Source: Alteromonas sp. V450 (GTDB lineage: Bacteria > Pseudomonadota > Gammaproteobacteria > Enterobacterales > Alteromonadaceae). From it: a stretch of DNA of 64,000 bases. This document shows, piece by piece, positions 1 to 64,000 of this stretch. How positions within the stretch are numbered: position 1 is the first letter of the stretch; each line of letters starts with the position of its first letter. Location: assembly GCF_001885075.1 (NCBI RefSeq), contig NZ_MODU01000004.1, positions 2,294,001-2,358,000 of the forward strand, read 5' to 3'. The position numbers and the translations under genes are program-made. The notes beneath the pieces were generated by a model that saw only the letters and a list, made by a program, of their open reading frames with translations, did not search any database and was not told the origin of the DNA.

Positions 1-471
1 GTTATCAGGTGTATTCATCGTGGTAGTAAAAATACCAATCTTCTTTATTGAACCTGCTGTACCAGCCGCTTCAACGAAGTCACCCGCTTTAAACGGTTTA
101 AATACAAGCAGCATTACGCCCGCTGCGAAGTTTTTCAATGAATCTTGAAGCGACAAACCTATTGCAAGGCCGGCTGCACCAAGAATAGCTACCAGCGACG
201 TTGTATCCACACCTAGTTGGTCTAACGAGGCTACAATCACGAACAACATAAGGATAGCGCTTAGAATAGATTCTAAGAAATCCACCAGCATGTCATCGTA
301 TTTTGATTTAGACATTAAGCGTCTAAATACAGAAAGAAGGAATCCTACTACGATCCTACCAATGACATAAATGGCTATAGCCATCGCTATATTTATTCCC
401 CACGGAATGGCGTAGTCATTTATATATCGTTCGACATCGCTTGCAGAAAAAAGCGAAAGTTTCTCTTCCAT
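1..471 (-). CDS. mscS: Small-conductance mechanosensitive channel, MscS family (partial, 3' end outside window)
   Basis: Translating the minus strand from the ATG at 471 gives about 157 residues before the window edge. The N-terminus carries one hydrophobic helix (about residues 26-46), then a second (about 70-85), then the glycine/alanine-rich pore helix of the MscS family (LGAAGLAIGLSLQDSL) followed by the start of the beta domain (FKPFKAGDFVEAAGTAG). This matches the short three-helix MscS type, which releases solutes on hypo-osmotic shock. A purine-rich AAGGA lies just upstream of the ATG. The C-terminal domain is missing only because the window starts here. Confidence in the family is high; the exact paralogue (mscS versus another MscS-like gene) is less sure. 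Confidence 0.9.
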   Translation of the reverse strand, partial: MEEKLSLFSASDVERYINDYAIPWGINIAMAIAIYVIGRIVVGFLLSVFRRLMSKSKYDDMLVDFLESILSAILMLFVIVASLDQLGVDTTSLVAILGAAGLAIGLSLQDSLKNFAAGVMLLVFKPFKAGDFVEAAGTAGSIKKIGIFTTTMNTPDN

Positions 472-875
472 AATAAAGTCCTTGTCATGAATATTAAAAA
501 AGCGTAATCACGGTAGCAGTAAATTACTTTTACACCAACCACAAAACAGAGAAAACCAAAAAAATAGCTCTAAAGTCTATATAGAACGAGGCTTACAGAG
601 CATTTCACCTTAGCCAAAAGTAGCAATAATGTGCAGACTGTTATTAGCAAGACAATAACATGTCATCAGAATGTCACCATCAATTTATAGGCTACTTAAA
701 TTGCTTTACGTATTCGCGGGTTAGCTATAACTGACATTGATTTCCGATGATTTCTCAAAATAAACTGATGATTTTTTAGTCAATTTAAACTAAAGTATAT
801 GAAAGGTGCGCGGGTGCGAAATCAGCCATCTTTATTTGATAATTTAGTGAACAATATAAATTAAAGGATTAAGAC
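472..875. other. Intergenic region between mscS and the micro-protein gene
   Basis: This AT-rich stretch separates two divergent genes and presumably holds both promoters. No convincing ORF, RNA gene or strong hairpin terminator was seen. Confidence 0.4.
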
Positions 876-1055
876 ATGTTGCTTCTCATAATACTCTTTT
901 CTCTTGTTTTGTGTTTGTTGGTTTACTCTTTGAGTGCCGACAGAGGAAAAAATACAAGATATGCAAGAGAAGATTATCATTCTGTGATGAGTCAGCCAAT
1001 ACCATCAGAGCCAATTAAACCCTCTTCAGACAGCTCGTCTCCTCACGTTGCCTAA
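876..1055 (+). CDS. 59-aa single-pass membrane micro-protein, function unknown
   Basis: An ATG at 876 is preceded by AAAGGATT with a normal spacing of 7-10 bases, a good ribosome-binding site. The predicted protein begins with about 18 strongly hydrophobic residues (MLLLIILFSLVLCLLVY), consistent with one transmembrane helix or an uncleaved signal anchor. A polar tail with RGKNTRYARED and a proline/serine-rich end (PIPSEPIKPSSDSSS) follows, ending at TAA 1053-1055. The positive charges after the helix suggest the tail is cytoplasmic. It stands alone between mscS and rsmE. I do not recognise a family. The combination of Shine-Dalgarno, hydrophobic start and biased composition makes it a plausible real gene. 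Confidence 0.55.
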   Translation: MLLLIILFSLVLCLLVYSLSADRGKNTRYAREDYHSVMSQPIPSEPIKPSSDSSSPHVA

Positions 1056-1183
1056 AAAGCGATAAAAAGCATGCTGCTGTTCAAATTTATACCCTTGGGT
1101 AACTCGAAGTAGTCGGCAGCATTGCAACCTATAGCGCGTCCCCCTTATCATATACGCTGACGTTTATAATCTGGCAATTCGAA

Positions 1184-1912
1184 ATGCGTATACCACGAGT
1201 TTACTACCCAAACCCTATTCCTTTAGAACGAGAATTTGAATTAACTGATGACGCTAGTCACCACGTTGCGACCGTACTGCGACTAAAACCTAACCGGCCT
1301 CTTGTCTTGTTCAATGGAGATGGCAATGAATATAGCGCGCAAATTATCAGTATTCAGCGTAAAAAAGTTATCGTAGAAGCTGATGCACGTTTATCTCTTA
1401 GTAAAGAGTCGCCACTTTGTCTACACCTTGGGCAAGGCGTTTCTAAAGGCGATCGCATGGATACCGTTTTACAAAAAAGCGTTGAACTTGGTGTAACTGA
1501 AATTACCCCCATCATTACACAGAGATGCACCGTAAAGCTCGATGAATCACGATGGGAGAAAAAAGTACTGCAGTGGCGAAAAATAATCGTTGGCGCTTGC
1601 GAGCAAAGCGGCAGAAATGTTGTGCCTGAGCTTCATAGTCCCATTACCTTGAATCAATGGTTAGCGTCATCAACAACAAGTACAAGACTGGTACTGGCAC
1701 CCGGCGCTGAGCAACAAATGGTAAAACAACCGTACAATATGCATGGATACCGTTTACTCATAGGCCCAGAAGGCGGACTTTCAGAGCAAGAGATTCATAG
1801 CGCTGTAGAGAATGGGTATCAGTCCGTTAGCGTGGGGCCTCGGATATTGCGGACAGAGACAGCAGCTATTGCAAGTTTAAGTATTCTTCAAGCAATTCAC
1901 GGCGACCTCTAA
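1184..1912 (+). CDS. rsmE: 16S rRNA (uracil-1498-N3)-methyltransferase RsmE
   Basis: The 242-aa length matches the family. RsmE is a SPOUT-class methyltransferase that uses SAM to make m3U1498 in 16S rRNA of the 30S subunit. The N-terminal PUA-like part is followed by the trefoil-knot SAM site: IGPEGGL near residues 193-199 and VGPRILRTETA near 217-227 are the diagnostic motifs. QGVSKGDRMD and the glutamate-rich ELGVTEI segment in the middle are also typical. Only a weak Shine-Dalgarno precedes the ATG. It lies 127 bases upstream of gshB on the same strand, a common gammaproteobacterial pairing. Confidence 0.96.
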   Translation: MRIPRVYYPNPIPLEREFELTDDASHHVATVLRLKPNRPLVLFNGDGNEYSAQIISIQRKKVIVEADARLSLSKESPLCLHLGQGVSKGDRMDTVLQKSVELGVTEITPIITQRCTVKLDESRWEKKVLQWRKIIVGACEQSGRNVVPELHSPITLNQWLASSTTSTRLVLAPGAEQQMVKQPYNMHGYRLLIGPEGGLSEQEIHSAVENGYQSVSVGPRILRTETAAIASLSILQAIHGDL

Positions 1913-2039
1913 AATGAAATTCGATGGGTAAATGACAGATTTTCATCAAGCGCTCGAGCCGTGCTTGAAGATACTCACATAAGACCCATATATGAGCAAT
2001 TAGTCTATAAATTACTATTTTAAAAAAAGGCAGAATGTC

Positions 2040-2993
2040 ATGCACTATACCGTTGGCGTAATCATGGACCCAATCGAGAGCATCAAACCGCATAAAGACA
2101 CAAGTTTTGCGATGATGTTAGAAGCACAGCGTCGTGGTGCCAAAGTCGTTTATTTTGAGCTAAAAGATTTGTTTTTAGAAAACGGCAAGCCCATGGGCAT
2201 AGCCAAAACGGTGACTGTTGAAGATCGGGCAACTGACTTTTATAAAGTAATAGATGAAGAAACTGTGCACCTAGGTGATGTTGATGTCTTACTGATGCGA
2301 AAGGATCCGCCTTTTGACAGTGAGTTTCTGTACGCTACACAAATGCTCTCTCTCGCACAAGACGCCGGTGCGCTGGTTGTTAATAACCCCCAGGCCTTGA
2401 GAGACTTCAATGAAAAACTGTTCACGTCTTATTTTCCAGAGCATATTCCCCATACACTGGTGTCTAACAATCAGACATTAATTCGCGCGTTCCACGCTAA
2501 ACACCAAGATATTATTTGTAAGCCCCTCGACGGTATGGGAGGCGCGTCTATTTTTCGTGTAAAACCCGATGGCAATAATTTGGGTGTGATCATAGAAACA
2601 CTGACCAAATTAGGCGCGCGCTATATGATGGTACAAGAGTACCTGCCTGAAATAAAAGATGGAGACAAGCGTGTGTTGATTGTCGATGGCGAAGTGATGC
2701 CTTATTGTTTAGCTCGTCTTCCGACGAAAGGTGAAACAAGGGGCAACCTTGCCGCCGGAGGAACGGGTAGACCGCAACCCATTTCGGCGTCGGATAGAGC
2801 GTTAGCTGACGCAATATCTCCAATCTTAAAAGACAACAACATATTGTTTGTAGGGTTAGATGTCATAGGAAGCAAAATTACAGAAATAAACATAACAAGC
2901 CCTACTTGCGTGCGAGAAATAGAGGCGGCTTATGATGTTAATATTATGGGGGCACTGTTTGATGCCATTGAAAAACGTCTAACAAAAAATTAG
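2040..2993 (+). CDS. gshB: Glutathione synthetase
   Basis: This 317-aa ATP-grasp enzyme ligates gamma-glutamylcysteine and glycine, the second step of glutathione synthesis in the cytosol. The N-terminus (VGVIMDPIESIKPHKDTSFAMM) is characteristic of bacterial GshB. The ATP-grasp glycine-rich loop appears as KPLDGMGGASIFRV, and the metal/substrate region near the C-terminus as EINITSPTCVREIE. AAGG lies about 8 bases before the ATG. It follows rsmE, and yqgE-ruvX lies downstream beyond a gene on the opposite strand, the usual rsmE-gshB-yqgE-ruvX order with an insertion. Confidence 0.97.
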   Translation: MHYTVGVIMDPIESIKPHKDTSFAMMLEAQRRGAKVVYFELKDLFLENGKPMGIAKTVTVEDRATDFYKVIDEETVHLGDVDVLLMRKDPPFDSEFLYATQMLSLAQDAGALVVNNPQALRDFNEKLFTSYFPEHIPHTLVSNNQTLIRAFHAKHQDIICKPLDGMGGASIFRVKPDGNNLGVIIETLTKLGARYMMVQEYLPEIKDGDKRVLIVDGEVMPYCLARLPTKGETRGNLAAGGTGRPQPISASDRALADAISPILKDNNILFVGLDVIGSKITEINITSPTCVREIEAAYDVNIMGALFDAIEKRLTKN

Positions 2994-3026
2994 TGTAAAC
3001 ACACAAGCGAGAGGTCGCTGCCAGCC

Positions 3027-4043
3027 TTATACATACACAACCGTATTTCTTCCTTGAGATTTCGCTTTGTATAAGGCTTCATCCACCACCTTCAAAATAT
3101 CGGTTAACTCGGCGTCTGGTGAAATCGCTTTATATCCACCGCTAAGCGTTATGTTCAAGGCTTCTCCATTGTAATGAAAATTCATGTGCTGAACCTTATT
3201 ACGAATGACTTCGGCTAACGATTTGCAGGCTTCACTATCTCCTTCTAATACCAGTAAAAATTCCTCACCACCGATACGAAACACCTGTTTTTCACCGAGT
3301 ACGCCAATAAATACCTTTGATAGGGCTTTCAACACCTGGTCGCCCGCTTCGTGGCCATAACAATCGTTTATGCGCTTAAAATGATCGATGTCAATTAGCA
3401 TTAGCGCAGTATGTCGCTGTGCAGATTGTAGCGTGGGATAAAGAGATTTAAGTGCTAACCGGTTATAGCATTTGGTTAACGCATCAGTAAGCGCAAATTC
3501 GCTTAGCTCCCATTCATTTTGAATACGTACTTTTTCATAGGCATTGGCTAGTGCCATTATCACACTATAGGGCAGCACAATATTGATAAGGCTGCTATTC
3601 CACACTTTATTTGGTTCGCCCAGATTGTAGTTGATTTGCAAATAAATAAAGAGTGCGAGAACGCAAAGAGATATTACAAAACCATGGCGTCGGGAGAAAA
3701 TAAAATAGCTAACAACAGGGACGGAAAAGAACCACATTGACACACTTTGATGGACGCCAAAAATGACCACAGCAAAAGCGATCAGAGCAATATAAGCATA
3801 AACAACGGTCCAATTAAACCAAGGCTTAGCTCTGTTTTTAAGAAGGCGTAGGCTTGTATACGCGAAGAATATCGCCATTGAAATTTGTGAAGCTGCTACC
3901 CAATGCGCAAACCTACCATCGGAAAAAATGTTATGAAATCCAGTCACTAAACAAGAACAAAGTATCATCATACTCAAGGTCAACAACACCTTGTTTTTCA
4001 AATGGTGATTACCTAAATCAATTTCGGGTTTATTTGCTGACAT
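3027..4043 (-). CDS. Membrane-bound GGDEF-domain diguanylate cyclase
   Basis: The N-terminal ~170 residues hold about five or six hydrophobic helices. A short linker leads to a GGDEF domain starting at ALTDALTKCYNRLAL (about residue 180). The active-site signature is GGEEF, preceded by FRI, and HFKRINDCYGHEAGDQ supplies the metal/substrate aspartate region, so the enzyme should make cyclic di-GMP. The inhibitory I-site (RxxD five residues before the signature) is absent, since the corresponding positions read L and K. No EAL domain is present. The gene is inserted against the direction of gshB and yqgE. Signal and target are unknown. Confidence 0.92.
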   Translation of the reverse strand: MSANKPEIDLGNHHLKNKVLLTLSMMILCSCLVTGFHNIFSDGRFAHWVAASQISMAIFFAYTSLRLLKNRAKPWFNWTVVYAYIALIAFAVVIFGVHQSVSMWFFSVPVVSYFIFSRRHGFVISLCVLALFIYLQINYNLGEPNKVWNSSLINIVLPYSVIMALANAYEKVRIQNEWELSEFALTDALTKCYNRLALKSLYPTLQSAQRHTALMLIDIDHFKRINDCYGHEAGDQVLKALSKVFIGVLGEKQVFRIGGEEFLLVLEGDSEACKSLAEVIRNKVQHMNFHYNGEALNITLSGGYKAISPDAELTDILKVVDEALYKAKSQGRNTVVYV

Positions 4044-4384
4044 AACTCACATTAATCAGTCATTTTTTGGTTGGCAATGCTACCACATTTCTCTTTATCT
4101 GAAGAAAATATAAATGTCACTTATTGTGTAATGTAAACATTTGTGCGTTTAAAAAATTAAGCTATCTAAGATAATTGTATTTCGCTAAAACGTCCCCACT
4201 TTGCTTTTGGTGACGCTGCAGGCAAGCGAATTATTTGAAAATAGCGTAAACTTACCTACTTGGCATTGGGTGTACATGCGCTTCATCTAATACAGACACA
4301 CCTGCTACATACTGGTACGTCGCTTGAAAAACGGTTAACGGATAGAAAATTCAAACACTATCGCAAAATGAAAGACACGATAAT
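4044..4384. other. Intergenic region between the GGDEF gene and yqgE
   Basis: The two genes are divergent, so promoters for both are expected here. I see no additional gene and no clear terminator or palindrome. Confidence 0.4.
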
Positions 4385-4951
4385 ATGACGGAATTAAAAA
4401 GCTTACAGAATCACTTTTTAGTCGCTATGCCTAGCTTAGACGACCCGTATTTTTCACGATCTCTCATCTACATTTGCGAACACAACGCCGATGGCGCCAT
4501 GGGCATAGTGGTAAACCAACCTTCTACAATGAATGTTAAGCAACTGCTTGAACAAACAGATAAGGAGCTCACCGTCTCTGATGACAAAGCAGATCAAATT
4601 GTTTTAGCAGGCGGCCCTGTTAATCAAGAAAGGGGTTTTGTGCTGCACTCATCCCAGAAAAAGTGGGCATCAAGTTTGAATTTGGCCCCCGGCATTACGG
4701 TCACAACCTCTAAAGATATTCTGACAGCTATCGCTAACGACGAAGGCCCAACCGATGTACTTATTGCACTAGGTTATGCCGGTTGGACAGCTGGGCAGTT
4801 AGAAACAGAAATGCAGGAAAATGCTTGGCTAACCATAGAAGCTGATACCGATATTTTATTTAACACTCCGATGCACAAAAAGTGGCAGGCAACGGTTAAT
4901 AAACTGGGTGTAGATGTCTGGCAACTTGCTCCAGGGGCAGGCCATGCCTGA
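4385..4951 (+). CDS. yqgE: YqgE/AlgH family protein (DUF179)
   Basis: The 188-aa protein begins with [20 protein letters not shown], followed by [16 protein letters not shown], both hallmark segments of the UPF0301/AlgH family. [13 protein letters not shown] and the [12 protein letters not shown] motif near residues 138-150 complete the fold. The molecular role is not established; an association with alginate regulation was reported for the Pseudomonas member. The stop codon overlaps the start of ruvX by eight bases (ATGCCTGA), so the two are very probably co-transcribed and translationally coupled. Confidence 0.95.
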
Positions 4952-5375
4952 GCAGGGAAATCGTACAGTTCTCACATTTGACTTCGGAACCAAAAGCATT
5001 GGCGTAGCAATAGGCCAAGAAGTGACCGGCACAGCATCGCCTCTTTCTGCCTTAAAAGCCCGCGATGGCATTCCAGATTGGATACTTATTCAGAAACTGA
5101 TTGACGAGTGGCAGCCGCAACTCTTGGTGGTGGGTTTACCGCTTAATATGGACGGTACAGAGCAAGACATGACGCAACGCGCCAAAAAGTTTGCCAATAG
5201 ATTACACGGCCGTTTTCGCGTAAATGTAGAAACGTGCGACGAGCGGCTTAGTACAGCCGACGCTAAATCTATGCTGTTTGAACTTGGTGGATATAAAAAG
5301 CTGACAAAAGACAAAATCGATAGCGTTTCTGCCTGTGTCATTTTTGCAAGCTGGAATGAATCGCAGTACGACTGA
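4944..5375 (+). CDS. ruvX: Putative pre-16S rRNA nuclease YqgF/RuvX
   Basis: The 143-aa protein has an RNase H-like fold. The first catalytic aspartate lies in [15 protein letters not shown], the glutamate region in [14 protein letters not shown], and the conserved [12 protein letters not shown] near residue 95 plus [12 protein letters not shown] near the C-terminus contain the other acidic residues. YqgF matures the 5' end of 16S rRNA. A longer reading frame starts at 4914, but the ATG at 4944 is preferred because AGGGGCAGG lies just ahead and the protein then starts at the usual family position. It overlaps yqgE by eight bases. Confidence 0.94.
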
Positions 5376-5377
5376 GT

Positions 5378-5719
5378 TTACGATTCTCCCGAGGGCCTTT
5401 TACCTTCGCTACAAAACCAACAGATGTCAAAAGCCTCACCATTTTCTTCACCGCAGTCATCGCACACCCAATCATGCCTTGGATTTGAAATTCCCGTTGA
5501 ATCTTTTGTTAAAAGCCGTTCTATGACGAGCGAAGCTCTTGCATACCATGAATCATCAACCAACCATAGTTCCGGCTGTGCATCCTGCCATGGTAATTCG
5601 CCTATGGCGCCAGCGGCGTACTCATTTTTAACCATATAAGGAATAGACAGTGCATCAAGTTCACTGCGCACTGCCTGTATTTCAAACACATCTTGAGACG
5701 TAAAAAGCTTCTTCAACAT
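5378..5719 (-). CDS. DUF2007-type protein with a C-terminal zinc ribbon
   Basis: The 113-aa protein starts MLKKLFTSQDVFEIQAVRSELDALSIPYMVKNEYAAG, the typical DUF2007 (putative signal-transducing) domain with a small alpha/beta fold. The last 30 residues hold two CxxC pairs (CDDCGEENGEAFDICWFC), which resemble a RanBP2-like or rubredoxin-type zinc finger. No catalytic residues are evident. The stop lies three bases from the ruvX stop, so the two are convergent. Function is unknown; metal-dependent protein binding is a reasonable inference. Confidence 0.8.
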   Translation of the reverse strand: MLKKLFTSQDVFEIQAVRSELDALSIPYMVKNEYAAGAIGELPWQDAQPELWLVDDSWYARASLVIERLLTKDSTGISNPRHDWVCDDCGEENGEAFDICWFCSEGKRPSGES

Positions 5720-5744
5720 TTACCCCGCTGATGTTTCATTTGAC

Positions 5745-6857
5745 TTACTCATCCATATCGATGGAAACGTTTGATAACGTACCTAGACTTGACCCGTCTT
5801 TCGTATCTAGCTTAATCATTAAACGAAGATCGTTCGGAGAGTCAGCATGATGTATGGCCTGATCCATATCAATTCGACCTTCTTTATATAAATCATATAA
5901 CGCCATATCAAAGGTCTGCATTCCCTGCTCCTTACCCTTTCGCATCGCTTCTTTGAGTGAGCCTATCTCATTTCTCTGGATGAGATCTCTTACAAGGGGC
6001 GAGTTAAGAAGGATCTCTATGGCTGCAACACGGCCTTTACCATCTGGTGTGGGAACAAGCTGTTGTGCAACAATGGCGCGAATGTTTAAGCTTAAATCGA
6101 AACGCAATTTATCGTGCATGTCTTTTGGCGCCAAATGCATAATACGTTCAATTGCTTGGTTCGCGTTGTTGGCGTGAAGTGTTGCAACACACAAATGCCC
6201 AGTATCAGCAAACGACATTGCATACTCCATGGTTTCCATGGAACGTATTTCACCAATGAGAATAACATCCGGAGCTTGGCGCAGAGAACTCTTGAGCGCA
6301 TCGTCAAAAGACTGCGTATCTATTCCCACTTCTCGTTGGGTAATAACACAATTATTGTGCTCGTGAACAAATTCAACAGGATCCTCAATAGTAAGGATAT
6401 GCCCATGTGAATTTTCATTTCTATGGCCAATCAGCGCGGCTAGAGAGGTCGACTTACCCGTACCCGTTCCACCTACAAACAATACAAGACCGCGTTTTGA
6501 CATGATAATTTCTTTCAAAACCCGAGGTAGTCCTAAGTCTTCTGCTTTTGGGATCTGCGTAACTATACGCCTTACCACCATGCCTGCCTGGTCTCGTTGC
6601 CAAAAAGCAGAGCAGCGAAATCTACCTATACCCTCTCGAACAATGGCGAAATTACACTCCTTCGAAGAAGCGAACTCGTCTTTTTGTTTTTCAGTCATTG
6701 CCTCGTGTACAAGCGCCAGCGAAGCATCTTCTCTGATTGGTAAGTCTGTAATAGGCGTTAACTTACCATTTATTTTCGCGCTAACGGGAAAGTCAGCCGT
6801 GATGAACAAATCAGAGGCATTGGAATCAACCATCTTTTGCAAAAAAGAATCTAACAT
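5745..6857 (-). CDS. pilU: Type IV pilus retraction ATPase PilU
   Basis: This 370-aa PilT/PilU family ATPase has the N-terminal ASDLFITADFPVSAKINGKL segment, Walker A as FVGGTGTGKSTSLAAL (about residues 126-140), the Asp box TIEDPVEFVHEH, Walker B as VILIGEIR, and the His box (FADTGHLCVATLHANNA). PilU works with PilT at the inner membrane to depolymerise pilin during twitching and DNA uptake. It begins eight bases downstream of the pilT stop, so the order pilT-pilU is one operon on the minus strand. The extended C-terminus distinguishes it from PilT. Confidence 0.95.
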   Translation of the reverse strand: MLDSFLQKMVDSNASDLFITADFPVSAKINGKLTPITDLPIREDASLALVHEAMTEKQKDEFASSKECNFAIVREGIGRFRCSAFWQRDQAGMVVRRIVTQIPKAEDLGLPRVLKEIIMSKRGLVLFVGGTGTGKSTSLAALIGHRNENSHGHILTIEDPVEFVHEHNNCVITQREVGIDTQSFDDALKSSLRQAPDVILIGEIRSMETMEYAMSFADTGHLCVATLHANNANQAIERIMHLAPKDMHDKLRFDLSLNIRAIVAQQLVPTPDGKGRVAAIEILLNSPLVRDLIQRNEIGSLKEAMRKGKEQGMQTFDMALYDLYKEGRIDMDQAIHHADSPNDLRLMIKLDTKDGSSLGTLSNVSIDMDE

Positions 6858-6865
6858 GCTGACCT

Positions 6866-7909
6866 CTAGAATGTGCTGGAAGACTGTTTATCGACTGACT
6901 TTGCAGCGGCGTCTTGCTTTGATATGACGCCCATAGCTACAAGTCGTTGCAGACACTGATCCATCGTTTGCATACCGTGTGCCTGACCAGTTTGAATGAC
7001 TGAGTACATTTGCGGCACTTTATCTTCCCTTATCAAATTTCGAATGGCGGGAATACCAACCATAATTTCATGCGCGGCGACCCTGCCACCTCCAATTTTC
7101 TTAAGGAGTGTTTGTGATATTACAGCGCGCAGCGATTCGGATAACATAGACCGAACCATGGCTTTCTCCTCTGCGGGGAAGACGTCGATAATACGGTCAA
7201 TTGTTTTAGGCGCTGAGTTCGTGTGCAGCGTTCCAAATACCAAGTGTCCTGTTTCAGCAGCAGAAATTGCAAGACGAATAGTTTCAAGGTCTCGAAGCTC
7301 ACCAACCAGTATAACGTCAGGATCCTCACGCAGTGCCGAACGCAGCGCATTATTAAATGAGTGAGTATCTCTGTGTACCTCACGCTGGTTCACTAGGCAA
7401 AGTTTGTTTTCGTGAACAAATTCTATGGGGTCTTCGATAGTAAGTATATGCTCACGTTTATGCGTGTTTATGTGGTCTATCATCGCTGCTAATGTTGTAC
7501 TTTTACCCGAACCCGTAGCACCTGTAACCAACACGATACCCGTAGGTTGATTAATTATTTCCTTGAAGATTTCAGGGGCGCCCAGATCGTCTAGGGTTAG
7601 CACTTTACTTGGAATAGTACGCAACACTGCCGCTGCGCCACGATTTTGAACAAATGCGTTTACACGAAAACGCGACAGGCCTTTTACTTCAAATGAGAAG
7701 TCTGTTTCGAGGTTTTCCTCGTATTCTTTACGCTGCATGTCGTTCATGATTTCGTAAACCAAGCCATGAACTTGCTTGTGATCGAGTGCAGGTACATTCA
7801 GTTTTCGCATTTCCCCGTCAACACGAATAAGGGGCGGTAAACCCGCTGACAAATGTAAATCTGAAGCGTTATTCTTAACACTGAAAGCCAAAAGTTCGGT
7901 AATATCCAC
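6866..7909 (-). CDS. pilT: Type IV pilus retraction ATPase PilT
   Basis: The protein is the hexameric cytoplasmic motor that retracts type IV pili. Visible motifs are ITELLAFSVKNNASDLHLSAG at the start, Walker A (VTGATGSGKSTTLAAM, about residues 130-145), Asp box TIEDPIEFVHENK, Walker B VILVGELRD, and the His box ETGHLVFGTLHTNSA. The AIRNLIRE segment near the end is typical of PilT. The reading frame opens at 7942, but a GTG at 7909 preceded by GGAG eight bases upstream gives the standard 347-aa protein beginning V/M-DITELL. That start leaves 27 bases to the divergent yggS start. Confidence 0.95.
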   Translation of the reverse strand: MDITELLAFSVKNNASDLHLSAGLPPLIRVDGEMRKLNVPALDHKQVHGLVYEIMNDMQRKEYEENLETDFSFEVKGLSRFRVNAFVQNRGAAAVLRTIPSKVLTLDDLGAPEIFKEIINQPTGIVLVTGATGSGKSTTLAAMIDHINTHKREHILTIEDPIEFVHENKLCLVNQREVHRDTHSFNNALRSALREDPDVILVGELRDLETIRLAISAAETGHLVFGTLHTNSAPKTIDRIIDVFPAEEKAMVRSMLSESLRAVISQTLLKKIGGGRVAAHEIMVGIPAIRNLIREDKVPQMYSVIQTGQAHGMQTMDQCLQRLVAMGVISKQDAAAKSVDKQSSSTF

Positions 7910-7936
7910 AACCACATCTCCATAACAAGGTGAATA

Positions 7937-8623
7937 ATGCAAACAATAGCAGAAAGACTAAATTCCGCACGAAAAGGAATAGACCAAGCCGCTAATAGTG
8001 CCCATCGTCCACCAAATTCGATAAAATTGCTAGCGGTTAGCAAAACAAAACCCGTATCCGATATCATGGAAGCGTATGAAGCGGGACAACGATTGTTCGG
8101 TGAAAACTATGTTCAGGAAGGCGTTGAAAAGGTTCAAGAACTTTCTCATTTAAAGGATATAGAGTGGCATATGATTGGGCCCATTCAATCAAATAAAACC
8201 AAAGTGGTTGCTGAACACTTTGCTTGGGTTCAGTCAGTAGACAGGGAAAAAGTTGCACGTCGCTTGAACGAGCAACGTCCTGAATCGATGCCGCCCTTGA
8301 ACGTATGTATTCAGGTCAATATTGACAGCGAAGACAGTAAGTCTGGTGTAGCCATGGACGAATTAGACGCCCTTGTTATGTTTATTAAAACGCAAGAGCG
8401 CCTTTCTCTTCGAGGGTTGATGGCTATTCCTAACGCTAACCCAAGTGAAAAACAGCAGCGCGAAACATTAAGCAAGCTGAAAGAATTATATGACCACTAC
8501 CATACATCACTGAGCAATTTTGATACCCTGTCCGTAGGAATGAGCAGTGATATGACAGAAGCTATTAAACATGGGTCGACCATGGTACGCATCGGTACCG
8601 CTATTTTTGGTAAACGAAGCTAG
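7937..8623 (+). CDS. yggS: YggS family pyridoxal-phosphate homeostasis protein
   Basis: This 228-aa alanine-racemase-like TIM barrel binds PLP without known catalysis and helps keep PLP and amino-acid pools balanced. The PLP lysine lies in KLLAVSKTKP (about residue 36). FGENYVQEGVEKV, WHMIGPIQSNKTK and SVGMSSDMTEAI..GSTMVRIGTAIFG near the end are strongly diagnostic. AAGGTG precedes the ATG. It is the first gene of a yggS-proC-yggT-DUF4426 string, a very common arrangement next to pilT. Confidence 0.96.
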   Translation: MQTIAERLNSARKGIDQAANSAHRPPNSIKLLAVSKTKPVSDIMEAYEAGQRLFGENYVQEGVEKVQELSHLKDIEWHMIGPIQSNKTKVVAEHFAWVQSVDREKVARRLNEQRPESMPPLNVCIQVNIDSEDSKSGVAMDELDALVMFIKTQERLSLRGLMAIPNANPSEKQQRETLSKLKELYDHYHTSLSNFDTLSVGMSSDMTEAIKHGSTMVRIGTAIFGKRS

Positions 8624-8695
8624 CGTTTGTTTTAGCAAACGGTTGCCTTTTGACGTACAGCTTAATCTTAAACGAAACCAACAATTAGGACTTAC

Positions 8696-9517
8696 ATGCA
8701 ACAGAAAAAATTAGCATTTATTGGCGCGGGTAACATGAGTCGCAGCATCATCAGTGGTCTTATCAAATCTGGGTATGCAAAAGAAAATATTCTTGCAGCG
8801 AACCCTTCCACACCTAAATTAGACGGCCTCAAAGCCGAATTTGGTATTCATACCACACAATCTAATGATGAAGCCTGTCAATTCGCCGATGCTATTGTGC
8901 TTGCGGTAAAACCACAAATTATGGGAAGTATGTGCGGCGAATTACAAAAGAATAACGATTTGTCGAACAAGTTATTTTTAAGTATCGCTGCAGGTCTTCC
9001 AGTCGCTAGGCTGCAAGAAATGCTAGGCGGAGCATACCCCGTTGTTCGCATTATGCCAAACACACCAAGTCTTTTAGGCAAAGGCATGTCGGGGATGTAT
9101 GCCGACGACACGGTTTCTGAGTCAGACAGGCAATATGTTGACGATGTGATGAACAGCGTTGGCGAAACGGTATGGGTAGATAAAGAAGAGGGTATTAACG
9201 GCGTTATCGCTGCGGCCGGCAGCAGCCCTGCTTATTTCTTCTTATTCTTACAAAATATGCAGGAAGAAGCCATGAACATGGGCTTTGATAAAGCGCAATC
9301 TCGCCTAATGGTTCAACAAGCGATGTTAGGCGCAGCCGAAATGGTTTGTAACAACCCAGACCTTGAATTAAGCGAGCTTCGTGCCCAAGTTACGTCTAAG
9401 GGCGGTACTACCGCTGAAGCCGTTAACACTTTCATTAGTGAAGGTTTAAAAGATATTGTTAGCAAGTCGATGCGCGCCGCCGTAGCACGTGCTGAAGAAA
9501 TGGCAAAACAGCTATAA
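8696..9517 (+). CDS. proC: Pyrroline-5-carboxylate reductase
   Basis: This 273-aa Rossmann enzyme reduces 1-pyrroline-5-carboxylate to proline with NAD(P)H, the last step of proline synthesis. The dinucleotide-binding motif is FIGAGNMSRSIISGL at the N-terminus. RIMPNTPSLLGKGMSGMY and the C-terminal signature ELRAQVTSKGGTTAEAV are diagnostic. It follows yggS by 72 bases and precedes yggT by 19 bases, consistent with one transcript. Confidence 0.97.
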   Translation: MQQKKLAFIGAGNMSRSIISGLIKSGYAKENILAANPSTPKLDGLKAEFGIHTTQSNDEACQFADAIVLAVKPQIMGSMCGELQKNNDLSNKLFLSIAAGLPVARLQEMLGGAYPVVRIMPNTPSLLGKGMSGMYADDTVSESDRQYVDDVMNSVGETVWVDKEEGINGVIAAAGSSPAYFFLFLQNMQEEAMNMGFDKAQSRLMVQQAMLGAAEMVCNNPDLELSELRAQVTSKGGTTAEAVNTFISEGLKDIVSKSMRAAVARAEEMAKQL

Positions 9518-9536
9518 CGTTTAGGAAAAAATCAAC

Positions 9537-10073
9537 ATGAACGCAACGGTATTTTTGGTTGATACCATATTTAGCCTTTATTTGATGGTGGTTATTCTGC
9601 GCCTTTGGTTACAAATGGTTCAAGCAGACTTTTATAATCCACTCAGTCAATTTGTAGTAAAAGCAACCCACCCTATCGTGGGGCCGTTGCGTCGAGTGAT
9701 CCCCTCCATTGGTAGGTTTGATACCGCTACATTTGTCTTGGCCATAGCGGTTTGTGCACTCAAATTTATCACGCTTGCCTTGATGTTTGGCGGAAGCATT
9801 AACCCATTAGGTATCGTAATAGTCTCTGTTATGGGTGTTATTAAAGAAACCCTCTCTTTGATGTTTTGGGTGTTGTTATTACGCGCTATTTTAAGCTGGG
9901 TGTCTCAAGGGCAATCTCCCGTTGATTACGTGCTTTATCAGCTAACAGAGCCGTTTCTAGCGCCAATACGTAAAGTTATACCGCCTTTGGGCGGATTGGA
10001 CCTGTCGGTGTTAATTGCCATCATTGGATTACAGTTTTTACAGCTATTGATCCAAGACTTTTTACCATTGTAA
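9537..10073 (+). CDS. yggT: YggT family membrane protein
   Basis: The 178-aa protein consists of two YggT repeats, each with a hydrophobic helix followed by an amphipathic PIVGPLRRVIPSIGRFD or PFLAPIRKVIPPLGGLD segment (near residues 45-62 and 138-155). About four transmembrane segments are visible. The family is linked to osmotic tolerance and cell-division-associated complexes in other bacteria, but the biochemical role is unsettled. It sits directly after proC, the usual context. Confidence 0.93.
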   Translation: MNATVFLVDTIFSLYLMVVILRLWLQMVQADFYNPLSQFVVKATHPIVGPLRRVIPSIGRFDTATFVLAIAVCALKFITLALMFGGSINPLGIVIVSVMGVIKETLSLMFWVLLLRAILSWVSQGQSPVDYVLYQLTEPFLAPIRKVIPPLGGLDLSVLIAIIGLQFLQLLIQDFLPL

Positions 10074-10156
10074 CCATGTAATGTAGCCAAAAGAGGTAAC
10101 CTCGCGGCCACGTACAGATACGTTAACCGAAAAATGACAGCAAAATACAGGTGGGC

Positions 10157-10603
10157 ATGACAACAATGTTAAGGCATTCACTTTTTACGCGCTTTGTGGT
10201 TGGCGCCTTAGCCATATTAGCCTTTAGCGCTAATGCGGAGCAGAAGAAAACACTCGGAAATTGGGACGTTCACTACATGGTGGTGGGTACCCCCTTCTTA
10301 ACGCCCGACGTAGCGGCTAATTACGGGATAGTAAGAAGTAAGTTTAATGCGCTTATTAACATTTCAGTTTTAGACAGCAAAACGGGAACGGCGCAACGGG
10401 CTGATGTTACGGGCGTTGCTAAAAATCTCATTGGAAATAGTAAGAAGCTAACTTTCAAAAAAGTAGAAGAGGGGAATGCTATCTACTACTTAGCAGTGTT
10501 CCCTTTTCGAGATCAAGAAACGTTTAGGTTTGAAATTGACGTAAGAAAAGGTTCAAACCAGCAAACATTAAAGTTCCAACAAAAAATGTATGTTGATAAT
10601 TAG
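10157..10603 (+). CDS. DUF4426 domain exported protein
   Basis: A signal peptide is apparent at the N-terminus (RFVVGALAILAFSANA, cleavage before EQKK). The mature part has the DUF4426 pattern GNWDVHYMVVGTPFLTP and a C-terminal beta-rich stretch ending near FQQKMYVDN. Family function is unknown. The longest frame opens with GTG at 10151. The ATG at 10157 or 10166 is more likely, but the nearby AGGTGGG does not decide between them. It is the last gene of the yggS string and is followed by a strong hairpin terminator. Confidence 0.85.
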   Translation: MTTMLRHSLFTRFVVGALAILAFSANAEQKKTLGNWDVHYMVVGTPFLTPDVAANYGIVRSKFNALINISVLDSKTGTAQRADVTGVAKNLIGNSKKLTFKKVEEGNAIYYLAVFPFRDQETFRFEIDVRKGSNQQTLKFQQKMYVDN

Positions 10604-10736
10604 GCTACCCTTAGTTAGACCGAAGGCCCTTATATCATTGTAGAAATATCTACAAAATACACTACAAAACAATGTGACGCACCAATGGCGGTGACTTAGC
10701 GCCTCACTGATCTGAGCCGCTGATGATAAATATTGA

Positions 10737-10770
10737 TAAAGCCCTGTCGAGTTAACGTCAGGGCTTTTTA
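10737..10770. terminator. Bidirectional-looking rho-independent terminator
   Basis: GCCCTG at 10741-10746 pairs with CAGGGC at 10759-10764. The stem is flanked by AAA on the left and a T-run on the right. It can end the DUF4426 transcript on the plus strand and the hydrolase gene at 10786 on the minus strand. Confidence 0.75.
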
Positions 10771-10785
10771 TTAAGACAGATAGAA

Positions 10786-12654
10786 CTACAGCGTATTAAA
10801 ACGAATAGCACTTTGATGGTTCTTATCGTGGTAAATCGTGTGAACCGCTTTAGTGAAGTCGCTTTCTTTTGCCTCAAATATATTTTCTACATAGTTTTGA
10901 GGGTTCATATCGATAAACGGAAACATACTGCTTTGAATTTGAATCTGTAGCTTATGCCCACGTTTAAACGTATGTAAAAGGTCGTATAATTCAAATTCAA
11001 CCTTTGTAGGTGAATTAGGTGTGAAAGCTTTAGGCTCACTCATACTTTCCCTAAAACGCCCACGCAAGACACCCCAGCGAACGAGCTCATGGCGATTTCC
11101 TCGAGCCATATCCACTTTGTTGTTGTTTTCATCGATAGAAGGAAAAACATCAACAACCTTTACAACAATGTCTGCGGCCGATTTATTGGTAGAAAACCAC
11201 AGGTCGAGATCAATAGCACCCGCAATGGTCAAATCACTTTCAAGTACATCGGTTTCAAAAACTAAAACATCTGGTCTTCGGGCAGCAAAGCGTTGATCTT
11301 CTACCATATAGGGTCTATCCCAACCTCGGCCTATTTTAGCTGAATGGGGAACCGGCTTTTTGGGATCGCTTATATATTCACTACTTCCACTGTCACTTTT
11401 GCTCGTAACAAGTTTTTCGTTCGCTGCTAAGTACATAGTTTGCTGTGACACTGTCTTTGGCGGCCATACATCAAACTTACGCCAGCGATTGCTGCCTGTT
11501 TCAAACATGGTTGCGGTTGCTACCTCCGCCTCTTTTGTCCCTTTTAAGTGCGTTTTGAAAAACGGCAGCAACACATCTTTTTGAAACCAAGCACTGGTGT
11601 CAAAGCCAAACTTTGCCTCGCCCAGTTCGGCACCACCTTTGTCACTTTGCCACTGGCCGTGATACCACGGACCCATAACGAGTTTAACATGGTCTTTTTT
11701 GTTGTTTTTAGACATAGTCTGATAGGTGTACAGCGGGCCGTATAGGTCTTCTGTATCGTACCATCCGCCGACAACCAAGGTAGCAGGTTTGGTATTTTCT
11801 AAATGCTGTAATACATTGCGTTCTTGCCAATAGTCGTCGTAATTTGGGTGCTGGATAATTTCATTCCAAAACGGACGCTCGCCATGAAAATACTTGTCAT
11901 TAACGTTGGTGAGCGGACCTAAATTTCTAAAGAACTGGTAGCCATCCGGCGTTTCTGACTTCATTCCTTCAGGCCAATAAGAAAATGTTCCCTCTCGCTG
12001 TTTATCAAACCTATCAAAAAAGATAAACGCCATCGGTGTTACAAAAGCACCGTTTCTGTGAAAGTCATCGAAGAACCAGTCAGCAATAGGAGCTTGTGGT
12101 GAAATCGCTTTCAGCGCAGGGTGACTATTAATAGAGGCAACTGACGTATAATAGCCTGGGTAGGATGTGCCCCACATCCCTACTTTACCGTTGTTTCCTT
12201 CAATATTCTTTATGAGCCAATCGATAGTATCGTACGTGTCTGTCGCATCGTCCGTCGCTTTTTTTCCGCGTTTATAAGCATCCTGCGGGCGCATATTGAC
12301 GAATTCACCTTCGGAGCGAAATTTCCCTCGCACATCTTGAAATACGAAAATAAACCCTTCCTTTTCGAATGCTTCGCTAGGCCCTAATTTAGCTTTATAT
12401 TTGTCTGCTCCATAAGGCGCAACGCGATAAGGCGTTCGCTGCATCATAATTGGGTACTTTTTAGAATCGTCGATGGGAAGATAAACTGACGTAAACAGCT
12501 TTACGCCATCACGCATCGGAATTTGGTACTCATACTTGGTGTAGTTAGCCCGTATATATGCCTCCCTAGGGTTTTCACTTTTTTGTTCGGCATAGGCGTT
12601 ATTAACCGTGAATAAAACCATCAGCAGCATCACGCTGCGTATTACCATTTTCAT
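10786..12654 (-). CDS. CocE/NonD family hydrolase (X-Pro dipeptidyl-peptidase S15 type), exported
   Basis: The 622-aa protein has a signal peptide (about residues 1-22, ending NAYA). The alpha/beta-hydrolase domain includes the early YQIPMRDGVKLFTSVYLP strand, the nucleophile elbow GMWGTSYPGYY (serine about residue 160), the acid in VVGGWYDTEDLYGP, and the histidine in MGPWYHGQW. The C-terminal jelly-roll domain typical of the S15/CocE family follows. Such enzymes cleave acyl esters, glutaryl-amides or proline dipeptides; the substrate cannot be read from sequence. It probably acts in the periplasm. The ydiJ-like gene lies 17 bases upstream on the same strand, so the two may share a transcript. 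Confidence 0.9.
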   Translation of the reverse strand: MKMVIRSVMLLMVLFTVNNAYAEQKSENPREAYIRANYTKYEYQIPMRDGVKLFTSVYLPIDDSKKYPIMMQRTPYRVAPYGADKYKAKLGPSEAFEKEGFIFVFQDVRGKFRSEGEFVNMRPQDAYKRGKKATDDATDTYDTIDWLIKNIEGNNGKVGMWGTSYPGYYTSVASINSHPALKAISPQAPIADWFFDDFHRNGAFVTPMAFIFFDRFDKQREGTFSYWPEGMKSETPDGYQFFRNLGPLTNVNDKYFHGERPFWNEIIQHPNYDDYWQERNVLQHLENTKPATLVVGGWYDTEDLYGPLYTYQTMSKNNKKDHVKLVMGPWYHGQWQSDKGGAELGEAKFGFDTSAWFQKDVLLPFFKTHLKGTKEAEVATATMFETGSNRWRKFDVWPPKTVSQQTMYLAANEKLVTSKSDSGSSEYISDPKKPVPHSAKIGRGWDRPYMVEDQRFAARRPDVLVFETDVLESDLTIAGAIDLDLWFSTNKSAADIVVKVVDVFPSIDENNNKVDMARGNRHELVRWGVLRGRFRESMSEPKAFTPNSPTKVEFELYDLLHTFKRGHKLQIQIQSSMFPFIDMNPQNYVENIFEAKESDFTKAVHTIYHDKNHQSAIRFNTL

Positions 12655-12671
12655 TGTCTGTCCTTTTGTTA

Positions 12672-15600
12672 TTAGATTAATTCGTTAACCACTTCTATTG
12701 GGTGTCGTGGCTTTTTTCCTTCGAAACGCGCTACTTGGCTGCGACAGGAAAATCCGGTTACAAGCACTTCATTAGGCGTTGCATTTTTCGCGTGAGCAAA
12801 AACAGGTGCCCAACTTAGCGCAAAAAGTGCTTTAGAGTTTTTTACATGTATTGCTTCATGACCATAGGTTCCTGCCATACCACAGCAGCCTACAGGCTTA
12901 TGAGTAAGGTTAACACCTAAATGCTCAAATACACGCTGCCACCGCGCAGTGGTGTCAGGCATCGCGGTTTTTTCACTGCAGTGAGCAAGCAGCAAGTATT
13001 GTTTGTCGAAAGCGGGATTTTTAGTTGAATTTACATTTAGGCTTTTTGGCAACACACCGACTAACCATTCGTCAATCGTATTAACGACGAACTCTCCACG
13101 CTTATCTTTTAAAAATTTGCGATATTCGTCGCGATAGCACAGCACCAAGGATGCGTCGGCTCCGACCATAGTAATACCTAACTCATGGATTCTATTTAGC
13201 CGCTTTGCCGTCCCTAATGCGTGTTTTTCAAACTTACCTAGAAAGCCTTTAACATGGGCGGGCTTACCGTTTGGCGTAAAGGGAACAAGTAATGGCTTAA
13301 GGCCCATTTTACTGATGACCTTTATTAGGCTTTCTACACTTTTTGCGTCATAAAAACTGGTAAAAGGGTCTTGTACCACAGCAACGTATTTTTCCCGCTC
13401 ACGTTTATCAACGTGTTCTAGCTGTTCGATATTCCCTGTCTCTACAATCGATTTTACTCTGTCAGTAAGTGTGGGATAAGACAACAACGGCGTATCAACA
13501 TATCCAACCCTTCTCTCTAAAAACCTCTTCACCCACTTTTGCTGAAGAAGCATGTTATAGAGTCTAGGCACTCTAGCACTAAGAGGCGCTAGCGCTTCTA
13601 CATTTGCCACCAGTAAATCTTTAAACGGACGCATATAACGTTGGTAGTAAATAGACAAAAAGATGGATTTGAAGTGAGGAACGTCAATATTTACCGGACA
13701 CTGGTGGGTGCATGACTTACACGATAAGCAGCCATCCATCACCCCTTTAACTTCATGAGAAAAATCAGCGTCCCTGTTCAATACCGTATTTTTAAAACGA
13801 GAAAAAAAGTTACTTTTAAACTGCTTGTAAGATAACCCATCACCATTCTTCTCGTCTATTTGCCCGCTTAGCGATAGCAGTCGCGCCCACTCTCTTAGCA
13901 TGCTCGCCCTACCCTTTGGCGTATGACGTCTGTCTGACGTTACTTTACTCGAAGGGCACATGGGAGACGCTGGTTCGTAATTAAAGCAAAGACCATTTCC
14001 ATTGCACTCGAAAGCTGGCGCGAGGTCGCGTTTAACCGTTGTTGGAATAATCCGCTCGATACTCGCCCTTTTGACCGCTTTAACCGAAACTAACTTATCC
14101 TTACTGCCCAACGGCGTACAAATTTTCCCAGGGTTCATTTGATTATAAGGGTCGAACGCCGCTTTTATTTTGCGCATCTCGTTAAACAGCACTTCACCGA
14201 AAAACTCTGGGCCATACTCGCTTCGAAAGCCTTTGCCGTGCTCTCCCCACATTAGACCGCCATATTTAGATACAAGCTTTACCACCTTATCTGAAAGGTT
14301 ATGCATAAGTGTCTCTTGCTCGGAGTCGGCTAAATCAAGGGCAGGTCTTACATGTAGAACGCCAGCATCAACGTGCCCAAACATGCCATAGTTAAGGTTG
14401 TGGCTGTCTAGCAACTCGCGAAACTCAGCGATAAAATCAGCTAAATGCTCAGGAGGCACTGCGGTATCTTCCACAAAAGCAATAGGTTTCTGATCGCCCT
14501 TAACCTTTCCTAATAAACCCACTGCTTTTTTGCGCATGGCATAAATGCGTTGGATATCAGCTTTGTCATACGTAATCCTATAGCCTGAAATATCGCCTTC
14601 GCTTTGATTTATTGCATCTTCAATAGCGGTTTTAAGACCGTCAATGTGGCCCTTCATTTCCTCTATCGAACTGGCGTTATATTCCACTAGATTTAAACCT
14701 AGCAACGCTTCGTCAGGTACGTCGGTGATCAAGTGTTGTATGTCATGCCAAACTATGTCCGTTTTAGCAAAGTTGAGTACTGTACTATCAATCGTTTCCA
14801 CACTCGTCGCGTTCGCCTCAACTAATTGTGGAGCGTGTCTAAGTGCAGCATCGAATGAGCGGTAGGAAATATTTATAAGTGCTTTAACCGGCGCTATCTT
14901 ATCTAGTGTTAATACCGCTTCAGTGACAAACGCCAAAGACCCTTCAGCGCCTGTAATCAGCCTCCCAATATCGATGTGGTGACCATCGTATACGTGCGCT
15001 AAGTCATACCCTGTTAAAAAGCGATTTAGCTTTGGAAAAGTGCGATCTACTTCGTCCTTAAAGTTTATGCACGTATCTATAGCTTGTTTGTAGATAGCAC
15101 CTTCAGTGGTATGTTCAAGGGCTTTTCGCTTTGCCATTTCGACAGGTATTTTTGCGGTGTCGATTATCTCACCGTTAACTAGCACTGCTTTAAGTGCAAT
15201 AACGTGATCGCTTGTCTTACCGTAAACAAGCGACCCCTGCCCTGATGCATCAGTACTTATCATTCCGCCTAGTGTTGCTCTGTTGCTAGTAGAAAGGTCC
15301 GGTGAAAAAAACAGGCCATGGGGGCGTAAAACATCGTTGAGAGCATCCTTAACTATCCCTGTTTGTACTCTCACCCAGCCTTCTTCCACATTTAGCTCAA
15401 TCACTCTATTTAAATAGCGACGAATATCTACCACGATACCATCGGTGAGGCTTTGTCCGTTGGTACCTGTGCCTCCGCCTCGAGGAGCAAACGACACGTC
15501 AGGAAACTTAACCGCTAACTGGCCGATAAGCTGGCAGTCTTCGTTACTTCTAGGGTAAATAACGGCTTGAGGCAGCTTATAATAAACGGAATTATCAGTG

Positions 15601-15737
15601 GCTTGCGCTATGCGGGCGCTAAAGCTAGTTTCAATGTCACCAGTAAACTCGCTCGTTTCTAGACTTTTTATGAATGCGCGATACTGGATAGCTAAGTTTG
15701 AATCTGGTAATAGGGCGGGAAGAGTCACTACCTTCAT
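12672..15737 (-). CDS. ydiJ: YdiJ-type FAD-binding and 4Fe-4S dehydrogenase (probable D-2-hydroxyacid dehydrogenase)
   Basis: The 1021-aa fusion has an FAD-binding PCMH domain (FAPRGGGTGTNGQSLTDG, then LGGMISTDASGQGSLVYGKT) and an FAD-oxidase C-terminal domain (MFGHVDAGVLHVRPALDL, MWGEHGKGFRSEYGPEFFG). Next comes a ferredoxin-like region with cysteine clusters (CNGNGLCFNY.., CLSCKSCTHQCPVNIDVP), and finally a CCG-type domain (PVGCCGMAGTYGHEA). This is the GlcD/GlpC-like architecture of E. coli YdiJ, reported to oxidise D-2-hydroxyglutarate. The substrate here is inferred from that family. The start lies about 70 bases from a perfect Zur-like palindrome shared with the divergent GTPase gene. 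Confidence 0.9.
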   Translation of the reverse strand: MKVVTLPALLPDSNLAIQYRAFIKSLETSEFTGDIETSFSARIAQATDNSVYYKLPQAVIYPRSNEDCQLIGQLAVKFPDVSFAPRGGGTGTNGQSLTDGIVVDIRRYLNRVIELNVEEGWVRVQTGIVKDALNDVLRPHGLFFSPDLSTSNRATLGGMISTDASGQGSLVYGKTSDHVIALKAVLVNGEIIDTAKIPVEMAKRKALEHTTEGAIYKQAIDTCINFKDEVDRTFPKLNRFLTGYDLAHVYDGHHIDIGRLITGAEGSLAFVTEAVLTLDKIAPVKALINISYRSFDAALRHAPQLVEANATSVETIDSTVLNFAKTDIVWHDIQHLITDVPDEALLGLNLVEYNASSIEEMKGHIDGLKTAIEDAINQSEGDISGYRITYDKADIQRIYAMRKKAVGLLGKVKGDQKPIAFVEDTAVPPEHLADFIAEFRELLDSHNLNYGMFGHVDAGVLHVRPALDLADSEQETLMHNLSDKVVKLVSKYGGLMWGEHGKGFRSEYGPEFFGEVLFNEMRKIKAAFDPYNQMNPGKICTPLGSKDKLVSVKAVKRASIERIIPTTVKRDLAPAFECNGNGLCFNYEPASPMCPSSKVTSDRRHTPKGRASMLREWARLLSLSGQIDEKNGDGLSYKQFKSNFFSRFKNTVLNRDADFSHEVKGVMDGCLSCKSCTHQCPVNIDVPHFKSIFLSIYYQRYMRPFKDLLVANVEALAPLSARVPRLYNMLLQQKWVKRFLERRVGYVDTPLLSYPTLTDRVKSIVETGNIEQLEHVDKREREKYVAVVQDPFTSFYDAKSVESLIKVISKMGLKPLLVPFTPNGKPAHVKGFLGKFEKHALGTAKRLNRIHELGITMVGADASLVLCYRDEYRKFLKDKRGEFVVNTIDEWLVGVLPKSLNVNSTKNPAFDKQYLLLAHCSEKTAMPDTTARWQRVFEHLGVNLTHKPVGCCGMAGTYGHEAIHVKNSKALFALSWAPVFAHAKNATPNEVLVTGFSCRSQVARFEGKKPRHPIEVVNELI

Positions 15738-15803
15738 TTCCTTGTTAAAACGGGCGAATCAATGACGAAACAACATGTAACACTGCACTTACACAGCTCA
15801 ACA

Positions 15804-15820
15804 ATGTTATAATATAACAT
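15804..15820. promoter_or_regulatory. Zur-box-like perfect palindrome
   Basis: ATGTTATAATATAACAT is a perfect 17-bp palindrome and matches the core of the gammaproteobacterial Zur operator as I know it (TGTTATA-N-TATAACA). It lies 93 bases before the CobW-type GTPase start and 67 bases before the divergent ydiJ start. Confidence 0.75.
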
Positions 15821-15912
15821 ATCCAATTTGTATTACAGGGGAAGCCTGTTGGTGTGATAGCCTGTAATTCTACGTTTTAATAATGCGTCGCATAATAAGA
15901 GCATATACAACT

Positions 15913-16932
15913 ATGATTAATGCAGTGCCTACCAACATCATTACGGGCTTTCTAGGTGTGGGAAAAACATCCGCTATACTGCACCTTTTAAAGCAAAAAC
16001 CTTCAAACGAACGTTGGGCAATCTTGATTAATGAGTTTGGCGAGATAGGTATTGATGGTGCGCTTGTGCAAGGTATGCTTGCTCAAAAAACCGCTTCCAA
16101 TTCAGAAGATACGCAGACAATATTTATTAAAGAGGTGCCCGGCGGCTGCATGTGCTGCGCTGCCGGTTTACCTATGCAAATAGCATTAAATCAATTACTC
16201 GCCCAGTCTAAACCCGACCGTTTATTGATTGAACCTACTGGGCTAGGGCACCCCGTAGAAGTTATGCAAACCTTAAGCGCTGAACATTATGAAGACGTGC
16301 TGGATATTCAGCGTACTATCACGTTTGTTGATGCAAGAAAGCTAACCGACCCTCGCTATACCACGCACGCCACGTTTAATCAGCAAATCGATATTGCCGA
16401 TGTAATAGTAGGAAATAAATGCGATCTTTACGGGCTTAATGAGGAAGAAAATTTAGCGCGCTATGCCGTTAATAGAGGCAAGCAGAACACACCTATCGTA
16501 CTTTGCGAACATGGTGAAATACCGTTTGCTGTATTACAAGGAAAGTCGGATTCGCTTGTAGAAATGCATGCACATGCCCATCATCACCACAATAACGAGC
16601 CTACACTTTCAATTAACGAACGACCCTTTCCTGATTCAGGCTTTTTAAAAATCGAAAATGAAGGGGAAGGATTTAAAGCTGTGGGATGGCGCTACTCCCC
16701 CTCCATAGAATTCGATAGAAATGCGCTATTAGCCTGGATAAATAAGCTTGAAGTAGAACGCTTAAAAGCGGTGATGATCACGAGCACAGGCATATTTAGC
16801 TACAACCTTGCAGACGGCAATCTGGTTGAAGTCGAGCTGAGTGAATGTGCTGAAAGTACAATTGAAATTATTGCGACTAACGTCAATTCCAATTGGAATG
16901 ACGAATTAGCCGCGTGTGTTCTCATCAGATAA
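15913..16932 (+). CDS. COG0523 CobW/ZigA-type GTP-binding metallochaperone
   Basis: This G3E-class GTPase has Walker A as GFLGVGKTS (about residues 12-20), the metal-binding GGCMCC motif (about 76-82), switch/Walker B as LLIEPTGLGHP, and base recognition as VGNKCDL. A histidine-rich loop (HAHAHHHH, about residue 219) separates it from the CobW C-terminal domain. COG0523 proteins near Zur are thought to deliver zinc to client enzymes in zinc starvation. A longer frame opens at 15883; the ATG at 15913 fits family starts (MINAVPTNIITGFLG). An upstream Zur-like palindrome supports zinc control. It converges on the dihydroorotase gene. Confidence 0.9.
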   Translation: MINAVPTNIITGFLGVGKTSAILHLLKQKPSNERWAILINEFGEIGIDGALVQGMLAQKTASNSEDTQTIFIKEVPGGCMCCAAGLPMQIALNQLLAQSKPDRLLIEPTGLGHPVEVMQTLSAEHYEDVLDIQRTITFVDARKLTDPRYTTHATFNQQIDIADVIVGNKCDLYGLNEEENLARYAVNRGKQNTPIVLCEHGEIPFAVLQGKSDSLVEMHAHAHHHHNNEPTLSINERPFPDSGFLKIENEGEGFKAVGWRYSPSIEFDRNALLAWINKLEVERLKAVMITSTGIFSYNLADGNLVEVELSECAESTIEIIATNVNSNWNDELAACVLIR

Positions 16933-17023
16933 TCATGCGCTAGGCAAGCTTACAGCGGCAGAATAATCATTTGAAGCTAATAAAATGGATTGGGGCTCTT
17001 GTTGTCAGACCTAAGGCGCAGAT

Positions 17024-18355
17024 TTAACACCTTGCATATTTTATCTCTCCGTCCACCAGCGTGTAATATGTTTCGCCATACAACGTCTCGTTGATAAAGG
17101 GCGAGCTTTGAGACTTAGAAGCAAAGAAGGAGGGCGTTACTGTAAACGGCGTTTTTAAATCAAATAGCGCCAAGTCTGCATCTGCGCCTTCTTCAATTCG
17201 TCCACATTTAATATTAAATATCGCTCCAGCTTGCTTACTCATAAGATCGATAGCGGTATTTAAATTAAGCTTTCCCGTTTTAACAAAGTGCGTGTAAATA
17301 AGGGCAAATGCGGTTTCTAACCCTATAATGCCAAAGGGCGCTTTCTCAATATGCAAATCTTTCTCATGCGGAGCGTGTGGAGCATGATCAGTAGCGATAG
17401 CATCTATTACCCCATCTGTTAACGCTTTTTGGCATGCAAGCATATCGCTTCTAGAACGAAGGGGTGGGTTCATTTTCCAGTTAGCGTCAAGCGTACCATC
17501 GGCCTTAACTGGAATATCCTCATCACAGAGTAATAAGTGATGAGGTGAAACTTCTACCGTTACTCTAGCCCCTTTTGCTTTTGCCTGCCTGATAGCCTCT
17601 ATAGATTCTGCTGTAGAAACGTGTAAAACGTGATAATGCCCTCCGGTCTCCTCACTGTATTCACACCCCCGCTTCACATGCACCGACTCTGAAGATGCCT
17701 TTATACCGTTTACATTATGCTTTCTAGACACGACGCCTTCGTGAATGGCACCGCCGTTTGACAGGCTCTCATCTTCGCTATGATCAAGCACTGGCATCCC
17801 AAGTGCCTTGGCGTCATTAAGTGCTTGCTTAAACAAACTATCATCTTGAACACCTTTACCGTCGTCGGTAATGGCAACGACACCTGCCGCTTGAAGCGTT
17901 TTAAAATCTGTTAACTCTTTTCCTTCTAAACCCTTTGAAAGTGCCCCCGTCGGATACACCTTACACAACCCCGTTGTGCTAGCCTTCTCAACCATAAAAG
18001 CTACTGTTTCTGCATTATCAGCCGTTGGCGTTGTATTTGGCATTGACACCACCGACGTAAACCCTCCTTTTACTGCTGCGCGGCTCCCGGAAGCTATGTC
18101 TTCTTTATACTCCATGCCTGGTTCTCTGAAGTGTACCTGGGGGTCGAGCAATCCCGGAGACAGAAATAATCCAGTTGCATCAATCACTTTTTCGAAAGTG
18201 CTATCGGTAGAAACTGTTTGTGACGCCGGTAATGGACAATCTAAGACCTGAACAATTTTACCCTTTTCGATGACAAGTGAAATAGTGACAACGTCATGGC
18301 CATTTCCACCCAACAGATGAGATGTGGTTGAAGCGTTATTGATTAGTATCTTCAT
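17024..18355 (-). CDS. Dihydroorotase-like amidohydrolase, zur-linked paralogue
   Basis: The 443-aa protein is a class I dihydroorotase-type amidohydrolase: LSPGLLDPQVHFREPGMEYKED, SMPNTTPTADN, VLDHSED, VSPHHLLL, MNPPLRS and IATDHAPHAPHEKD are all visible. The usual first metal motif HxH reads Q73-V-H75, so one expected zinc ligand is glutamine; I recall this QxH form in some class I dihydroorotases, so it need not be inactive. The enzyme would close carbamoyl-aspartate to dihydroorotate in pyrimidine synthesis. The frame opens at 18376, but the ATG at 18355 follows AAGGGA and gives the normal N-terminus. It lies 34 bases after zur in an apparent operon, as seen for pyrC paralogues serving zinc starvation. 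Confidence 0.85.
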   Translation of the reverse strand: MKILINNASTTSHLLGGNGHDVVTISLVIEKGKIVQVLDCPLPASQTVSTDSTFEKVIDATGLFLSPGLLDPQVHFREPGMEYKEDIASGSRAAVKGGFTSVVSMPNTTPTADNAETVAFMVEKASTTGLCKVYPTGALSKGLEGKELTDFKTLQAAGVVAITDDGKGVQDDSLFKQALNDAKALGMPVLDHSEDESLSNGGAIHEGVVSRKHNVNGIKASSESVHVKRGCEYSEETGGHYHVLHVSTAESIEAIRQAKAKGARVTVEVSPHHLLLCDEDIPVKADGTLDANWKMNPPLRSRSDMLACQKALTDGVIDAIATDHAPHAPHEKDLHIEKAPFGIIGLETAFALIYTHFVKTGKLNLNTAIDLMSKQAGAIFNIKCGRIEEGADADLALFDLKTPFTVTPSFFASKSQSSPFINETLYGETYYTLVDGEIKYARC

Positions 18356-18389
18356 AAGTCCCTTCGTATAAAACAATTAAAATTTGGGA

Positions 18390-18842
18390 TTATTGGCAGC
18401 GTGCGCAAACACACGCGACTTCTAGGTGAGGCGTAATGATCTCGCATTGGAAAGCTTGTGCTTGTTGAACAAGATGCTCATAAACGATGGGATCGACATT
18501 AGTTTCTTCAACTGCGCCGCACCGCACACAAATTAGAAATTGCGAATACCCATGGCGTTCACAACATTTAGCGCGAGCGCATCCAATATACTTATTATTA
18601 AGATTAAGTTTATGAATTAAATTTGCTTGAGACAGGAATTCAAGTACCCTGTAGATTGTCATTGGCTTGATGTTTTCGTCATACTTCTCAGCGTATAAAT
18701 CTTTTATTTCGTATGCCGACAGCGGAGAGGAGCCTTCTATTAAAATGTTAAGCACCTGCTTACGCTTCTGTGTTAAACGTAGTCCATCTATCGCACATTT
18801 GTCCTGAGCTATCACAAGTAAGTTTTGAAATCGTTGGTCCAT
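18390..18842 (-). CDS. zur: Fur-family zinc uptake regulator (Zur)
   Basis: The 150-aa Fur-family repressor has a winged-helix DNA-binding domain (RLTQKRKQVLNIL, LSAYEIKDLY, MTIYRVLEFL) and a dimerisation/metal domain. Structural-zinc cysteine pairs are C105/C108 (CVRC) and C146/C149 (CARC). CCERHGY near residue 94 supplies ligands of the regulatory site. The operator-like palindromes in the neighbourhood match the Zur consensus, which favours Zur over Fur. It heads a probable zur-dihydroorotase operon and has a palindrome 65 bases upstream, suggesting autoregulation. Confidence 0.9.
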   Translation of the reverse strand: MDQRFQNLLVIAQDKCAIDGLRLTQKRKQVLNILIEGSSPLSAYEIKDLYAEKYDENIKPMTIYRVLEFLSQANLIHKLNLNNKYIGCARAKCCERHGYSQFLICVRCGAVEETNVDPIVYEHLVQQAQAFQCEIITPHLEVACVCARCQ

Positions 18843-18905
18843 ACTGCCCTTTTAAAGCATTACAGATGCTCTACTCTGACGCTTTTCAATGTTTAAAACC
18901 ACTAT

Positions 18906-18921
18906 AGTTACAATATAACAT
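18906..18921. promoter_or_regulatory. Zur-box-like site upstream of zur
   Basis: GTTACAATATAACAT (18907-18921) differs by one base from the core of the perfect palindrome at 15804. The identical 15-mer recurs at 19273-19287. Its position 65 bases upstream of the zur start suggests autoregulation. Confidence 0.65.
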
Positions 18922-19251
18922 ATCACTTTTAAAAATATGCATCGAACGCTAACTTTTCTTTTTGCTCATATTTATTGATTATCCCTTTATTGGCGTGGCT
19001 ATCTTTACTGTAAGTGGTCACTCAATTCAAAACCGCACAGGCATATCGCTCTAGGAAAATCTCATGATTCGCTTACAGTGATAAGCTCAATTCTTTTCGC
19101 TTTGCGAAGCATGCAAAGCTTTCTTGACCTCTCTGCAAAGCGCGCTAACGCGAATCAGATAAACAGTCGCAAGTGAAATGAAAAATGTGTTGAAAAAGGA
19201 TACTGATAGAAAATGACTATCACGGATAAATAATTACATATTGTCGATAAC

Positions 19252-19264
19252 GTTATATTGTCCT
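19252..19264. promoter_or_regulatory. Degenerate second Zur-like site
   Basis: GTTATATTGT followed by CCT resembles the reverse complement of the 19273 site (11 of 13 positions). It lies just upstream of the clear site, so it may be an accessory operator. Confidence 0.35.
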
Positions 19265-19271
19265 CCACAAA

Positions 19272-19287
19272 GGTTACAATATAACAT
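19272..19287. promoter_or_regulatory. Zur-box-like site upstream of the NTF2-like gene
   Basis: GTTACAATATAACAT is identical to the 15-mer in front of zur and sits 26 bases before the ATG at 19314, a position suited to blocking transcription. Confidence 0.65.
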
Positions 19288-19313
19288 AACGCTCAATATA
19301 AGGAGTTAAATTA

Positions 19314-19778
19314 ATGTTTACAGATGAAATGGTACATACTGCACTTCAGACTTGGTGTGACAATGTCGTTGCCGTTGGAAAGGTACATGCGGAAGGCGGC
19401 GATGTGAAGGCTTTTGCTTCAGAAATTCTGTCGAATAATTACGATTACGATAACGGTAAGGTCCTATTCAAGCCAACGCTAACTTTTGGCTCTCAAACAT
19501 TTCGCTCTACCAAAGAAGGCGCACTATCTTACTTTGTTGGAGGAAACAGCGCTTACCCCAATGATAATGGCTTTAAGCTTAAGCCATGGGTGAAAGTTTG
19601 GTACAGCAAAGAAGACTACATCTTAAATGGTGATTTGGCTATCGTTCAATGTAACGTTCATTTTATTGGAGAAGATGACAGCCATATTTTTGTGAACAAA
19701 AGTTTTGTGTTCAAGCAGTGCGACGATGGAAAAATAAGAATTATTCTTCATCAGTCTTCACTTCCTTATCAGCCATAA
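19314..19778 (+). CDS. NTF2/SnoaL-like small protein, probable Zur-regulon member, function unknown
   Basis: The 154-aa protein has no signal peptide. The alternation of an N-terminal helix (ALQTWCDNVVAVGKVHAEGGD), a long central loop and C-terminal strands (DLAIVQCNVHFIGEDDSHIFVNKSFVFKQCDDGKIRIILHQSS) resembles the SnoaL/NTF2 cone fold. The last strand resembles CaMKII-association-domain-like bacterial proteins. Possible ligands (H129-type histidine, several aspartates, two cysteines) are visible, but no catalytic set is clear. AGGAG lies 8 bases before the ATG. A Zur-like palindrome immediately upstream places it with the zinc genes. It ends at a strong terminator. The fold call is inference. 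Confidence 0.75.
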   Translation: MFTDEMVHTALQTWCDNVVAVGKVHAEGGDVKAFASEILSNNYDYDNGKVLFKPTLTFGSQTFRSTKEGALSYFVGGNSAYPNDNGFKLKPWVKVWYSKEDYILNGDLAIVQCNVHFIGEDDSHIFVNKSFVFKQCDDGKIRIILHQSSLPYQP

Positions 19779-19800
19779 GCCTAGAGCACCCAACCTTGAA

Positions 19801-19837
19801 AAAACGAGGCACCAAAAAACTTGTGCCTCGTTTATTA
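19801..19837 (+). terminator. Rho-independent terminator
   Basis: ACGAGGCAC (19804-19812) pairs with GTGCCTCGT (19823-19831) across an A-rich loop, followed by TTATTA. It lies 22 bases after the NTF2-like gene. Confidence 0.75.
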
Positions 19838-19918
19838 AAAATAATTCCAGCACGAGTCTCATCATTACACTGAGTGCAACGGAGATAGGAACGGTGTCGC
19901 CTATCTCCTCTTGCGATA

Positions 19919-20575
19919 TCACATTGGCAATAATGTGCCCTCAACATAGCCCGAATAAACTGAGAGTATATGTGCATTTCTTTGAAATACGTTTACTGTA
20001 AAAGTTCCCTGTATCTCTTTATATTCATTAATGCTAAACGTTACATTAATCTTTTTATAGGCACCTTCTGACGCATCACAGTTACACAGCGACACGGTTT
20101 TTATTTGATAATCGGCCTCACTGGTTGCAGATAAACGTCCTAAAGCAAGCGTCGAACTATCCATCAGAAATTTAACCTCTAAATCGGCGTTTACGCTCAT
20201 CAAAAACAATTCACTATCATTTCGATCCAGTCTAGACAACGTTAATACCCATATACCTTGATAGTCAGCAGGCCAATCAGTACTTGCTTCTTCTGAAGAG
20301 GACACCTCAAAACGAGGAACAAGTGGAGCGACTGGAAAACGCCTAGGAGGCCACATATCTACAGGGGTGCCATTTGTAGAGCGCTTCGCTAAGTCAGCCG
20401 ATGGTATTGGCGTATTTTGAACTCGCCTATTTGTGAAAAGAGAAAATGGCGAACTTTGAGCACCAAACGTTTTAGTATCATGCCCATTAGCCGGTGCGTC
20501 CGTTGCAGCATCTAGTCCATTGGCAAGAAAGGTGAAGAGTATGACTATACCGATTTTCAACGTCGATTTGTCCAT
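19919..20575 (-). CDS. Exported hypothetical protein
   Basis: The 218-aa protein has an N-terminal signal peptide (KIGIVILFTFLANGLDA). A proline/serine-rich low-complexity segment follows, then a compact C-terminal region beginning WPADYQGIWVLTLSRLD with predicted beta strands and two closely spaced cysteines (SLCNCDAS). It could be a small lipocalin-like or beta-sandwich domain, but I do not recognise the family. The frame opens at 20590; the ATG at 20575 is preferred because GGAG lies nine bases ahead. It stands between the zinc island and the CadC-like regulator. Confidence 0.65.
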   Translation of the reverse strand: MDKSTLKIGIVILFTFLANGLDAATDAPANGHDTKTFGAQSSPFSLFTNRRVQNTPIPSADLAKRSTNGTPVDMWPPRRFPVAPLVPRFEVSSSEEASTDWPADYQGIWVLTLSRLDRNDSELFLMSVNADLEVKFLMDSSTLALGRLSATSEADYQIKTVSLCNCDASEGAYKKINVTFSINEYKEIQGTFTVNVFQRNAHILSVYSGYVEGTLLPM

Positions 20576-20834
20576 GGTCGTTTGCTCCATTATTTACATG
20601 TTGTCGTTAACATCAAAAAGTGGAACTAAATATCGTTTAATTACCCATGATAAACCGGAAGTATTTCTGAAATTTTTGTGATTAATATATTCAAATCATA
20701 TTCGAGCACCTGTTCCAGCTCACTAAATACACGATCTTCTGCACCTAATCTTACTACAGTAAATTAGCGTTTGACGCATCACGGCACCAGTCGATTTTAC
20801 GGGAGGGCAAAGGAGTCTAGAAACTGATTTCCGC

Positions 20835-23111
20835 TCAAAATTCCCACGCTAACTCTCGGTTCATTTTAGAAAGCTTGTGTGTATATTTCGCTTCTAAGTC
20901 AAGAAACCGGCTGTCCTCACGTAATGTTGAAAAAGCAGGGCTTTGAAAGTAAGGATAATATCGTCCGATAGCCATCACGTCGTTACCGTCAACAAGCAAT
21001 GTTAGAAGTGATATAGCACGTTCACTGTTTCCTAGTAGCGCGTGGTACTCCGCGCTAAAAGCGATAGGCATCACTTTCTCCTTAAACATCGACTCAACCT
21101 TATTAGAAATCTCTTCGGAAGACAGTATGGCGTCACCCTGTTGTTCAAAATAAATGGCAGTTAATAAGTTAAGCGATGCTATATTTGAGAACCCACCCCC
21201 GTTTAATTCTCCTTCGAGTATACGCTCATACGTTGCTTTATACTTTTCCAAAAGGTGGACTGGCATTATTAAAAGTGCTTGCCCAACCATTGACCTAATA
21301 TAAGATGAACTAAGGTGAGCATCTTCTAAGCCAGATAAATGCAGTGATAACCCGGCAACATCCTTCTCATATATTGCTTTAGCAAATGTAACATGGAAAC
21401 AATCGACCTTTGTTAGAGCTGGCAACGTTCCCTTTTCTTCGCACAAAGAAAATAAACGTATGATCTCGTCTTTTCTGTTAGCTACAACCAAAACACTCAG
21501 ATCAAGCATGAGCGTTTTGGTTAACGGGTTACTTGCTCGTTCTTGCTTGGCCCAGTCCAACGTCTGTTGATACTGACCTGATAATGTGCTCGCCAACGCC
21601 TCCATCCATGCTGTTGTGGGGTCTTGTGGCGCTATTTCTCTCATTTTCGCAAATATTGAATGAGCATTTTTTTCTTCTCCAAGCAGTAAGTTGACAAACG
21701 CAAGCCCACCATAAAGTCTATAGGAAAGAGGGTGAGTGCCTATCCCTTCTCTCGCTATAGCAAGTGCTTTCTCATATTGATGGTGGATAGTCAGTAAGTA
21801 GGTATAATTGAAATAAAAGTTAAAACTTTTCTCACCTAACATTTTAGCTTCGGAAAAATGCGCTAATGCCTTTTGTATATTGCCTCTTGTCGGATCGCTC
21901 ATGAGGGGCATGTGCAGCATTCCTTCAAAAAAAGATAGCGTGCTACTCGAGATCCCAATTGCTCGGCTTTGCTTCAGGAAGACTTTGGCAGCGTTGACTA
22001 CCGCATCTTGCTCTTTTCCTGATGTTAAGTTCATCATCTCGAGATAATTGCTTGTGATCGACTCGACTATTAGCTGGCTCTTGGGCGACTGAGCATTCGC
22101 CCTTACAAGATAATCCTGAGCCTTTTGAAGGGCTTCAAGATTGTAATTCTGGGTAAGGATATCCATTGCTAACAGATAAAGTCGATAAGCTTCTTCAGAT
22201 TGAGGGCTAGGCGCAATCAGCTTGTGCTCAATACCTAAATGTGCAGTTATACTCATAACCAAGTCATTCACTGCATGTTGCATATTCAGTGGCTCTACTG
22301 TTTTGCTATTGGAAAAAAGCGTAAACCCCGAATCTACTTCAACGAGTCTGTAGGTTACGCTATGCTCGTTACCCTCACGTCTAACAGCCCCTTCAAGAAT
22401 AAGGTCGACTGGTAACAAGCTTTGAATTTCTTTAAGGCTATGTTTATTGGTTCTAAAATAAGCACTCGACGTTCGACTCGCTACTTTGAAATTGTCAACG
22501 TGTGACAAATGCGTGAGAGCTAACTCAAGTAGGCCGTTTGCTAAGGTACGTTCATCTTTGCTGTCACTGTCTGTCACGTCAAAAGGAATGACAAGTACTC
22601 GATATTCCTTCTGAGAATTGTCACCAAGGCCACTGAAAAATACTGTAACGACTGCTATCAACACAGTTGCAAGGATGAGCAAATGAACAATCGGAGAACG
22701 TTTTTTCACACTGTGAGCTTGAACAGATTGTGTGGCCGGTAATTCAGAAGGTGCTTCGACAGCAGGGCTTTGTACCTGACAAACTTCTGTCAATAGTGAT
22801 AACTCAAGCCGATAACCTCGTTTAGGAACGGTTGTAATTATCTTCTTATTAGTATCCAGCAGCCTAGAAAGTGATTTTCGAAGTTCTGAGATGGCGCGAG
22901 ACAGTGATTCATCACCACCAAACCTGTCCGCCCACACAGAGTCCAACAACTGCTCTCTCGTCACCACTCCCCCGTTTCCTTGATGTAAGGTGCAGAATAC
23001 TTCCATAACTTTTGGTGAAAGCTTCTCGGTTCGGGCTTGGAAATGAAGTGTATTAGCTAAGGGGTCTATTGATAATGCAGCAATACAAAATTGACGATTT
23101 AGGTCATTCAT
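20835..23111 (-). CDS. CadC/ToxR-like membrane transcription regulator with TPR-type sensor region
   Basis: The 758-aa protein starts with an OmpR/PhoB-type winged helix (about residues 10-105: LSPKVMEVF, VVTREQLLDSVWADRFGGDESLSRAISELRKSL, TVPKRGYRL). One transmembrane helix follows (about 143-165, HLLILATVLIAVVTVFF). The next part resembles the FlgO-like domain common in these regulators (VLVIPFDVTDSDS.., LILEGAVRREGNEH). The long C-terminal region consists of helical TPR-like repeats. The topology implies a periplasmic sensor driving a cytoplasmic DNA-binding domain. It is divergent from the DUF885 gene at 23394, a likely target. Confidence 0.88.
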   Translation of the reverse strand: MNDLNRQFCIAALSIDPLANTLHFQARTEKLSPKVMEVFCTLHQGNGGVVTREQLLDSVWADRFGGDESLSRAISELRKSLSRLLDTNKKIITTVPKRGYRLELSLLTEVCQVQSPAVEAPSELPATQSVQAHSVKKRSPIVHLLILATVLIAVVTVFFSGLGDNSQKEYRVLVIPFDVTDSDSKDERTLANGLLELALTHLSHVDNFKVASRTSSAYFRTNKHSLKEIQSLLPVDLILEGAVRREGNEHSVTYRLVEVDSGFTLFSNSKTVEPLNMQHAVNDLVMSITAHLGIEHKLIAPSPQSEEAYRLYLLAMDILTQNYNLEALQKAQDYLVRANAQSPKSQLIVESITSNYLEMMNLTSGKEQDAVVNAAKVFLKQSRAIGISSSTLSFFEGMLHMPLMSDPTRGNIQKALAHFSEAKMLGEKSFNFYFNYTYLLTIHHQYEKALAIAREGIGTHPLSYRLYGGLAFVNLLLGEEKNAHSIFAKMREIAPQDPTTAWMEALASTLSGQYQQTLDWAKQERASNPLTKTLMLDLSVLVVANRKDEIIRLFSLCEEKGTLPALTKVDCFHVTFAKAIYEKDVAGLSLHLSGLEDAHLSSSYIRSMVGQALLIMPVHLLEKYKATYERILEGELNGGGFSNIASLNLLTAIYFEQQGDAILSSEEISNKVESMFKEKVMPIAFSAEYHALLGNSERAISLLTLLVDGNDVMAIGRYYPYFQSPAFSTLREDSRFLDLEAKYTHKLSKMNRELAWEF

Positions 23112-23393
23112 CCTTGAGGCGTAGCGTTTTGTTTAATTAATACTAAAGTAGCAACGGCGAGAGAGTGAGACAACTACACAAAAGTCTAAAAAGTCTGTGT
23201 CTGCGCGCCCCCCTGTTCCTTTCATTCTTCTTCGTAAACTTTCGATTTCCTGAAATTACGCGCTTTAGACACCTCATAAAACGACTCTGGCAACCTCAAT
23301 ATTCAATTATATTTCAAGTTTTTTTCAAGCATTAGGCTTTTGAAATATATAAGCTTTCGCCAGCTTTCTATACATTTTCTAACAGAGGAAAAA

Positions 23394-25169
23394 ATGAAAA
23401 AAGTCATATTGTGGTTATCTAGCGTAATAGCGTTGGCTGTTGTCGGGTTGAGTATTTTCATAACTTACCAATGGCATACTGATAAGCCGTTATCCATGAG
23501 AGTGCTTTTGGATAGAGAAGTATTAAAACTAATGCTTTCAAGCCCTCAAATGAAAACGACTCTTGGATTGCACCATTTAGGGATTGATAAACATAATTAT
23601 ATCCTTGATAACGGTGACAAATTAACTATTATCGAGAAGCTCCCTGATCTTGCTTCTATCAAATCGACAGTTTCACAATATCGTGATCTGACAGGTCAAG
23701 AAAAAATAACGCAAGACGCTGTCATTCATTTTCTTGATAGCCTTCAGGCACTTCAGCCTTACCAGTATCATAATTATCCTCTAGATACATTTGGTGGGTT
23801 ACATAGTCGTTTTCCTGAATTTATGACCAATGGCCACCCTATTGAAAGTGAGGATGATATAGAAAGTTATATAGCACGCCTTAGAGATAGTGCTCGTTAT
23901 TTTGAGGATGTAATAAAGGGGATTCGTCAAAGAGAAAGCTTGGGCATTGTTCCGCCACGCATAGTTATCGAAAATGTGTTGAGGCAACTTTCTAAATTTA
24001 TAGCACCAAAGGTTGAAGATAATACATTGTTGACATCACTAAACACTAAAATGCTAGCGCTAGATGAAGTGGGGCACAATGACAAATTAGCATTCTACCG
24101 GCAAGCTAAAGCCGTTATCTCTGACTACGTTTACCCCAGTTACCAGAGAATGATAGCGTTATATGAGGAACTGCAAGAAGTAACACCTGATGGCATTGGC
24201 TATTGGCGTTTACCAGATGGAGAAAGAGCGTATGAGGCCTATTTACGATTTTTCACTACGTTAGATACAACGCCAAGCGATGTTTTTACCATTGGCGAGA
24301 TTGAAGTTACTCGAATCCAAAAACAAATGCTCGACATTCTCGCTAAAGATTTTGGTTTCCAGCAAATGACGTTCGCTCAAGCTATGAATTCTTTCTTACT
24401 AAATGACGAGCTTTACTTTAAAGACTCACCAGAAGGACGACAGGCATTACTGGATGAAATGCACGCTCAAAACGAAAAAATGAGAGCGATGTTACCACAG
24501 TTATTTTCTCAACCTGACGTGCCCGATTTACAGTTTATTCGAAGCCCACTGCTTACTGAGGAAAATGACTCCCTAGCCCGGTATAACAACAATTCAGTTT
24601 TGGTAAATTTAAGTGATATGAGGGCGCTACCTAAAAGCAGTTTGCCTGTATTAACCTTTCATGAGGGGATCCCCGGTCATCATTATCAAAAAAACGTGAC
24701 TAGCGAGCTAGCAGGGCTACCCTATATCATTTCACAAACACCTTTCGGCTCCTATATGGAAGGATGGGGAATGTACGCCGAACAGCTTGGTTACGAGCTT
24801 GGGCTTTATGAAACGCCAGAAGAAGTGCTTTCCTATCTTCACTACGACCTATTAAGAAGCGCAAGAATGGTTATAGATACAGGTATCCATATAAAGCGAT
24901 GGTCTCGTGAGAAAGCAGTTGCGTATCTGATGACTGAAGTTGCACTAAGTCAAAACGAAGCCGAAATTGAAGTAGATAGAGCTATCGTTGTACCTGGTTC
25001 TGGGCCAATGTACAAATTGGGCCAACTCAAAATATTGGCGTTGCGTGAGCAAACGAAAGCCAGACTAGGCGATAAATTTTCGCTGAAGCATTTCCACGAC
25101 CGAGTGTTAGAAAATGGCGCCTTACCGCTTCCCTTACTTGAAGATTTATTGTCTGAGACGGGATTGTAA
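23394..25169 (+). CDS. DUF885 family metallopeptidase-like protein, membrane-anchored or exported
   Basis: The 591-aa protein starts with a hydrophobic segment (VILWLSSVIALAVVGLSIFITYQW), a signal peptide or anchor. The body is the DUF885 all-helical fold, with the gluzincin motif HEGIPGHH at residues 423-430 and the third-ligand region MEGWGMYAEQLGYELG about 30 residues later. Such proteins are presumed zinc peptidases; the substrate is unknown. The longest frame opens at 23340, but the ATG at 23394 follows AGAGGAAAAA with good spacing and gives a proper signal sequence. A second family member lies at 28571. Confidence 0.88.
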   Translation: MKKVILWLSSVIALAVVGLSIFITYQWHTDKPLSMRVLLDREVLKLMLSSPQMKTTLGLHHLGIDKHNYILDNGDKLTIIEKLPDLASIKSTVSQYRDLTGQEKITQDAVIHFLDSLQALQPYQYHNYPLDTFGGLHSRFPEFMTNGHPIESEDDIESYIARLRDSARYFEDVIKGIRQRESLGIVPPRIVIENVLRQLSKFIAPKVEDNTLLTSLNTKMLALDEVGHNDKLAFYRQAKAVISDYVYPSYQRMIALYEELQEVTPDGIGYWRLPDGERAYEAYLRFFTTLDTTPSDVFTIGEIEVTRIQKQMLDILAKDFGFQQMTFAQAMNSFLLNDELYFKDSPEGRQALLDEMHAQNEKMRAMLPQLFSQPDVPDLQFIRSPLLTEENDSLARYNNNSVLVNLSDMRALPKSSLPVLTFHEGIPGHHYQKNVTSELAGLPYIISQTPFGSYMEGWGMYAEQLGYELGLYETPEEVLSYLHYDLLRSARMVIDTGIHIKRWSREKAVAYLMTEVALSQNEAEIEVDRAIVVPGSGPMYKLGQLKILALREQTKARLGDKFSLKHFHDRVLENGALPLPLLEDLLSETGL

Positions 25170-25388
25170 AAATAGTAAGCCGTATTCTTTCGTGCTGCTT
25201 TAACATCTAAAGCGGCATCCTGCTAGCTAATACCTGAACAGGAATTAAACAGACCTAAGCAACACCCCTTAATCTTTAACCTTTAACGCATTACGACCAA
25301 AAATATCAAATTTCAATTTTTTTCAGTTTTAAGTTGCTAGTTCAAAATAACTCTTTCTAAACAACAATTCACACATGGAAAATAAACT

Positions 25389-25883
25389 ATGAAAAATTGG
25401 TTTGTGCTTTGTTTTATTACACTGCAGTTTAGCGTGTTTAGTTCCCTCTCCTTTTCACAAGAAGACACAAAAGGCATTGCCTTATCGAGTGATGAGTGGC
25501 AAGCGTACCTTCCCAATCTTGCCCCCGAGAAAAGTAACATTACTGACTATTCAATGATGTATTTTTTAGACGTTGAGGTTGGACAAGAAGACACGTTTAA
25601 GGAATTAGTTATGAAGTACTTCATAGAAGGCTCTAAGCTAGCCGGCGTGTCGATTCCTACGCTTTATGCTATGACAACTGGCGAATATAGTTTCATGGTG
25701 ACTTACCCTACCAATAATCCAGTAGAGGAGTTCAAGTTTTCTAGAACAGCTGAAGGCACTAAGTTCATGAAATCGCAAGCGGAACATTATTCAAAAGAAA
25801 ATATAAAGAGTGGTTTTGACAAATTCTATTCTCTTGTAAGGCGCAGTAACAAAATTATCATTGGTAAGGTTGCACCTTACTAA
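25389..25883 (+). CDS. Exported hypothetical protein
   Basis: The 164-aa protein has a signal peptide (MKNWFVLCFITLQFSVFSSLSFS, cleavage before QED). The mature domain of about 140 residues alternates strands and helices (YFLDVEVGQEDTFKELVMKYF, EYSFMVTYPTNN, SLVRRSNKIIIGKVAPY), suggesting a ferredoxin-like alpha/beta sandwich, possibly a dimeric alpha-beta barrel. I do not recognise a family. A short space and the same direction place it after the DUF885 gene. Two hairpins end the transcript. Confidence 0.65.
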   Translation: MKNWFVLCFITLQFSVFSSLSFSQEDTKGIALSSDEWQAYLPNLAPEKSNITDYSMMYFLDVEVGQEDTFKELVMKYFIEGSKLAGVSIPTLYAMTTGEYSFMVTYPTNNPVEEFKFSRTAEGTKFMKSQAEHYSKENIKSGFDKFYSLVRRSNKIIIGKVAPY

Positions 25884-25891
25884 CGACGCCA

Positions 25892-25963
25892 GTTGAGGGA
25901 GACCGTTCCCTGACTCCCTTTTTCGGTTGCCAGACTATCTCGTAGTTCTGGCAACTTTTTTAA
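25892..25963 (+). terminator. Double hairpin terminator
   Basis: GAGGGAG near 25895 pairs with CTCCC followed by TTTTT. GTTGCCAGA (25926-25934) then pairs with TCTGGCAAC (25947-25955), followed by TTTTTT. The second hairpin is the stronger. Confidence 0.8.
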
Positions 25964-25996
25964 TTAATGTTAGCATCAAGCAAATTGAAAAAATGA

Positions 25997-28362
<2,366 letters not shown>

Positions 28363-28460
28363 TTTATTCTCCCTAAAATTTCGTAACCATCGTTCACGTA
28401 TACCAATTATTACTCTAGTGAAGCTTTTGAACAATATCACTGCCATTAGTCGCAAAATGA

Positions 28461-28497
28461 AAAAAGCCAGTAATACTGAATATTACTGGCTTTTCAT
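28461..28497. terminator. Strong hairpin upstream of the VOC gene
   Basis: GCCAGTAATA (28466-28475) pairs perfectly with TATTACTGGC (28481-28490), flanked by AAAAA and TTTT. It lies between the VOC gene start and the end of the DUF885 gene at 28571. It may serve as the terminator for that minus-strand gene. Confidence 0.75.
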
Positions 28498-28570
28498 CAT
28501 ATATAGGCTTTTTACTGTTCTTAACCTAACGCTGATTGCGCTGTAAAAAGTTTAAAAAAGGTATTACTCC

Positions 28571-30415
28571 TTAACTTTTTTGACTAGCGATCCAGAGATC
28601 AATTTTCTGCTCAAGAATAGCAAGTGGAATGCCGCCCGTGTTTAACACTTGTGCGTGGAACTCACGGATATCGAAATCATCACCTAATGCCTTCTCTGCG
28701 CGCGCGCGCAATTCTTGAATTTTAAGCGCCCCCACTTTGTAAGATAGCGCTTGCGACGGGATCGCAATATAACGCTCTACCTCCGCCACAACTTCTGTGC
28801 GGGTCATGCCTGAATTTTCAAGCATAAAATCAATGGCTTGCTCTCGGGTCCAACCTTTCGCGTGAATACCAGTATCTACCACCAAGCGCATGGCGCGAAG
28901 TTGTTCATCTTGTAGCGTGCCATAACGATTCCATGGATCGTCAAAGAACCCCATTTCATACCCTAGCGTTTCAGAATACAGCGCCCAACCTTCACCAAAG
29001 GCAGGTAAGAAACTAAAGCGCATGAACGACGGCAGTGCTTCATTTTCTTGCGCTAAACTAACTTGGAAGTGGTGACCAGGAGCACCTTCGTGAAGGTACA
29101 AAGTAACATTGCCGGTCGTTAAGCGGCTGGGCAAGTCATACGCGTTAAAGTAGAAAATACCTGGACGAGAGCCATCTGGCGTGCCCGGCTGATATGAGCC
29201 ACCTGCACTAAACTGCTCAATAGCAGGGTCGTAAGGTTTTATTTCTAACTCTGACTTAGGCAGAAGTGAAAAATATTCACCAATTTTCTTATCTACTTCT
29301 TGCCCTATGTCGTAATAAGTTTGCGTCAGCGATTCACGACTTGTAGGCTTAAATTGCGGATCGGTACGAACGTAGTCAAAAAATGCATTCAGCGAGCCTT
29401 TAAAACTCACCTCATCTTTAATCTCAAGCATACCATTTTTAATACGCTTAACTTCTTTTAACCCCAAATTATGTAGCTCATCTGGTGTCATTGATAAGGT
29501 TGTCGAGTCTTCTACCATCATCTGATAAAGTTTTGCACCACCTTTCATTTGGCTTAAACCTACGCTTTCGCGAGCGACGGGTAGGTACTCATCTCGCAGA
29601 AAATCGCGCAGCTGAGCGGTAGCGCTATAAATATCTTGAACGGTTTGCTCGTATTGTTCAGTCAGGCGCTTTCTATCTTTTTGAGAAAAGCTTTCAGGAA
29701 AAATTTCAATAGGCCCCCAGAATTGTGAGTCTTTTACGGGTATAGCTAACTGCGTATCAAATTGTTTAACAACTCTATCAATGGTGAGCTTCGTTTCTAA
29801 AACACCGCTTTGCATACCTTCACGAAACTTGTCAATCGCACGCTTGAGTATCGCTATATAGTCTTGATGTCGAGATAAATTGTTTTCATAATCCTTTACC
29901 GTATTAAAAGGTGCAGCCCCTTTACCACTTGCAAAAGTAGGATAGAAAGTATGAAAACCACTGAAATGATTAAAGGGACGAACCTCCGTAAGCGCTGCAA
30001 TCTCATTTGTCGCCATTGCCAACGAACGTTCTTCGTTATATTTGAATACGTCGTACGCTAATTTGTCTGTGTCGTTTAATTTGCTTCTGTCAATGTGCTT
30101 GAGCTCAGACAAGTTGAGTTGTGTGGCTGTTCTTTTTGCTAAAAAGTGTGAATCGGTAAAAAAGTCCCCCATTCGATCGGCATAACGCATATCGCCGCGG
30201 AAGATGGCCCATATCGGGCTAAGAGCAATATCTCTCTCATCAGCTTCTGCAAACAAGGTAAACAGCTTCTCGTGTTCTGATTCACTATGCTTGCTAATCA
30301 CATTTTGTGACGACACAGCCTCACTGATTGCTCCGTGCTCATGAGCTACTACTACATTCAAGCCGAGACCTGCAGCTACGGCACTGCTAATTAACAGCGC
30401 TTTAAATATTTTCAT
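28571..30415 (-). CDS. DUF885 family exported metallopeptidase-like protein
   Basis: The 614-aa protein has a signal peptide (ALLISSAVAAGLGLNVVVA, cleavage near VVVA-HEH). The gluzincin motif HEGAPGHH is at residues 442-449, and FGEGWALYSETLGYEMG follows as the helix with the third ligand. The surrounding helices match DUF885, including RLVVDTGIHAKGWTREQA and EVERYIAIPSQALSYKVG. It is longer than, but clearly related to, the protein at 23394. Expected role: periplasmic zinc peptidase of unknown specificity. Confidence 0.9.
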   Translation of the reverse strand: MKIFKALLISSAVAAGLGLNVVVAHEHGAISEAVSSQNVISKHSESEHEKLFTLFAEADERDIALSPIWAIFRGDMRYADRMGDFFTDSHFLAKRTATQLNLSELKHIDRSKLNDTDKLAYDVFKYNEERSLAMATNEIAALTEVRPFNHFSGFHTFYPTFASGKGAAPFNTVKDYENNLSRHQDYIAILKRAIDKFREGMQSGVLETKLTIDRVVKQFDTQLAIPVKDSQFWGPIEIFPESFSQKDRKRLTEQYEQTVQDIYSATAQLRDFLRDEYLPVARESVGLSQMKGGAKLYQMMVEDSTTLSMTPDELHNLGLKEVKRIKNGMLEIKDEVSFKGSLNAFFDYVRTDPQFKPTSRESLTQTYYDIGQEVDKKIGEYFSLLPKSELEIKPYDPAIEQFSAGGSYQPGTPDGSRPGIFYFNAYDLPSRLTTGNVTLYLHEGAPGHHFQVSLAQENEALPSFMRFSFLPAFGEGWALYSETLGYEMGFFDDPWNRYGTLQDEQLRAMRLVVDTGIHAKGWTREQAIDFMLENSGMTRTEVVAEVERYIAIPSQALSYKVGALKIQELRARAEKALGDDFDIREFHAQVLNTGGIPLAILEQKIDLWIASQKS

Positions 30416-30537
30416 TTCTTTCCTAATTCTGCGTCTCTACCTGAGACGCTGCCTTTCGTTGTTTGTAAACACGTAAGTGATAACTCAGCAAGTGAATCTA
30501 ACGACTTACGCACTTTTTATTCACACTATATTGTGCT

Positions 30538-31188
30538 TTATTGACTTTCTTTTGGTAGGTATGACATCTCTTTTCGCCACGCTCTCTCATACGCCTCACG
30601 GCTTAATATACGCTGCGCATAAGCGGCTACATTGTCTGCTTTACCGTCTAACGTAATATCAAGTTTGCAGCCTTTTGCCCACGCCAGAATATGACCTGCT
30701 ATTATGTCGGCCATAGTAAACATGTTGCCGCATACAAATTCTTTATCGCCCAGCATAGAAGAAAATACCGGCAGTACGCGCTTAAATTCCCATACCGCCA
30801 CTTCTCGCATTTGTTCAAGTCTTTGCTCTTTAGGCAGTGCGAAAGTGTGCTTTGCCAAATTCCAAATGGGTTGCTCTAACTCATTGGTGAGAAACAACAT
30901 CATTTCTTCATATTTGGCACGCTCAAAACTACCTGGCTCTGGAATGAATTCATGCATACCGTGACGTTCAGCTAAAAAAGTGACAATAGCGGCTGACTCG
31001 GTCAAGGTACCTTCGGGTGTCGTTAAGGCTGGAATTTTCGATGCTGGACTAATGGCTTTGTATTCTTCTGATAGATGTTGCCCTTGTTTTAAGTCAACTA
31101 AATTGAAGTCAAAAGATAAACCTAGCTCTTCCAATGCCCATGCCACGCGCACCGAGCGGGTTTTCGGGTAACCATAAAGTGTATACAT
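30538..31188 (-). CDS. Glutathione S-transferase family protein
   Basis: The 216-aa protein begins with a thioredoxin-like N-terminal domain (MYTLYGYPKTRSVRVAWALEELGLSFDF; the serine after TR is the likely glutathione-activating residue). The glutathione-binding SKIPALTTPEGTLTESAAIVTFL segment follows, then an all-helical C-terminal domain (FTMADIIAGHILAWA). It would conjugate or reduce small electrophiles in the cytosol; the substrate is unknown. It is followed on the same strand by the DUF885 gene, 120 bases away. Confidence 0.92.
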   Translation of the reverse strand: MYTLYGYPKTRSVRVAWALEELGLSFDFNLVDLKQGQHLSEEYKAISPASKIPALTTPEGTLTESAAIVTFLAERHGMHEFIPEPGSFERAKYEEMMLFLTNELEQPIWNLAKHTFALPKEQRLEQMREVAVWEFKRVLPVFSSMLGDKEFVCGNMFTMADIIAGHILAWAKGCKLDITLDGKADNVAAYAQRILSREAYERAWRKEMSYLPKESQ

Positions 31189-31608
31189 GCCTATGTCCTT
31201 TGATAGCCTAACTGGTGCTAACTGTAAGTCGAATAGGAAAAAAGTGCTACTGCCATATTGTTACTGAGTTTTAACACTGTAACTTCTGAATGACGGTGTC
31301 GCCTACCTGTTGAGAGGCTGCATATCCAAAGACTATATGAAGAGGCTACCTTCAAATAGAGTGAAAAGAAGGAGGAAAAGCCAAATAGATAACGTAATGG
31401 TCGGTAACTTTTTCACGTAGCCAATATAATGATTTCCGTAAATCCCAGTAGCTAATCGCTTACACCCAACTCGATTGTTGCTTCAAAGTCCTAATCTACT
31501 TAGCCTTGCGCGCCAACCCTGAGTCATTCGCCATACTGGTTCACTTTATGCTCATCTAACTCTAAAGCTTTTAACAAATGTGTTAATAATCGAGTAAAGG
31601 AGAACACG
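31189..31608. other. Intergenic region upstream of sodC
   Basis: This divergent space between the GST and sodC genes should carry both promoters. No persuasive ORF, palindrome or RNA gene was found. Confidence 0.4.
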
Positions 31609-32154
31609 ATGAAGAAACGTTTATTATCTACCCTAGCAGGCTCGCTAACATTAATGTTAAGTGCGAACAGTTTCGCAGGCCACCATGATAGCGATGAAAA
31701 AGAAGTGATAATGAATAACCTGGAAACAGGGATGAGCATGGGCTCAGTATTGGTGAGCAGTTATGATGATGACGGTGTAGTATTTACCCCCAACCTATCA
31801 GGGTTAACGCCAGGCGCCCATGGTTTTCATGTTCATCAAAATGGTGACTGCTCACCCTCAATGAAAGATGGAAAAAAGGTATTAGGTGGGGCTGCAGGAG
31901 GGCATTTCGATCCAGAAGATACCGGTAAACACCGTGCGCCTTGGTCTGAAAAGGGGCATGAGGGCGATTTACCGGTGCTTTATGTTGATGAAAATGGAAA
32001 CGCAACTCAACCTATCTTTGCACCAGAGCTTGAGTTAGATGATATTGAAGGCCGCGCCTTAATGATCCACGCAGGTGGAGACAATTATTCTGACTCACCT
32101 AAAAAGTTAGGTGGCGGTGGCGACCGCGTAGCATGTGGCGTAATTGGGAAATAA
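31609..32154 (+). CDS. sodC: Superoxide dismutase [Cu-Zn], periplasmic
   Basis: The 181-aa protein has a signal peptide (RLLSTLAGSLTLMLSANSFA) and the Cu/Zn-SOD domain. GAHGFHVHQNGDCSPS supplies copper histidines and the disulfide cysteine, GGHFDPEDTGKHRAPW the bridging and zinc histidines, and ALMIHAGGDNYSDSP the last copper histidine, with the second cysteine in VACGVIGK. It removes superoxide in the periplasm. AAAGGAGA precedes the ATG. A strong terminator follows. Confidence 0.96.
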   Translation: MKKRLLSTLAGSLTLMLSANSFAGHHDSDEKEVIMNNLETGMSMGSVLVSSYDDDGVVFTPNLSGLTPGAHGFHVHQNGDCSPSMKDGKKVLGGAAGGHFDPEDTGKHRAPWSEKGHEGDLPVLYVDENGNATQPIFAPELELDDIEGRALMIHAGGDNYSDSPKKLGGGGDRVACGVIGK

Positions 32155-32193
32155 ACTAACGCTATCCCATCTTATACAAAAACGACGTGTACG

Positions 32194-32222
32194 AAAAAGC
32201 GGCTTCAAAGCCGCTTTTTTAT
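32194..32222 (+). terminator. Rho-independent terminator of sodC
   Basis: AAAGCGGCTT pairs with AAGCCGCTTT around a two-base loop, followed by a T-run (32214-32220). Confidence 0.85.
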
Positions 32223-32302
32223 ACATCACTTGATTAAAACAATTTGCCTGCTCTCACTTAACAAAGCGAACGGTTTCTGTTCATAAAGACTAGCAATACT
32301 TG

Positions 32303-32737
32303 TTAGGCCTTGTTCAATCGGTATTCCAATGTGATATTGGCATTGAGAAGCTGAGATACCGGACAGTTTTCTTTTGCTTCCTGTGCAATTTTCTCAAACT
32401 CGTCTTCAGTAATTCCGTCAATTTCTGCATCTAGGCTTAGTGCTGACTGTGTAATTTCAAAGCCGTCATCGCTTTTCTCTAAACTGATTTTTGCAGTAGT
32501 ATTTAACTCGCCGTCATCGTACCCCGCGTCTGAAAGCGCAAAAGAAAGTGCCATGGTGAAGCAACTTGCATTCGCAGCACCAATCAACTCTTCTGGGTTA
32601 GTCCCTTTACCATCTTCAAACCGCGTATTGAACCCATAAGGCTGGTTAGATAAAGCCCCCGTCTCTGTAGAAATACTGCCCTTCCCTTTTTTACCTAACG
32701 GTTTATATGCTGCACTACCTGATTTAACTATAGACAT
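32303..32737 (-). CDS. osmC: OsmC family peroxiredoxin
   Basis: The 144-aa protein matches OsmC-type peroxidases, which reduce organic hydroperoxides. The two catalytic cysteines appear as NASCFTMALSFAL (about residue 59) and NCPVSQLLN (about 125). SGSAAYKPLGKKGKGSISTETGAL at the start and GTNPEELIGAA are typical of the OsmC rather than the Ohr branch. Its placement next to sodC and msrA makes a small oxidative-stress cluster. Whether this is osmC or a paralogue cannot be settled. Confidence 0.92.
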   Translation of the reverse strand: MSIVKSGSAAYKPLGKKGKGSISTETGALSNQPYGFNTRFEDGKGTNPEELIGAANASCFTMALSFALSDAGYDDGELNTTAKISLEKSDDGFEITQSALSLDAEIDGITEDEFEKIAQEAKENCPVSQLLNANITLEYRLNKA

Positions 32738-33299
32738 GTTTTCTTCCTTACTTTTCTACTAAATTGGATAAGCGCCAAGCGCTTTTTTTAGGTCGTTACA
32801 GGGATAACCGGCTGTGTGAAGCAAATAATGTGTGCAAAACGAAACTGCCTCACAAATTGAATCACGTATTGCCGTTTACCTGGACCCTCGTGTGATTAAC
32901 GTAATGCAAGTGCTCTGCCGATAGGAATATTTTTGCTCTGCCCCCTGCCATGGGGGCTCTATAGCGTGATTTTACTAACTCAAAAATAGGCGGCTGTAAT
33001 ATCAATGACAGTAGGCTACAGGGTGTGATGAAAATTTTACTTACTTTCTTTTTATCTTTTTCGGTATCTAAGATTTTATACTCAGGCCGATATAGCTGGC
33101 CGCTGACCACGGCTAGCCTTCTTTTCTCACCCTGATCAGTGGGGCTTCAGGCACTGTGAAATTAATTGCAGTCTAAACCGTTCTTTATCTAACACTCGTA
33201 TAGGTTCACTGACCTAGCCGCACTTTTAAATAAAAACGCGCGGAAAGAAAGCGCAGTCATAACGCACTGCAATATGGTTCAGTCAAGACGTAAAGGTAA
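32738..33299. other. Intergenic region between osmC and msrA
   Basis: Divergent space of about 560 bases. It contains a compact CCCCC-GGGGG hairpin at 32941-32956 without a T-run and a short AGCGC/GCGCT hairpin at 32771-32783 followed by Ts. No convincing gene was seen. Confidence 0.35.
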
Positions 33300-33914
33300 A
33301 TGATGAAATCAACAATCACCGCTGTATTGTTCGGCGCAACGCTAAGTGCTTCGATATTTACTCCAACGACAACTGCCGACGAAGCTATTTTAGCTGGGGG
33401 CTGCTTTTGGTGCATGGAGTCTGATTTTGAAAAGTTAGAAGGGGTTACTGATGTGGTGTCGGGATTTACCGGCGGTAACACCCCAAATCCGACGTACAAT
33501 GGCGACCACAAAGGGCACTACGAGGCGGTAAAGATCACTTATAACGGCGATATGCTGTCTTATGAAGATATTCTTGATCATTTTTGGGTGAACATTGACC
33601 CTTTCGACAGCCGAGGTCAGTTCTGTGATAAAGGAACTAGCTACTTAAGCGCTATCTTTGTAGCAAACGAAAAAGAGCGTGCTATAGCCGAAAAAACAAA
33701 AGCTGACGTAGTGGCTCAATTTCCCAATCAAAAGGTAGTAACGCCCATACTCGATGCTTCTACCTTTTACCCGATTAAGGGCGATGAAATTGGCCACCAG
33801 GATTTTTATAAAAAAAGCCCCGTACGTTATAAGTTCTACCGATGGAACTGTGGGCGTGACCAGCGCTTGGAAGAAATTTGGGGCGAGAAAGCCTTGGGTA
33901 AGAATAAGTCGTAG
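33300..33914 (+). CDS. msrA: Peptide-methionine (S)-S-oxide reductase MsrA, exported
   Basis: The 204-aa protein begins with a signal peptide-like segment (STITAVLFGATLSASIFTPTTTA), so it probably acts in the periplasm or as an anchored protein. The active site GGCFWCMESDFEKLEGV carries the catalytic cysteine. GGNTPNPTYNGDHKGHYEAVKITYN, FDPF-type DPFDSRGQFCDKGTSY and GHQDFYKKSPVRYKFYRWNCGR complete the family pattern. It reduces methionine-S-sulfoxide. Two ATGs lie in tandem at 33300 and 33303; either could start translation after AAAGGTAA. Confidence 0.95.
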   Translation: MMKSTITAVLFGATLSASIFTPTTTADEAILAGGCFWCMESDFEKLEGVTDVVSGFTGGNTPNPTYNGDHKGHYEAVKITYNGDMLSYEDILDHFWVNIDPFDSRGQFCDKGTSYLSAIFVANEKERAIAEKTKADVVAQFPNQKVVTPILDASTFYPIKGDEIGHQDFYKKSPVRYKFYRWNCGRDQRLEEIWGEKALGKNKS

Positions 33915-33942
33915 CCCAACAACTTAACATCTACGCCCAGCG

Positions 33943-34296
33943 CTAAACCAAAGCGATACCACGAGCTATACCAAAAGCCATACCAAATGAAAGAACGCCA
34001 CACAATACTGGTAGCCCTAAGCTTTTGTATTTGCGCCAAACAAGCACGGTGACAACAGTGCCTATTGCGGTTGCGATCCAACTCGCCGTTGACTGCGCTT
34101 TCGGAATAAGTGATGCACCTAGCATAGCGGCAATCATCAGCGGCCCTAGCACGCTTAACCACGTAGGCAAACGCGCTTCGGTGTTATTAGCCTTGTGTTT
34201 ATTAAAGTGACGCTGAGTCCACAGCAACGGACCTACGCGCAACGCGTATGTCCCAATGGCTGCAATAACAATAGCTATCCAGATATCAACGTGCAT
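33943..34296 (-). CDS. azlD: AzlD domain branched-chain amino acid exporter subunit
   Basis: The 117-aa membrane protein has about four hydrophobic helices: IWIAIVIAAIGTYALRVGPLLW, LPTWLSVLGPLMIAAMLGASLIP, ATAIGTVVTVLVW, and LPVLCGVLSFGMAFGIARGI. This is the AzlD pattern, the small partner of AzlC in amino-acid export. The frame opens at 34314; the ATG at 34296 follows AAGGAAG with seven-base spacing. Its start overlaps the azlC stop by 11 bases, so the pair is translationally coupled. Confidence 0.92.
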   Translation of the reverse strand: MHVDIWIAIVIAAIGTYALRVGPLLWTQRHFNKHKANNTEARLPTWLSVLGPLMIAAMLGASLIPKAQSTASWIATAIGTVVTVLVWRKYKSLGLPVLCGVLSFGMAFGIARGIALV

Positions 34297-35008
34297 GAGA
34301 TTGCTTCCTTTCAACGCGCAAGGTAAGAAGGTAGAAGGTTATCGCACCGCATAGTGCAGCCAATGGAATTGCAGCGTTTTTAAACGTGCTGAGAGCTAAA
34401 AAGAGGGCCGCCGTCATAGTAACAAGCAAGGTGGCGCTCCACAGTTTACTTGAGAATTTAGGCGCGAGTAGCACAAGGAAAAGTGCAGGTAAGGCAAAGG
34501 GCATCACGCTGTCTAATATTGGCCATTGTTGGGTAAGCGAGTCCCCTGCGATACCGCCAAGCGCCGTCCCTACGATCCAGCTAAGCCACGCCACCATAGA
34601 TACACCTTTAAACCAATCTACCTTTTTAGCATCTTCCATTAGCGGTAATCGAGTATGGGCTAACGCAAAAATCTGGTCAGTAAGGCCATGCATTAAATAG
34701 GGCCAAGCCTTACTTTGCGGCAGATAAGGCACCAAGTTTGGCGCATAAACCACATGACGAACATTAACGAGTAACGTCATACAAACCGCTAACCAAAGTG
34801 GCGCACCTGAAGCCACCATGGCAACTAAAAGAAACTGCGATGCGCCTGCGTAGATGAAGACGGAAATAAGCGTGGCTTCTAGTGTGGAAAAACCGGCTTG
34901 AACTGCAATCACGCCAAATGAGATAGCGACGGGAATATAGCCACCTAGCAAAGGCAAACCGTCAATAACTCCCTGCTTAATTCCGCTTTTAGATGAACCT
35001 TGGCTCAT
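34286..35008 (-). CDS. azlC: AzlC family branched-chain amino acid exporter subunit
   Basis: The 240-aa integral membrane protein has the AzlC signature (GVIDGLPLLGGYIPVAISFGVIAVQAG, then SVFIYAGASQFLLVAMVASGAP and VNVRHVVYAPNLVPYLP). It should form the permease with AzlD and export branched-chain amino acids or analogues. The frame opens at 35056, but the ATG at 35008 overlaps the stop of the XRE regulator as ATGA, with GAGGCGAAGGA as ribosome-binding site. The three genes therefore form a regulator-azlC-azlD operon. Confidence 0.93.
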   Translation of the reverse strand: MSQGSSKSGIKQGVIDGLPLLGGYIPVAISFGVIAVQAGFSTLEATLISVFIYAGASQFLLVAMVASGAPLWLAVCMTLLVNVRHVVYAPNLVPYLPQSKAWPYLMHGLTDQIFALAHTRLPLMEDAKKVDWFKGVSMVAWLSWIVGTALGGIAGDSLTQQWPILDSVMPFALPALFLVLLAPKFSSKLWSATLLVTMTAALFLALSTFKNAAIPLAALCGAITFYLLTLRVERKQSHAR

Positions 35009-35532
35009 TCCTTCGCCTCTTTGTGATAAACGATTGTGATAAGACATGTCGCCCACTCGTCTCGCGTTTTGTATACGTGAGGCAAATCAGCGTTAAATGC
35101 TAGACTTTGGCCCGGATGCAGCCATTGAGTATTTCCACTATTCCCAGCTTCTAGAGAACCGCTAACAACGGTAATCGTTTCTTCTGTTCCTGTGGCGTGA
35201 GCTTCTGCCTCTCGAAAAGTATTGGGTGCAACCGACATCCAATAGGCATCAACGTTCGGCATACCTTGTCCTTGCTCAATTAAACGAACTTCTACGCCCT
35301 TTTCTCCAACGCTTGCGCTAAGAGGCTGAACTAGCTGACCGAACGGAACGTCTAGTTGCTTAGCTAACCGCCAAATGGTGTCTAGCGTTGGGTTGCCATT
35401 GCCCTGCTCTAGCCTTGAAAGGTTAGATTTAGCGATACCTGCCCCTGCTGCCAATTGCGACAGCGAGACACCTTTGTCTTGCCTGAGTTTCTGCAAATGC
35501 CTTCCGAGGATGTTGAGCGTTGATTGATTCAC
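35005..35532 (-). CDS. XRE-type HTH regulator with C-terminal cupin domain
   Basis: The 175-aa protein starts with GTG. Residues 8-62 are an XRE helix-turn-helix (LGRHLQKLRQDKGVSLSQLAAGAGIAKSNLSRLEQGNGNPTLDTIWRLA). A cupin sensor follows (about 95-170, EAEAHATGTEETITVVSGSLEAG, WLHPGQSLAFNADLPHVYKT). Such regulators commonly control a neighbouring transporter and sense a small molecule through the cupin. It overlaps azlC by four bases. Two adjacent 16-bp palindromes lie 20-51 bases upstream of its start and are the likely binding sites. Confidence 0.92.
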   Translation of the reverse strand: MNQSTLNILGRHLQKLRQDKGVSLSQLAAGAGIAKSNLSRLEQGNGNPTLDTIWRLAKQLDVPFGQLVQPLSASVGEKGVEVRLIEQGQGMPNVDAYWMSVAPNTFREAEAHATGTEETITVVSGSLEAGNSGNTQWLHPGQSLAFNADLPHVYKTRDEWATCLITIVYHKEAKE

Positions 35533-35551
35533 ACCTTACCAACTTGATTTT

Positions 35552-35583
35552 GTTCCATTTAAGGAACGTTCTATATATAGAAC
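35552..35583. promoter_or_regulatory. Two adjacent 16-bp palindromes, probable operator of the XRE-azlCD operon
   Basis: GTTCCATTTAAGGAAC (35552-35567) is followed without a gap by GTTCTATATATAGAAC (35568-35583). Both have the form GTTCY-N6-RGAAC, and the second is a perfect palindrome. They lie 20 bases from the regulator's start codon, where they would cover the promoter. Confidence 0.7.
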
Positions 35584-36138
35584 ACCTCGAAGTCAAGAAG
35601 TTTGTTTTAAATAGGGGCATAGATACGGCGTTGTACTCACGCCACGACTGGAATGCGTAACAAATGTTAAAAGGTGACAAAGGGATGAACTAAAAGGTAA
35701 CCAATATTTGTGCACAGAAAACAGTCACCTTCGCTTTTTTAAACGCCCATTCAACTTTCTACGCAATACGGTCCGGCGTAATTTATTAACAAAAGCACTA
35801 CATTTAAATCGCTGAATTGATTAAGAAACCTTATCAGTTACCGTTACTTGCTGTCTGAGCGATGCTACGATCTCTTGCATTAAACGAATACGAAAAGCAC
35901 GAACTTTCGGGCTGTTGATCATTGCTAAACATTATCAATGATAAGGGCGACTATTCGAAGAGAACCGGCAAACATTCCGTTGAGCCGGTTTTTGTGTTTC
36001 ATCAAAGCGCTAGTCTGCTGAGTGTCTTTTGATCTTTGACGACACACAGACATTGTAAACATGCTCAGCAAAGCTCACAGCCCCTCGCTAAAACAGCCAC
36101 TAAGTACGTGATTGAACTCAATGAACAAAAGGACGTTT
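35584..36138. other. Intergenic region upstream of the MFS gene
   Basis: About 550 bases between divergent genes. It holds a plus-strand terminator-like hairpin at 35963-35995, a 7-bp inverted repeat at 35918-35942, and a 33-codon ATG-to-TAA frame on the minus strand (35821-35922) without a Shine-Dalgarno. No confident gene. Confidence 0.4.
35963..35995 (+). terminator. Orphan rho-independent terminator-like hairpin
   Basis: AACCGGC (35963-35969) pairs with GCCGGTT (35984-35990), followed by TTTTGTGTTT. No recognised plus-strand gene ends before it, so it may end a small RNA. Confidence 0.55.
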
Positions 36139-37383
36139 ATGACGAATCAAACTGACAAGATTCTTTCTGACCAGGCCTCTTCAGAGCAGCCCTCAGCATT
36201 AGGTGAATACTCACTGGCCACCATAACTTTTTGGCTCGCTTTCGGAACCTTTGTGATTGGTTGCAGTGAATTTGCGGCAATGGGTTTATTGCCTTACTTT
36301 GCAGAAGATTTTGGCATTACTGAAAATGTCGCCGGTCACGCAATTAGTGCTTATGCCATTGGTGTTGTAGTGGGCGCGCCGCTAATCACTATCTTTTTTT
36401 CTAGGCTTGCAAGACGCACCATGCTTATTTCAATGATGGTATTTTATGCCGGTGGCAATCTGCTAACAGCATTAGCATGGTCAGAATGGACCATGAATAT
36501 AGCGCGCTTTATTGCTGGCCTTCCTCATGGCGCTTACTTCGGCATTGCCATGCTCTTTGCTGCAGACATTGCCGGTAAAAATAAACGGGCGCAAGCGGTC
36601 AGTAACGTCATTTTAGGCTTGGCTATTGCCAATATTATTGGTGTGCCCTCAATTAGCGGTATCGGGCAAATGTTTGGATGGCGAACTGGCTTTTTTATTA
36701 TTTCAGCTTTTGCGTTAGTGACTGCACTTATGGTGTGGAAAACTGCACCGTACCGCGGACCTAATCCAGATGCCAAGCCACTAACTGAACTTAAAGCTCT
36801 GAAAAATAAAGACGTGCTGCTGGTATTACTCATGGGCGCAATTGGCTTTGGAGGCATGTTCTCGGTGTATTCTTACTTTAGTGCCTCTTACCTCAATACA
36901 ACCTCTTCACCTGAGTGGGGGATCTCAGTCACATTGCTTATCTATGGCATAGGTGTAACCTTGGGCAACATTATTGCAGGCCGCTATTCTGAAGGCAGGC
37001 TACTGACGTCAGCGATTACATTTCAGATTTTACTGGGTCTATCAGCTGCAGCTTACGCCGCGTCGATGGGGAATCCATACTTAATGGCAGTATCACTGTT
37101 TTTCATTGGTATCGGTGGTGGCATGGTGGTGCCGCTGCAAACAAGGCTTATGGACGTCGCTGGCGAGGCTCAGACTTTGGCCGGCGCCATGAACCATGCG
37201 GCTTTTAACACCGCTAATGCGCTTGGCCCCTGGTTGGCAGGAATGACACTGTCAGCGGGTTATGGCTATACATCAACGGGTTGGGTAGGCCTAGCGCTTG
37301 CCGGTGGTGGTGTACTGGTGTGGCTGGCCATTGTTATGACTGCTCGCAATACTCAAGTAAAAACAGCAACCGTATCTGGTTAA
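36139..37383 (+). CDS. MFS transporter, DHA1 (AraJ-like) family
   Basis: The 414-aa protein has about 12 hydrophobic helices in two halves. ITFWLAFGTFVIGCSEFAAMGLLPYFAEDFGI in helix 1 and the loop 2-3 segment FFSRLARRTML are typical of the DHA1 sugar-efflux/AraJ group. GAMNHAAFNTANALGPWLAG in the second half is also characteristic of that group. The substrate is unknown; efflux of sugars or drugs is likely. The frame opens with TTG at 36112, but the ATG at 36139 follows AAAAGGA with five-base spacing and is preferred. Confidence 0.9.
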   Translation: MTNQTDKILSDQASSEQPSALGEYSLATITFWLAFGTFVIGCSEFAAMGLLPYFAEDFGITENVAGHAISAYAIGVVVGAPLITIFFSRLARRTMLISMMVFYAGGNLLTALAWSEWTMNIARFIAGLPHGAYFGIAMLFAADIAGKNKRAQAVSNVILGLAIANIIGVPSISGIGQMFGWRTGFFIISAFALVTALMVWKTAPYRGPNPDAKPLTELKALKNKDVLLVLLMGAIGFGGMFSVYSYFSASYLNTTSSPEWGISVTLLIYGIGVTLGNIIAGRYSEGRLLTSAITFQILLGLSAAAYAASMGNPYLMAVSLFFIGIGGGMVVPLQTRLMDVAGEAQTLAGAMNHAAFNTANALGPWLAGMTLSAGYGYTSTGWVGLALAGGGVLVWLAIVMTARNTQVKTATVSG

Positions 37384-37443
37384 ATGAAGGTTTAGCGCTG
37401 ACAACTTTCGTTGTCAGCGCTTGTTAATTATGTTCCCTCGGTA

Positions 37444-37797
37444 TTACTCGGCGTCGTTTTCACGCTCAGAGCTATTGCGAGAAGCACTTCCCCACACATC
37501 TTCGGGAATGTCTCTTTTAGGCGCTGGCGCACTAGCTATCGCTTCAGCCTGTTTCTTCTCTTGATTTGACCACTTAACACGAATTTTCTTACCGTCGATA
37601 ATTTTGGCGTTAAGTTTTTCAATGGCTTTATCGGTTTCTTCTTGCGTGCTCATTTCTACGAAACCAAAGCCTTTAGATAAGCCAGAAGCCTCATCCATCA
37701 CCAAATCGCACGACGCTATGGTGCCAAACTCGAAAAACAAGTCTTCAAGATTTTCTTGAGTAAATGTTTTAGGTAAATTGCGAACTAATATGCTCAA
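37444..37797 (-). CDS. RNA recognition motif (RRM) protein
   Basis: The 117-aa protein is a single RRM domain with RNP2 (ILVRNL) and RNP1 (KGFGFVEM) intact (residues 2-8 and about 43-50). A charged tail rich in alanine, proline and acidic residues (SAPAPKRDIPEDVWGSASRN) follows. Bacterial single-RRM proteins are usually cold- or stress-induced RNA binders. It lies convergent with the MFS gene and 44 bases downstream of yaaA on the same strand. Its targets are unknown. Confidence 0.93.
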   Translation of the reverse strand: MSILVRNLPKTFTQENLEDLFFEFGTIASCDLVMDEASGLSKGFGFVEMSTQEETDKAIEKLNAKIIDGKKIRVKWSNQEKKQAEAIASAPAPKRDIPEDVWGSASRNSSERENDAE

Positions 37798-37841
37798 ATT
37801 TATGCCCTACTTTTAAGGTGATTATGGATGAACGGGTGTTA

Positions 37842-38618
37842 TTAACTTTCCTGATTGCGGAGGAACACAAGTTCCGTTGATGAGCTTTGTTCTTCGCTAA
37901 ACACATAGCCATCTACGTCGAAGTTTTTCAAACCTTCCACGTCTTCAACGCGATTTTCAAGAATATAACGCGCCATTAAACCACGGGCTTTCTTCGCAAA
38001 GAAACTGATAATTTTATACTGACCATTCTTGCAGTCCTTAAACGTTGGCGTAATAATCATGCCATCTAAAGATTTTTTCTTCACTGCTTTAAAGTACTCA
38101 TTTGAAGCAAGGTTGATCAGCACATTGTCACCCTGTGCTTCTAATGCCTTATTTAGCACATAAGTAATGCGATCATCCCAAAACGCATACAGGTCTTTAC
38201 CTTCCGGGTTTGCTAATTTAGTGCCCATTTCTAAACGATAGGCCTGCATTAAGTCTAAAGGACGAAGTAATCCGTACAGGCCAGATAAAATTCGAAGATG
38301 CTTTTGCGCATATTCGACCGTTTCGCTATCAAGCGAGTAAGCATCTAACCCAGTATACACATCGCCATTAAACGCATACATTGCTTGGCGTGCATTATCG
38401 GGCGAAAATGGCGTAGAAAACTCAGCAAAACGGTTGGCGTTCAACGTTGCTAACTTGTCGCTTATCTTCATCAGCGATGATAAGTCAGCAGGCGATAAGG
38501 TGCGGCAAACTTCCATCAAACGTTCAGTGTCTTCAAGCATGGCAGGCTGAGTGAACTGGCTCACAGGAATTTCGCTTTCAAAATCTAAATTTTTTGCTGG
38601 GGATACTACAATTAACAT
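37842..38618 (-). CDS. yaaA: Peroxide stress protein YaaA
   Basis: The 258-aa protein matches the DUF328/UPF0246 family ([107 protein letters not shown]). YaaA limits free iron and oxidative DNA damage during peroxide stress in E. coli and binds DNA. It acts in the cytosol. A MITE-like element begins 17 bases beyond its start codon, so its promoter may lie inside or beyond that element. Confidence 0.95.
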
Positions 38619-38634
38619 TTCGACTCCTTAAGTT

Positions 38635-38903
38635 TAATACCAATCCGCATAGATCATTGCCGACTCAGAAGGCTCTGGCAAGTTTCCTAGCAAAGCGTGG
38701 GAATGCAGGAATGGCTGTTCCCTTTCAAATTCCCAGAATGAAGCTAGGAAGCTTGCCAGACCTTCCCGAAGGGCGAGTTTAAAATGCCCGTACTCTTTGT
38801 TGTGCCACCTTAATGTAGAACCACTATACCTGCGGTGACACGCCGCGATTACGAGCATTTTAACTCTCGCTGAGTGGGTAATGATCTATTCGGAATGGTA
38901 TTA
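38635..38903. mobile_element. Candidate MITE with 34-bp terminal inverted repeats
   Basis: The left end (38635-38668, starting TAATACCAATCCGCATAGAT) and the reverse complement of the right end (38870-38903, TAATACCATTCCGAATAGAT) agree at 30 of 34 positions. An internal inverted pair, TCTGGCAAG-N-TTCCTAGC at 38674-38691 and its complement at 38743-38760, agrees at 17 of 18. Another lies at 38775-38789 and 38853-38866. The 269-bp element carries no credible gene and could fold over most of its length. A TA at each outer end is compatible with a TA target duplication. The structure fits a non-autonomous transposable element. Confidence 0.7.
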
Positions 38904-39258
38904 CAGTATTGTATCACCTGATACGCTTCAAAAAGCAAAATGGCATAAGAAAGACGTAAATTGGCTTAACAGAGAAATCCGATTAGCCATTTTGTCGCTA
39001 TTGTATGTATGAATTGTCACACGGGTTTGATATAAATAGCGTTACAAATAATTATTCAAACAATAATTGAGATACACCCTTCGTGAACGTACCTCAATTA
39101 CCAAAGCGCTGCATGTACCAGTACTTATTAAAGAACTAAGAACTGGTAAAAAAGAACGTAAGCGCGAAGCCCTACACACGCGCAAGCGAACCGTTTTATT
39201 CAACTGGCTTTTCCAGCGAGTTGTCCAAAATTTATTTTGATAAAGAACAGAGAGAATT
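38904..39258. other. Intergenic region upstream of talB
   Basis: About 355 bases that should include the talB promoter. No further repeat, gene or clear operator was noted. Confidence 0.4.
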
Positions 39259-40218
39259 ATGAGCAATCAGTTAGCTTCATTACGTGATATCACTACCGTT
39301 GTTGCCGACACGGGCGACATCGATGCCATTAAAAAGTATCAACCAGTCGATGCCACAACTAACCCGTCGCTACTTTTAAAAGCGGCTGGTCTTCCTCAAT
39401 ATGCAAGCCTAATTGATGATGCTGTAGCATGGGCAAAACTTCAGTCAAACGACGCCGACCAACAGCTTACCGATGCAGCAGACAAACTAGCGGTAGCGAT
39501 TGGTAAAGAAATCTCTGCCACTATTCCTGGCCGAATCTCGACTGAAGTAGACGCACGCCTATCGTTTGACACTGCCGCCACTATCGAAAAAGCGGAGCGT
39601 TTGGTTCAGCTATACGAAGACGCGGGTATCGATAAGTCACGCATTCTTATTAAAATTGCCTCTACTTGGGAAGGTATCCAGGCAGCAGAGGAACTAGAGA
39701 AAAAAGGCATTCAGTGTAACTTAACGCTTCTATTTAGCTTCGCCCAAGCACAAGCTTGTGCAGAGGCCGGTGTTTATCTTATCTCTCCATTCGTAGGGCG
39801 CATTTTAGACTGGTACAAAAAAGCGACCGGTACTGAGTCTTACGCACCAGATGAAGATCCAGGCGTAGTATCAGTAACTAAAATTTATAACTACTACAAA
39901 GAGCACGGCTACAACACGGTTGTAATGGGCGCAAGCTTCCGCAACATTGGTGAAATTCAAGCGTTGGCAGGGTGTGACCGTCTAACCATTAGTCCAGCAC
40001 TGCTAGAAGAACTGGCAAACGAGCCTGGCGAGCTAGAAGTTAAACTTAAAGACAATGGCGCTACAAAAACACCAGGTGACCGCTTAACAGAAAGCGAATT
40101 CCGCTGGGCAATGAACGAAGATGCAATGGCAACCGAAAAGCTTTCTGAAGGCATCCGCAACTTCGCCGCAGATCAGGAAAAACTTGAAACCATGCTTCGC
40201 GAAAAACTAAGCGCGTAA
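39259..40218 (+). CDS. talB: Transaldolase B
   Basis: The 319-aa class I aldolase-type TIM barrel transfers dihydroxyacetone between sugar phosphates in the pentose phosphate pathway. [43 protein letters not shown] is the classic start. The Schiff-base lysine lies in [11 protein letters not shown] (about residue 132), and [33 protein letters not shown] and VMGASFRN follow as conserved strands. It is 14 bases upstream of pgi, consistent with one operon. Confidence 0.97.
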
Positions 40219-40232
40219 GGGCTATTGAAACA

Positions 40233-41882
40233 ATGAGTGTTTTAACTTCGCTTCCTGAATGGAAAAAGCTGTCTGAACTTGCTGCAACGGTAAAAGATGC
40301 GCACATGCGCGACTGGTTTGCACAAGATGCAAGTCGCGCAGATAAGATGCAGCTTGAAGCCTGCGGTATTTTTCTTGATTACTCGAAAAACCGTGTAAAT
40401 GATGACGCGCTTAAAGGGCTTTTCGACCTCGCCCGAGCGTGCAAACTAGAAACCCTTCGCGACGCGATGTTTTCTGGTGAGCAGATTAACGCAACAGAAG
40501 GTCGCGCTGTGCTTCACACCGCACTTCGTAATTTCTCAGACCGTAAGGTACTGGTAGATGGCGAAGACGTAATGCCTGAAGTGCATGCTACGCTTGCAAA
40601 AATTGAAGCGTTTACCGCATCGGTTCACAGCGGTGAACACAAAGGTTATACCGGCAAGCCTATCAAGCACATTGTGGCAATTGGTATTGGTGGTTCGTTC
40701 CTGGGTCCTAAGATTATGACCGAGGCACTTAAGCCGCATACCGTTGATGCCGTAAAAGTTCACTTTGTTGCCAACGTTGATGGTTGCCACATTCACGATG
40801 TGCTATCTAGCATTAATTTTGAAGAGACCCTGGTGGTCATGTCATCAAAATCTTTCTCTACCCAAGAGACGCTTCAAAATACACTTACCGCTAAAGACTG
40901 GTTCTTAAAATCTGGCGGTAAACAAGAAGATATCGCTAAACACTTTGTAGCCGTATCTTCAAACGTTAAAGCAGCCACCGAGTTTGGTATAAGCGCCGAC
41001 AATATTTTCCCTATGTGGGATTGGGTAGGCGGTCGTTACTCACTGTGGTCTGCCATTGGCTTACCTATCTCGCTTGCCCTTGGGTTTGAAAACTTCAAAG
41101 GCTTACTTGATGGTGCGTTTGATATGGATACCCATTTCACCACTGCACCGCTAGAAGAAAACATGCCTGTATTGCTTGCGCTATTAGGCGTATGGTACAG
41201 AAACTTCTTTGATGCACAGTCTCATGTGTTGCTGCCTTACTACCACTACCTTCGCGGTTTACCTGCTTACGTACAGCAGTTAGATATGGAAAGTAACGGT
41301 AAAGAGGTTACGCAGGAAGGTGAGAACGTAGACTACCCTACTGGCCCAATTATTTGGGGGAGCGAAGGAACAAACGGTCAGCACAGCTTTCACCAGCTTA
41401 TTCACCAAGGTTCTGGCGTTATCCCGGCAGACTTCATGTTGCCGCTTAACGTTCCTAACCAGGACGACACACATCACGCTATGCTTGCGTCTAACTGTTT
41501 TGGTCAAACACAGGCACTAATGCAGGGTAAAACCTTTGAAGAGTGTTATGCAGACCTTGAGGGTAAAGGCCTAGACGATGCTGAACGTAAACGCTTGGCC
41601 GCTCATAAAACCATGCCTGGCAACAAGCCCAGCAATACTTTCTTGTTTGATAGCCTTACGCCTAAAACACTTGGCGCGCTGGTTGCAATGTATGAGCATA
41701 AGGTATTCGTTCAGGGTGTTATCTGGAACCTTAACTCATTCGACCAATGGGGCGTTGAGTTAGGCAAAGTACTAGGAAACCAAGTACTTGCGGGCATTCA
41801 AGGCGAAGCAGACAAAGACAATTTCGACGCTTCAACACAACAATTGATTGCCAAATTCAGAGCAGCGAATGCACCAAAATAA
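40233..41882 (+). CDS. pgi: Glucose-6-phosphate isomerase
   Basis: The 549-aa enzyme interconverts glucose-6-phosphate and fructose-6-phosphate in the cytosol. Family signatures include [29 protein letters not shown] (phosphate-binding serines), [20 protein letters not shown] with the catalytic region, [18 protein letters not shown] with the catalytic histidine, and [17 protein letters not shown] near the end. It is directly downstream of talB and is followed by a strong terminator. Confidence 0.97.
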
Positions 41883-41931
41883 GGAATGCGAGGTGATTTA
41901 AAATCACCCACTTGGTGCAAATAACAAACTG

Positions 41932-41966
41932 AACGGCTAGCTTTTTCGGAAGCTAGCCGTTTTTTG
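41932..41966 (+). terminator. Rho-independent terminator of talB-pgi
   Basis: CGGCTAGCTT (41934-41943) pairs with AAGCTAGCCG (41950-41959), followed by TTTTTT. A smaller palindrome, GGTGATTT/AAATCACC, lies ahead at 41892-41908. Confidence 0.88.
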
Positions 41967-42243
41967 TTGCGGTATTCATCGACTATACGACAGACACTTT
42001 TGATAACCGTAGCACTGTATAATTGATTACTAATAAAACAAATAGGATCAAATACATACAGTTATTGTTTACGCTTTAAACACACTGTTCTTTCCTTACC
42101 CTTGTCATCATATCGTCACAATTTGTTAATAAAAGGTAAATTAAACTATTTTATTTTAGTGGCGGCTGTGATACAAAATTGTACAGAGGGAATTAAAAAC
42201 AAGAACTCTGTATTAGTTGTAGTGGTATAAAAAGGAGATCCCA

Positions 42244-42420
42244 GTGGATAAATCAGATCTATTTGCCATGCTAGACATCGAAGCAAGCCCAGCAAAAACC
42301 AAAAGCAAAAAACGTAAGTGGAGAGAAATCGAAGCGCTACAAGATCGCTACAAATTAGAAAAAGAACTTGCCGAACTCGACTGTGGTTTCGAGTACGAGC
42401 TAGAGACACTGGAAAGATAA
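42244..42420 (+). CDS. DUF3545 micro-protein
   Basis: The 58-aa protein starts with GTG, preceded by AAGGAGATCCCA, a near-perfect Shine-Dalgarno. The sequence V/MDKSDLFAMLDIEASPAK-KSKKRKWREIEALQDRYKLEKELAELD is the pattern I associate with DUF3545 of Alteromonadales and Vibrionales. A basic KSKKRKWREIEA segment is followed by an acidic helical tail. Function is unknown. It is too short for typical ORF length cut-offs and ends just before a strong terminator. Confidence 0.85.
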   Translation: MDKSDLFAMLDIEASPAKTKSKKRKWREIEALQDRYKLEKELAELDCGFEYELETLER

Positions 42421-42424
42421 TACG

Positions 42425-42456
42425 AAGGCCGCCTGTTACACAGGCGGCCTTTTTAC
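42425..42456 (+). terminator. Rho-independent terminator after DUF3545
   Basis: AAGGCCGCCTG (42425-42435) pairs with CAGGCGGCCTT (42441-42451), followed by a T-run. Confidence 0.88.
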
Positions 42457-42683
42457 TTTCTAGCGAGCTGTAAATGCTTCACGTGCAAGCATGCTGTTTC
42501 TTCGCGGGCTCTATGTAATAGCGAATAGCTAAGGAATATGCTCTGTGCCTAATTGCGGCCAGACCGCACAACACCGTATAGCATGGTCTTATAGCTATTT
42601 AGGCATTTATCTAATGAGCTATTGATAGGCACTGAATAAGGCAACCACTCTTGCTGTGTGGCTAGCTGCGATTTCTGCAAGTA

Positions 42684-43355
42684 CTATACCTGCCAATTGA
42701 TGGGTTGTTTACCCTTGGCAATAAGGTATTCGTTAGTATGACTGAAATGTTTACAACCTAAGAAGCCTCTGTGTGCTGAAAGCGGCGACGGATGAGGCGC
42801 ATGTAAAACGTGGTGTTTCTCACGGTTTATGTGCTTACCTTTCTTTTGCGCATGGCTTCCCCATAGAAGAAACACAACGTTTTGGCAGTGCTCGTTGACC
42901 ACATCGATAACCTTATCAGTGAAGGTTTCCCACCCCCATTTCGCATGGCTGTGTGCTTTACCTTGCTCAACCGTCAATACAGTATTAAGCAGCAATACGC
43001 CCTGCTCTGCCCACGACGTCAGCGTACCGTGATTAGGCTCGGTAAAACCATCAATGTCGGTCAATAACTCCTTGTACATGTTTTTAAGCGAAGGCGGTGT
43101 TTTAATGCCAGCTTTTACTGAAAAACAAAGTCCATGGGCTTGATTAGGACCGTGGTACGGATCTTGACCTAAGATCACGACTTTAACTTCGTCTAGCGGC
43201 GTGTATTTCAGCGCATTAAATACATCAGGCTGAGGCGGGTAGATAATGCTTCCCGCTTCACGCGCTTGCTTCACGCGCTCAAGCAACGTAACAAAATAGT
43301 CTTTTTGCTTTTCATCACTAAGCGCGCTTTGCCATGTCGGAACCGATGGTGTCAT
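42684..43355 (-). CDS. ung: Uracil-DNA glycosylase
   Basis: The 223-aa enzyme removes uracil from DNA. Motif A is GQDPYHGP (water-activating aspartate, about residue 62), FSVKAG.. and [18 protein letters not shown] follow, and motif [22 protein letters not shown] carries the leucine loop and catalytic histidine. Its ATG overlaps the thrC stop by one base (TAATG), so it is translated as the last gene of the thr operon. The position downstream of thrC makes it a likely passenger of threonine-controlled transcription unless it has its own promoter. Confidence 0.97.
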
Positions 43356-44638
43356 TACTTAAGCAAATCCATCATATGCTGCTTAAGTGCATCGTAAGAC
43401 GCGGGTAAGTCTACCGCTAAGCTGTCTTCGCCTGCTACATCGGCTAGTGCTTTTGGTAGGCTGATTGGATTACCTAGCACGTTTTCGACCGTTTCTCTGA
43501 ACTTAGCTGGATGGGCCGTTCCTAAGAACAAACCTATTTCACCGTCTTCTAAGTCGTGACTTACCGCGCGATAGGCAATTGCGGCATGAGGCTCGCTGGT
43601 ATAGCCTTGTTGCGCTAATTGACGCATAGCAAGCTGCGTATATTCTTCGTCAACCATCTCACCTTTAAGGCACGCTTTGTCGATGTAACCACGCTCGATA
43701 AGCGCCTCAATACGCGGCCAGTTATTTGGCTGACTCACATCCATCGCGTTAGACATAGTTGCAACGGTCGCTTTAGGGTCCCACTCGCCTGTTTTAAGAT
43801 AGCGAGGCACGGTGTCGTTTAGGTTAGTTGCCGCGATAAAACGCTTAATAGGTAGACCTAAGGATTTAGCAATCATGCCAGCCGTAAGGTTACCAAAGTT
43901 GCCGCTTGGTACTGAAATAACGAGCTGGTCACGTTTCTCTTTCGGCAGCTGACTTACCGCTTCAAAGTAATAGCAAACCTGTGCTAGCAAACGGCTGATG
44001 TTGATTGAGTTTGCTGAGTTTAAATGAAGACCTTCACGTACATCAGGGTCGTCAAACGCGGTTTTTACAAGCGATTGGCATGCGTCAAAGTCAGACTCTA
44101 CTGCAACGGTGTGAATGTTACCGCCAAGCGTAGTGAATAGCTTTTCCTGTAGCGCGCTGATTTTGCCTTTTGGAAACAAAATAACCACGTTGATATTGTC
44201 AATGCCGTGAAATGCATGTGCTACAGCCGCGCCAGTGTCACCTGATGTCGCGGTTAGAATGGTTACTGGCTTCCCTTCACTAATACGCGACAGAGTTTGC
44301 GCCATAAAGCGGCCGCCAAAGTCTTTAAACGCAAGCGTTGGCCCGTGGAAAAGCTCTAAGCAGTATACGTTATCGTTGACCTGCTCGACTGGTGCACCAA
44401 AAGCAAATGCGGTCTGAACAATTTCTTCTAGCTCGCCATTATTCAGTTCATCGCCTATAAGCGCGCGTAGTACTTCAATACTGCGCTCTACAAATGGCTT
44501 TTCCAACAATTCGTCAATATTGTCTAGGGAAGGAATATGCTCTGGAAAATAAAGCCCTTGGTTTTTACCTAAACCCCGCTTAACGGCTTCAGCAAAATTT
44601 GCTGTGTCCGATGAATCTTTTAAATTTACCAATTCCAC
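43355..44638 (-). CDS. thrC: Threonine synthase
   Basis: The 427-aa PLP enzyme converts O-phosphohomoserine to threonine. The PLP lysine lies in [20 protein letters not shown] (about residue 107), the phosphate-binding loop in [14 protein letters not shown], and [20 protein letters not shown] is also diagnostic. [16 protein letters not shown] is near the end. It follows thrB by about 100 bases on the same strand and is the third enzyme of the operon. Confidence 0.97.
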
Positions 44639-44700
44639 TTGCTGTTACCTTTTTATGTGGGCAAGTACTCTGCCCTTTTAATCTTTTAAAAAATTATTTC

Positions 44701-44760
44701 GCTTTTAGAAAATCATTTGCCTTTAGGAAATCATGTACCTTCAAGAAATAATAGTACCTT
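44701..44760. repeat. Degenerate tandem repeat at the thrB-thrC junction
   Basis: About three imperfect 19-20 base units (CTTTTAGAAAATCATTTGC, CTTTAGGAAATCATGTACC, TTCAAGAAATAATAGTACC) run through the thrB 3' end and its downstream gap. They look like a slippage or small duplication product. Confidence 0.4.
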
Positions 44761-45685
44761 GGCTTGGTATTTGGCACACATGGCTAAAGCCATCTTCATT
44801 TTGAATGTAGTTCGCGGTTAGATATGCTGCGACTTCTTCCGCTTGCGCCTTACTTGGACATACAGCAAACACCGTTGGCCCTGAGCCTGAAATACCAAAA
44901 GCAAGTGCACCCGCTTGCTCACTAAATGCACGCGCCCCATCAAAGCCAGGCAGTAGCGATTTTCTATAAGGTTCGGCTATAACATCGTTCATTACCGACG
45001 CCGCTAAATCAAAGTTACCCGCATGTAAAGCGTGAACAAACACGCCTAACTGTCGACCAAAGGTTAGCGCCGTCGCCATATCCACCTGCTTAGGTAAGAT
45101 ATCGCGAGCAGCCGCTGTCGATACGCTAATGCCCGAATAACAAACGGCATAGTACCAATCGTCGTTCAAAGGCAATGATAGCGTCACCGGTGCGTCGCTA
45201 CCCGTCATTAGCGTCATGCCGCCCAGGTAGCACGGTGCTACATTATCGTAATGGACACTGCCACTTATTTGGCCTTCTAGCTCCCCCATCATGATCAACA
45301 ATGTATCTTCATCAAACGGGTTGTCGAAAAAAGCATTAAGCGCTGCGAAAGCTGCAACGATTGAACTAGCACTTGAGCCTAAGCCACTGCCAATAGGCAG
45401 GTTTTTGTGAAGGGTTAGCGCAACAGGAGAGGTCGATTTTCCAGACTTTTCCATTTGCTCACAAAAATAGTGGTAGCATTTAGTGACGATATTGCTATCT
45501 GCATCGCCAGGAAGTTTATGAGCAAAGCGCCCTACTGTTTCTAATGAAAATGATTCTGCCGCTTTTATTTCAACTTCATCACCAAGCTTAGTGCCATCAA
45601 CTGGCGCAAGCGCTGCGCCCAATACATCAAAGCCTAGGCTTACATTTCCAATTGAAGCTGGCGCAAAGGCCGTTAATGCTTTCAT
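44741..45685 (-). CDS. thrB: Homoserine kinase
   Basis: The 314-aa GHMP kinase phosphorylates homoserine. The ATP-binding motif appears as NLPIGSGLGSSASSIVAAFAALN (about residues 90-112), preceded by FAPASIGNVSLGFDVLGAAL at the N-terminus and followed by GISGSGPTVFAVC near the C-terminus. It is the middle gene of thrABC; thrA lies about 120 bases upstream on the same strand. Confidence 0.97.
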   Translation of the reverse strand: MKALTAFAPASIGNVSLGFDVLGAALAPVDGTKLGDEVEIKAAESFSLETVGRFAHKLPGDADSNIVTKCYHYFCEQMEKSGKSTSPVALTLHKNLPIGSGLGSSASSIVAAFAALNAFFDNPFDEDTLLIMMGELEGQISGSVHYDNVAPCYLGGMTLMTGSDAPVTLSLPLNDDWYYAVCYSGISVSTAAARDILPKQVDMATALTFGRQLGVFVHALHAGNFDLAASVMNDVIAEPYRKSLLPGFDGARAFSEQAGALAFGISGSGPTVFAVCPSKAQAEEVAAYLTANYIQNEDGFSHVCQIPSQGTIIS

Positions 45686-45806
45686 ATTATATCTCTTACT
45701 TCGCTTGCGACTTAACGTGATAAATCACTGGCCTAAGTCGCACCTTCGAGTTTCTTACTTTAACCGCTTATTCATTACGCTAAGCAAGCTAAGCGTTATT
45801 TAGCCC

Positions 45807-48272
45807 TTAGTGCGCCATTTGTTTCCACGGCATAGTACGCAGAATGTCAGCAAACACCCCTGCAGCCGTTACCGTACCACCTGCACCATAACCTCTAATC
45901 ACGTAGGGGATTGGGCTATAGTAGTCACTGTTAATCGCCAGCGCGTTTTCACCGTCTTTTACCTGCGAAAGCGGGTTGCTTGCCGGTACAGCCTGAATGC
46001 TTACTTTGCATTTTCCGTCTTCAATACTGCCAATATAACGAAGCACTTTACCTTCTGCTTTAGCCGCTTCAACCTTTTCGCCAAACAACGCATCTAACTC
46101 TGGCAACTGCTGCATAAATTCGTCAATTGAACAGTCTTCAGCAAAGCCTTCTGGCAGTACAGATTCAATTTCAATGTCAGATAGTTCTAACGCTAAATCA
46201 GCTTCACGGGCCATGATCAGTAGCTTTCGTGCTACGTCCATGCCGCTTAAGTCATCGCGTGGATCAGGCTCTGTAAAACCATTATCTTTAGCCGTTTGTG
46301 TCGCTTGCGACAAGCTCATTCCCTCTTCAAGCTTACCGAATACGTAAGACAAGCTGCCCGAAAGAATACCTTCAAAACGATGCAATACATCGCCTGCACT
46401 AAAAAGCTTTTGTAGGTTATCGATAACAGGAAGACCCGCACCCACCGTTGTTTCATAAAGATATTGACGATTCGTGGTAAGTGCTGTTTTACGTAGCTTA
46501 CGGTAGTAAGACATCTCACTGGTATTCGCCTTTTTGTTTGGCGTTACCACGTGAAAACCGCTTTCCATCATATCTACGTATTGCTGTGCAATCGCTTCGT
46601 GACTAGTACAGTCAACAATCACCGGGTTTACCAGACTATTATCGTTGGCGAACTGATGTAGGCGTTCAACACTCAATCCTTCGCTCGCTGATTCAAGTGC
46701 TGCTTTCCAGTCACCGCTTAAATCAATACCTTGACTGTTTAACAGCAGTTTACGGCTGTTCGCAATACCATAAACGCGCAGTTGAATATTGCGTTTTAAC
46801 AACGCTGGCTGTTGTTTTTCAATTTGTCCTAGTAGTTCAGTGCCCACATTGCCACACCCCACTAGGAATACGTCGATGGTATGGCGGTCAGAGAAAAAAT
46901 TCTGGTGAATAACCTTTACCGCTTTCTTAGCACGCTTGCTCTCAATTACCGTTGAAATAGAGCGCTCTGAAGAGCCCTGAGCAATAGCAACGTTGTTCAC
47001 CCGCGCTTGGGCAAGCGAGTTGAAGAAACGCGCTGCCAACCCTTTAGTTTGACGCATTCCATCGCCAACCAAAGTAACAATAGCCAGGTCATGTCGCACT
47101 TCGATAGGATCTAGCAATTGATTTTGAAGCTCTAGCGCAAAAGCATCTTCAAGTAGCGTTAATGCACGGCTGGCATCTTTACTTTGAATACAAAAGCTAA
47201 TTGAGTATTCCGATGATGACTGGGTGATAAGGCTTATTGAAATATTGGCGTTCGACATCACCTCAAACACACGGCTTGCCATGCCAACCATGCCCTTAAG
47301 ACCAGGGCCTGCTACGTTAAACATGGTTACATTATCAAGCTGAGAAATACCTTTAACCGACGTCCACACTTCGCTCTTCTCATTACTGATTAACGTACCA
47401 GGCGCAGCTGGGTTTAGTGTGTTTCTGATCAGACAAGGGATGTGGTGCTGGGCAATTGGGCCGATAGTTTTCGGGTGAAGCACCTTGGCACCAAAATAAG
47501 ACAGCTCCATCGCCTCTTGATAGGTAAGCTTGTCTAACAGCACCGCGCCTTCCACTTGATTCGGGTCAGCGTTATACACACCGTCTACGTCTGTCCAAAT
47601 TTCACAGCAGCTTGCGTCTATACACGCCGCTAAAATGGCCGCTGAATAGTCTGATCCGTTACGCCCAAGCGTGACTTTCTCGCCCGCTTCGTTTGCAGCA
47701 ACAAACCCCGGCATAACAAGAAATTCACTGCCGTCAGTAGGCACATCTGAAAAGCGCGCTTTACTAAGCGACACATCGGCAATACTGTCTAAGTAATCGC
47801 CTTCGGCCAGCACATACTTAACCGGGTCGATAACGCGATTAGCGATACCTTGGGCAGATAGCATAGCGCTAAAAAGCGTCACCGAGATGTACTCACCAAT
47901 ACTTAGAATACCGGCAGCAACATTATCAGGTGCAACACCAAGTAGCTTAATGCCTTCAAGGTGCTGTTTTAATACTGAAAGGTGACTATTGATGAATTCT
48001 ACAACGCTTGCGTGTGCAAACCCGTCGAGTTCTTCGTTTAGGTTGTTGGCAATGCCGGTAACCGTGTCGTTCAACTTATTGAATAACGGCTGGAAATCTT
48101 CACCCGCGGCTGCTTGTTCACATAGTAGTGAAAGCGCGTTCGTTACCCCCTTTGGGGCAGAGAGTACAACCGCAGCACCGTCGGTTTGGTGGGTTGCCGT
48201 GCTAATTTCCATAACGCGCATGTATCGCGGTGCATCGGCTAGAGAAGAACCCCCAAACTTTAAGACTTTCAT
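45807..48272 (-). CDS. thrA: Bifunctional aspartokinase I / homoserine dehydrogenase I
   Basis: The 821-aa fusion begins with the kinase signature VLKFGGSSLADA. The aspartokinase domain (TLGRNGSDYSAAILAACIDA, WTDVDGVYNADP) covers about the first 300 residues. Two ACT-type regulatory modules follow (about 310-460, with NVTMFNVAGPGLKG and VTLVGDGMRQTKG). The homoserine dehydrogenase domain starts near 465 (DVFLVGCGNVGTELLG) and includes LSYVFGKLEEGMS and ESDPRDDLSGMDVARKLLI-type substrate residues. It catalyses the first and third steps to threonine. The frame opens at 48296, but the ATG at 48272 follows AAGGAG and begins MKVLKFGG. Confidence 0.96.
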   Translation of the reverse strand: MKVLKFGGSSLADAPRYMRVMEISTATHQTDGAAVVLSAPKGVTNALSLLCEQAAAGEDFQPLFNKLNDTVTGIANNLNEELDGFAHASVVEFINSHLSVLKQHLEGIKLLGVAPDNVAAGILSIGEYISVTLFSAMLSAQGIANRVIDPVKYVLAEGDYLDSIADVSLSKARFSDVPTDGSEFLVMPGFVAANEAGEKVTLGRNGSDYSAAILAACIDASCCEIWTDVDGVYNADPNQVEGAVLLDKLTYQEAMELSYFGAKVLHPKTIGPIAQHHIPCLIRNTLNPAAPGTLISNEKSEVWTSVKGISQLDNVTMFNVAGPGLKGMVGMASRVFEVMSNANISISLITQSSSEYSISFCIQSKDASRALTLLEDAFALELQNQLLDPIEVRHDLAIVTLVGDGMRQTKGLAARFFNSLAQARVNNVAIAQGSSERSISTVIESKRAKKAVKVIHQNFFSDRHTIDVFLVGCGNVGTELLGQIEKQQPALLKRNIQLRVYGIANSRKLLLNSQGIDLSGDWKAALESASEGLSVERLHQFANDNSLVNPVIVDCTSHEAIAQQYVDMMESGFHVVTPNKKANTSEMSYYRKLRKTALTTNRQYLYETTVGAGLPVIDNLQKLFSAGDVLHRFEGILSGSLSYVFGKLEEGMSLSQATQTAKDNGFTEPDPRDDLSGMDVARKLLIMAREADLALELSDIEIESVLPEGFAEDCSIDEFMQQLPELDALFGEKVEAAKAEGKVLRYIGSIEDGKCKVSIQAVPASNPLSQVKDGENALAINSDYYSPIPYVIRGYGAGGTVTAAGVFADILRTMPWKQMAH

Positions 48273-48310
48273 ATGCTGCTCCTTAAGGTTACGCATGCTA
48301 AAACGTGTGT

Positions 48311-48344
48311 AAAAAAAAGCCCGCTCTGTGTTAGGCGGGCTTTC
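48311..48344 (-). terminator. thr operon attenuator terminator
   Basis: Read on the minus strand, AAAGCCCGC pairs with GCGGGCTTT around a loop of about ten bases and is followed by eight Ts. It sits between the leader peptide and thrA, as expected for attenuation. Confidence 0.88.
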
Positions 48345-48365
48345 GTTGTCTTTTGCTTACTTGCA

Positions 48366-48437
48366 CTAGTCAGCGACCGCCCTTTTTAAGGTGGTAATTA
48401 ACATAATGGTGGTGCGAGTAAGTAGAATCTTTTTCAT
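48366..48437 (-). CDS. thrL: thr operon leader peptide
   Basis: A 23-codon frame starts with ATG at 48437 and ends TAG at 48366-48368. The peptide reads MKKILLTRTTIMLITTLKRAVAD, rich in threonine and isoleucine in its first 16 residues, exactly the residues whose scarcity should stall the ribosome in ThrL. It is followed after 21 bases by the attenuator hairpin and then thrA. It is the standard arrangement of a threonine/isoleucine-controlled operon. Confidence 0.9.
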   Translation of the reverse strand: MKKILLTRTTIMLITTLKRAVAD

Positions 48438-48452
48438 ACAAGCAATTTGCCG

Positions 48453-48472
48453 TATAGACGTCTATATGTCAA
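48453..48472 (-). promoter_or_regulatory. thr promoter -35 with an embedded perfect met-box-like palindrome
   Basis: On the minus strand a TTGACA (-35 element, 48467-48472) is immediately followed by the 14-bp perfect palindrome TATAGACGTCTATA (48453-48466), whose core AGACGTCT equals the MetJ met-box consensus. Flanking 8-mers match at five of eight positions each. The -10 element is weak (CAAATT at 48444-48449 with 17-base spacing). Confidence 0.6.
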
Positions 48473-48621
48473 CCGCAGTTTTCACTACACTGTATTGCAA
48501 AAAGTGCAACACTCTTTGGTTAATATTTCTTTTTAAGGTACAAATGAAGATTTCAGTATAGACACTTACAAGCATCGTAAGCTACCAATTGTGATCACAG
48601 AGGAAACATTGGAACCGCGCT

Positions 48622-49509
48622 TCAGCTATCTGAGACAAGATGTTGAGCTAAAAAGTCCACTAGCAGCCTGATTTTAGGTGCAACATTTCTGTTTGAAGGA
48701 AATACAGCCCAAATAGCCTCTTGCTTGTCTTTGTACTCGGGGAATAGTTCTATTAGCTGACCAGAGGCTAGTGCTTTACGCACATAAAAGCCAGGCAGCT
48801 GTGCAATTCCCAAACCAGCAATCGCGGCGCTGCATAGGGCGTTTCCGCTGTTATAGCGTACCCTTCCCTGCACAGGAATAGATTGAATTTTATTATCGAT
48901 AAATAAACGCCAATAAGGTTGTGACCCCACCAGTAACGAGTGCTCTTTTAACTCTTCAATATTTTTAGGCTGGCCTTGCTCTTTAAAATAATCCCTACTT
49001 CCGCATACAAATAAATGTCGGGTAGCTAGCTTTTTGGCAACCAGTGTCGAGTCATCTAGTTTGCCAATGCGGATAGCTAGGTCGAGACCTTGCTCAACAA
49101 TATCAAGCTTTTCGTTTGAAAAGGTGCAGTGCACGCTTATGCCAGCGTACTTTTGCATAAAGGTATTGAGCAAAGGCGCGATGAAAGCTTCGCCAAACGC
49201 TACGGGAGCGGTAAGTTTAATGAGCCCTTGCGGCGATGCCTGCAGTGCGCTTACTGCTAGCTGAGCATCTTCGAGCGCCTTTAACGCAGGCATTGCCTGC
49301 TGAAAATACTGCGTACCCGCTTCAGTAAGCGATACGCTGCGCGTTGTACGCTGTAGTAATTTTACGCCTAGCTGCTTTTCAAGTGACGCGACTTTACGGC
49401 TTATCTGCGCCACTGACGTATCTAGCTTATTTGCAGCCCCGGTAAAATTGCCAACGTCAGCTACGGCACAAAATTCGGCTATTCCCTCAAGATATTTCAT
49501 TATTGCCAC
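48622..49509 (-). CDS. LysR family transcriptional regulator
   Basis: The 295-aa protein has an N-terminal winged helix (FCAVADVGNFTGAANKLDTSVAQISRKVASLEKQLGVKLLQRTTRSVSLTEAG, residues 12-65). A periplasmic-binding-like effector domain follows, with LIKLTAPVAFGEAFIAPLL and the conserved LDLAIRIGKLDDSTLVAKKL. It belongs to the large DsdC/AaeR-like group of LysR regulators. It is divergent from the formaldehyde dehydrogenase gene, the usual arrangement for a regulator and its target. Confidence 0.93.
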   Translation of the reverse strand: MAIMKYLEGIAEFCAVADVGNFTGAANKLDTSVAQISRKVASLEKQLGVKLLQRTTRSVSLTEAGTQYFQQAMPALKALEDAQLAVSALQASPQGLIKLTAPVAFGEAFIAPLLNTFMQKYAGISVHCTFSNEKLDIVEQGLDLAIRIGKLDDSTLVAKKLATRHLFVCGSRDYFKEQGQPKNIEELKEHSLLVGSQPYWRLFIDNKIQSIPVQGRVRYNSGNALCSAAIAGLGIAQLPGFYVRKALASGQLIELFPEYKDKQEAIWAVFPSNRNVAPKIRLLVDFLAQHLVSDS

Positions 49510-49597
49510 TCACTATTGATACGTTCTTAAACGCAGCACTTATTTCTTATTACAGTCTATTTGGCAAAACTTATTATTACAAATATGAAATAGTGAT

Positions 49598-49625
49598 TTA
49601 CTAAAACTGTATTTATCATTAGTAA
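49598..49625. promoter_or_regulatory. Inverted repeat in the LysR-adhC intergenic region
   Basis: TTACTAA (49598-49604) and TTAGTAA (49619-49625) form a 7-bp inverted repeat with 14-base spacing, roughly the geometry of a LysR-type operator. It lies 63-90 bases before the adhC start. Confidence 0.35.
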
Positions 49626-49672
49626 TCCGTCTCCTATACTTTGGCCTATAAAACAACACCAAAGATTTATAA

Positions 49673-50845
<1,173 letters not shown>

Positions 50846-50862
50846 TACCAATCTTCATAGAT
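50846..50862 (+). repeat. Fragment resembling the MITE end
   Basis: TACCAATCTTCATAGAT matches the first positions of the MITE left end (TACCAATCCGCATAGAT at 38638) at 15 of 17. It begins directly after the adhC stop codon. It may be a relic or a chance match. Confidence 0.35.
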
Positions 50863-50875
50863 ATATGTTTTTAAA

Positions 50876-50906
50876 CAAAGGCCCGCATTAATGCGGGCCT
50901 TTTTGA
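50876..50906. terminator. Rho-independent terminator between frmA and the PEP-CTERM gene
   Basis: AAAGGCCCGCAT pairs with ATGCGGGCCTTT (50878-50902), followed by Ts. With A-rich left flank it can act for both convergent genes. Confidence 0.85.
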
Positions 50907-50923
50907 TATCTAGCGCATTGAGC

Positions 50924-51556
50924 CTACTTTTTTCTGTTGCGTCTTATTAGTGCCAAAGCCGATAAAGGCAGCAAAATTGCCAAACTTGCTGGTTCAGAAA
51001 CACTAGATACACTCGCAGAAAAGCTCGGTGCTTCGGTTACCACAATGTTGTCGATAAAATTGCCGTATGTACCCGCGTTTAAACTCGAAAAGCGAATAGT
51101 AGTCAGCGACGTTTGAGCTGTAAAATCACCGAAAAATACAGACCAGCGTTTGACATTGTGATCATCAAATACTTGAGTAAACAACACGCTGTCTGTTTCG
51201 CTGAATATATCTACTTTAAAGCTTTCTCCATTGCGTCTGGCAGCATAAGCAAACGATACGTCGTATGTTGTACCCGCTTCGGTTTTAAAGTTTTGAAAAA
51301 TGGAATAGCTAACGCCTCTAACATTCGCATTTAATTCGGCGTATTGGCTACCATCGAAAGCGTTAAACCGGTTGAAATTGTCCCAGAGCTCCATATCAGT
51401 TCCGCTCCAGCCCGTTACTGTGTCCTCAGCAAATGGCTTCCAGCTATTACTTTTGATGTCGTCGCTTTCAAAACTACCATTTAAGATCAAGTTAGCATGC
51501 GCCGTTATGCTCACACTAAAAAAAAACATGAATATAAATGCTGTCCGTTTACTCAA
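50924..51556 (-). CDS. PEP-CTERM sorting domain protein
   Basis: The 210-aa protein has a signal peptide (FIFMFFFSVSITAHA). The mature domain starts NLILNGSFESDD, a DUF642/carbohydrate-binding-like beta sandwich (TVTGWSGTDMELWDNF, TTIRFSSLNAGTYGNFIDNIVV). The C-terminus is SVSEPASLAILLPLSALALIRRNRKK: PEP-like motif, hydrophobic helix, basic tail, as processed by exosortase. It is probably secreted or surface-attached with an exopolysaccharide. The frame opens with GTG at 51571; a TTG at 51556 preceded by GGAG six bases upstream gives a tidier start, but neither is certain. Confidence 0.82.
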   Translation of the reverse strand: MSKRTAFIFMFFFSVSITAHANLILNGSFESDDIKSNSWKPFAEDTVTGWSGTDMELWDNFNRFNAFDGSQYAELNANVRGVSYSIFQNFKTEAGTTYDVSFAYAARRNGESFKVDIFSETDSVLFTQVFDDHNVKRWSVFFGDFTAQTSLTTIRFSSLNAGTYGNFIDNIVVTEAPSFSASVSSVSEPASLAILLPLSALALIRRNRKK

Positions 51557-51666
51557 GTGATACTCCAACACTAATTTAATGCTCAGACAGTATCATACCA
51601 AGTGGTCCAACCTGTGTATCTTATTCTTTCGCATGTTATATAAAAGTATAACTGGGCCGCCACGCC

Positions 51667-52311
51667 CTATATGATTCCTTGCTCTAACGCTTTAAGCACA
51701 GCTCTCGTTCTATCTCTTACGCCAAGCTTAGCCATGACTGAAGAAACTTGGTTCTTAATGGTGCCTGTTGATTTGAACATGGCATCTGCAATTTCCTTAT
51801 TGCTGTAACCCGCAGCGATCAAACGGAGAATTTCGACTTCTTTCTCAGTAAGGGGCTCAGGATTTTCGAACGACTCAAATTCTACGTTAAGTCCTTTCAA
51901 GCCTTGCAACACTTTTTCGGTCACCGCAGGCTGAATCAGCGTTTTGCCATTTTTTATTTGTGTAATAGTGTCTACTAGGGTTTCTAGCGACACATCTTTA
52001 AGCAGATATCCTTTTGCACCGGCGCGCATTGCCCCATTCACCAATTCATGGTCGTCAAACGTTGTAAGCATAAGCACTGGCGTACTAATCCCTTTCTCAC
52101 TCAGTGCAAGCAAAGTATCGATACCCGATAGTTTAGGCATGCGAATATCCATTAATATCACATCACAGTTTAAAGCGTTTTCACTATCAATGAGCTGCTG
52201 ACCATTTTCGTATTCGCCAACAACCTTAACGCTATCATCGAGCCCTAAAAGCGATTTGATCCCTTCTCTCACCAGCATTTGATCTTCAACTAAAATAAGG
52301 CGTGTTTTCAT
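51667..52311 (-). CDS. NarL/LuxR-family response regulator
   Basis: The 214-aa protein has a receiver domain (LILVEDQMLVREGIKSLL, phosphorylated aspartate in CDVILMDIRMPKLSGIDTL, threonine and lysine at VLMLTTFDDHE and GYLLKDVSLE). A LuxR-type helix-turn-helix follows at about residues 150-210 (LTEKEVEILRLIAAGYSNKEIADAMFKSTGTIKNQVSSVMAKLGVRDRTRAV). It overlaps the histidine kinase stop by four bases, so the pair forms one operon. The target genes are unknown. Confidence 0.94.
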   Translation of the reverse strand: MKTRLILVEDQMLVREGIKSLLGLDDSVKVVGEYENGQQLIDSENALNCDVILMDIRMPKLSGIDTLLALSEKGISTPVLMLTTFDDHELVNGAMRAGAKGYLLKDVSLETLVDTITQIKNGKTLIQPAVTEKVLQGLKGLNVEFESFENPEPLTEKEVEILRLIAAGYSNKEIADAMFKSTGTIKNQVSSVMAKLGVRDRTRAVLKALEQGII

Positions 52312-53606
52312 TCGCCCTCCGGAATATGAATTTCGATGCGAAAACCCTGCTCGGTTTGCTGCCAGCTGATAGTTCCATTTAGCTCGTGAACCCGTTCCTG
52401 CATTCCTTTTAGGCCGTTGCCAGCCACTACACGCTTTGAAATGTCAGATACGCTCGGCCCTGCTTCCTCTTGAACGCCTTCTACATAAGCGCTTTCTGAA
52501 AAGCTACATGGTGCTTTGTCGAAAAGCGGTATGCTACTTGGCTGTTCGCCACTTATTGTCTTATCAGCAGCATGTGGCACCATACTGTCTTGCATGAGTA
52601 GGTTATAAGCGCCGTTGTGTTGCGTTAGTGATATAGAAAAATAATGTGCCTGTGTATGGCGGATGACGTTAGTTAGTGCCTCCTGCATACTTCGCAAAAG
52701 GCAATCGGCAATTCGCACGTTGGTTAACATCAAATCGTCGTCAATGTGCAGATTTACCATCGGCCTAGGCAAATCTTTAATCAGTGCGTTTACCGCTAAT
52801 GAAAAATCGATAGCCGCATTTTCCCGAATATCAGAAATCGCTTCTCTAACATCAGAGAGTAAAAGCTTTGCGATACTATGGGACTGCTCAACGTGTTGCT
52901 TTATGGCTTGCGATTCTGTGCTCTCTAATAAATCCGCCTTTCTCGAAGCGACTTGAAGGTTGATGGTAAGCGCCGTCAAATGATGCCCTAAAACATCGTG
53001 AATGTTTCGCGCTATCCGCAGGCGTTCATCCTGAGTAAGCGCCTGCTTCATGAGTTGCTGAGTACTCAACAATTGTCTATTAAGCGCATCAGCTTCTTCA
53101 CGTGCTTTCGATTCTTTAATGGCCGTGTTTGACATGATCATCGCAAATAAATTAAATGTCCAAAAAAGCGCGCCGGTTAAGAAAGCTTGCTGTTCTTGCC
53201 ACACCCATCCTTGGATAAGGATTGTGGGCAGAGCCAATGGTATTGAAAGCACGACGCACGTTTTCCAATTAACATAGTAAGGAAGAATGGCGGACCAAAT
53301 AACAACGAAGATGGCAAGGTAAACATAGGGAAGCAAAAACTGGCTCAGAACCGCTAATAGAAACATCGCCCATAACGTTGGCAGCCTTAACGAGGGCTTA
53401 CTGTGGTCATGCCTACTGACAATAACAAAAGTCACTGCGAGCATACCAAAAATAGCAATGGCAGAGAGAGTTCGCCAATGCATGAACGAGTATTGATGAT
53501 ACAAGAAGTAAAGTGCAGAGCCGCTTACAAACATCCACGTAATGCATGCAGATGCGCGCTCAATATCGATGCTCACCCGCCAATGAGCAGGGATTGAGAT
53601 TTTCAT
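52308..53606 (-). CDS. HisKA_3 sensor histidine kinase with an unusual ATPase-domain insertion
   Basis: The 432-aa protein has about five to six N-terminal transmembrane helices. The HisKA_3 dimerisation region, with the phosphorylated histidine in ERLRIARNIHDVLGHHLTALTI, is near residue 205. In the C-terminal ATPase domain LRSMQEALTNVIRHT is the N box. The expected DxG motif reads QDSM, and about 45 serine/proline-rich residues separate it from the GNGLKGMQERV box. Family members usually have only a short link there. It pairs with the NarL-type regulator downstream. Confidence 0.9.
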   Translation of the reverse strand: MKISIPAHWRVSIDIERASACITWMFVSGSALYFLYHQYSFMHWRTLSAIAIFGMLAVTFVIVSRHDHSKPSLRLPTLWAMFLLAVLSQFLLPYVYLAIFVVIWSAILPYYVNWKTCVVLSIPLALPTILIQGWVWQEQQAFLTGALFWTFNLFAMIMSNTAIKESKAREEADALNRQLLSTQQLMKQALTQDERLRIARNIHDVLGHHLTALTINLQVASRKADLLESTESQAIKQHVEQSHSIAKLLLSDVREAISDIRENAAIDFSLAVNALIKDLPRPMVNLHIDDDLMLTNVRIADCLLRSMQEALTNVIRHTQAHYFSISLTQHNGAYNLLMQDSMVPHAADKTISGEQPSSIPLFDKAPCSFSESAYVEGVQEEAGPSVSDISKRVVAGNGLKGMQERVHELNGTISWQQTEQGFRIEIHIPEGE

Positions 53607-53779
53607 TTGTTTCTGACTACCTATATCTTTTCGTTCTTATAGCGTTACTTTGACAAAAAACACAGTTCAATGCATAGGCCAGAAGTCACTTTTTATTTCA
53701 TGACTTCTGGCACTGTTGTCAATCTCGTGAAGTTATCACTATAAGCCTACAATTTTGTTTATTGCCAGAGGAAAGCAAG

Positions 53780-54547
53780 ATGCAAACAATTCATGGCTTT
53801 ATAGTAACGCTTCATATTTTAACGGGTGCTCTGTCACTTTTACTGTTTTGGGTGCCTAGTCTTACGAAAAAGGGCGGAAAAACCCACAAGCAATTTGGTG
53901 GTTACTATATAAAAGCAATGCTATTTACGTCTATTAGTGGCGTTATCAGCTCTACTATGGTGTTGTTTATTCCGCTAGTCATCTACCCAACAATGCCCGA
54001 GCACTTTGAGTCTGTTGCTCATTTCACTGCCTATCTTAGAGGTCAATATCTCTTTTTGCTGATGTTAAGCCTGTTGGTATGGAACAACGTAAGGCATTCC
54101 GTAGCGGTGCTTAAAGCGAAGCAAAATCTTGAGCAACTGCGTACTATCGAGTATCTGTGGCTACCCGTAGTGCTTTTTGTCGTCGCTTCCATAGCGTTGT
54201 ATCAGGGTATTACATACGGCATAACGCTAACGTGTATCTTTGCCCCTATTGCACTGTTAAATGCCATTGGTATTGTGCGCTATGTTTATCGAAAAGACAT
54301 CGTTGCAGGTGCGTGGGTAACTGAGCACATTGGGCATATCATTGGCTCTGGTATAGGTGCATACACCGCATTTTTCGCTTTTGGGGGACGCACATTATTT
54401 GAAGGCTCACCGTCACTTCAAATTATCAGCTGGGTTCTACCCGCCCTAATAGGCGTTCCTTTTTCCATCTGGCTTAGCTTTAAATACAAACCAAAATCAC
54501 CTGGTCGTAATACACTTTCTTTAAAACCTAAGGTAGTTAAAAGTTAA
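53780..54547 (+). CDS. Integral membrane protein, function unknown (possibly DUF2306-like)
   Basis: The 255-aa protein has seven hydrophobic segments. The first helix (GFIVTLHILTGALSLLLFWV) is followed by KKGGKTHKQFGGYYIKAML. Histidines in helices (LHIL, THKQ, VTEHIGHIIGSGIGAY) recur in a pattern seen in DUF2306-like or haem-binding-type membrane proteins, but that is weak evidence. The start at 53780 follows AGAGGAAAGCAAG. It is divergent from the histidine kinase operon and could be its target. Confidence 0.7.
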   Translation: MQTIHGFIVTLHILTGALSLLLFWVPSLTKKGGKTHKQFGGYYIKAMLFTSISGVISSTMVLFIPLVIYPTMPEHFESVAHFTAYLRGQYLFLLMLSLLVWNNVRHSVAVLKAKQNLEQLRTIEYLWLPVVLFVVASIALYQGITYGITLTCIFAPIALLNAIGIVRYVYRKDIVAGAWVTEHIGHIIGSGIGAYTAFFAFGGRTLFEGSPSLQIISWVLPALIGVPFSIWLSFKYKPKSPGRNTLSLKPKVVKS

Positions 54548-54717
54548 CCTTAAAAGTGATATGTGAAAATTCAATTCAGCAGTTGTTATCAATGCCACGG
54601 TTAGGGCCTGTTTAATTATCGGTGGCATTGCCGCTTGGACAAGACACAATCAAATGTGTAACGTAAACAATGGCAATAACGCCACCATTACCCCGTGTGA
54701 ACACAGAGCGCTAAATC

Positions 54718-55407
54718 ATGAAAAAGCACCAATCAGCAGCACTTAAAATATTGAAAGGCACACCATCATTTCAAACGTCTAAGCGCAGTCTCGCTGTTTG
54801 TGCGGCCTGTATTAGTTTAGTGCTAGGTTTAAGTGCACATGCGAATGCATATCATGAAGACAATTCAACAGTGCAAACGGGTGGACAAACGCAAATGAAT
54901 ACCAAACCCACACTTGCAACGCTAACTAACTTCCAAAAAAACGCGCCCTTTATGTATTCTTCAGGCTTGCCTGATGCCTCTCATCTTTCTTTGCTGAAAG
55001 AGGAAGGAGTGACGCACGTTATAGACTTGATCCCAGGAAATAGAACTAGTGAGATTTTAACTACCTCAGAATTAGGTCTAGATTACTTTAATGTGCCCGT
55101 TGATTGGGAAGGCCCCACATTAGCCAACTTTTTAAACTACGCAGCATTCATGCAAAGCGTAGATATCGAAAAAGACAAGGTACTCACGCACTGCAAACTG
55201 AATTGGCGAGGTGCCGCTTTTACCTATCTTTATAGAATTAACGTACTGGGAGAAAGTGAACAAGCTGCCAAAAAAGACCTTATGGCTATTTGGCACCCAA
55301 ATCCTACATGGTACGCGTTTATGAACGACGTTATTTCTCATTACAATGAGGTAAACGGTAAACAAGTAGCAATGTCGTTTGAGGCTGCCGCTCCTGAAAG
55401 CCATTAG
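54718..55407 (+). CDS. Exported CX4R protein-phosphatase-like protein (DUF442-type)
   Basis: The 229-aa protein has a long N-region then a hydrophobic signal (SLAVCAACISLVLGLSAHANA). The domain reads FMYSSGLPDASHLSLLKEEGVTHVIDLIPG and THCKLNWRGAAFTYLYRINVLG; HC-x4-R matches the active-site loop spacing of the DUF442/beta-lactamase-hydrolase-like phosphatases rather than the classical CX5R. It would act on phosphate esters in the periplasm or be a binding protein; neither is shown. It stands alone just before the ars genes. Confidence 0.7.
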   Translation: MKKHQSAALKILKGTPSFQTSKRSLAVCAACISLVLGLSAHANAYHEDNSTVQTGGQTQMNTKPTLATLTNFQKNAPFMYSSGLPDASHLSLLKEEGVTHVIDLIPGNRTSEILTTSELGLDYFNVPVDWEGPTLANFLNYAAFMQSVDIEKDKVLTHCKLNWRGAAFTYLYRINVLGESEQAAKKDLMAIWHPNPTWYAFMNDVISHYNEVNGKQVAMSFEAAAPESH

Positions 55408-55457
55408 ATTTCTGGGCTACTTCATAGTTTTTTAAACCACTTCCACTACATCAAACA

Positions 55458-55532
55458 TATATGAAATTTCAGATGCGTTATTGACACATACGAAATTTCA
55501 TATACGATACATCACATACGAAATTTCATATG
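55458..55532. promoter_or_regulatory. ars promoter with three copies of an ArsR-type operator
   Basis: ATATGAAATTTCAGAT, CATACGAAATTTCATATA and CATACGAAATTTCATATG share the near-palindromic core TACGAAATTTCATA. The middle copy lies between a TTGACA (-35, 55481-55486) and a TACGAT (-10, 55503-55508), so ArsR binding there should block RNA polymerase. Confidence 0.75.
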
Positions 55533-55543
55533 TGATGATTTTT

Positions 55544-55888
55544 ATGTCGACTTGTTGTGAACCTGGGCAGTTAGCGCCCTTAGCATTTTTTAAATGCCTG
55601 TCGGAAGACACTCGCTTAAAGACGCTGCTTATGCTTAGCGTAAAAGGCGAACTATGCGTGTGCGACCTCACCGATGCGCTTCAACTAAGCCAGCCAAAAA
55701 TTTCGCGGCATCTTGCAGATTTACGAAAATGCGGCTTAGTGCTCGATACCCGCAAGGGGAAGTGGGTGTATTACCAACTTCACCCTGACTTACCTGCTTG
55801 GGCACTAGAGGTTATCAAAAACACTGCGTCCAATAATAGTGCATACATTGATGAGCCATTAGCGAATTTGTCCTGCGAGAATTGCTAA
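55544..55888 (+). CDS. arsR: ArsR family arsenic-responsive repressor
   Basis: The 114-aa winged-helix repressor has the arsenite-binding motif ELCVCDLTDAL in its recognition helix and LSQPKISRHLADLRKCGLV as the DNA-binding segment. Extra cysteines occur in CC at the N-terminus and SCENC at the C-terminus. The ATG at 55544 is preferred to the longer frame from 55481, which would place the operator palindromes inside the coding region. The first gene of arsR-arsC-arsH-acr3, it lies under three operator copies and should repress this operon. Confidence 0.92.
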   Translation: MSTCCEPGQLAPLAFFKCLSEDTRLKTLLMLSVKGELCVCDLTDALQLSQPKISRHLADLRKCGLVLDTRKGKWVYYQLHPDLPAWALEVIKNTASNNSAYIDEPLANLSCENC

Positions 55889-56018
55889 CGCTCACATACT
55901 TTGATCTACAACACTAAGGTGCTTGTCCTTAGCACATTGCAAGCGGCTTACTTATTAACTTTTCTAATTTTTTGATAGCTATTCAAAGTAGCATCAGCCA
56001 TTTAAATAAGGTTTTTAT

Positions 56019-56486
56019 ATGAAAATTTTATACATTTGTACGCACAACCGTTGCCGCAGTATTCTTTGCGAAGCCATCACTAATGCCTCTAACGGTAATG
56101 TAGAAGCGCGCAGTGCGGGCAGCCAGCCTGTCGGTGAAGTACACCCTCTTTCTCTTAAATACCTTGCAGAGCGAGGATTTGATACAAACGGGCTTCAAAG
56201 TCAGTCGTGGGATGAATTTGAAGATTATGACGCTGATCTTGTCGTCACCGTTTGTGATTCAGCGGCGGGTGAGTCATGCCCTGTTTATTTCGGTAAATCG
56301 CTTAAAGTGCACTGGGGCTTAGAAGACCCGTCAAAGTTAGAAGGTAGCGAGCAAGAGAAAGCCGCCGCATTCAACAACACCATAGATATTATTGAAAAGC
56401 GTGTAGCGGCATTAGCAGAACTTGCTGAGAAAAACTTAGATAAAGCAGCACTTAAAGAGGCACTATCAAAATTAGGCGCACAGTAA
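56019..56486 (+). CDS. arsC: Arsenate reductase, low-molecular-weight phosphatase type
   Basis: The 155-aa protein begins [21 protein letters not shown]: the CX5R loop of LMW protein tyrosine phosphatases. [25 protein letters not shown] follows, and [20 protein letters not shown] supplies the additional redox cysteines expected of thioredoxin-coupled ArsC. It reduces arsenate to arsenite in the cytosol. It ends one base into arsH (TAATG), so the two are coupled. Confidence 0.94.
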
Positions 56487-57253
56487 TGAGTAAAGGTGAA
56501 TCTATGAGCTCAAATGTATCCGAAAGCCCAGACATATCATCAGCACAAAGCCCTTCTGATAACGCGGTAATGGAGCAAATGCATAAGCCCATTATGGCTA
56601 ACTTTGCATCAACGTTCTCAGATCACAAGCCGCGCATTTTGTTACTTTACGGCTCGCTGCGAGAACGTTCTTACAGCCGTCTAGTTATAGAAGAGTCAGC
56701 GCGCTTGCTTGAATACTTTGGCGCAGAGGCCAAAATTTTTGACCCTCGCGGTTTGCCGCAGCCAGATACCGAAGATGAGTCACATCCGAAAGTTAAAGAG
56801 CTACGCGAGCTTATGATGTGGTCTGAAGGGCAAATTTGGTGTTCACCTGAGCGTCACGGCAGCATGACTGGCATAATGAAAAGCATGATTGACTGGGTAC
56901 CGCTTAGCCTTGGCGGCGTGCGTCCGACACAAGGGAAAACGCTGGCCATTATGCAGGTATCTGGTGGCTCACAATCATTTAATGCGGTAAATCAAATGCG
57001 TATTTTAGGACGCTGGATGCGCATGTTAACCATCCCTAACCAGTCTTCTGTAGCAAAAGCGTTTTTAGAATTTGAAGACGATGGTCGCATGAAGCCGTCA
57101 CCTTACTACAACCGCATTGTGGACGTAGTTGAAGAGTTGGTGAAATTTACTTTGCTCACCCGCGACAACAAAGACTTTCTCGTTGACCGCTATTCTGAGC
57201 GCGTTGAAAGCGCAGAAGAAGTGAGTAAGCGTGTTAATCAAAAATCGTTGTAA
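56486..57253 (+). CDS. arsH: Arsenical resistance flavoprotein ArsH
   Basis: The 255-aa NADPH:FMN oxidoreductase has the flavin-binding loop [25 protein letters not shown], then [31 protein letters not shown] and [28 protein letters not shown], all typical of ArsH. It oxidises trivalent organoarsenicals. The start overlaps arsC by one base. The order arsC-arsH-acr3 is consistent with a single transcript. Confidence 0.95.
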
Positions 57254-57275
57254 AGTAAGACAAAGGTGAATCAGA

Positions 57276-58304
57276 ATGGGTTTCTTTGAACGTTATTTAT
57301 CAGTGTGGGTTGGCCTTTGTATTGTTGCAGGGGTGGGCCTAGGCTATGCCATGCCGGGAGTATTTGCGTCTATTGCGGCGCTTGAATATGCGCACGTAAA
57401 CCTGATAGTGGCAGTACTTATTTGGCTAATGATTTACCCAATGATGGTACAAATAGACTTTGGCTCAATTAAAGATGTGGGTAAAAAGCCGAAAGGCCTT
57501 GTACTGACCTTGGTGATTAACTGGCTGATAAAGCCGTTCACTATGGCATTATTGGGTTGGCTATTTTTTAAAGGCATTTTTGCCGACTGGGTAGATCCGC
57601 AAACTGCCACTGAGTACATTGCCGGCATGATCCTACTGGGCGTCGCTCCATGCACAGCGATGGTATTTGTGTGGAGTCACCTTACCAAAGGGGATGCTAA
57701 CTACACGTTAGTCCAGGTATCAATTAACGACTTGATTATGGTCGTTGCCTTTGCACCGCTTACCGCCATGCTGCTAGGTGTAACAGATATAACCGTACCG
57801 TGGGATACCCTGCTGCTTTCTGTTGCACTGTATGTTGTATTGCCATTGGTCGCGGGTTATATCACGCGCCGTCGCTTGGAAAATAAAGGCAATAACACGC
57901 AAGGAAATGGCGCTGTTGACGCATTGGTTAGCAAGTTTAAACCCTTTTCAGTTATTGGCCTGCTTCTCACTATTGTTATTTTGTTTGGTCTTCAGGCCGA
58001 AACTATTTTATCGCAGCCGCAAGACATCGTGCTTATCGCAATACCGCTACTAATACAAACTTACGGTATTTTTGCTATTGCCTACTTTGCCGCAAAACGC
58101 ATAAAGCTGCCCCACAATGTAGCCGCACCAGCATGTATGATTGGTACGTCGAACTTTTTCGAATTGGCAGTAGCCGTCGCTATTTCGTTATTTGGTTTAC
58201 ACAGCGGCGCAGCACTTGCCACTGTGGTGGGTGTGTTAGTTGAAGTACCGGTTATGCTTTCGCTAGTGTGGTTTGCGAACAAAACGCGCCACTGGTTCGA
58301 GTAA
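57276..58304 (+). CDS. acr3: Arsenite efflux transporter ACR3
   Basis: The 342-aa membrane protein has about ten helices. [33 protein letters not shown] is near the N-terminus. [37 protein letters not shown] contains the conserved cysteine of ACR3 (about residue 127), and [22 protein letters not shown] is near the C-terminus. It extrudes arsenite across the inner membrane, using the proton gradient. The gene ends just before a strong terminator. Confidence 0.95.
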
Positions 58305-58313
58305 GCGCTAATA

Positions 58314-58343
58314 AAAAGAGCGAACCACGGTTCGCTCTTTAAT
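58314..58343. terminator. Rho-independent terminator after acr3
   Basis: AAAGAGCGAACC pairs with GGTTCGCTCTTT around a two-base loop (58315-58340). It lies between convergent genes and is symmetric. Confidence 0.85.
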
Positions 58344-58362
58344 ACGATTCAAATGCTAAGTA

Positions 58363-58761
58363 CTAAACTGCGATCGGTGAGTTGTAAGTATCGGGAAGAA
58401 TAAAGCCAAAGCGCTGCAAAACTGACGTTAGCACGTCCCGTTGAATCGGTTTTTCTATAAAGCCCAGTGCACCTAAAGACATTACTTTTTGTTGCATCAT
58501 TGGCTGAATGTCGCCAGACACGACGATAACAAATGTTTCTAGCTGACGGCGTTTTATTTCACTCAACACACTGATACCACCAAGAACAGGCATGGTCAGG
58601 TCCAGTAAAACCAAGTCTATAGTGTGATGAGCCAATACTTCCAACGCGTCCATACCATTTGACACTTCGTAAATAGTTTCAGCAAAGCACTCTGGCAAAT
58701 TGCTTCTCGCCATTTTTCGCGCCAGCGCCGAGTCATCACAAATAAGAATATTAAAACCCAT
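58363..58761 (-). CDS. Stand-alone CheY-like response regulator
   Basis: The 132-aa protein is a single receiver domain: ILICDDSALARKMARSNL (acidic pocket), phosphorylated aspartate in LVLLDLTMPVLGGISVL, threonine-type switch in FVIVVSGDIQP, lysine in GFIEKPIQ. No output domain is attached. The frame opens at 58770; the ATG at 58761 gives the normal start. It stands between the ars operon and aceK and its partner kinase is not identified. Confidence 0.9.
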   Translation of the reverse strand: MGFNILICDDSALARKMARSNLPECFAETIYEVSNGMDALEVLAHHTIDLVLLDLTMPVLGGISVLSEIKRRQLETFVIVVSGDIQPMMQQKVMSLGALGFIEKPIQRDVLTSVLQRFGFILPDTYNSPIAV

Positions 58762-58940
58762 CAAATACAAACTTATAATTGCTTATTTATCCGTCAAAAG
58801 AATACATTAAACGAAAGTATAATAAAACAAAAAAGTGTCTGATAATTGGTAACTTAATTGCTATCTTCGTCAAACTTCACTCTTCAAGCTATCTATTTTG
58901 TGATAGATATAACAGGTAACAAAACTAGGAACACACGACC

Positions 58941-60698
58941 ATGCAAGAGTTAGCTTCAAGCCAAGATAAGAGTTTGGTGAGAAAAGTTGCTTATCAAACT
59001 TTGTCTCATTTTGATAAGAGTTATCGATGGTTCACCCGCATCACTCGTGGCGCTCAGGAACGGTTTGAAAAAGGAAATTGGAAAGAAACTCAGCTCGCCT
59101 CTAAAGAGAGAATAACCATTTACGAGCAAAGCCTGTCAGATGCTGTCGCTGAAATTTACCAGCTCACTCAAGTACATCAAAAGGACGACGCCTTTTGGCG
59201 AGAGCTTAAGAAAGTGTTTGCATTGCAGCTAGAGGGTCATCCGCAGTTTGAGCTAGCCGAAACCTTTTACAACTCTGTAATTGGTCGCCTGTTTAAGCAT
59301 AGAAAAATCGACAACGATATGATGTTTGTCCTGCCCAGCCGCTGTTTTTTGCCTGGGCAAGACAGAGACAAGGTGATAAACAGCTTCGACACCACTACCA
59401 CGGTACGTGAGATGTACGAGTCGATATTTAAAATTTATCGATACAATATTCCGTTTGAAAACTTTGAACGAGACCTGCAAAACCTTGAAACAGCACTTCG
59501 CGCTAGACTGAACAAAGAACAGTTGGCCAGTGTGCAAGCGGTGGAAATCCTCAAACCTACCTTTTTTAGAGGAAAAGCCGCTTATTTGATTGGGCGAATT
59601 TGCATGCCCGACGAAACGCTGCCGTTTGTTATCGCTATGCGCCGCTACAACGAACCACATATGTTTGTAGATGCACTTCTAACTGATCGCAAAGACTTAA
59701 GCGTTATTTTTGGTTTTGCTCGCAGCTATTTTATGGCTGATACGCAAAACCCGGCGGAAGTTGCTGCTTTTCTGCAAGAGCTTCTCCCAAATAAAAAACA
59801 CTTCGAACTTTATATGGCGATGGGCCACTACAAACACGGTAAAACGGTATTTTACCGCAACTTTTTACAGCATATGGACGAGTCAGATGACAAATTCGAG
59901 GCTGCACCCGGTATCCGCGGCTTGGTAATGATGGTTTTTCATCTGCCCTCTTATGGCGTGGTGTTTAAGATCATTAAAGACGAGTTTGCAGAGAGTAAAA
60001 AAATCACTCGTGAACACGTTAAAGAATGCTATAAGTTAGTGAAAATGTCTGACCGTGTCGGTCGAATGGCAGATACCCACGAGTACGTAAACTTCAGGTT
60101 TCCATTAGATAGAATTGAGCCTGAACTTATTGAAGAATTGAAAGAAACGTGTGCGTCGAGCCTGGAGTTTACGGAAACAGAACTCATTATAAAGCACATG
60201 TATATTGAGCGAAAAATGACGCCTCTTAACTTGTTTCTTCAGCAAGAGACAGATGAAGATAAGATAACTAGGGCTTTAGATGAACTCGGCCTTTGCATAA
60301 AACAAATTGCGATGGCGAATATATTTCCAGGTGACATGCTCCACAAAAATTTCGGTATAACGAGACACGGGCGAGTTATATTTTACGACTACGACGAAAT
60401 TTGCTTGATGAATCAGCGTAATTTTAGAGCATTACCCAAATCGGATGACCCGTATGCCATCGATTCGCTGTCGGTTGGGCCAAATGACGTTTTTCCTGAA
60501 CAGTTTGAGCACTTCATCGTTGGAAAACGGAAGTTTAAAGACACATTGAAGCGTTTACACGGCGACCTAATGACTCCTGAGTACTGGCTTGAAGTGCAAG
60601 AAAAATGCGCACGTGGTGATGTACAACATTTTACACCTTACAACCCTAAAATGAGCTTCTTAGACAGAACCCAGACTAGCAAAAACCCGATAAAGTGA
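58941..60698 (+). CDS. aceK: Isocitrate dehydrogenase kinase/phosphatase
   Basis: The 585-aa enzyme phosphorylates and dephosphorylates isocitrate dehydrogenase to control flux into the glyoxylate bypass. The ATP-binding segment is EAAPGIRGLVMMVFHLPSYGVVFKIIKDEF (about residues 317-346). MFVLPSRCFLPGQ, YINFRFPLDRIEPELIEEL-like YVNFRFPLDRIEPELIEEL, and the kinase-like MLHKNFGITRHGRVIFYDYDEICLM are typical. No aceA or aceB lies next to it here, so its regulation cannot be inferred from an operon. Confidence 0.96.
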   Translation: MQELASSQDKSLVRKVAYQTLSHFDKSYRWFTRITRGAQERFEKGNWKETQLASKERITIYEQSLSDAVAEIYQLTQVHQKDDAFWRELKKVFALQLEGHPQFELAETFYNSVIGRLFKHRKIDNDMMFVLPSRCFLPGQDRDKVINSFDTTTTVREMYESIFKIYRYNIPFENFERDLQNLETALRARLNKEQLASVQAVEILKPTFFRGKAAYLIGRICMPDETLPFVIAMRRYNEPHMFVDALLTDRKDLSVIFGFARSYFMADTQNPAEVAAFLQELLPNKKHFELYMAMGHYKHGKTVFYRNFLQHMDESDDKFEAAPGIRGLVMMVFHLPSYGVVFKIIKDEFAESKKITREHVKECYKLVKMSDRVGRMADTHEYVNFRFPLDRIEPELIEELKETCASSLEFTETELIIKHMYIERKMTPLNLFLQQETDEDKITRALDELGLCIKQIAMANIFPGDMLHKNFGITRHGRVIFYDYDEICLMNQRNFRALPKSDDPYAIDSLSVGPNDVFPEQFEHFIVGKRKFKDTLKRLHGDLMTPEYWLEVQEKCARGDVQHFTPYNPKMSFLDRTQTSKNPIK

Positions 60699-60857
60699 TC
60701 GTTTATACACAGTACATTCGTAAAAGCTCATGGAAGCAACATTGTTTTCAAACGTTTGTAGTTTTCTGCACTAAGCAAAGACTTACGCAGTGTTAAACTG
60801 TGTAATGCGGAACACTAGCAAGCCACCTGCAGTTGATTGAATGAAAGAAGCGTTAAA

Positions 60858-61538
60858 ATGAAAGTGCTACTTGTAGAAGATGATCCAAAGGTTGCCTCGC
60901 ATATCGCAAATGGACTGCTAGGCGAAGGCCATGAATGTATCACCGTGGGCGACGGTGTTTCTGGCATAAAAGAAGCCTCTTCTGGTGATTTAGACGCGGT
61001 AATTTTAGACGTGATGTTACCAGAAATGGACGGATTTTCTGTTTTAGAGAAGCTTCGCAATGACGGAAACAATACGCCTGTACTGCTTCTCAGTGCAAAA
61101 AGTCAGGTAGAAGACAAAGTAAAGGGTTTACGTACGGGCGCGAACGACTATCTTACGAAGCCTTTTGCTTTTGAAGAGCTACTCGCTAGGGTGGAAGGTT
61201 TAGCTGGCCGAAATAGAGAAAGCGAAGATAAAACACTAATAAAAGTGGGTGATCTCACACTCGATTTAGTTAACAGAAAAGTTCTGTGCGGCGAGCAAGA
61301 GATTGATTTACAGTCTAAAGAGTTTCAACTGTTAGAATGTTTGTTGCGCCACAGAGGCAAAGTTGTCACGCGCAGCATGTTATTGGAGCAGGTGTGGAAT
61401 TATCATTTTGATCCTCAAACTAATGTTATAGACGTGCACATAAGCCGGCTGCGACAGAAGGTCGACAAGGCGTTTAACGTGCCGCTTATAGAAACAGTGA
61501 GAGGCACAGGTTACCGCATAGCGGAAGGGCGTACGTGA
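60858..61538 (+). CDS. OmpR-family response regulator
   Basis: The 226-aa protein has a receiver (VLLVEDDPKVASHIANGL, aspartate in DAVILDVMLPEMDGFSVL, VLLLSAKSQVEDKVKGLRTGANDYLTKPFAFEELLAR). The C-terminal winged helix follows (KEFQLLECLLRHRGKVVTRSMLLEQVWNYHFDPQTNVIDVHISRLRQKV). The ATG at 60858 is preferred to the TTG at 60837. It overlaps the following kinase by four bases and resembles the CusR/QseB/PhoP branch. The signal is unknown. Confidence 0.93.
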   Translation: MKVLLVEDDPKVASHIANGLLGEGHECITVGDGVSGIKEASSGDLDAVILDVMLPEMDGFSVLEKLRNDGNNTPVLLLSAKSQVEDKVKGLRTGANDYLTKPFAFEELLARVEGLAGRNRESEDKTLIKVGDLTLDLVNRKVLCGEQEIDLQSKEFQLLECLLRHRGKVVTRSMLLEQVWNYHFDPQTNVIDVHISRLRQKVDKAFNVPLIETVRGTGYRIAEGRT

Positions 61539-62953
61539 TAGCAATTCGTGACTTTACGCGAAGCTCAAGCTTTCGCGTGGGCACGTTGCTTACCACCCTA
61601 GCTTGTATTGCCATTGTGCTTATTGTGTACTTCTGGCGCCTTACAAGCAGCGACCTATTCATATCCGAGTCAAACGCGGCTATTACGGCAAAAGTAACGG
61701 CGTTAAATGCGATCTACGAATCATTGGGCATTGAAGCGGTGAAATCTACTGTTGCTGAAGGCAATATGCTACCTCACAGTGCCCACTCGGATAGAGAAAA
61801 CGATTTCGAGTCGCTGCGTACATTTGTAGCCCTTAGTAAAGACGAGAAGATTGTGGCGGGGAATATCGCAACAATTCCCTTAGTTTTGCAACGTTACGAC
61901 AACGCTAACTTCAACACTGCTGAGATCGTCATCATTGATCCTGCCACATCTGACAAAAAGGTGCTCAGACAAGCCCTCATTCAAGAAATCTCTTTGGGTG
62001 ATCATGTATTGCACGTTGGCCGCGGTATTGATGACCTATATAGTGCACAGTGGTTTGGCAAAACGTTCAGCTGGATTATCGTAGTTTTACTTTGCACCTT
62101 AAGTATTCTTAGCTTCGCCATAGCGGTCTACGTGGTAAACCGCATAAACCGTATGTCGCAAACTGCCGATAAAATTATCAAAACCGGCAGCCTGCAAGAA
62201 CGGCTAGAGATTGATAGTAGCTGGGATGATTTAAGCAGCCTCTCTTTCGTCTTCAATCAGATGTTGGATACCATTGAAAGCTCAGTAAATAACATTAAGT
62301 CAGTAACAGACAGTATAGCCCACGACTTGCGCACACCGCTTTCTAGGCTTCGCAATACATTGGAAAGAATTGAAGACGATCAACTTCGCGAGGACACCAC
62401 GCAAGAAGCAGATAACTTGCTCAATATGTTCAACAGCCTGCTGCGAATAAGCGGCCTTGAGACCACAAACAAAAAGGAAGGGTTCTGTAGTACCGACGTA
62501 CGCGCCATTGTAGAAGACGTAGTTGACCTTTATCACCCACTGGCTGAGGAACGCAATATTACGCTATCCAGCAGCTTCAAAAATGCACGTATCCACGCAG
62601 ATCCTAATCTTCTTTTTCAGGCTGTCGCCAATGTCCTTGATAATGCTATTAAATACTCACAAGAAGGTAGCGCAGTTGACGTTCAAATGACCAGGACAAA
62701 GGGCAATCTTGTTATAGCAATAAATGATGCGGGAATAGGCGTATCGGAGCATGATTTGATTCATCTTGAGCGCCGTTTTTACCGAGCAGATGGCAGTAGA
62801 ACCAGCAAAGGTAATGGGTTGGGCCTTTCACTAGTTTCGGCCATTATCAAACTCCATGATGGTAGAATCTGGTTCGTCCATGATCCCTTGATGAAAGGTC
62901 ATGGACTAGGAGTCGTGTTTTGCTTGCCGGACAATCCCAATGTAAAAGTGTAG
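61535..62953 (+). CDS. Two-component sensor histidine kinase
   Basis: The 472-aa protein starts with GTG in the stop of the response regulator. It has a transmembrane helix near residues 15-35, a periplasmic sensor of about 130 residues, and a second helix (IIVVLLCTLSILSFAIAVYV). A HAMP region (VNRINRMSQTADKIIKTG) follows, then the H box SIAHDLRTPLSRLRNTLERI with the phosphorylated histidine, and the ATPase motifs NVLDNAIKYS, DAGIGVS and GNGLGLSLV. It is a canonical HisKA/HATPase kinase. Confidence 0.93.
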   Translation: MIAIRDFTRSSSFRVGTLLTTLACIAIVLIVYFWRLTSSDLFISESNAAITAKVTALNAIYESLGIEAVKSTVAEGNMLPHSAHSDRENDFESLRTFVALSKDEKIVAGNIATIPLVLQRYDNANFNTAEIVIIDPATSDKKVLRQALIQEISLGDHVLHVGRGIDDLYSAQWFGKTFSWIIVVLLCTLSILSFAIAVYVVNRINRMSQTADKIIKTGSLQERLEIDSSWDDLSSLSFVFNQMLDTIESSVNNIKSVTDSIAHDLRTPLSRLRNTLERIEDDQLREDTTQEADNLLNMFNSLLRISGLETTNKKEGFCSTDVRAIVEDVVDLYHPLAEERNITLSSSFKNARIHADPNLLFQAVANVLDNAIKYSQEGSAVDVQMTRTKGNLVIAINDAGIGVSEHDLIHLERRFYRADGSRTSKGNGLGLSLVSAIIKLHDGRIWFVHDPLMKGHGLGVVFCLPDNPNVKV

Positions 62954-62959
62954 CGAAAG

Positions 62960-63523
62960 CTAGTTGTCGTTTTGTTTTTGCATGAATATCGTTACTTCTG
63001 CCATCACGATACCAAACTTGCGAATATAAGAACGGTTCATCATAGTGCTGTCGTCAAATGCCCAAAACCAGTCATCAAAAGTTACTGCATAGGTGGTATC
63101 GTCTACAGGTAAATCCATCTCGTAATGAAAATTGAACGCATTGCCATAGCTCGTACCTTTGGCAGGACCTTCAATGTCACTTGCTCGACCTAAAAAGCTA
63201 TTGTCGCTCTGCTTTACAATAGTCCAAGTACGTGAGGTTGCGCCCTCTCCCACACCGTACTCAAAAGTCTCTTCAAGCGTTAGAGTATCTTCCTTTATTG
63301 AACCATCGATGTTTACTACAAATCGTTGTACTACCTCGCCAGAGCGATTTTGTACAATACCCCACGCTTTTACGTTGCCATTAAAAAACTGCTCAATGTC
63401 AAATACGGGGGACACCGACTTATAGTCTTCACCGTCTACTGATACGGAACACCCTGATAGCCCGGCCATACTTATTGCGGCAATTCCAATTCCTAAAACA
63501 AACTTAACGGTACTTTTTATCAC
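62960..63523 (-). CDS. DUF3833 lipoprotein
   Basis: The protein of about 187 residues has a lipoprotein signal ending in LSGC (SMAGLSGC). FDIEQFFNGNVKAWGIVQNRSGEVVQRFVV, TLEETFEYGVGEGATSRTWTI and DDWFWAFDDSTMMNRSYIRKFGIVMAEVTIFMQK are the pattern I know as DUF3833. Function is unknown. The start is uncertain: a TTG at 63541 lacks a ribosome-binding site, whereas a GTG at 63523 follows GGGATAAGTAGA. It is downstream of a chalcone-isomerase-like gene on the same strand. Confidence 0.82.
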   Translation of the reverse strand: MIKSTVKFVLGIGIAAISMAGLSGCSVSVDGEDYKSVSPVFDIEQFFNGNVKAWGIVQNRSGEVVQRFVVNIDGSIKEDTLTLEETFEYGVGEGATSRTWTIVKQSDNSFLGRASDIEGPAKGTSYGNAFNFHYEMDLPVDDTTYAVTFDDWFWAFDDSTMMNRSYIRKFGIVMAEVTIFMQKQNDN

Positions 63524-63586
63524 TCTACTTATCCCACTCAATTTAAAAGACTAATTTGATTGATATTGTCCAAGGCCAAAAAGCTA

Positions 63587-64000
63587 TTATTTACCGAGTA
63601 GCTTTTTCCTAAATTTTGGTTCAGATGTTTTGTCGCTTAACCAAATGTCGAAGAAGCGCTGCGTGAATACTTCGTCATTAATTTCGTCAGCTTTGCTTCC
63701 GTTCACATAAAACACGCTTGTGCCGCTTTCTGTTGCAATACCAGTAATTACATCACCCTCGCTAACGTCTGGGAAAATACGCGCCATTAATGAAAGCCAT
63801 TTTTCTGCATTATCCGCCGATAAACCTCCTTGCTTTTTCATCTCATCAATAGAGCGCTGTGCAATTTGTTTACCTTCGAGTTCTCTTTGATAGGTTAATC
63901 GAAGCGCAAAGGGTGGCTCATTTGCATACTCCCCCCCAGATGCATAAAGCTCGCCGGTGTACACGTCCCAGAAGTAATACGAAAACATGCCTTTTCCGAC
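63587..64000 (-). CDS. Chalcone isomerase-like protein (partial, 5' end outside window)
   Basis: The reading frame is open through the window end; an internal ATG at 63988 is not the true start because GKGMFSYYFWDVYTGELYA is the middle of a typical bacterial chalcone-isomerase-like domain. About 137 residues are seen, including FALRLTYQRELEGKQIAQRSIDEM and FFDIWLSDKTSEPKFRKKLLG at the C-terminus. These proteins are mostly exported, with no known flavonoid role. Together with the DUF3833 lipoprotein it resembles a conserved membrane-stress gene set seen in related bacteria. Confidence 0.82.
   Translation of the reverse strand, partial: VGKGMFSYYFWDVYTGELYASGGEYANEPPFALRLTYQRELEGKQIAQRSIDEMKKQGGLSADNAEKWLSLMARIFPDVSEGDVITGIATESGTSVFYVNGSKADEINDEVFTQRFFDIWLSDKTSEPKFRKKLLGK

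Follow-up and report, generated by a model that had tools for sequence, protein, structure and literature searches.

Three transcription units within 4 kb of the Alteromonas sp. V450 genome are preceded by similar palindromes, which raises the question of whether they belong to one Zur regulon and what the third unit, encoding a small NTF2-like protein, would contribute to it. The features below were located in the window (the whole 64 kb stretch of DNA analyzed); CA stands for carbonic anhydrase.

12672..15737, minus strand: FAD-linked oxidoreductase with a 4Fe-4S domain (Pfam), divergent from the COG0523 gene
15804..15820: putative Zur box 1, ATGTTATAATATAACAT, in the intergenic region from which the FAD-linked oxidoreductase and COG0523 genes diverge; matrix score 26.9, used in training
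15883..16932, plus strand: COG0523 (cobW-type) GTPase, putative zinc metallochaperone (Pfam cobW, E 2.9e-43)
17024..18355, minus strand: class I-type dihydroorotase paralogue, 34 bp downstream of zur (Pfam dihydroorotase-type amidohydrolase, E 1.7e-29)
18390..18842, minus strand: zur, Fur-family zinc regulator (Pfam FUR, E 2.6e-13; two CxxC pairs)
18907..18921: putative Zur box 2, located 64 bp ahead of zur; matrix score 19.6, used in training
19204..19222: LysR-type palindrome TGATAG-N7-CTATCA in the iota-CA promoter region, upstream of box 3
19273..19287: putative Zur box 3, upstream of iota-CA; matrix score 19.2, absent from the training set
19314..19778, plus strand: iota-CA homologue (COG4337), 154 aa, without leader peptide (PDB, NCBIfam, catalytic residues, fold)

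Palindromes and genes of the locus

A preliminary description of the locus listed a perfect palindrome, two copies of an identical 15-mer and a fourth, degenerate site, and likened them to the gammaproteobacterial Zur consensus. The palindrome ATGTTATAATATAACAT is indeed symmetric about its central base, the 15-mer GTTACAATATAACAT does occur at both 18907-18921 and 19273-19287, and the likeness to the consensus holds for these three sequences. With a matrix score of -8.9 and more than three mismatches from the palindrome, the degenerate site at 19252 was discarded as a Zur box. The Zur motif used for comparison was that of E. coli, as given in PMC6103462, and both a Zur gene and palindromic boxes are present here. 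A search of the window for GTTAYAATATAAC with at most one mismatch gave 4 matches at 3 places, one of which matched on both strands, against a mean of 0.17 in shuffled windows, none of which reached 4 in 100 shuffles. A matrix trained on 25 sites, none of them from iota-CA genes (boxes 1 and 2 included, box 3 not), ranked the three boxes highest in the window, the next best site scoring 8.6.

As had been described, boxes 1 and 2 stand ahead of a COG0523 GTPase gene and of zur with a dihydroorotase paralogue, in agreement with the Pfam cobW, FUR and amidohydrolase matches. In box 1, the end of the exact 13-mer lies 64 bp ahead of the COG0523 gene; the FAD-linked oxidoreductase gene, which shares this intergenic region, is a possible extra Zur target, and the same layout, with a box between the two genes, is seen in one relative (G256, locus L093). 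The best NCBIfam match of the zur product was PRK11639 Zur (E 3.2e-20, below the curated cut-off of that model), and zur would be autoregulated through box 2. The dihydroorotase paralogue matched the NCBIfam dihydroorotase model best (E 9e-144, also below the curated cut-off). In its metal-binding HxH motif, Gln replaces the first His (DPQVHFREP). Zur-regulated PyrC2 of the type described by Haas et al. has lost zinc ligands of PyrC; here this first His is the only HxH residue replaced, the other class I ligand motifs being apparently kept. A canonical PyrC with HLH, the zinc-dependent counterpart of the paralogue, is encoded elsewhere in the genome.

Box 3 holds TACAAT, read by eye as a possible -10 hexamer, so the box may overlap the promoter; the end of its exact 13-mer lies 28 bp ahead of the start codon of iota-CA. 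A sigma-70 scan of positions 18850-19330 gave one weak promoter-like match, away from the box and no more than expected by chance, and an Rfam scan of positions 15000-21000 gave no match.

The product of the third unit

The third unit had been described as containing an uncharacterised NTF2-like orphan. According to PDB matches and the predicted fold, its product is not an orphan but a homologue of the metal-free iota-class CAs (COG4337), a family that has already been characterised; the zinc-sparing reading thus becomes more specific than that of the preliminary description. Sequence matches were found with PDB entries 7c5v (E 1.6e-29) and 7c5x (E 2.4e-62), although identity to the solved iota-CAs is only about 34-38%. 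The predicted fold (pLDDT 94.1) lies 1.1 Å from 7c5v, and the top Foldseek matches of the model were 7c5v (TM 0.96) and 7c5x (TM 0.94). In the Anabaena enzyme all2909, alanine mutants of T106, Y124, H197 and S199 are inactive (PMC8132391). With the residue numbering of that paper, anchored by spacing (Lys180 also falls correctly), these four residues are present in 15/15 members of the clade to which the protein belongs and in 35/35 more distant family members. The C-terminal HHSS signature reads HQSS: His197 and Ser199 are kept, and residue 198 is Gln in all 15 clade members and in 10 of the 35 other iota-CAs. The NCBIfam equivalog of metal-independent CA, NF047901, was matched with E 3e-36 and 124.7 bits. 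This is far below its 350-bit cut-off, and the protein was therefore filed as a homologue putatively working like NF047901, that is, hydrating CO2 without a metal, and not as that equivalog; the second iota-CA copy of the genome reached 146.6 bits. In the available part of Hirakawa et al. 2021, all2909 and Bn86287 resemble the protein in fold, catalytic residues and NTF2-like domain, whereas the present clade differs in the missing leader peptide, in HQSS for HHSS and in its Zur-type promoter (PMC8132391).

It is improbable, in our estimation, that the gene, though controlled by Zur, encodes an NTF2-fold enzyme with some other activity or a protein that handles zinc. The low identity to the solved enzymes, the missed equivalog cut-off, the Gln at the second His of HHSS and the functional diversity of NTF2-like folds would all suit such a product, but the residues essential in all2909 are kept throughout the clade and beyond it, and the LysR-type element is common to the iota-CA promoter and that of a beta-CA (see below). 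In addition, genomes G047 and G001 carry a more distant iota-CA with LysR and a SulP-like gene at the place where other genomes have beta-CA.

Boxes in the genome and in relatives

The preliminary description had proposed one compact regulon. Comparative evidence does make the three units look like parts of a single predicted Zur regulon, but this is not limited to 4 kb. The exact box GTTAYANTATAAC occurs in 6 places of the whole 4.39 Mb genome, and all six precede plausible zinc genes: COG0523, zur, iota-CA, PhoX, MerC-FolE2 and a second MerC. The last three are thus boxed outside the locus, as is a second COG0523 gene if its near-match is counted. Counted on the two strands, exact matches numbered 6 and 3 against 2 and 3 for the reversed-pattern control, a modest excess; the case for the boxes rests on their placement. 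With one mismatch allowed, the genome gave 33 matches against 84 for the control pattern, and such boxes were dropped as further targets; among the 14 one-mismatch loci read (L007-L020), the box lies within a called reading frame in 10. The near-match before the second COG0523 gene (L009) was retained owing to its near-palindromic form and good placement. ZnuA was not detectable in the genome.

AT-rich boxes of Fur-family regulators resemble one another, and this, together with the modest exact excess and the lack of any excess at one mismatch, favours the view that the boxes are bound by another Fur-family regulator or are AT-rich palindromes that arose by chance. We nevertheless hold this to be very improbable, as the exact matches precede zinc-type genes and zur itself, and 16 relatives contain 26 strict sites against 3 control places. 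Of these sites, 24 precede COG0523, TonB-receptor, ZrgA, MerC, ABC-ATPase, DUF1826 or iota-CA genes, mostly ZrgA, MerC, COG0523 and TonB receptors.

A box scoring at least 9 within 300 bp was found for 10/15 clade members of the family against 2/35 other iota-CAs (Fisher 1.5e-5, a value that overstates independence because the rows are related, at a threshold chosen after the scores were seen). The five clade members below 9, one at 7.6, include that of the same-genus genome G244 at 90% identity, and the matrix scan found no box upstream of the second iota-CA copy of the genome itself. Among named loci of the clade, 19/52 scored at least 9 (26/52 at least 7, and 33/52 below 9), against 9/1735 background tiles from the same loci, eight of these nine standing near COG0523 gene starts, and against 10/172 gene-upstream regions of other loci, a set still containing COG0523 promoters (the top two of the four displayed). 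These two nulls replaced a first one of 183 regions, which contained iota-CA promoters. The clade scan covered 50 of 55 places (left out: G293:C48, G060, G136 (partial), G250 and G289:C9 (internal stops)); 52 of 53 named loci were scored, L184 having too little upstream sequence. For PhoX, 30 of 37 places had loci scanned. Among them are L256, a partial match, and L233, whose upstream flank runs off the contig; the stretch scanned in these two does not represent a true promoter.

In 14/14 relatives, no other gene of the window lies within about 5 kb of iota-CA, so the box is not merely inherited with the zur neighbourhood. Nearness to COG0523 was dropped as evidence, being equally frequent in loci of the clade (15/53) and in other iota-CA loci (5/20); in all five of the latter, iota-CA is on the strand opposite to the nearby COG0523-DUF1826 genes.

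The clade was found in Alteromonadales, Sphingomonadales, Marinomonas, Pseudomonas and Bacteroidota, and the Zur box extends in it to Sphingobium and Marinomonas. L165, labelled Arthrobacter, and L169, labelled Bacillus, cluster with Sphingomonas at 0.67-0.68 G+C; the assemblies are probably mislabelled, and no gene was therefore counted for these phyla. The same labelling doubt applies to the rows that come from metagenome bins, namely the one for Gemmatimonadota, several of those for Sphingomonas and some of those for Bacteroidota.

The LysR-type element and known systems

In six relatives, the LysR-type palindrome of the iota-CA promoter region also stands in the gap that separates beta-CA from a divergently oriented LysR gene, as does a slightly relaxed version in the V450 genome (6 places against 3 for the control). 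The Pfam LysR match was confirmed in loci L121, L189 and L205. The beta-CA of the genome is of the zinc type (CxDxR and HxxC motifs) and is the zinc-dependent counterpart of iota-CA, which is probably gated by a CA-linked LysR regulator through putative binding to this element. CmpR, CcmR and CbbR are LysR regulators of carbon acquisition. They offer a parallel in the LysR-type control of inorganic-carbon genes, while the particular feature here is that one palindrome is common to a CA of the metal-free type and a beta-CA-SulP operon.

The common palindrome could mean that iota-CA is mainly a low-CO2 response gene under LysR, with Zur control secondary or lost in many strains, and an Aliiglaciecola locus (L160) with the palindrome and no scoring box, like the five clade members below the threshold, fits such a role. 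We consider it unlikely, however, as only 10 of the 52 named loci have the palindrome and the Zur box is commoner among them at either threshold; the palindrome was not matched in the Sphingobium and Marinomonas loci, which the box does reach, and some loci without a proximal box (L176, L178 and L180) have iota-CA in operon-like runs with COG0523.

We regard it as likely, with good confidence, that the locus is part of a Zur-controlled zinc-sparing regulon and that its third unit encodes a metal-free iota-class CA, an understudy for beta-CA. When zinc is ample, Zn-Zur would occupy box 3, overlapping the promoter, and silence the gene, while bicarbonate would come from beta-CA, a zinc enzyme. 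Under zinc scarcity, Zur would release the box and iota-CA would take over CO2 hydration without zinc, beside the dihydroorotase paralogue, PhoX and metallochaperones; owing to the common LysR-type element, the substitute would probably obey the same carbon signal as beta-CA. We see about an even chance for a broader proposal, in which the mobile metal-free clade is a dedicated zinc-starvation understudy of beta-CA, its two-input promoter in Alteromonadaceae needs both loss of Zn-Zur and the CA-linked LysR signal, and zinc status, with Zur-linked PhoX, directly switches marine carbon and phosphorus enzymes.

A back-up metal-free CA behind a zinc-sensing switch would point to a role in nature for these enzymes, which were discovered only recently, and, if true, would extend the known Zur-controlled substitutes by a metal-free class; with PhoX, zinc status may set the choice of carbon and phosphorus enzymes in marine heterotrophs. 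YtiB of Bacillus subtilis, which we take to be a beta-class CA, belongs to another protein class than iota-CA. It is alike in being a CA in a Zur regulon (PMC6103462). The use of iota-CA in metal-poor seas had already been proposed by Hirakawa et al. 2021, the available part of which reports no metal-responsive control; the Zur box on iota-CA in several bacterial groups may give that proposal a regulatory basis (PMC8132391). In openly accessible journal papers (titles and abstract starts among the matches listed), no link of COG4337/iota-CA or PhoX to Zur was found, and 'iota carbonic anhydrase' and 'Zur' were not found together.

A Burkholderia cenocepacia H111 cluster likewise has COG0523 by CA, dihydroorotase, QueD and FolE2 genes and is upregulated by zinc depletion, but the accessible portion of that report does not give the class of its CA and names no COG4337 protein (PMC10563805). 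The Zur zinc-sparing islands of Pseudomonas and Cupriavidus described by Haas et al. 2009 are alike in having Zur-linked COG0523, a PyrC paralogue, FolE2 and a CA proposed to stand in for zinc enzymes (PMC2770081). As far as the available text of that paper goes, their CA is of the gamma class and proposed to use iron (PMC2770081), whereas here it is a COG4337 iota-class homologue from a group reported to be metal-free, and in Alteromonas sp. V450 PhoX is boxed as well. In Pseudomonas nabeulensis, the gene order FolE2-COG0523-CysRS-...-iota-CA-ThrRS-DHO-...-HisI places iota-CA in the kind of island that Haas et al. describe with a gamma-CA (PMC2770081).

Identity of the 154-aa protein

The 15.8–19.8 kb stretch of the window contains the following genes and predicted sites:

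15804-15820: predicted Zur box, 64 bp upstream of the COG0523 gene
Behind this box: gene encoding the COG0523 GTPase
18907-18921: predicted Zur box, 64 bp upstream of zur
Directly behind zur, and like zur on the strand opposite to COG0523: dihydroorotase paralogue
19204-19222: palindrome TGATAG-N7-CTATCA, upstream of the next Zur box
19273-19287: predicted Zur box, 28 bp upstream of the 154-aa gene
19314-19778, plus strand: 154-aa gene (iota-CA)

The NTF2-like product of the last gene was regarded as an orphan in the preliminary description. Homologues exist, with an NCBIfam family and structures 7c5v and 7c5x among them, and by its sequence the protein is a homologue of the metal-free type of carbonic anhydrases. 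Its closest named relatives belong to Alteromonas. The match with the NCBIfam family "metal-independent carbonic anhydrase" had an E-value of 3e-36, yet reached 124.7 bits with a cut-off of 350. The AlphaFold2 model, built from 23 aligned proteins of the window and the loci (mean pLDDT 94.1), was matched in Foldseek most closely by the crystal structure 7c5v (TM 0.96, rmsd 1.1 A), followed by 7c5x and 7c5y, with the remaining NTF2-like proteins ranking far below.

According to Hirakawa et al. (PMC8132391), who report activity without metal, the all2909 protein needs Thr106, Tyr124, His197, and Ser199. All four residues are conserved in 15 of 15 members of the first-kind clade, formed by the window protein and its close relatives, and in 35 of 35 more distant iota-CAs; in the window clade, the HHSS motif has Gln at residue 198. 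Since iota-CAs of the COG4875 type have reportedly been found with zinc or manganese (in part after PMC8425729), metal independence of the 154-aa protein is only suggested by its COG4337 kinship.

Zur-type boxes in Alteromonas sp. V450 and its relatives

The three palindromes claimed in the window exceed chance expectation, their count being attained in none of 100 shuffles; a fourth, degenerate site proposed at 19252 was upheld by neither the pattern nor the matrix check. In the whole assembly (4,394,900 bases), the exact sequence GTTAYANTATAAC occurs at six places, three of them in the window. The others are as follows:

45 bp before the start codon of a PhoX-family phosphatase gene (locus L088:4603-6014, i.e., contig C4:2725347-2726758), a full Zur box
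Upstream of a MerC gene, with FolE2 next behind
Upstream of a second MerC gene

The reversed control pattern matched twice on one strand and three times on the other; therefore, the argument is carried by placement, all six places lying before plausible zinc genes. Judged by this placement, the Zur-type boxes appear to mark a zinc regulon. In addition, a near-palindrome is found before a second COG0523 gene of this genome. A search for ZnuA-family zinc-binding proteins was positive for 11 of the 14 control genomes and negative for this one. The FolE2 gene behind MerC (L089:5470-6423) seems, by eye, to be broken in the assembly: its Pfam/NCBIfam match covers the profile only from position 83 onward, and what resembles the N-terminal part is in another frame and contains stops.

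In 16 relatives, picked for carrying iota-CA genes of interest, the strict palindrome pattern was found at 26 places in 14 genomes vs 3 for the reversed control. Assigned by gene layout and, for most downstream genes, Pfam, these places were upstream of TonB-dependent receptors (eight, one of them common to ZrgA), COG0523 genes (four), iota-CA genes (four), ABC ATPases (three), MerC (two), DUF1826 (one), and a gene with no Pfam match (one). One further place was in a ZrgA/PhoX intergenic stretch, one between a TonB receptor (~90 bp) and an iota-CA (489 bp), and one within a metK-like gene named by eye. In two genomes (G226 and G065), the iota-CA box was the sole strict match.

A Zur-box matrix was trained on 25 sites, none at iota-CA genes. 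PhoX-type phosphatases depend on calcium and iron rather than on zinc. In a search of 118 genomes, 30 PhoX relatives had loci (two of them not judgeable); a box scoring at least 9 in the 300 bp upstream of where the match starts was found for 12, including one from the training set. No link between PhoX, Zur, and zinc was found in the open-licence literature, judged by title.

Two kinds of iota-CA and their neighbourhoods

The protein search found iota-CA relatives in 48 of 295 genomes of the family. The 55 places fall into 15 with 82–100% identity and 40 with at most 45%, without intermediates, and Alteromonas sp. V450 has one of each kind. Most second-kind proteins inspected by eye have N-terminal secretion or lipoprotein-like leaders (not those of G047 and G001). 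In the maximum-likelihood tree of 69 rows, for which a long-branch warning was raised, the first kind formed one side of a branch with support 99/96.

Boxes scoring at least 9 within 300 bp upstream were found for 10 of 15 first-kind genes vs 2 of 35 scanned second-kind genes (Fisher 1.5e-5; rows in the box comparisons are related, and nominal p-values come out too small). The second copy of Alteromonas sp. V450 scored 0.7. Among named first-kind loci, 52 of 53 had sufficient upstream sequence; 19 reached at least 9 and 26 at least 7. Among 1735 background tiles from these loci, the corresponding counts were 9 and 11, and 10 of 172 gene-upstream regions from other loci reached at least 9. Beyond the family, iota-CA boxes were found in Sphingobium (score 22.4, position -110) and Marinomonas (score 19.1, position -90). 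Zur-like boxes, scoring 13.7 and 18.5, are also present at two leader-bearing iota-CAs from a different genus (L054/L086 and L059/L087); thus, the control of iota-CA by Zur may have more than one origin.

None of the other window genes was found within ~5 kb of iota-CA in the remaining 14 clade members of the family, so the zur neighbourhood is particular to Alteromonas sp. V450 among these. In Pseudomonas nabeulensis, iota-CA is co-directional with genes for FolE2, COG0523, CysRS, ThrRS, a dihydroorotase-type amidohydrolase, and HisI, types listed as Zur-linked substitutes by Haas et al. (PMC2770081); in the islands described there the anhydrase is a gamma-CA, whereas the P. nabeulensis island has an iota-CA. 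A Sphingomonas bin contains COG0523, a Fur-like ORF (30% to zur in BLAST, no Pfam match), PhoX, and then iota-CA, and iota-CA lies near COG0523 in Sphingobacterium, Pedobacter, and Parapedobacter. COG0523 was inside the fetched flank in 15 of 53 first-kind loci vs 5 of 20 second-kind control loci; nearness by itself is therefore weak proof. At four loci (L194, L201, L202, and L203), a leader-bearing iota-CA adjoins a kinase-regulator-sized gene pair, Pfam-confirmed only in L203, with COG0523-DUF1826 genes near.

A LysR-type palindrome and the proposed regulation

The palindrome TGATAG-N7-CTATCA was spotted by eye in 8 of 15 first-kind upstream regions, and a search of those eight genomes gave 25 places vs 2 for the control. 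Six of these genomes have an additional palindrome between beta-CA and a divergent LysR gene, a count that covers the beta-CA regions of all but G256 and relies on pairs named by sequence, with Pfam for the L121 LysR and the Alteromonas sp. V450 pair. In the latter genome, where a slightly relaxed form has 6 places vs 3 for the control, one copy of this form separates LysR from a beta-CA-SulP operon. Among named loci, the palindrome occurred in 10 of 52, only in Alteromonadaceae. G047 and G001, which lack the first-kind clade, have it by a LysR-iota-CA pair that is divergent from a gene with a SulP-resembling N-terminus. LysR proteins frequently bind such elements beside their own gene; a single LysR would therefore probably control both anhydrases.

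The sequence-to-function argument is strong as far as a Zur-boxed metal-free-CA homologue. Past this point, we infer that Zn-Zur would cover the iota-CA promoter and release it upon zinc shortage, and that LysR would couple iota-CA to carbon demand. Zur regulons and metal-free iota-CAs are already known separately; no report joining them was found among the best matches in the open-licence literature.

At two loci (L205:3078-6465 and L208:3058-6465), a SulP-like gene is divergent from LysR-iota-CA, with the palindrome between them or at the LysR start, and iota-CA appears to occupy the spot held by beta-CA in other genomes. The strict palindrome also precedes the gene of a conserved secreted-looking 122-aa protein with no Pfam match in Alteromonas sp. 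V450 (L191:2502, i.e., C4:2058295) and in G256 (L128), and another strict copy in Alteromonas sp. V450 sits inside a different gene.
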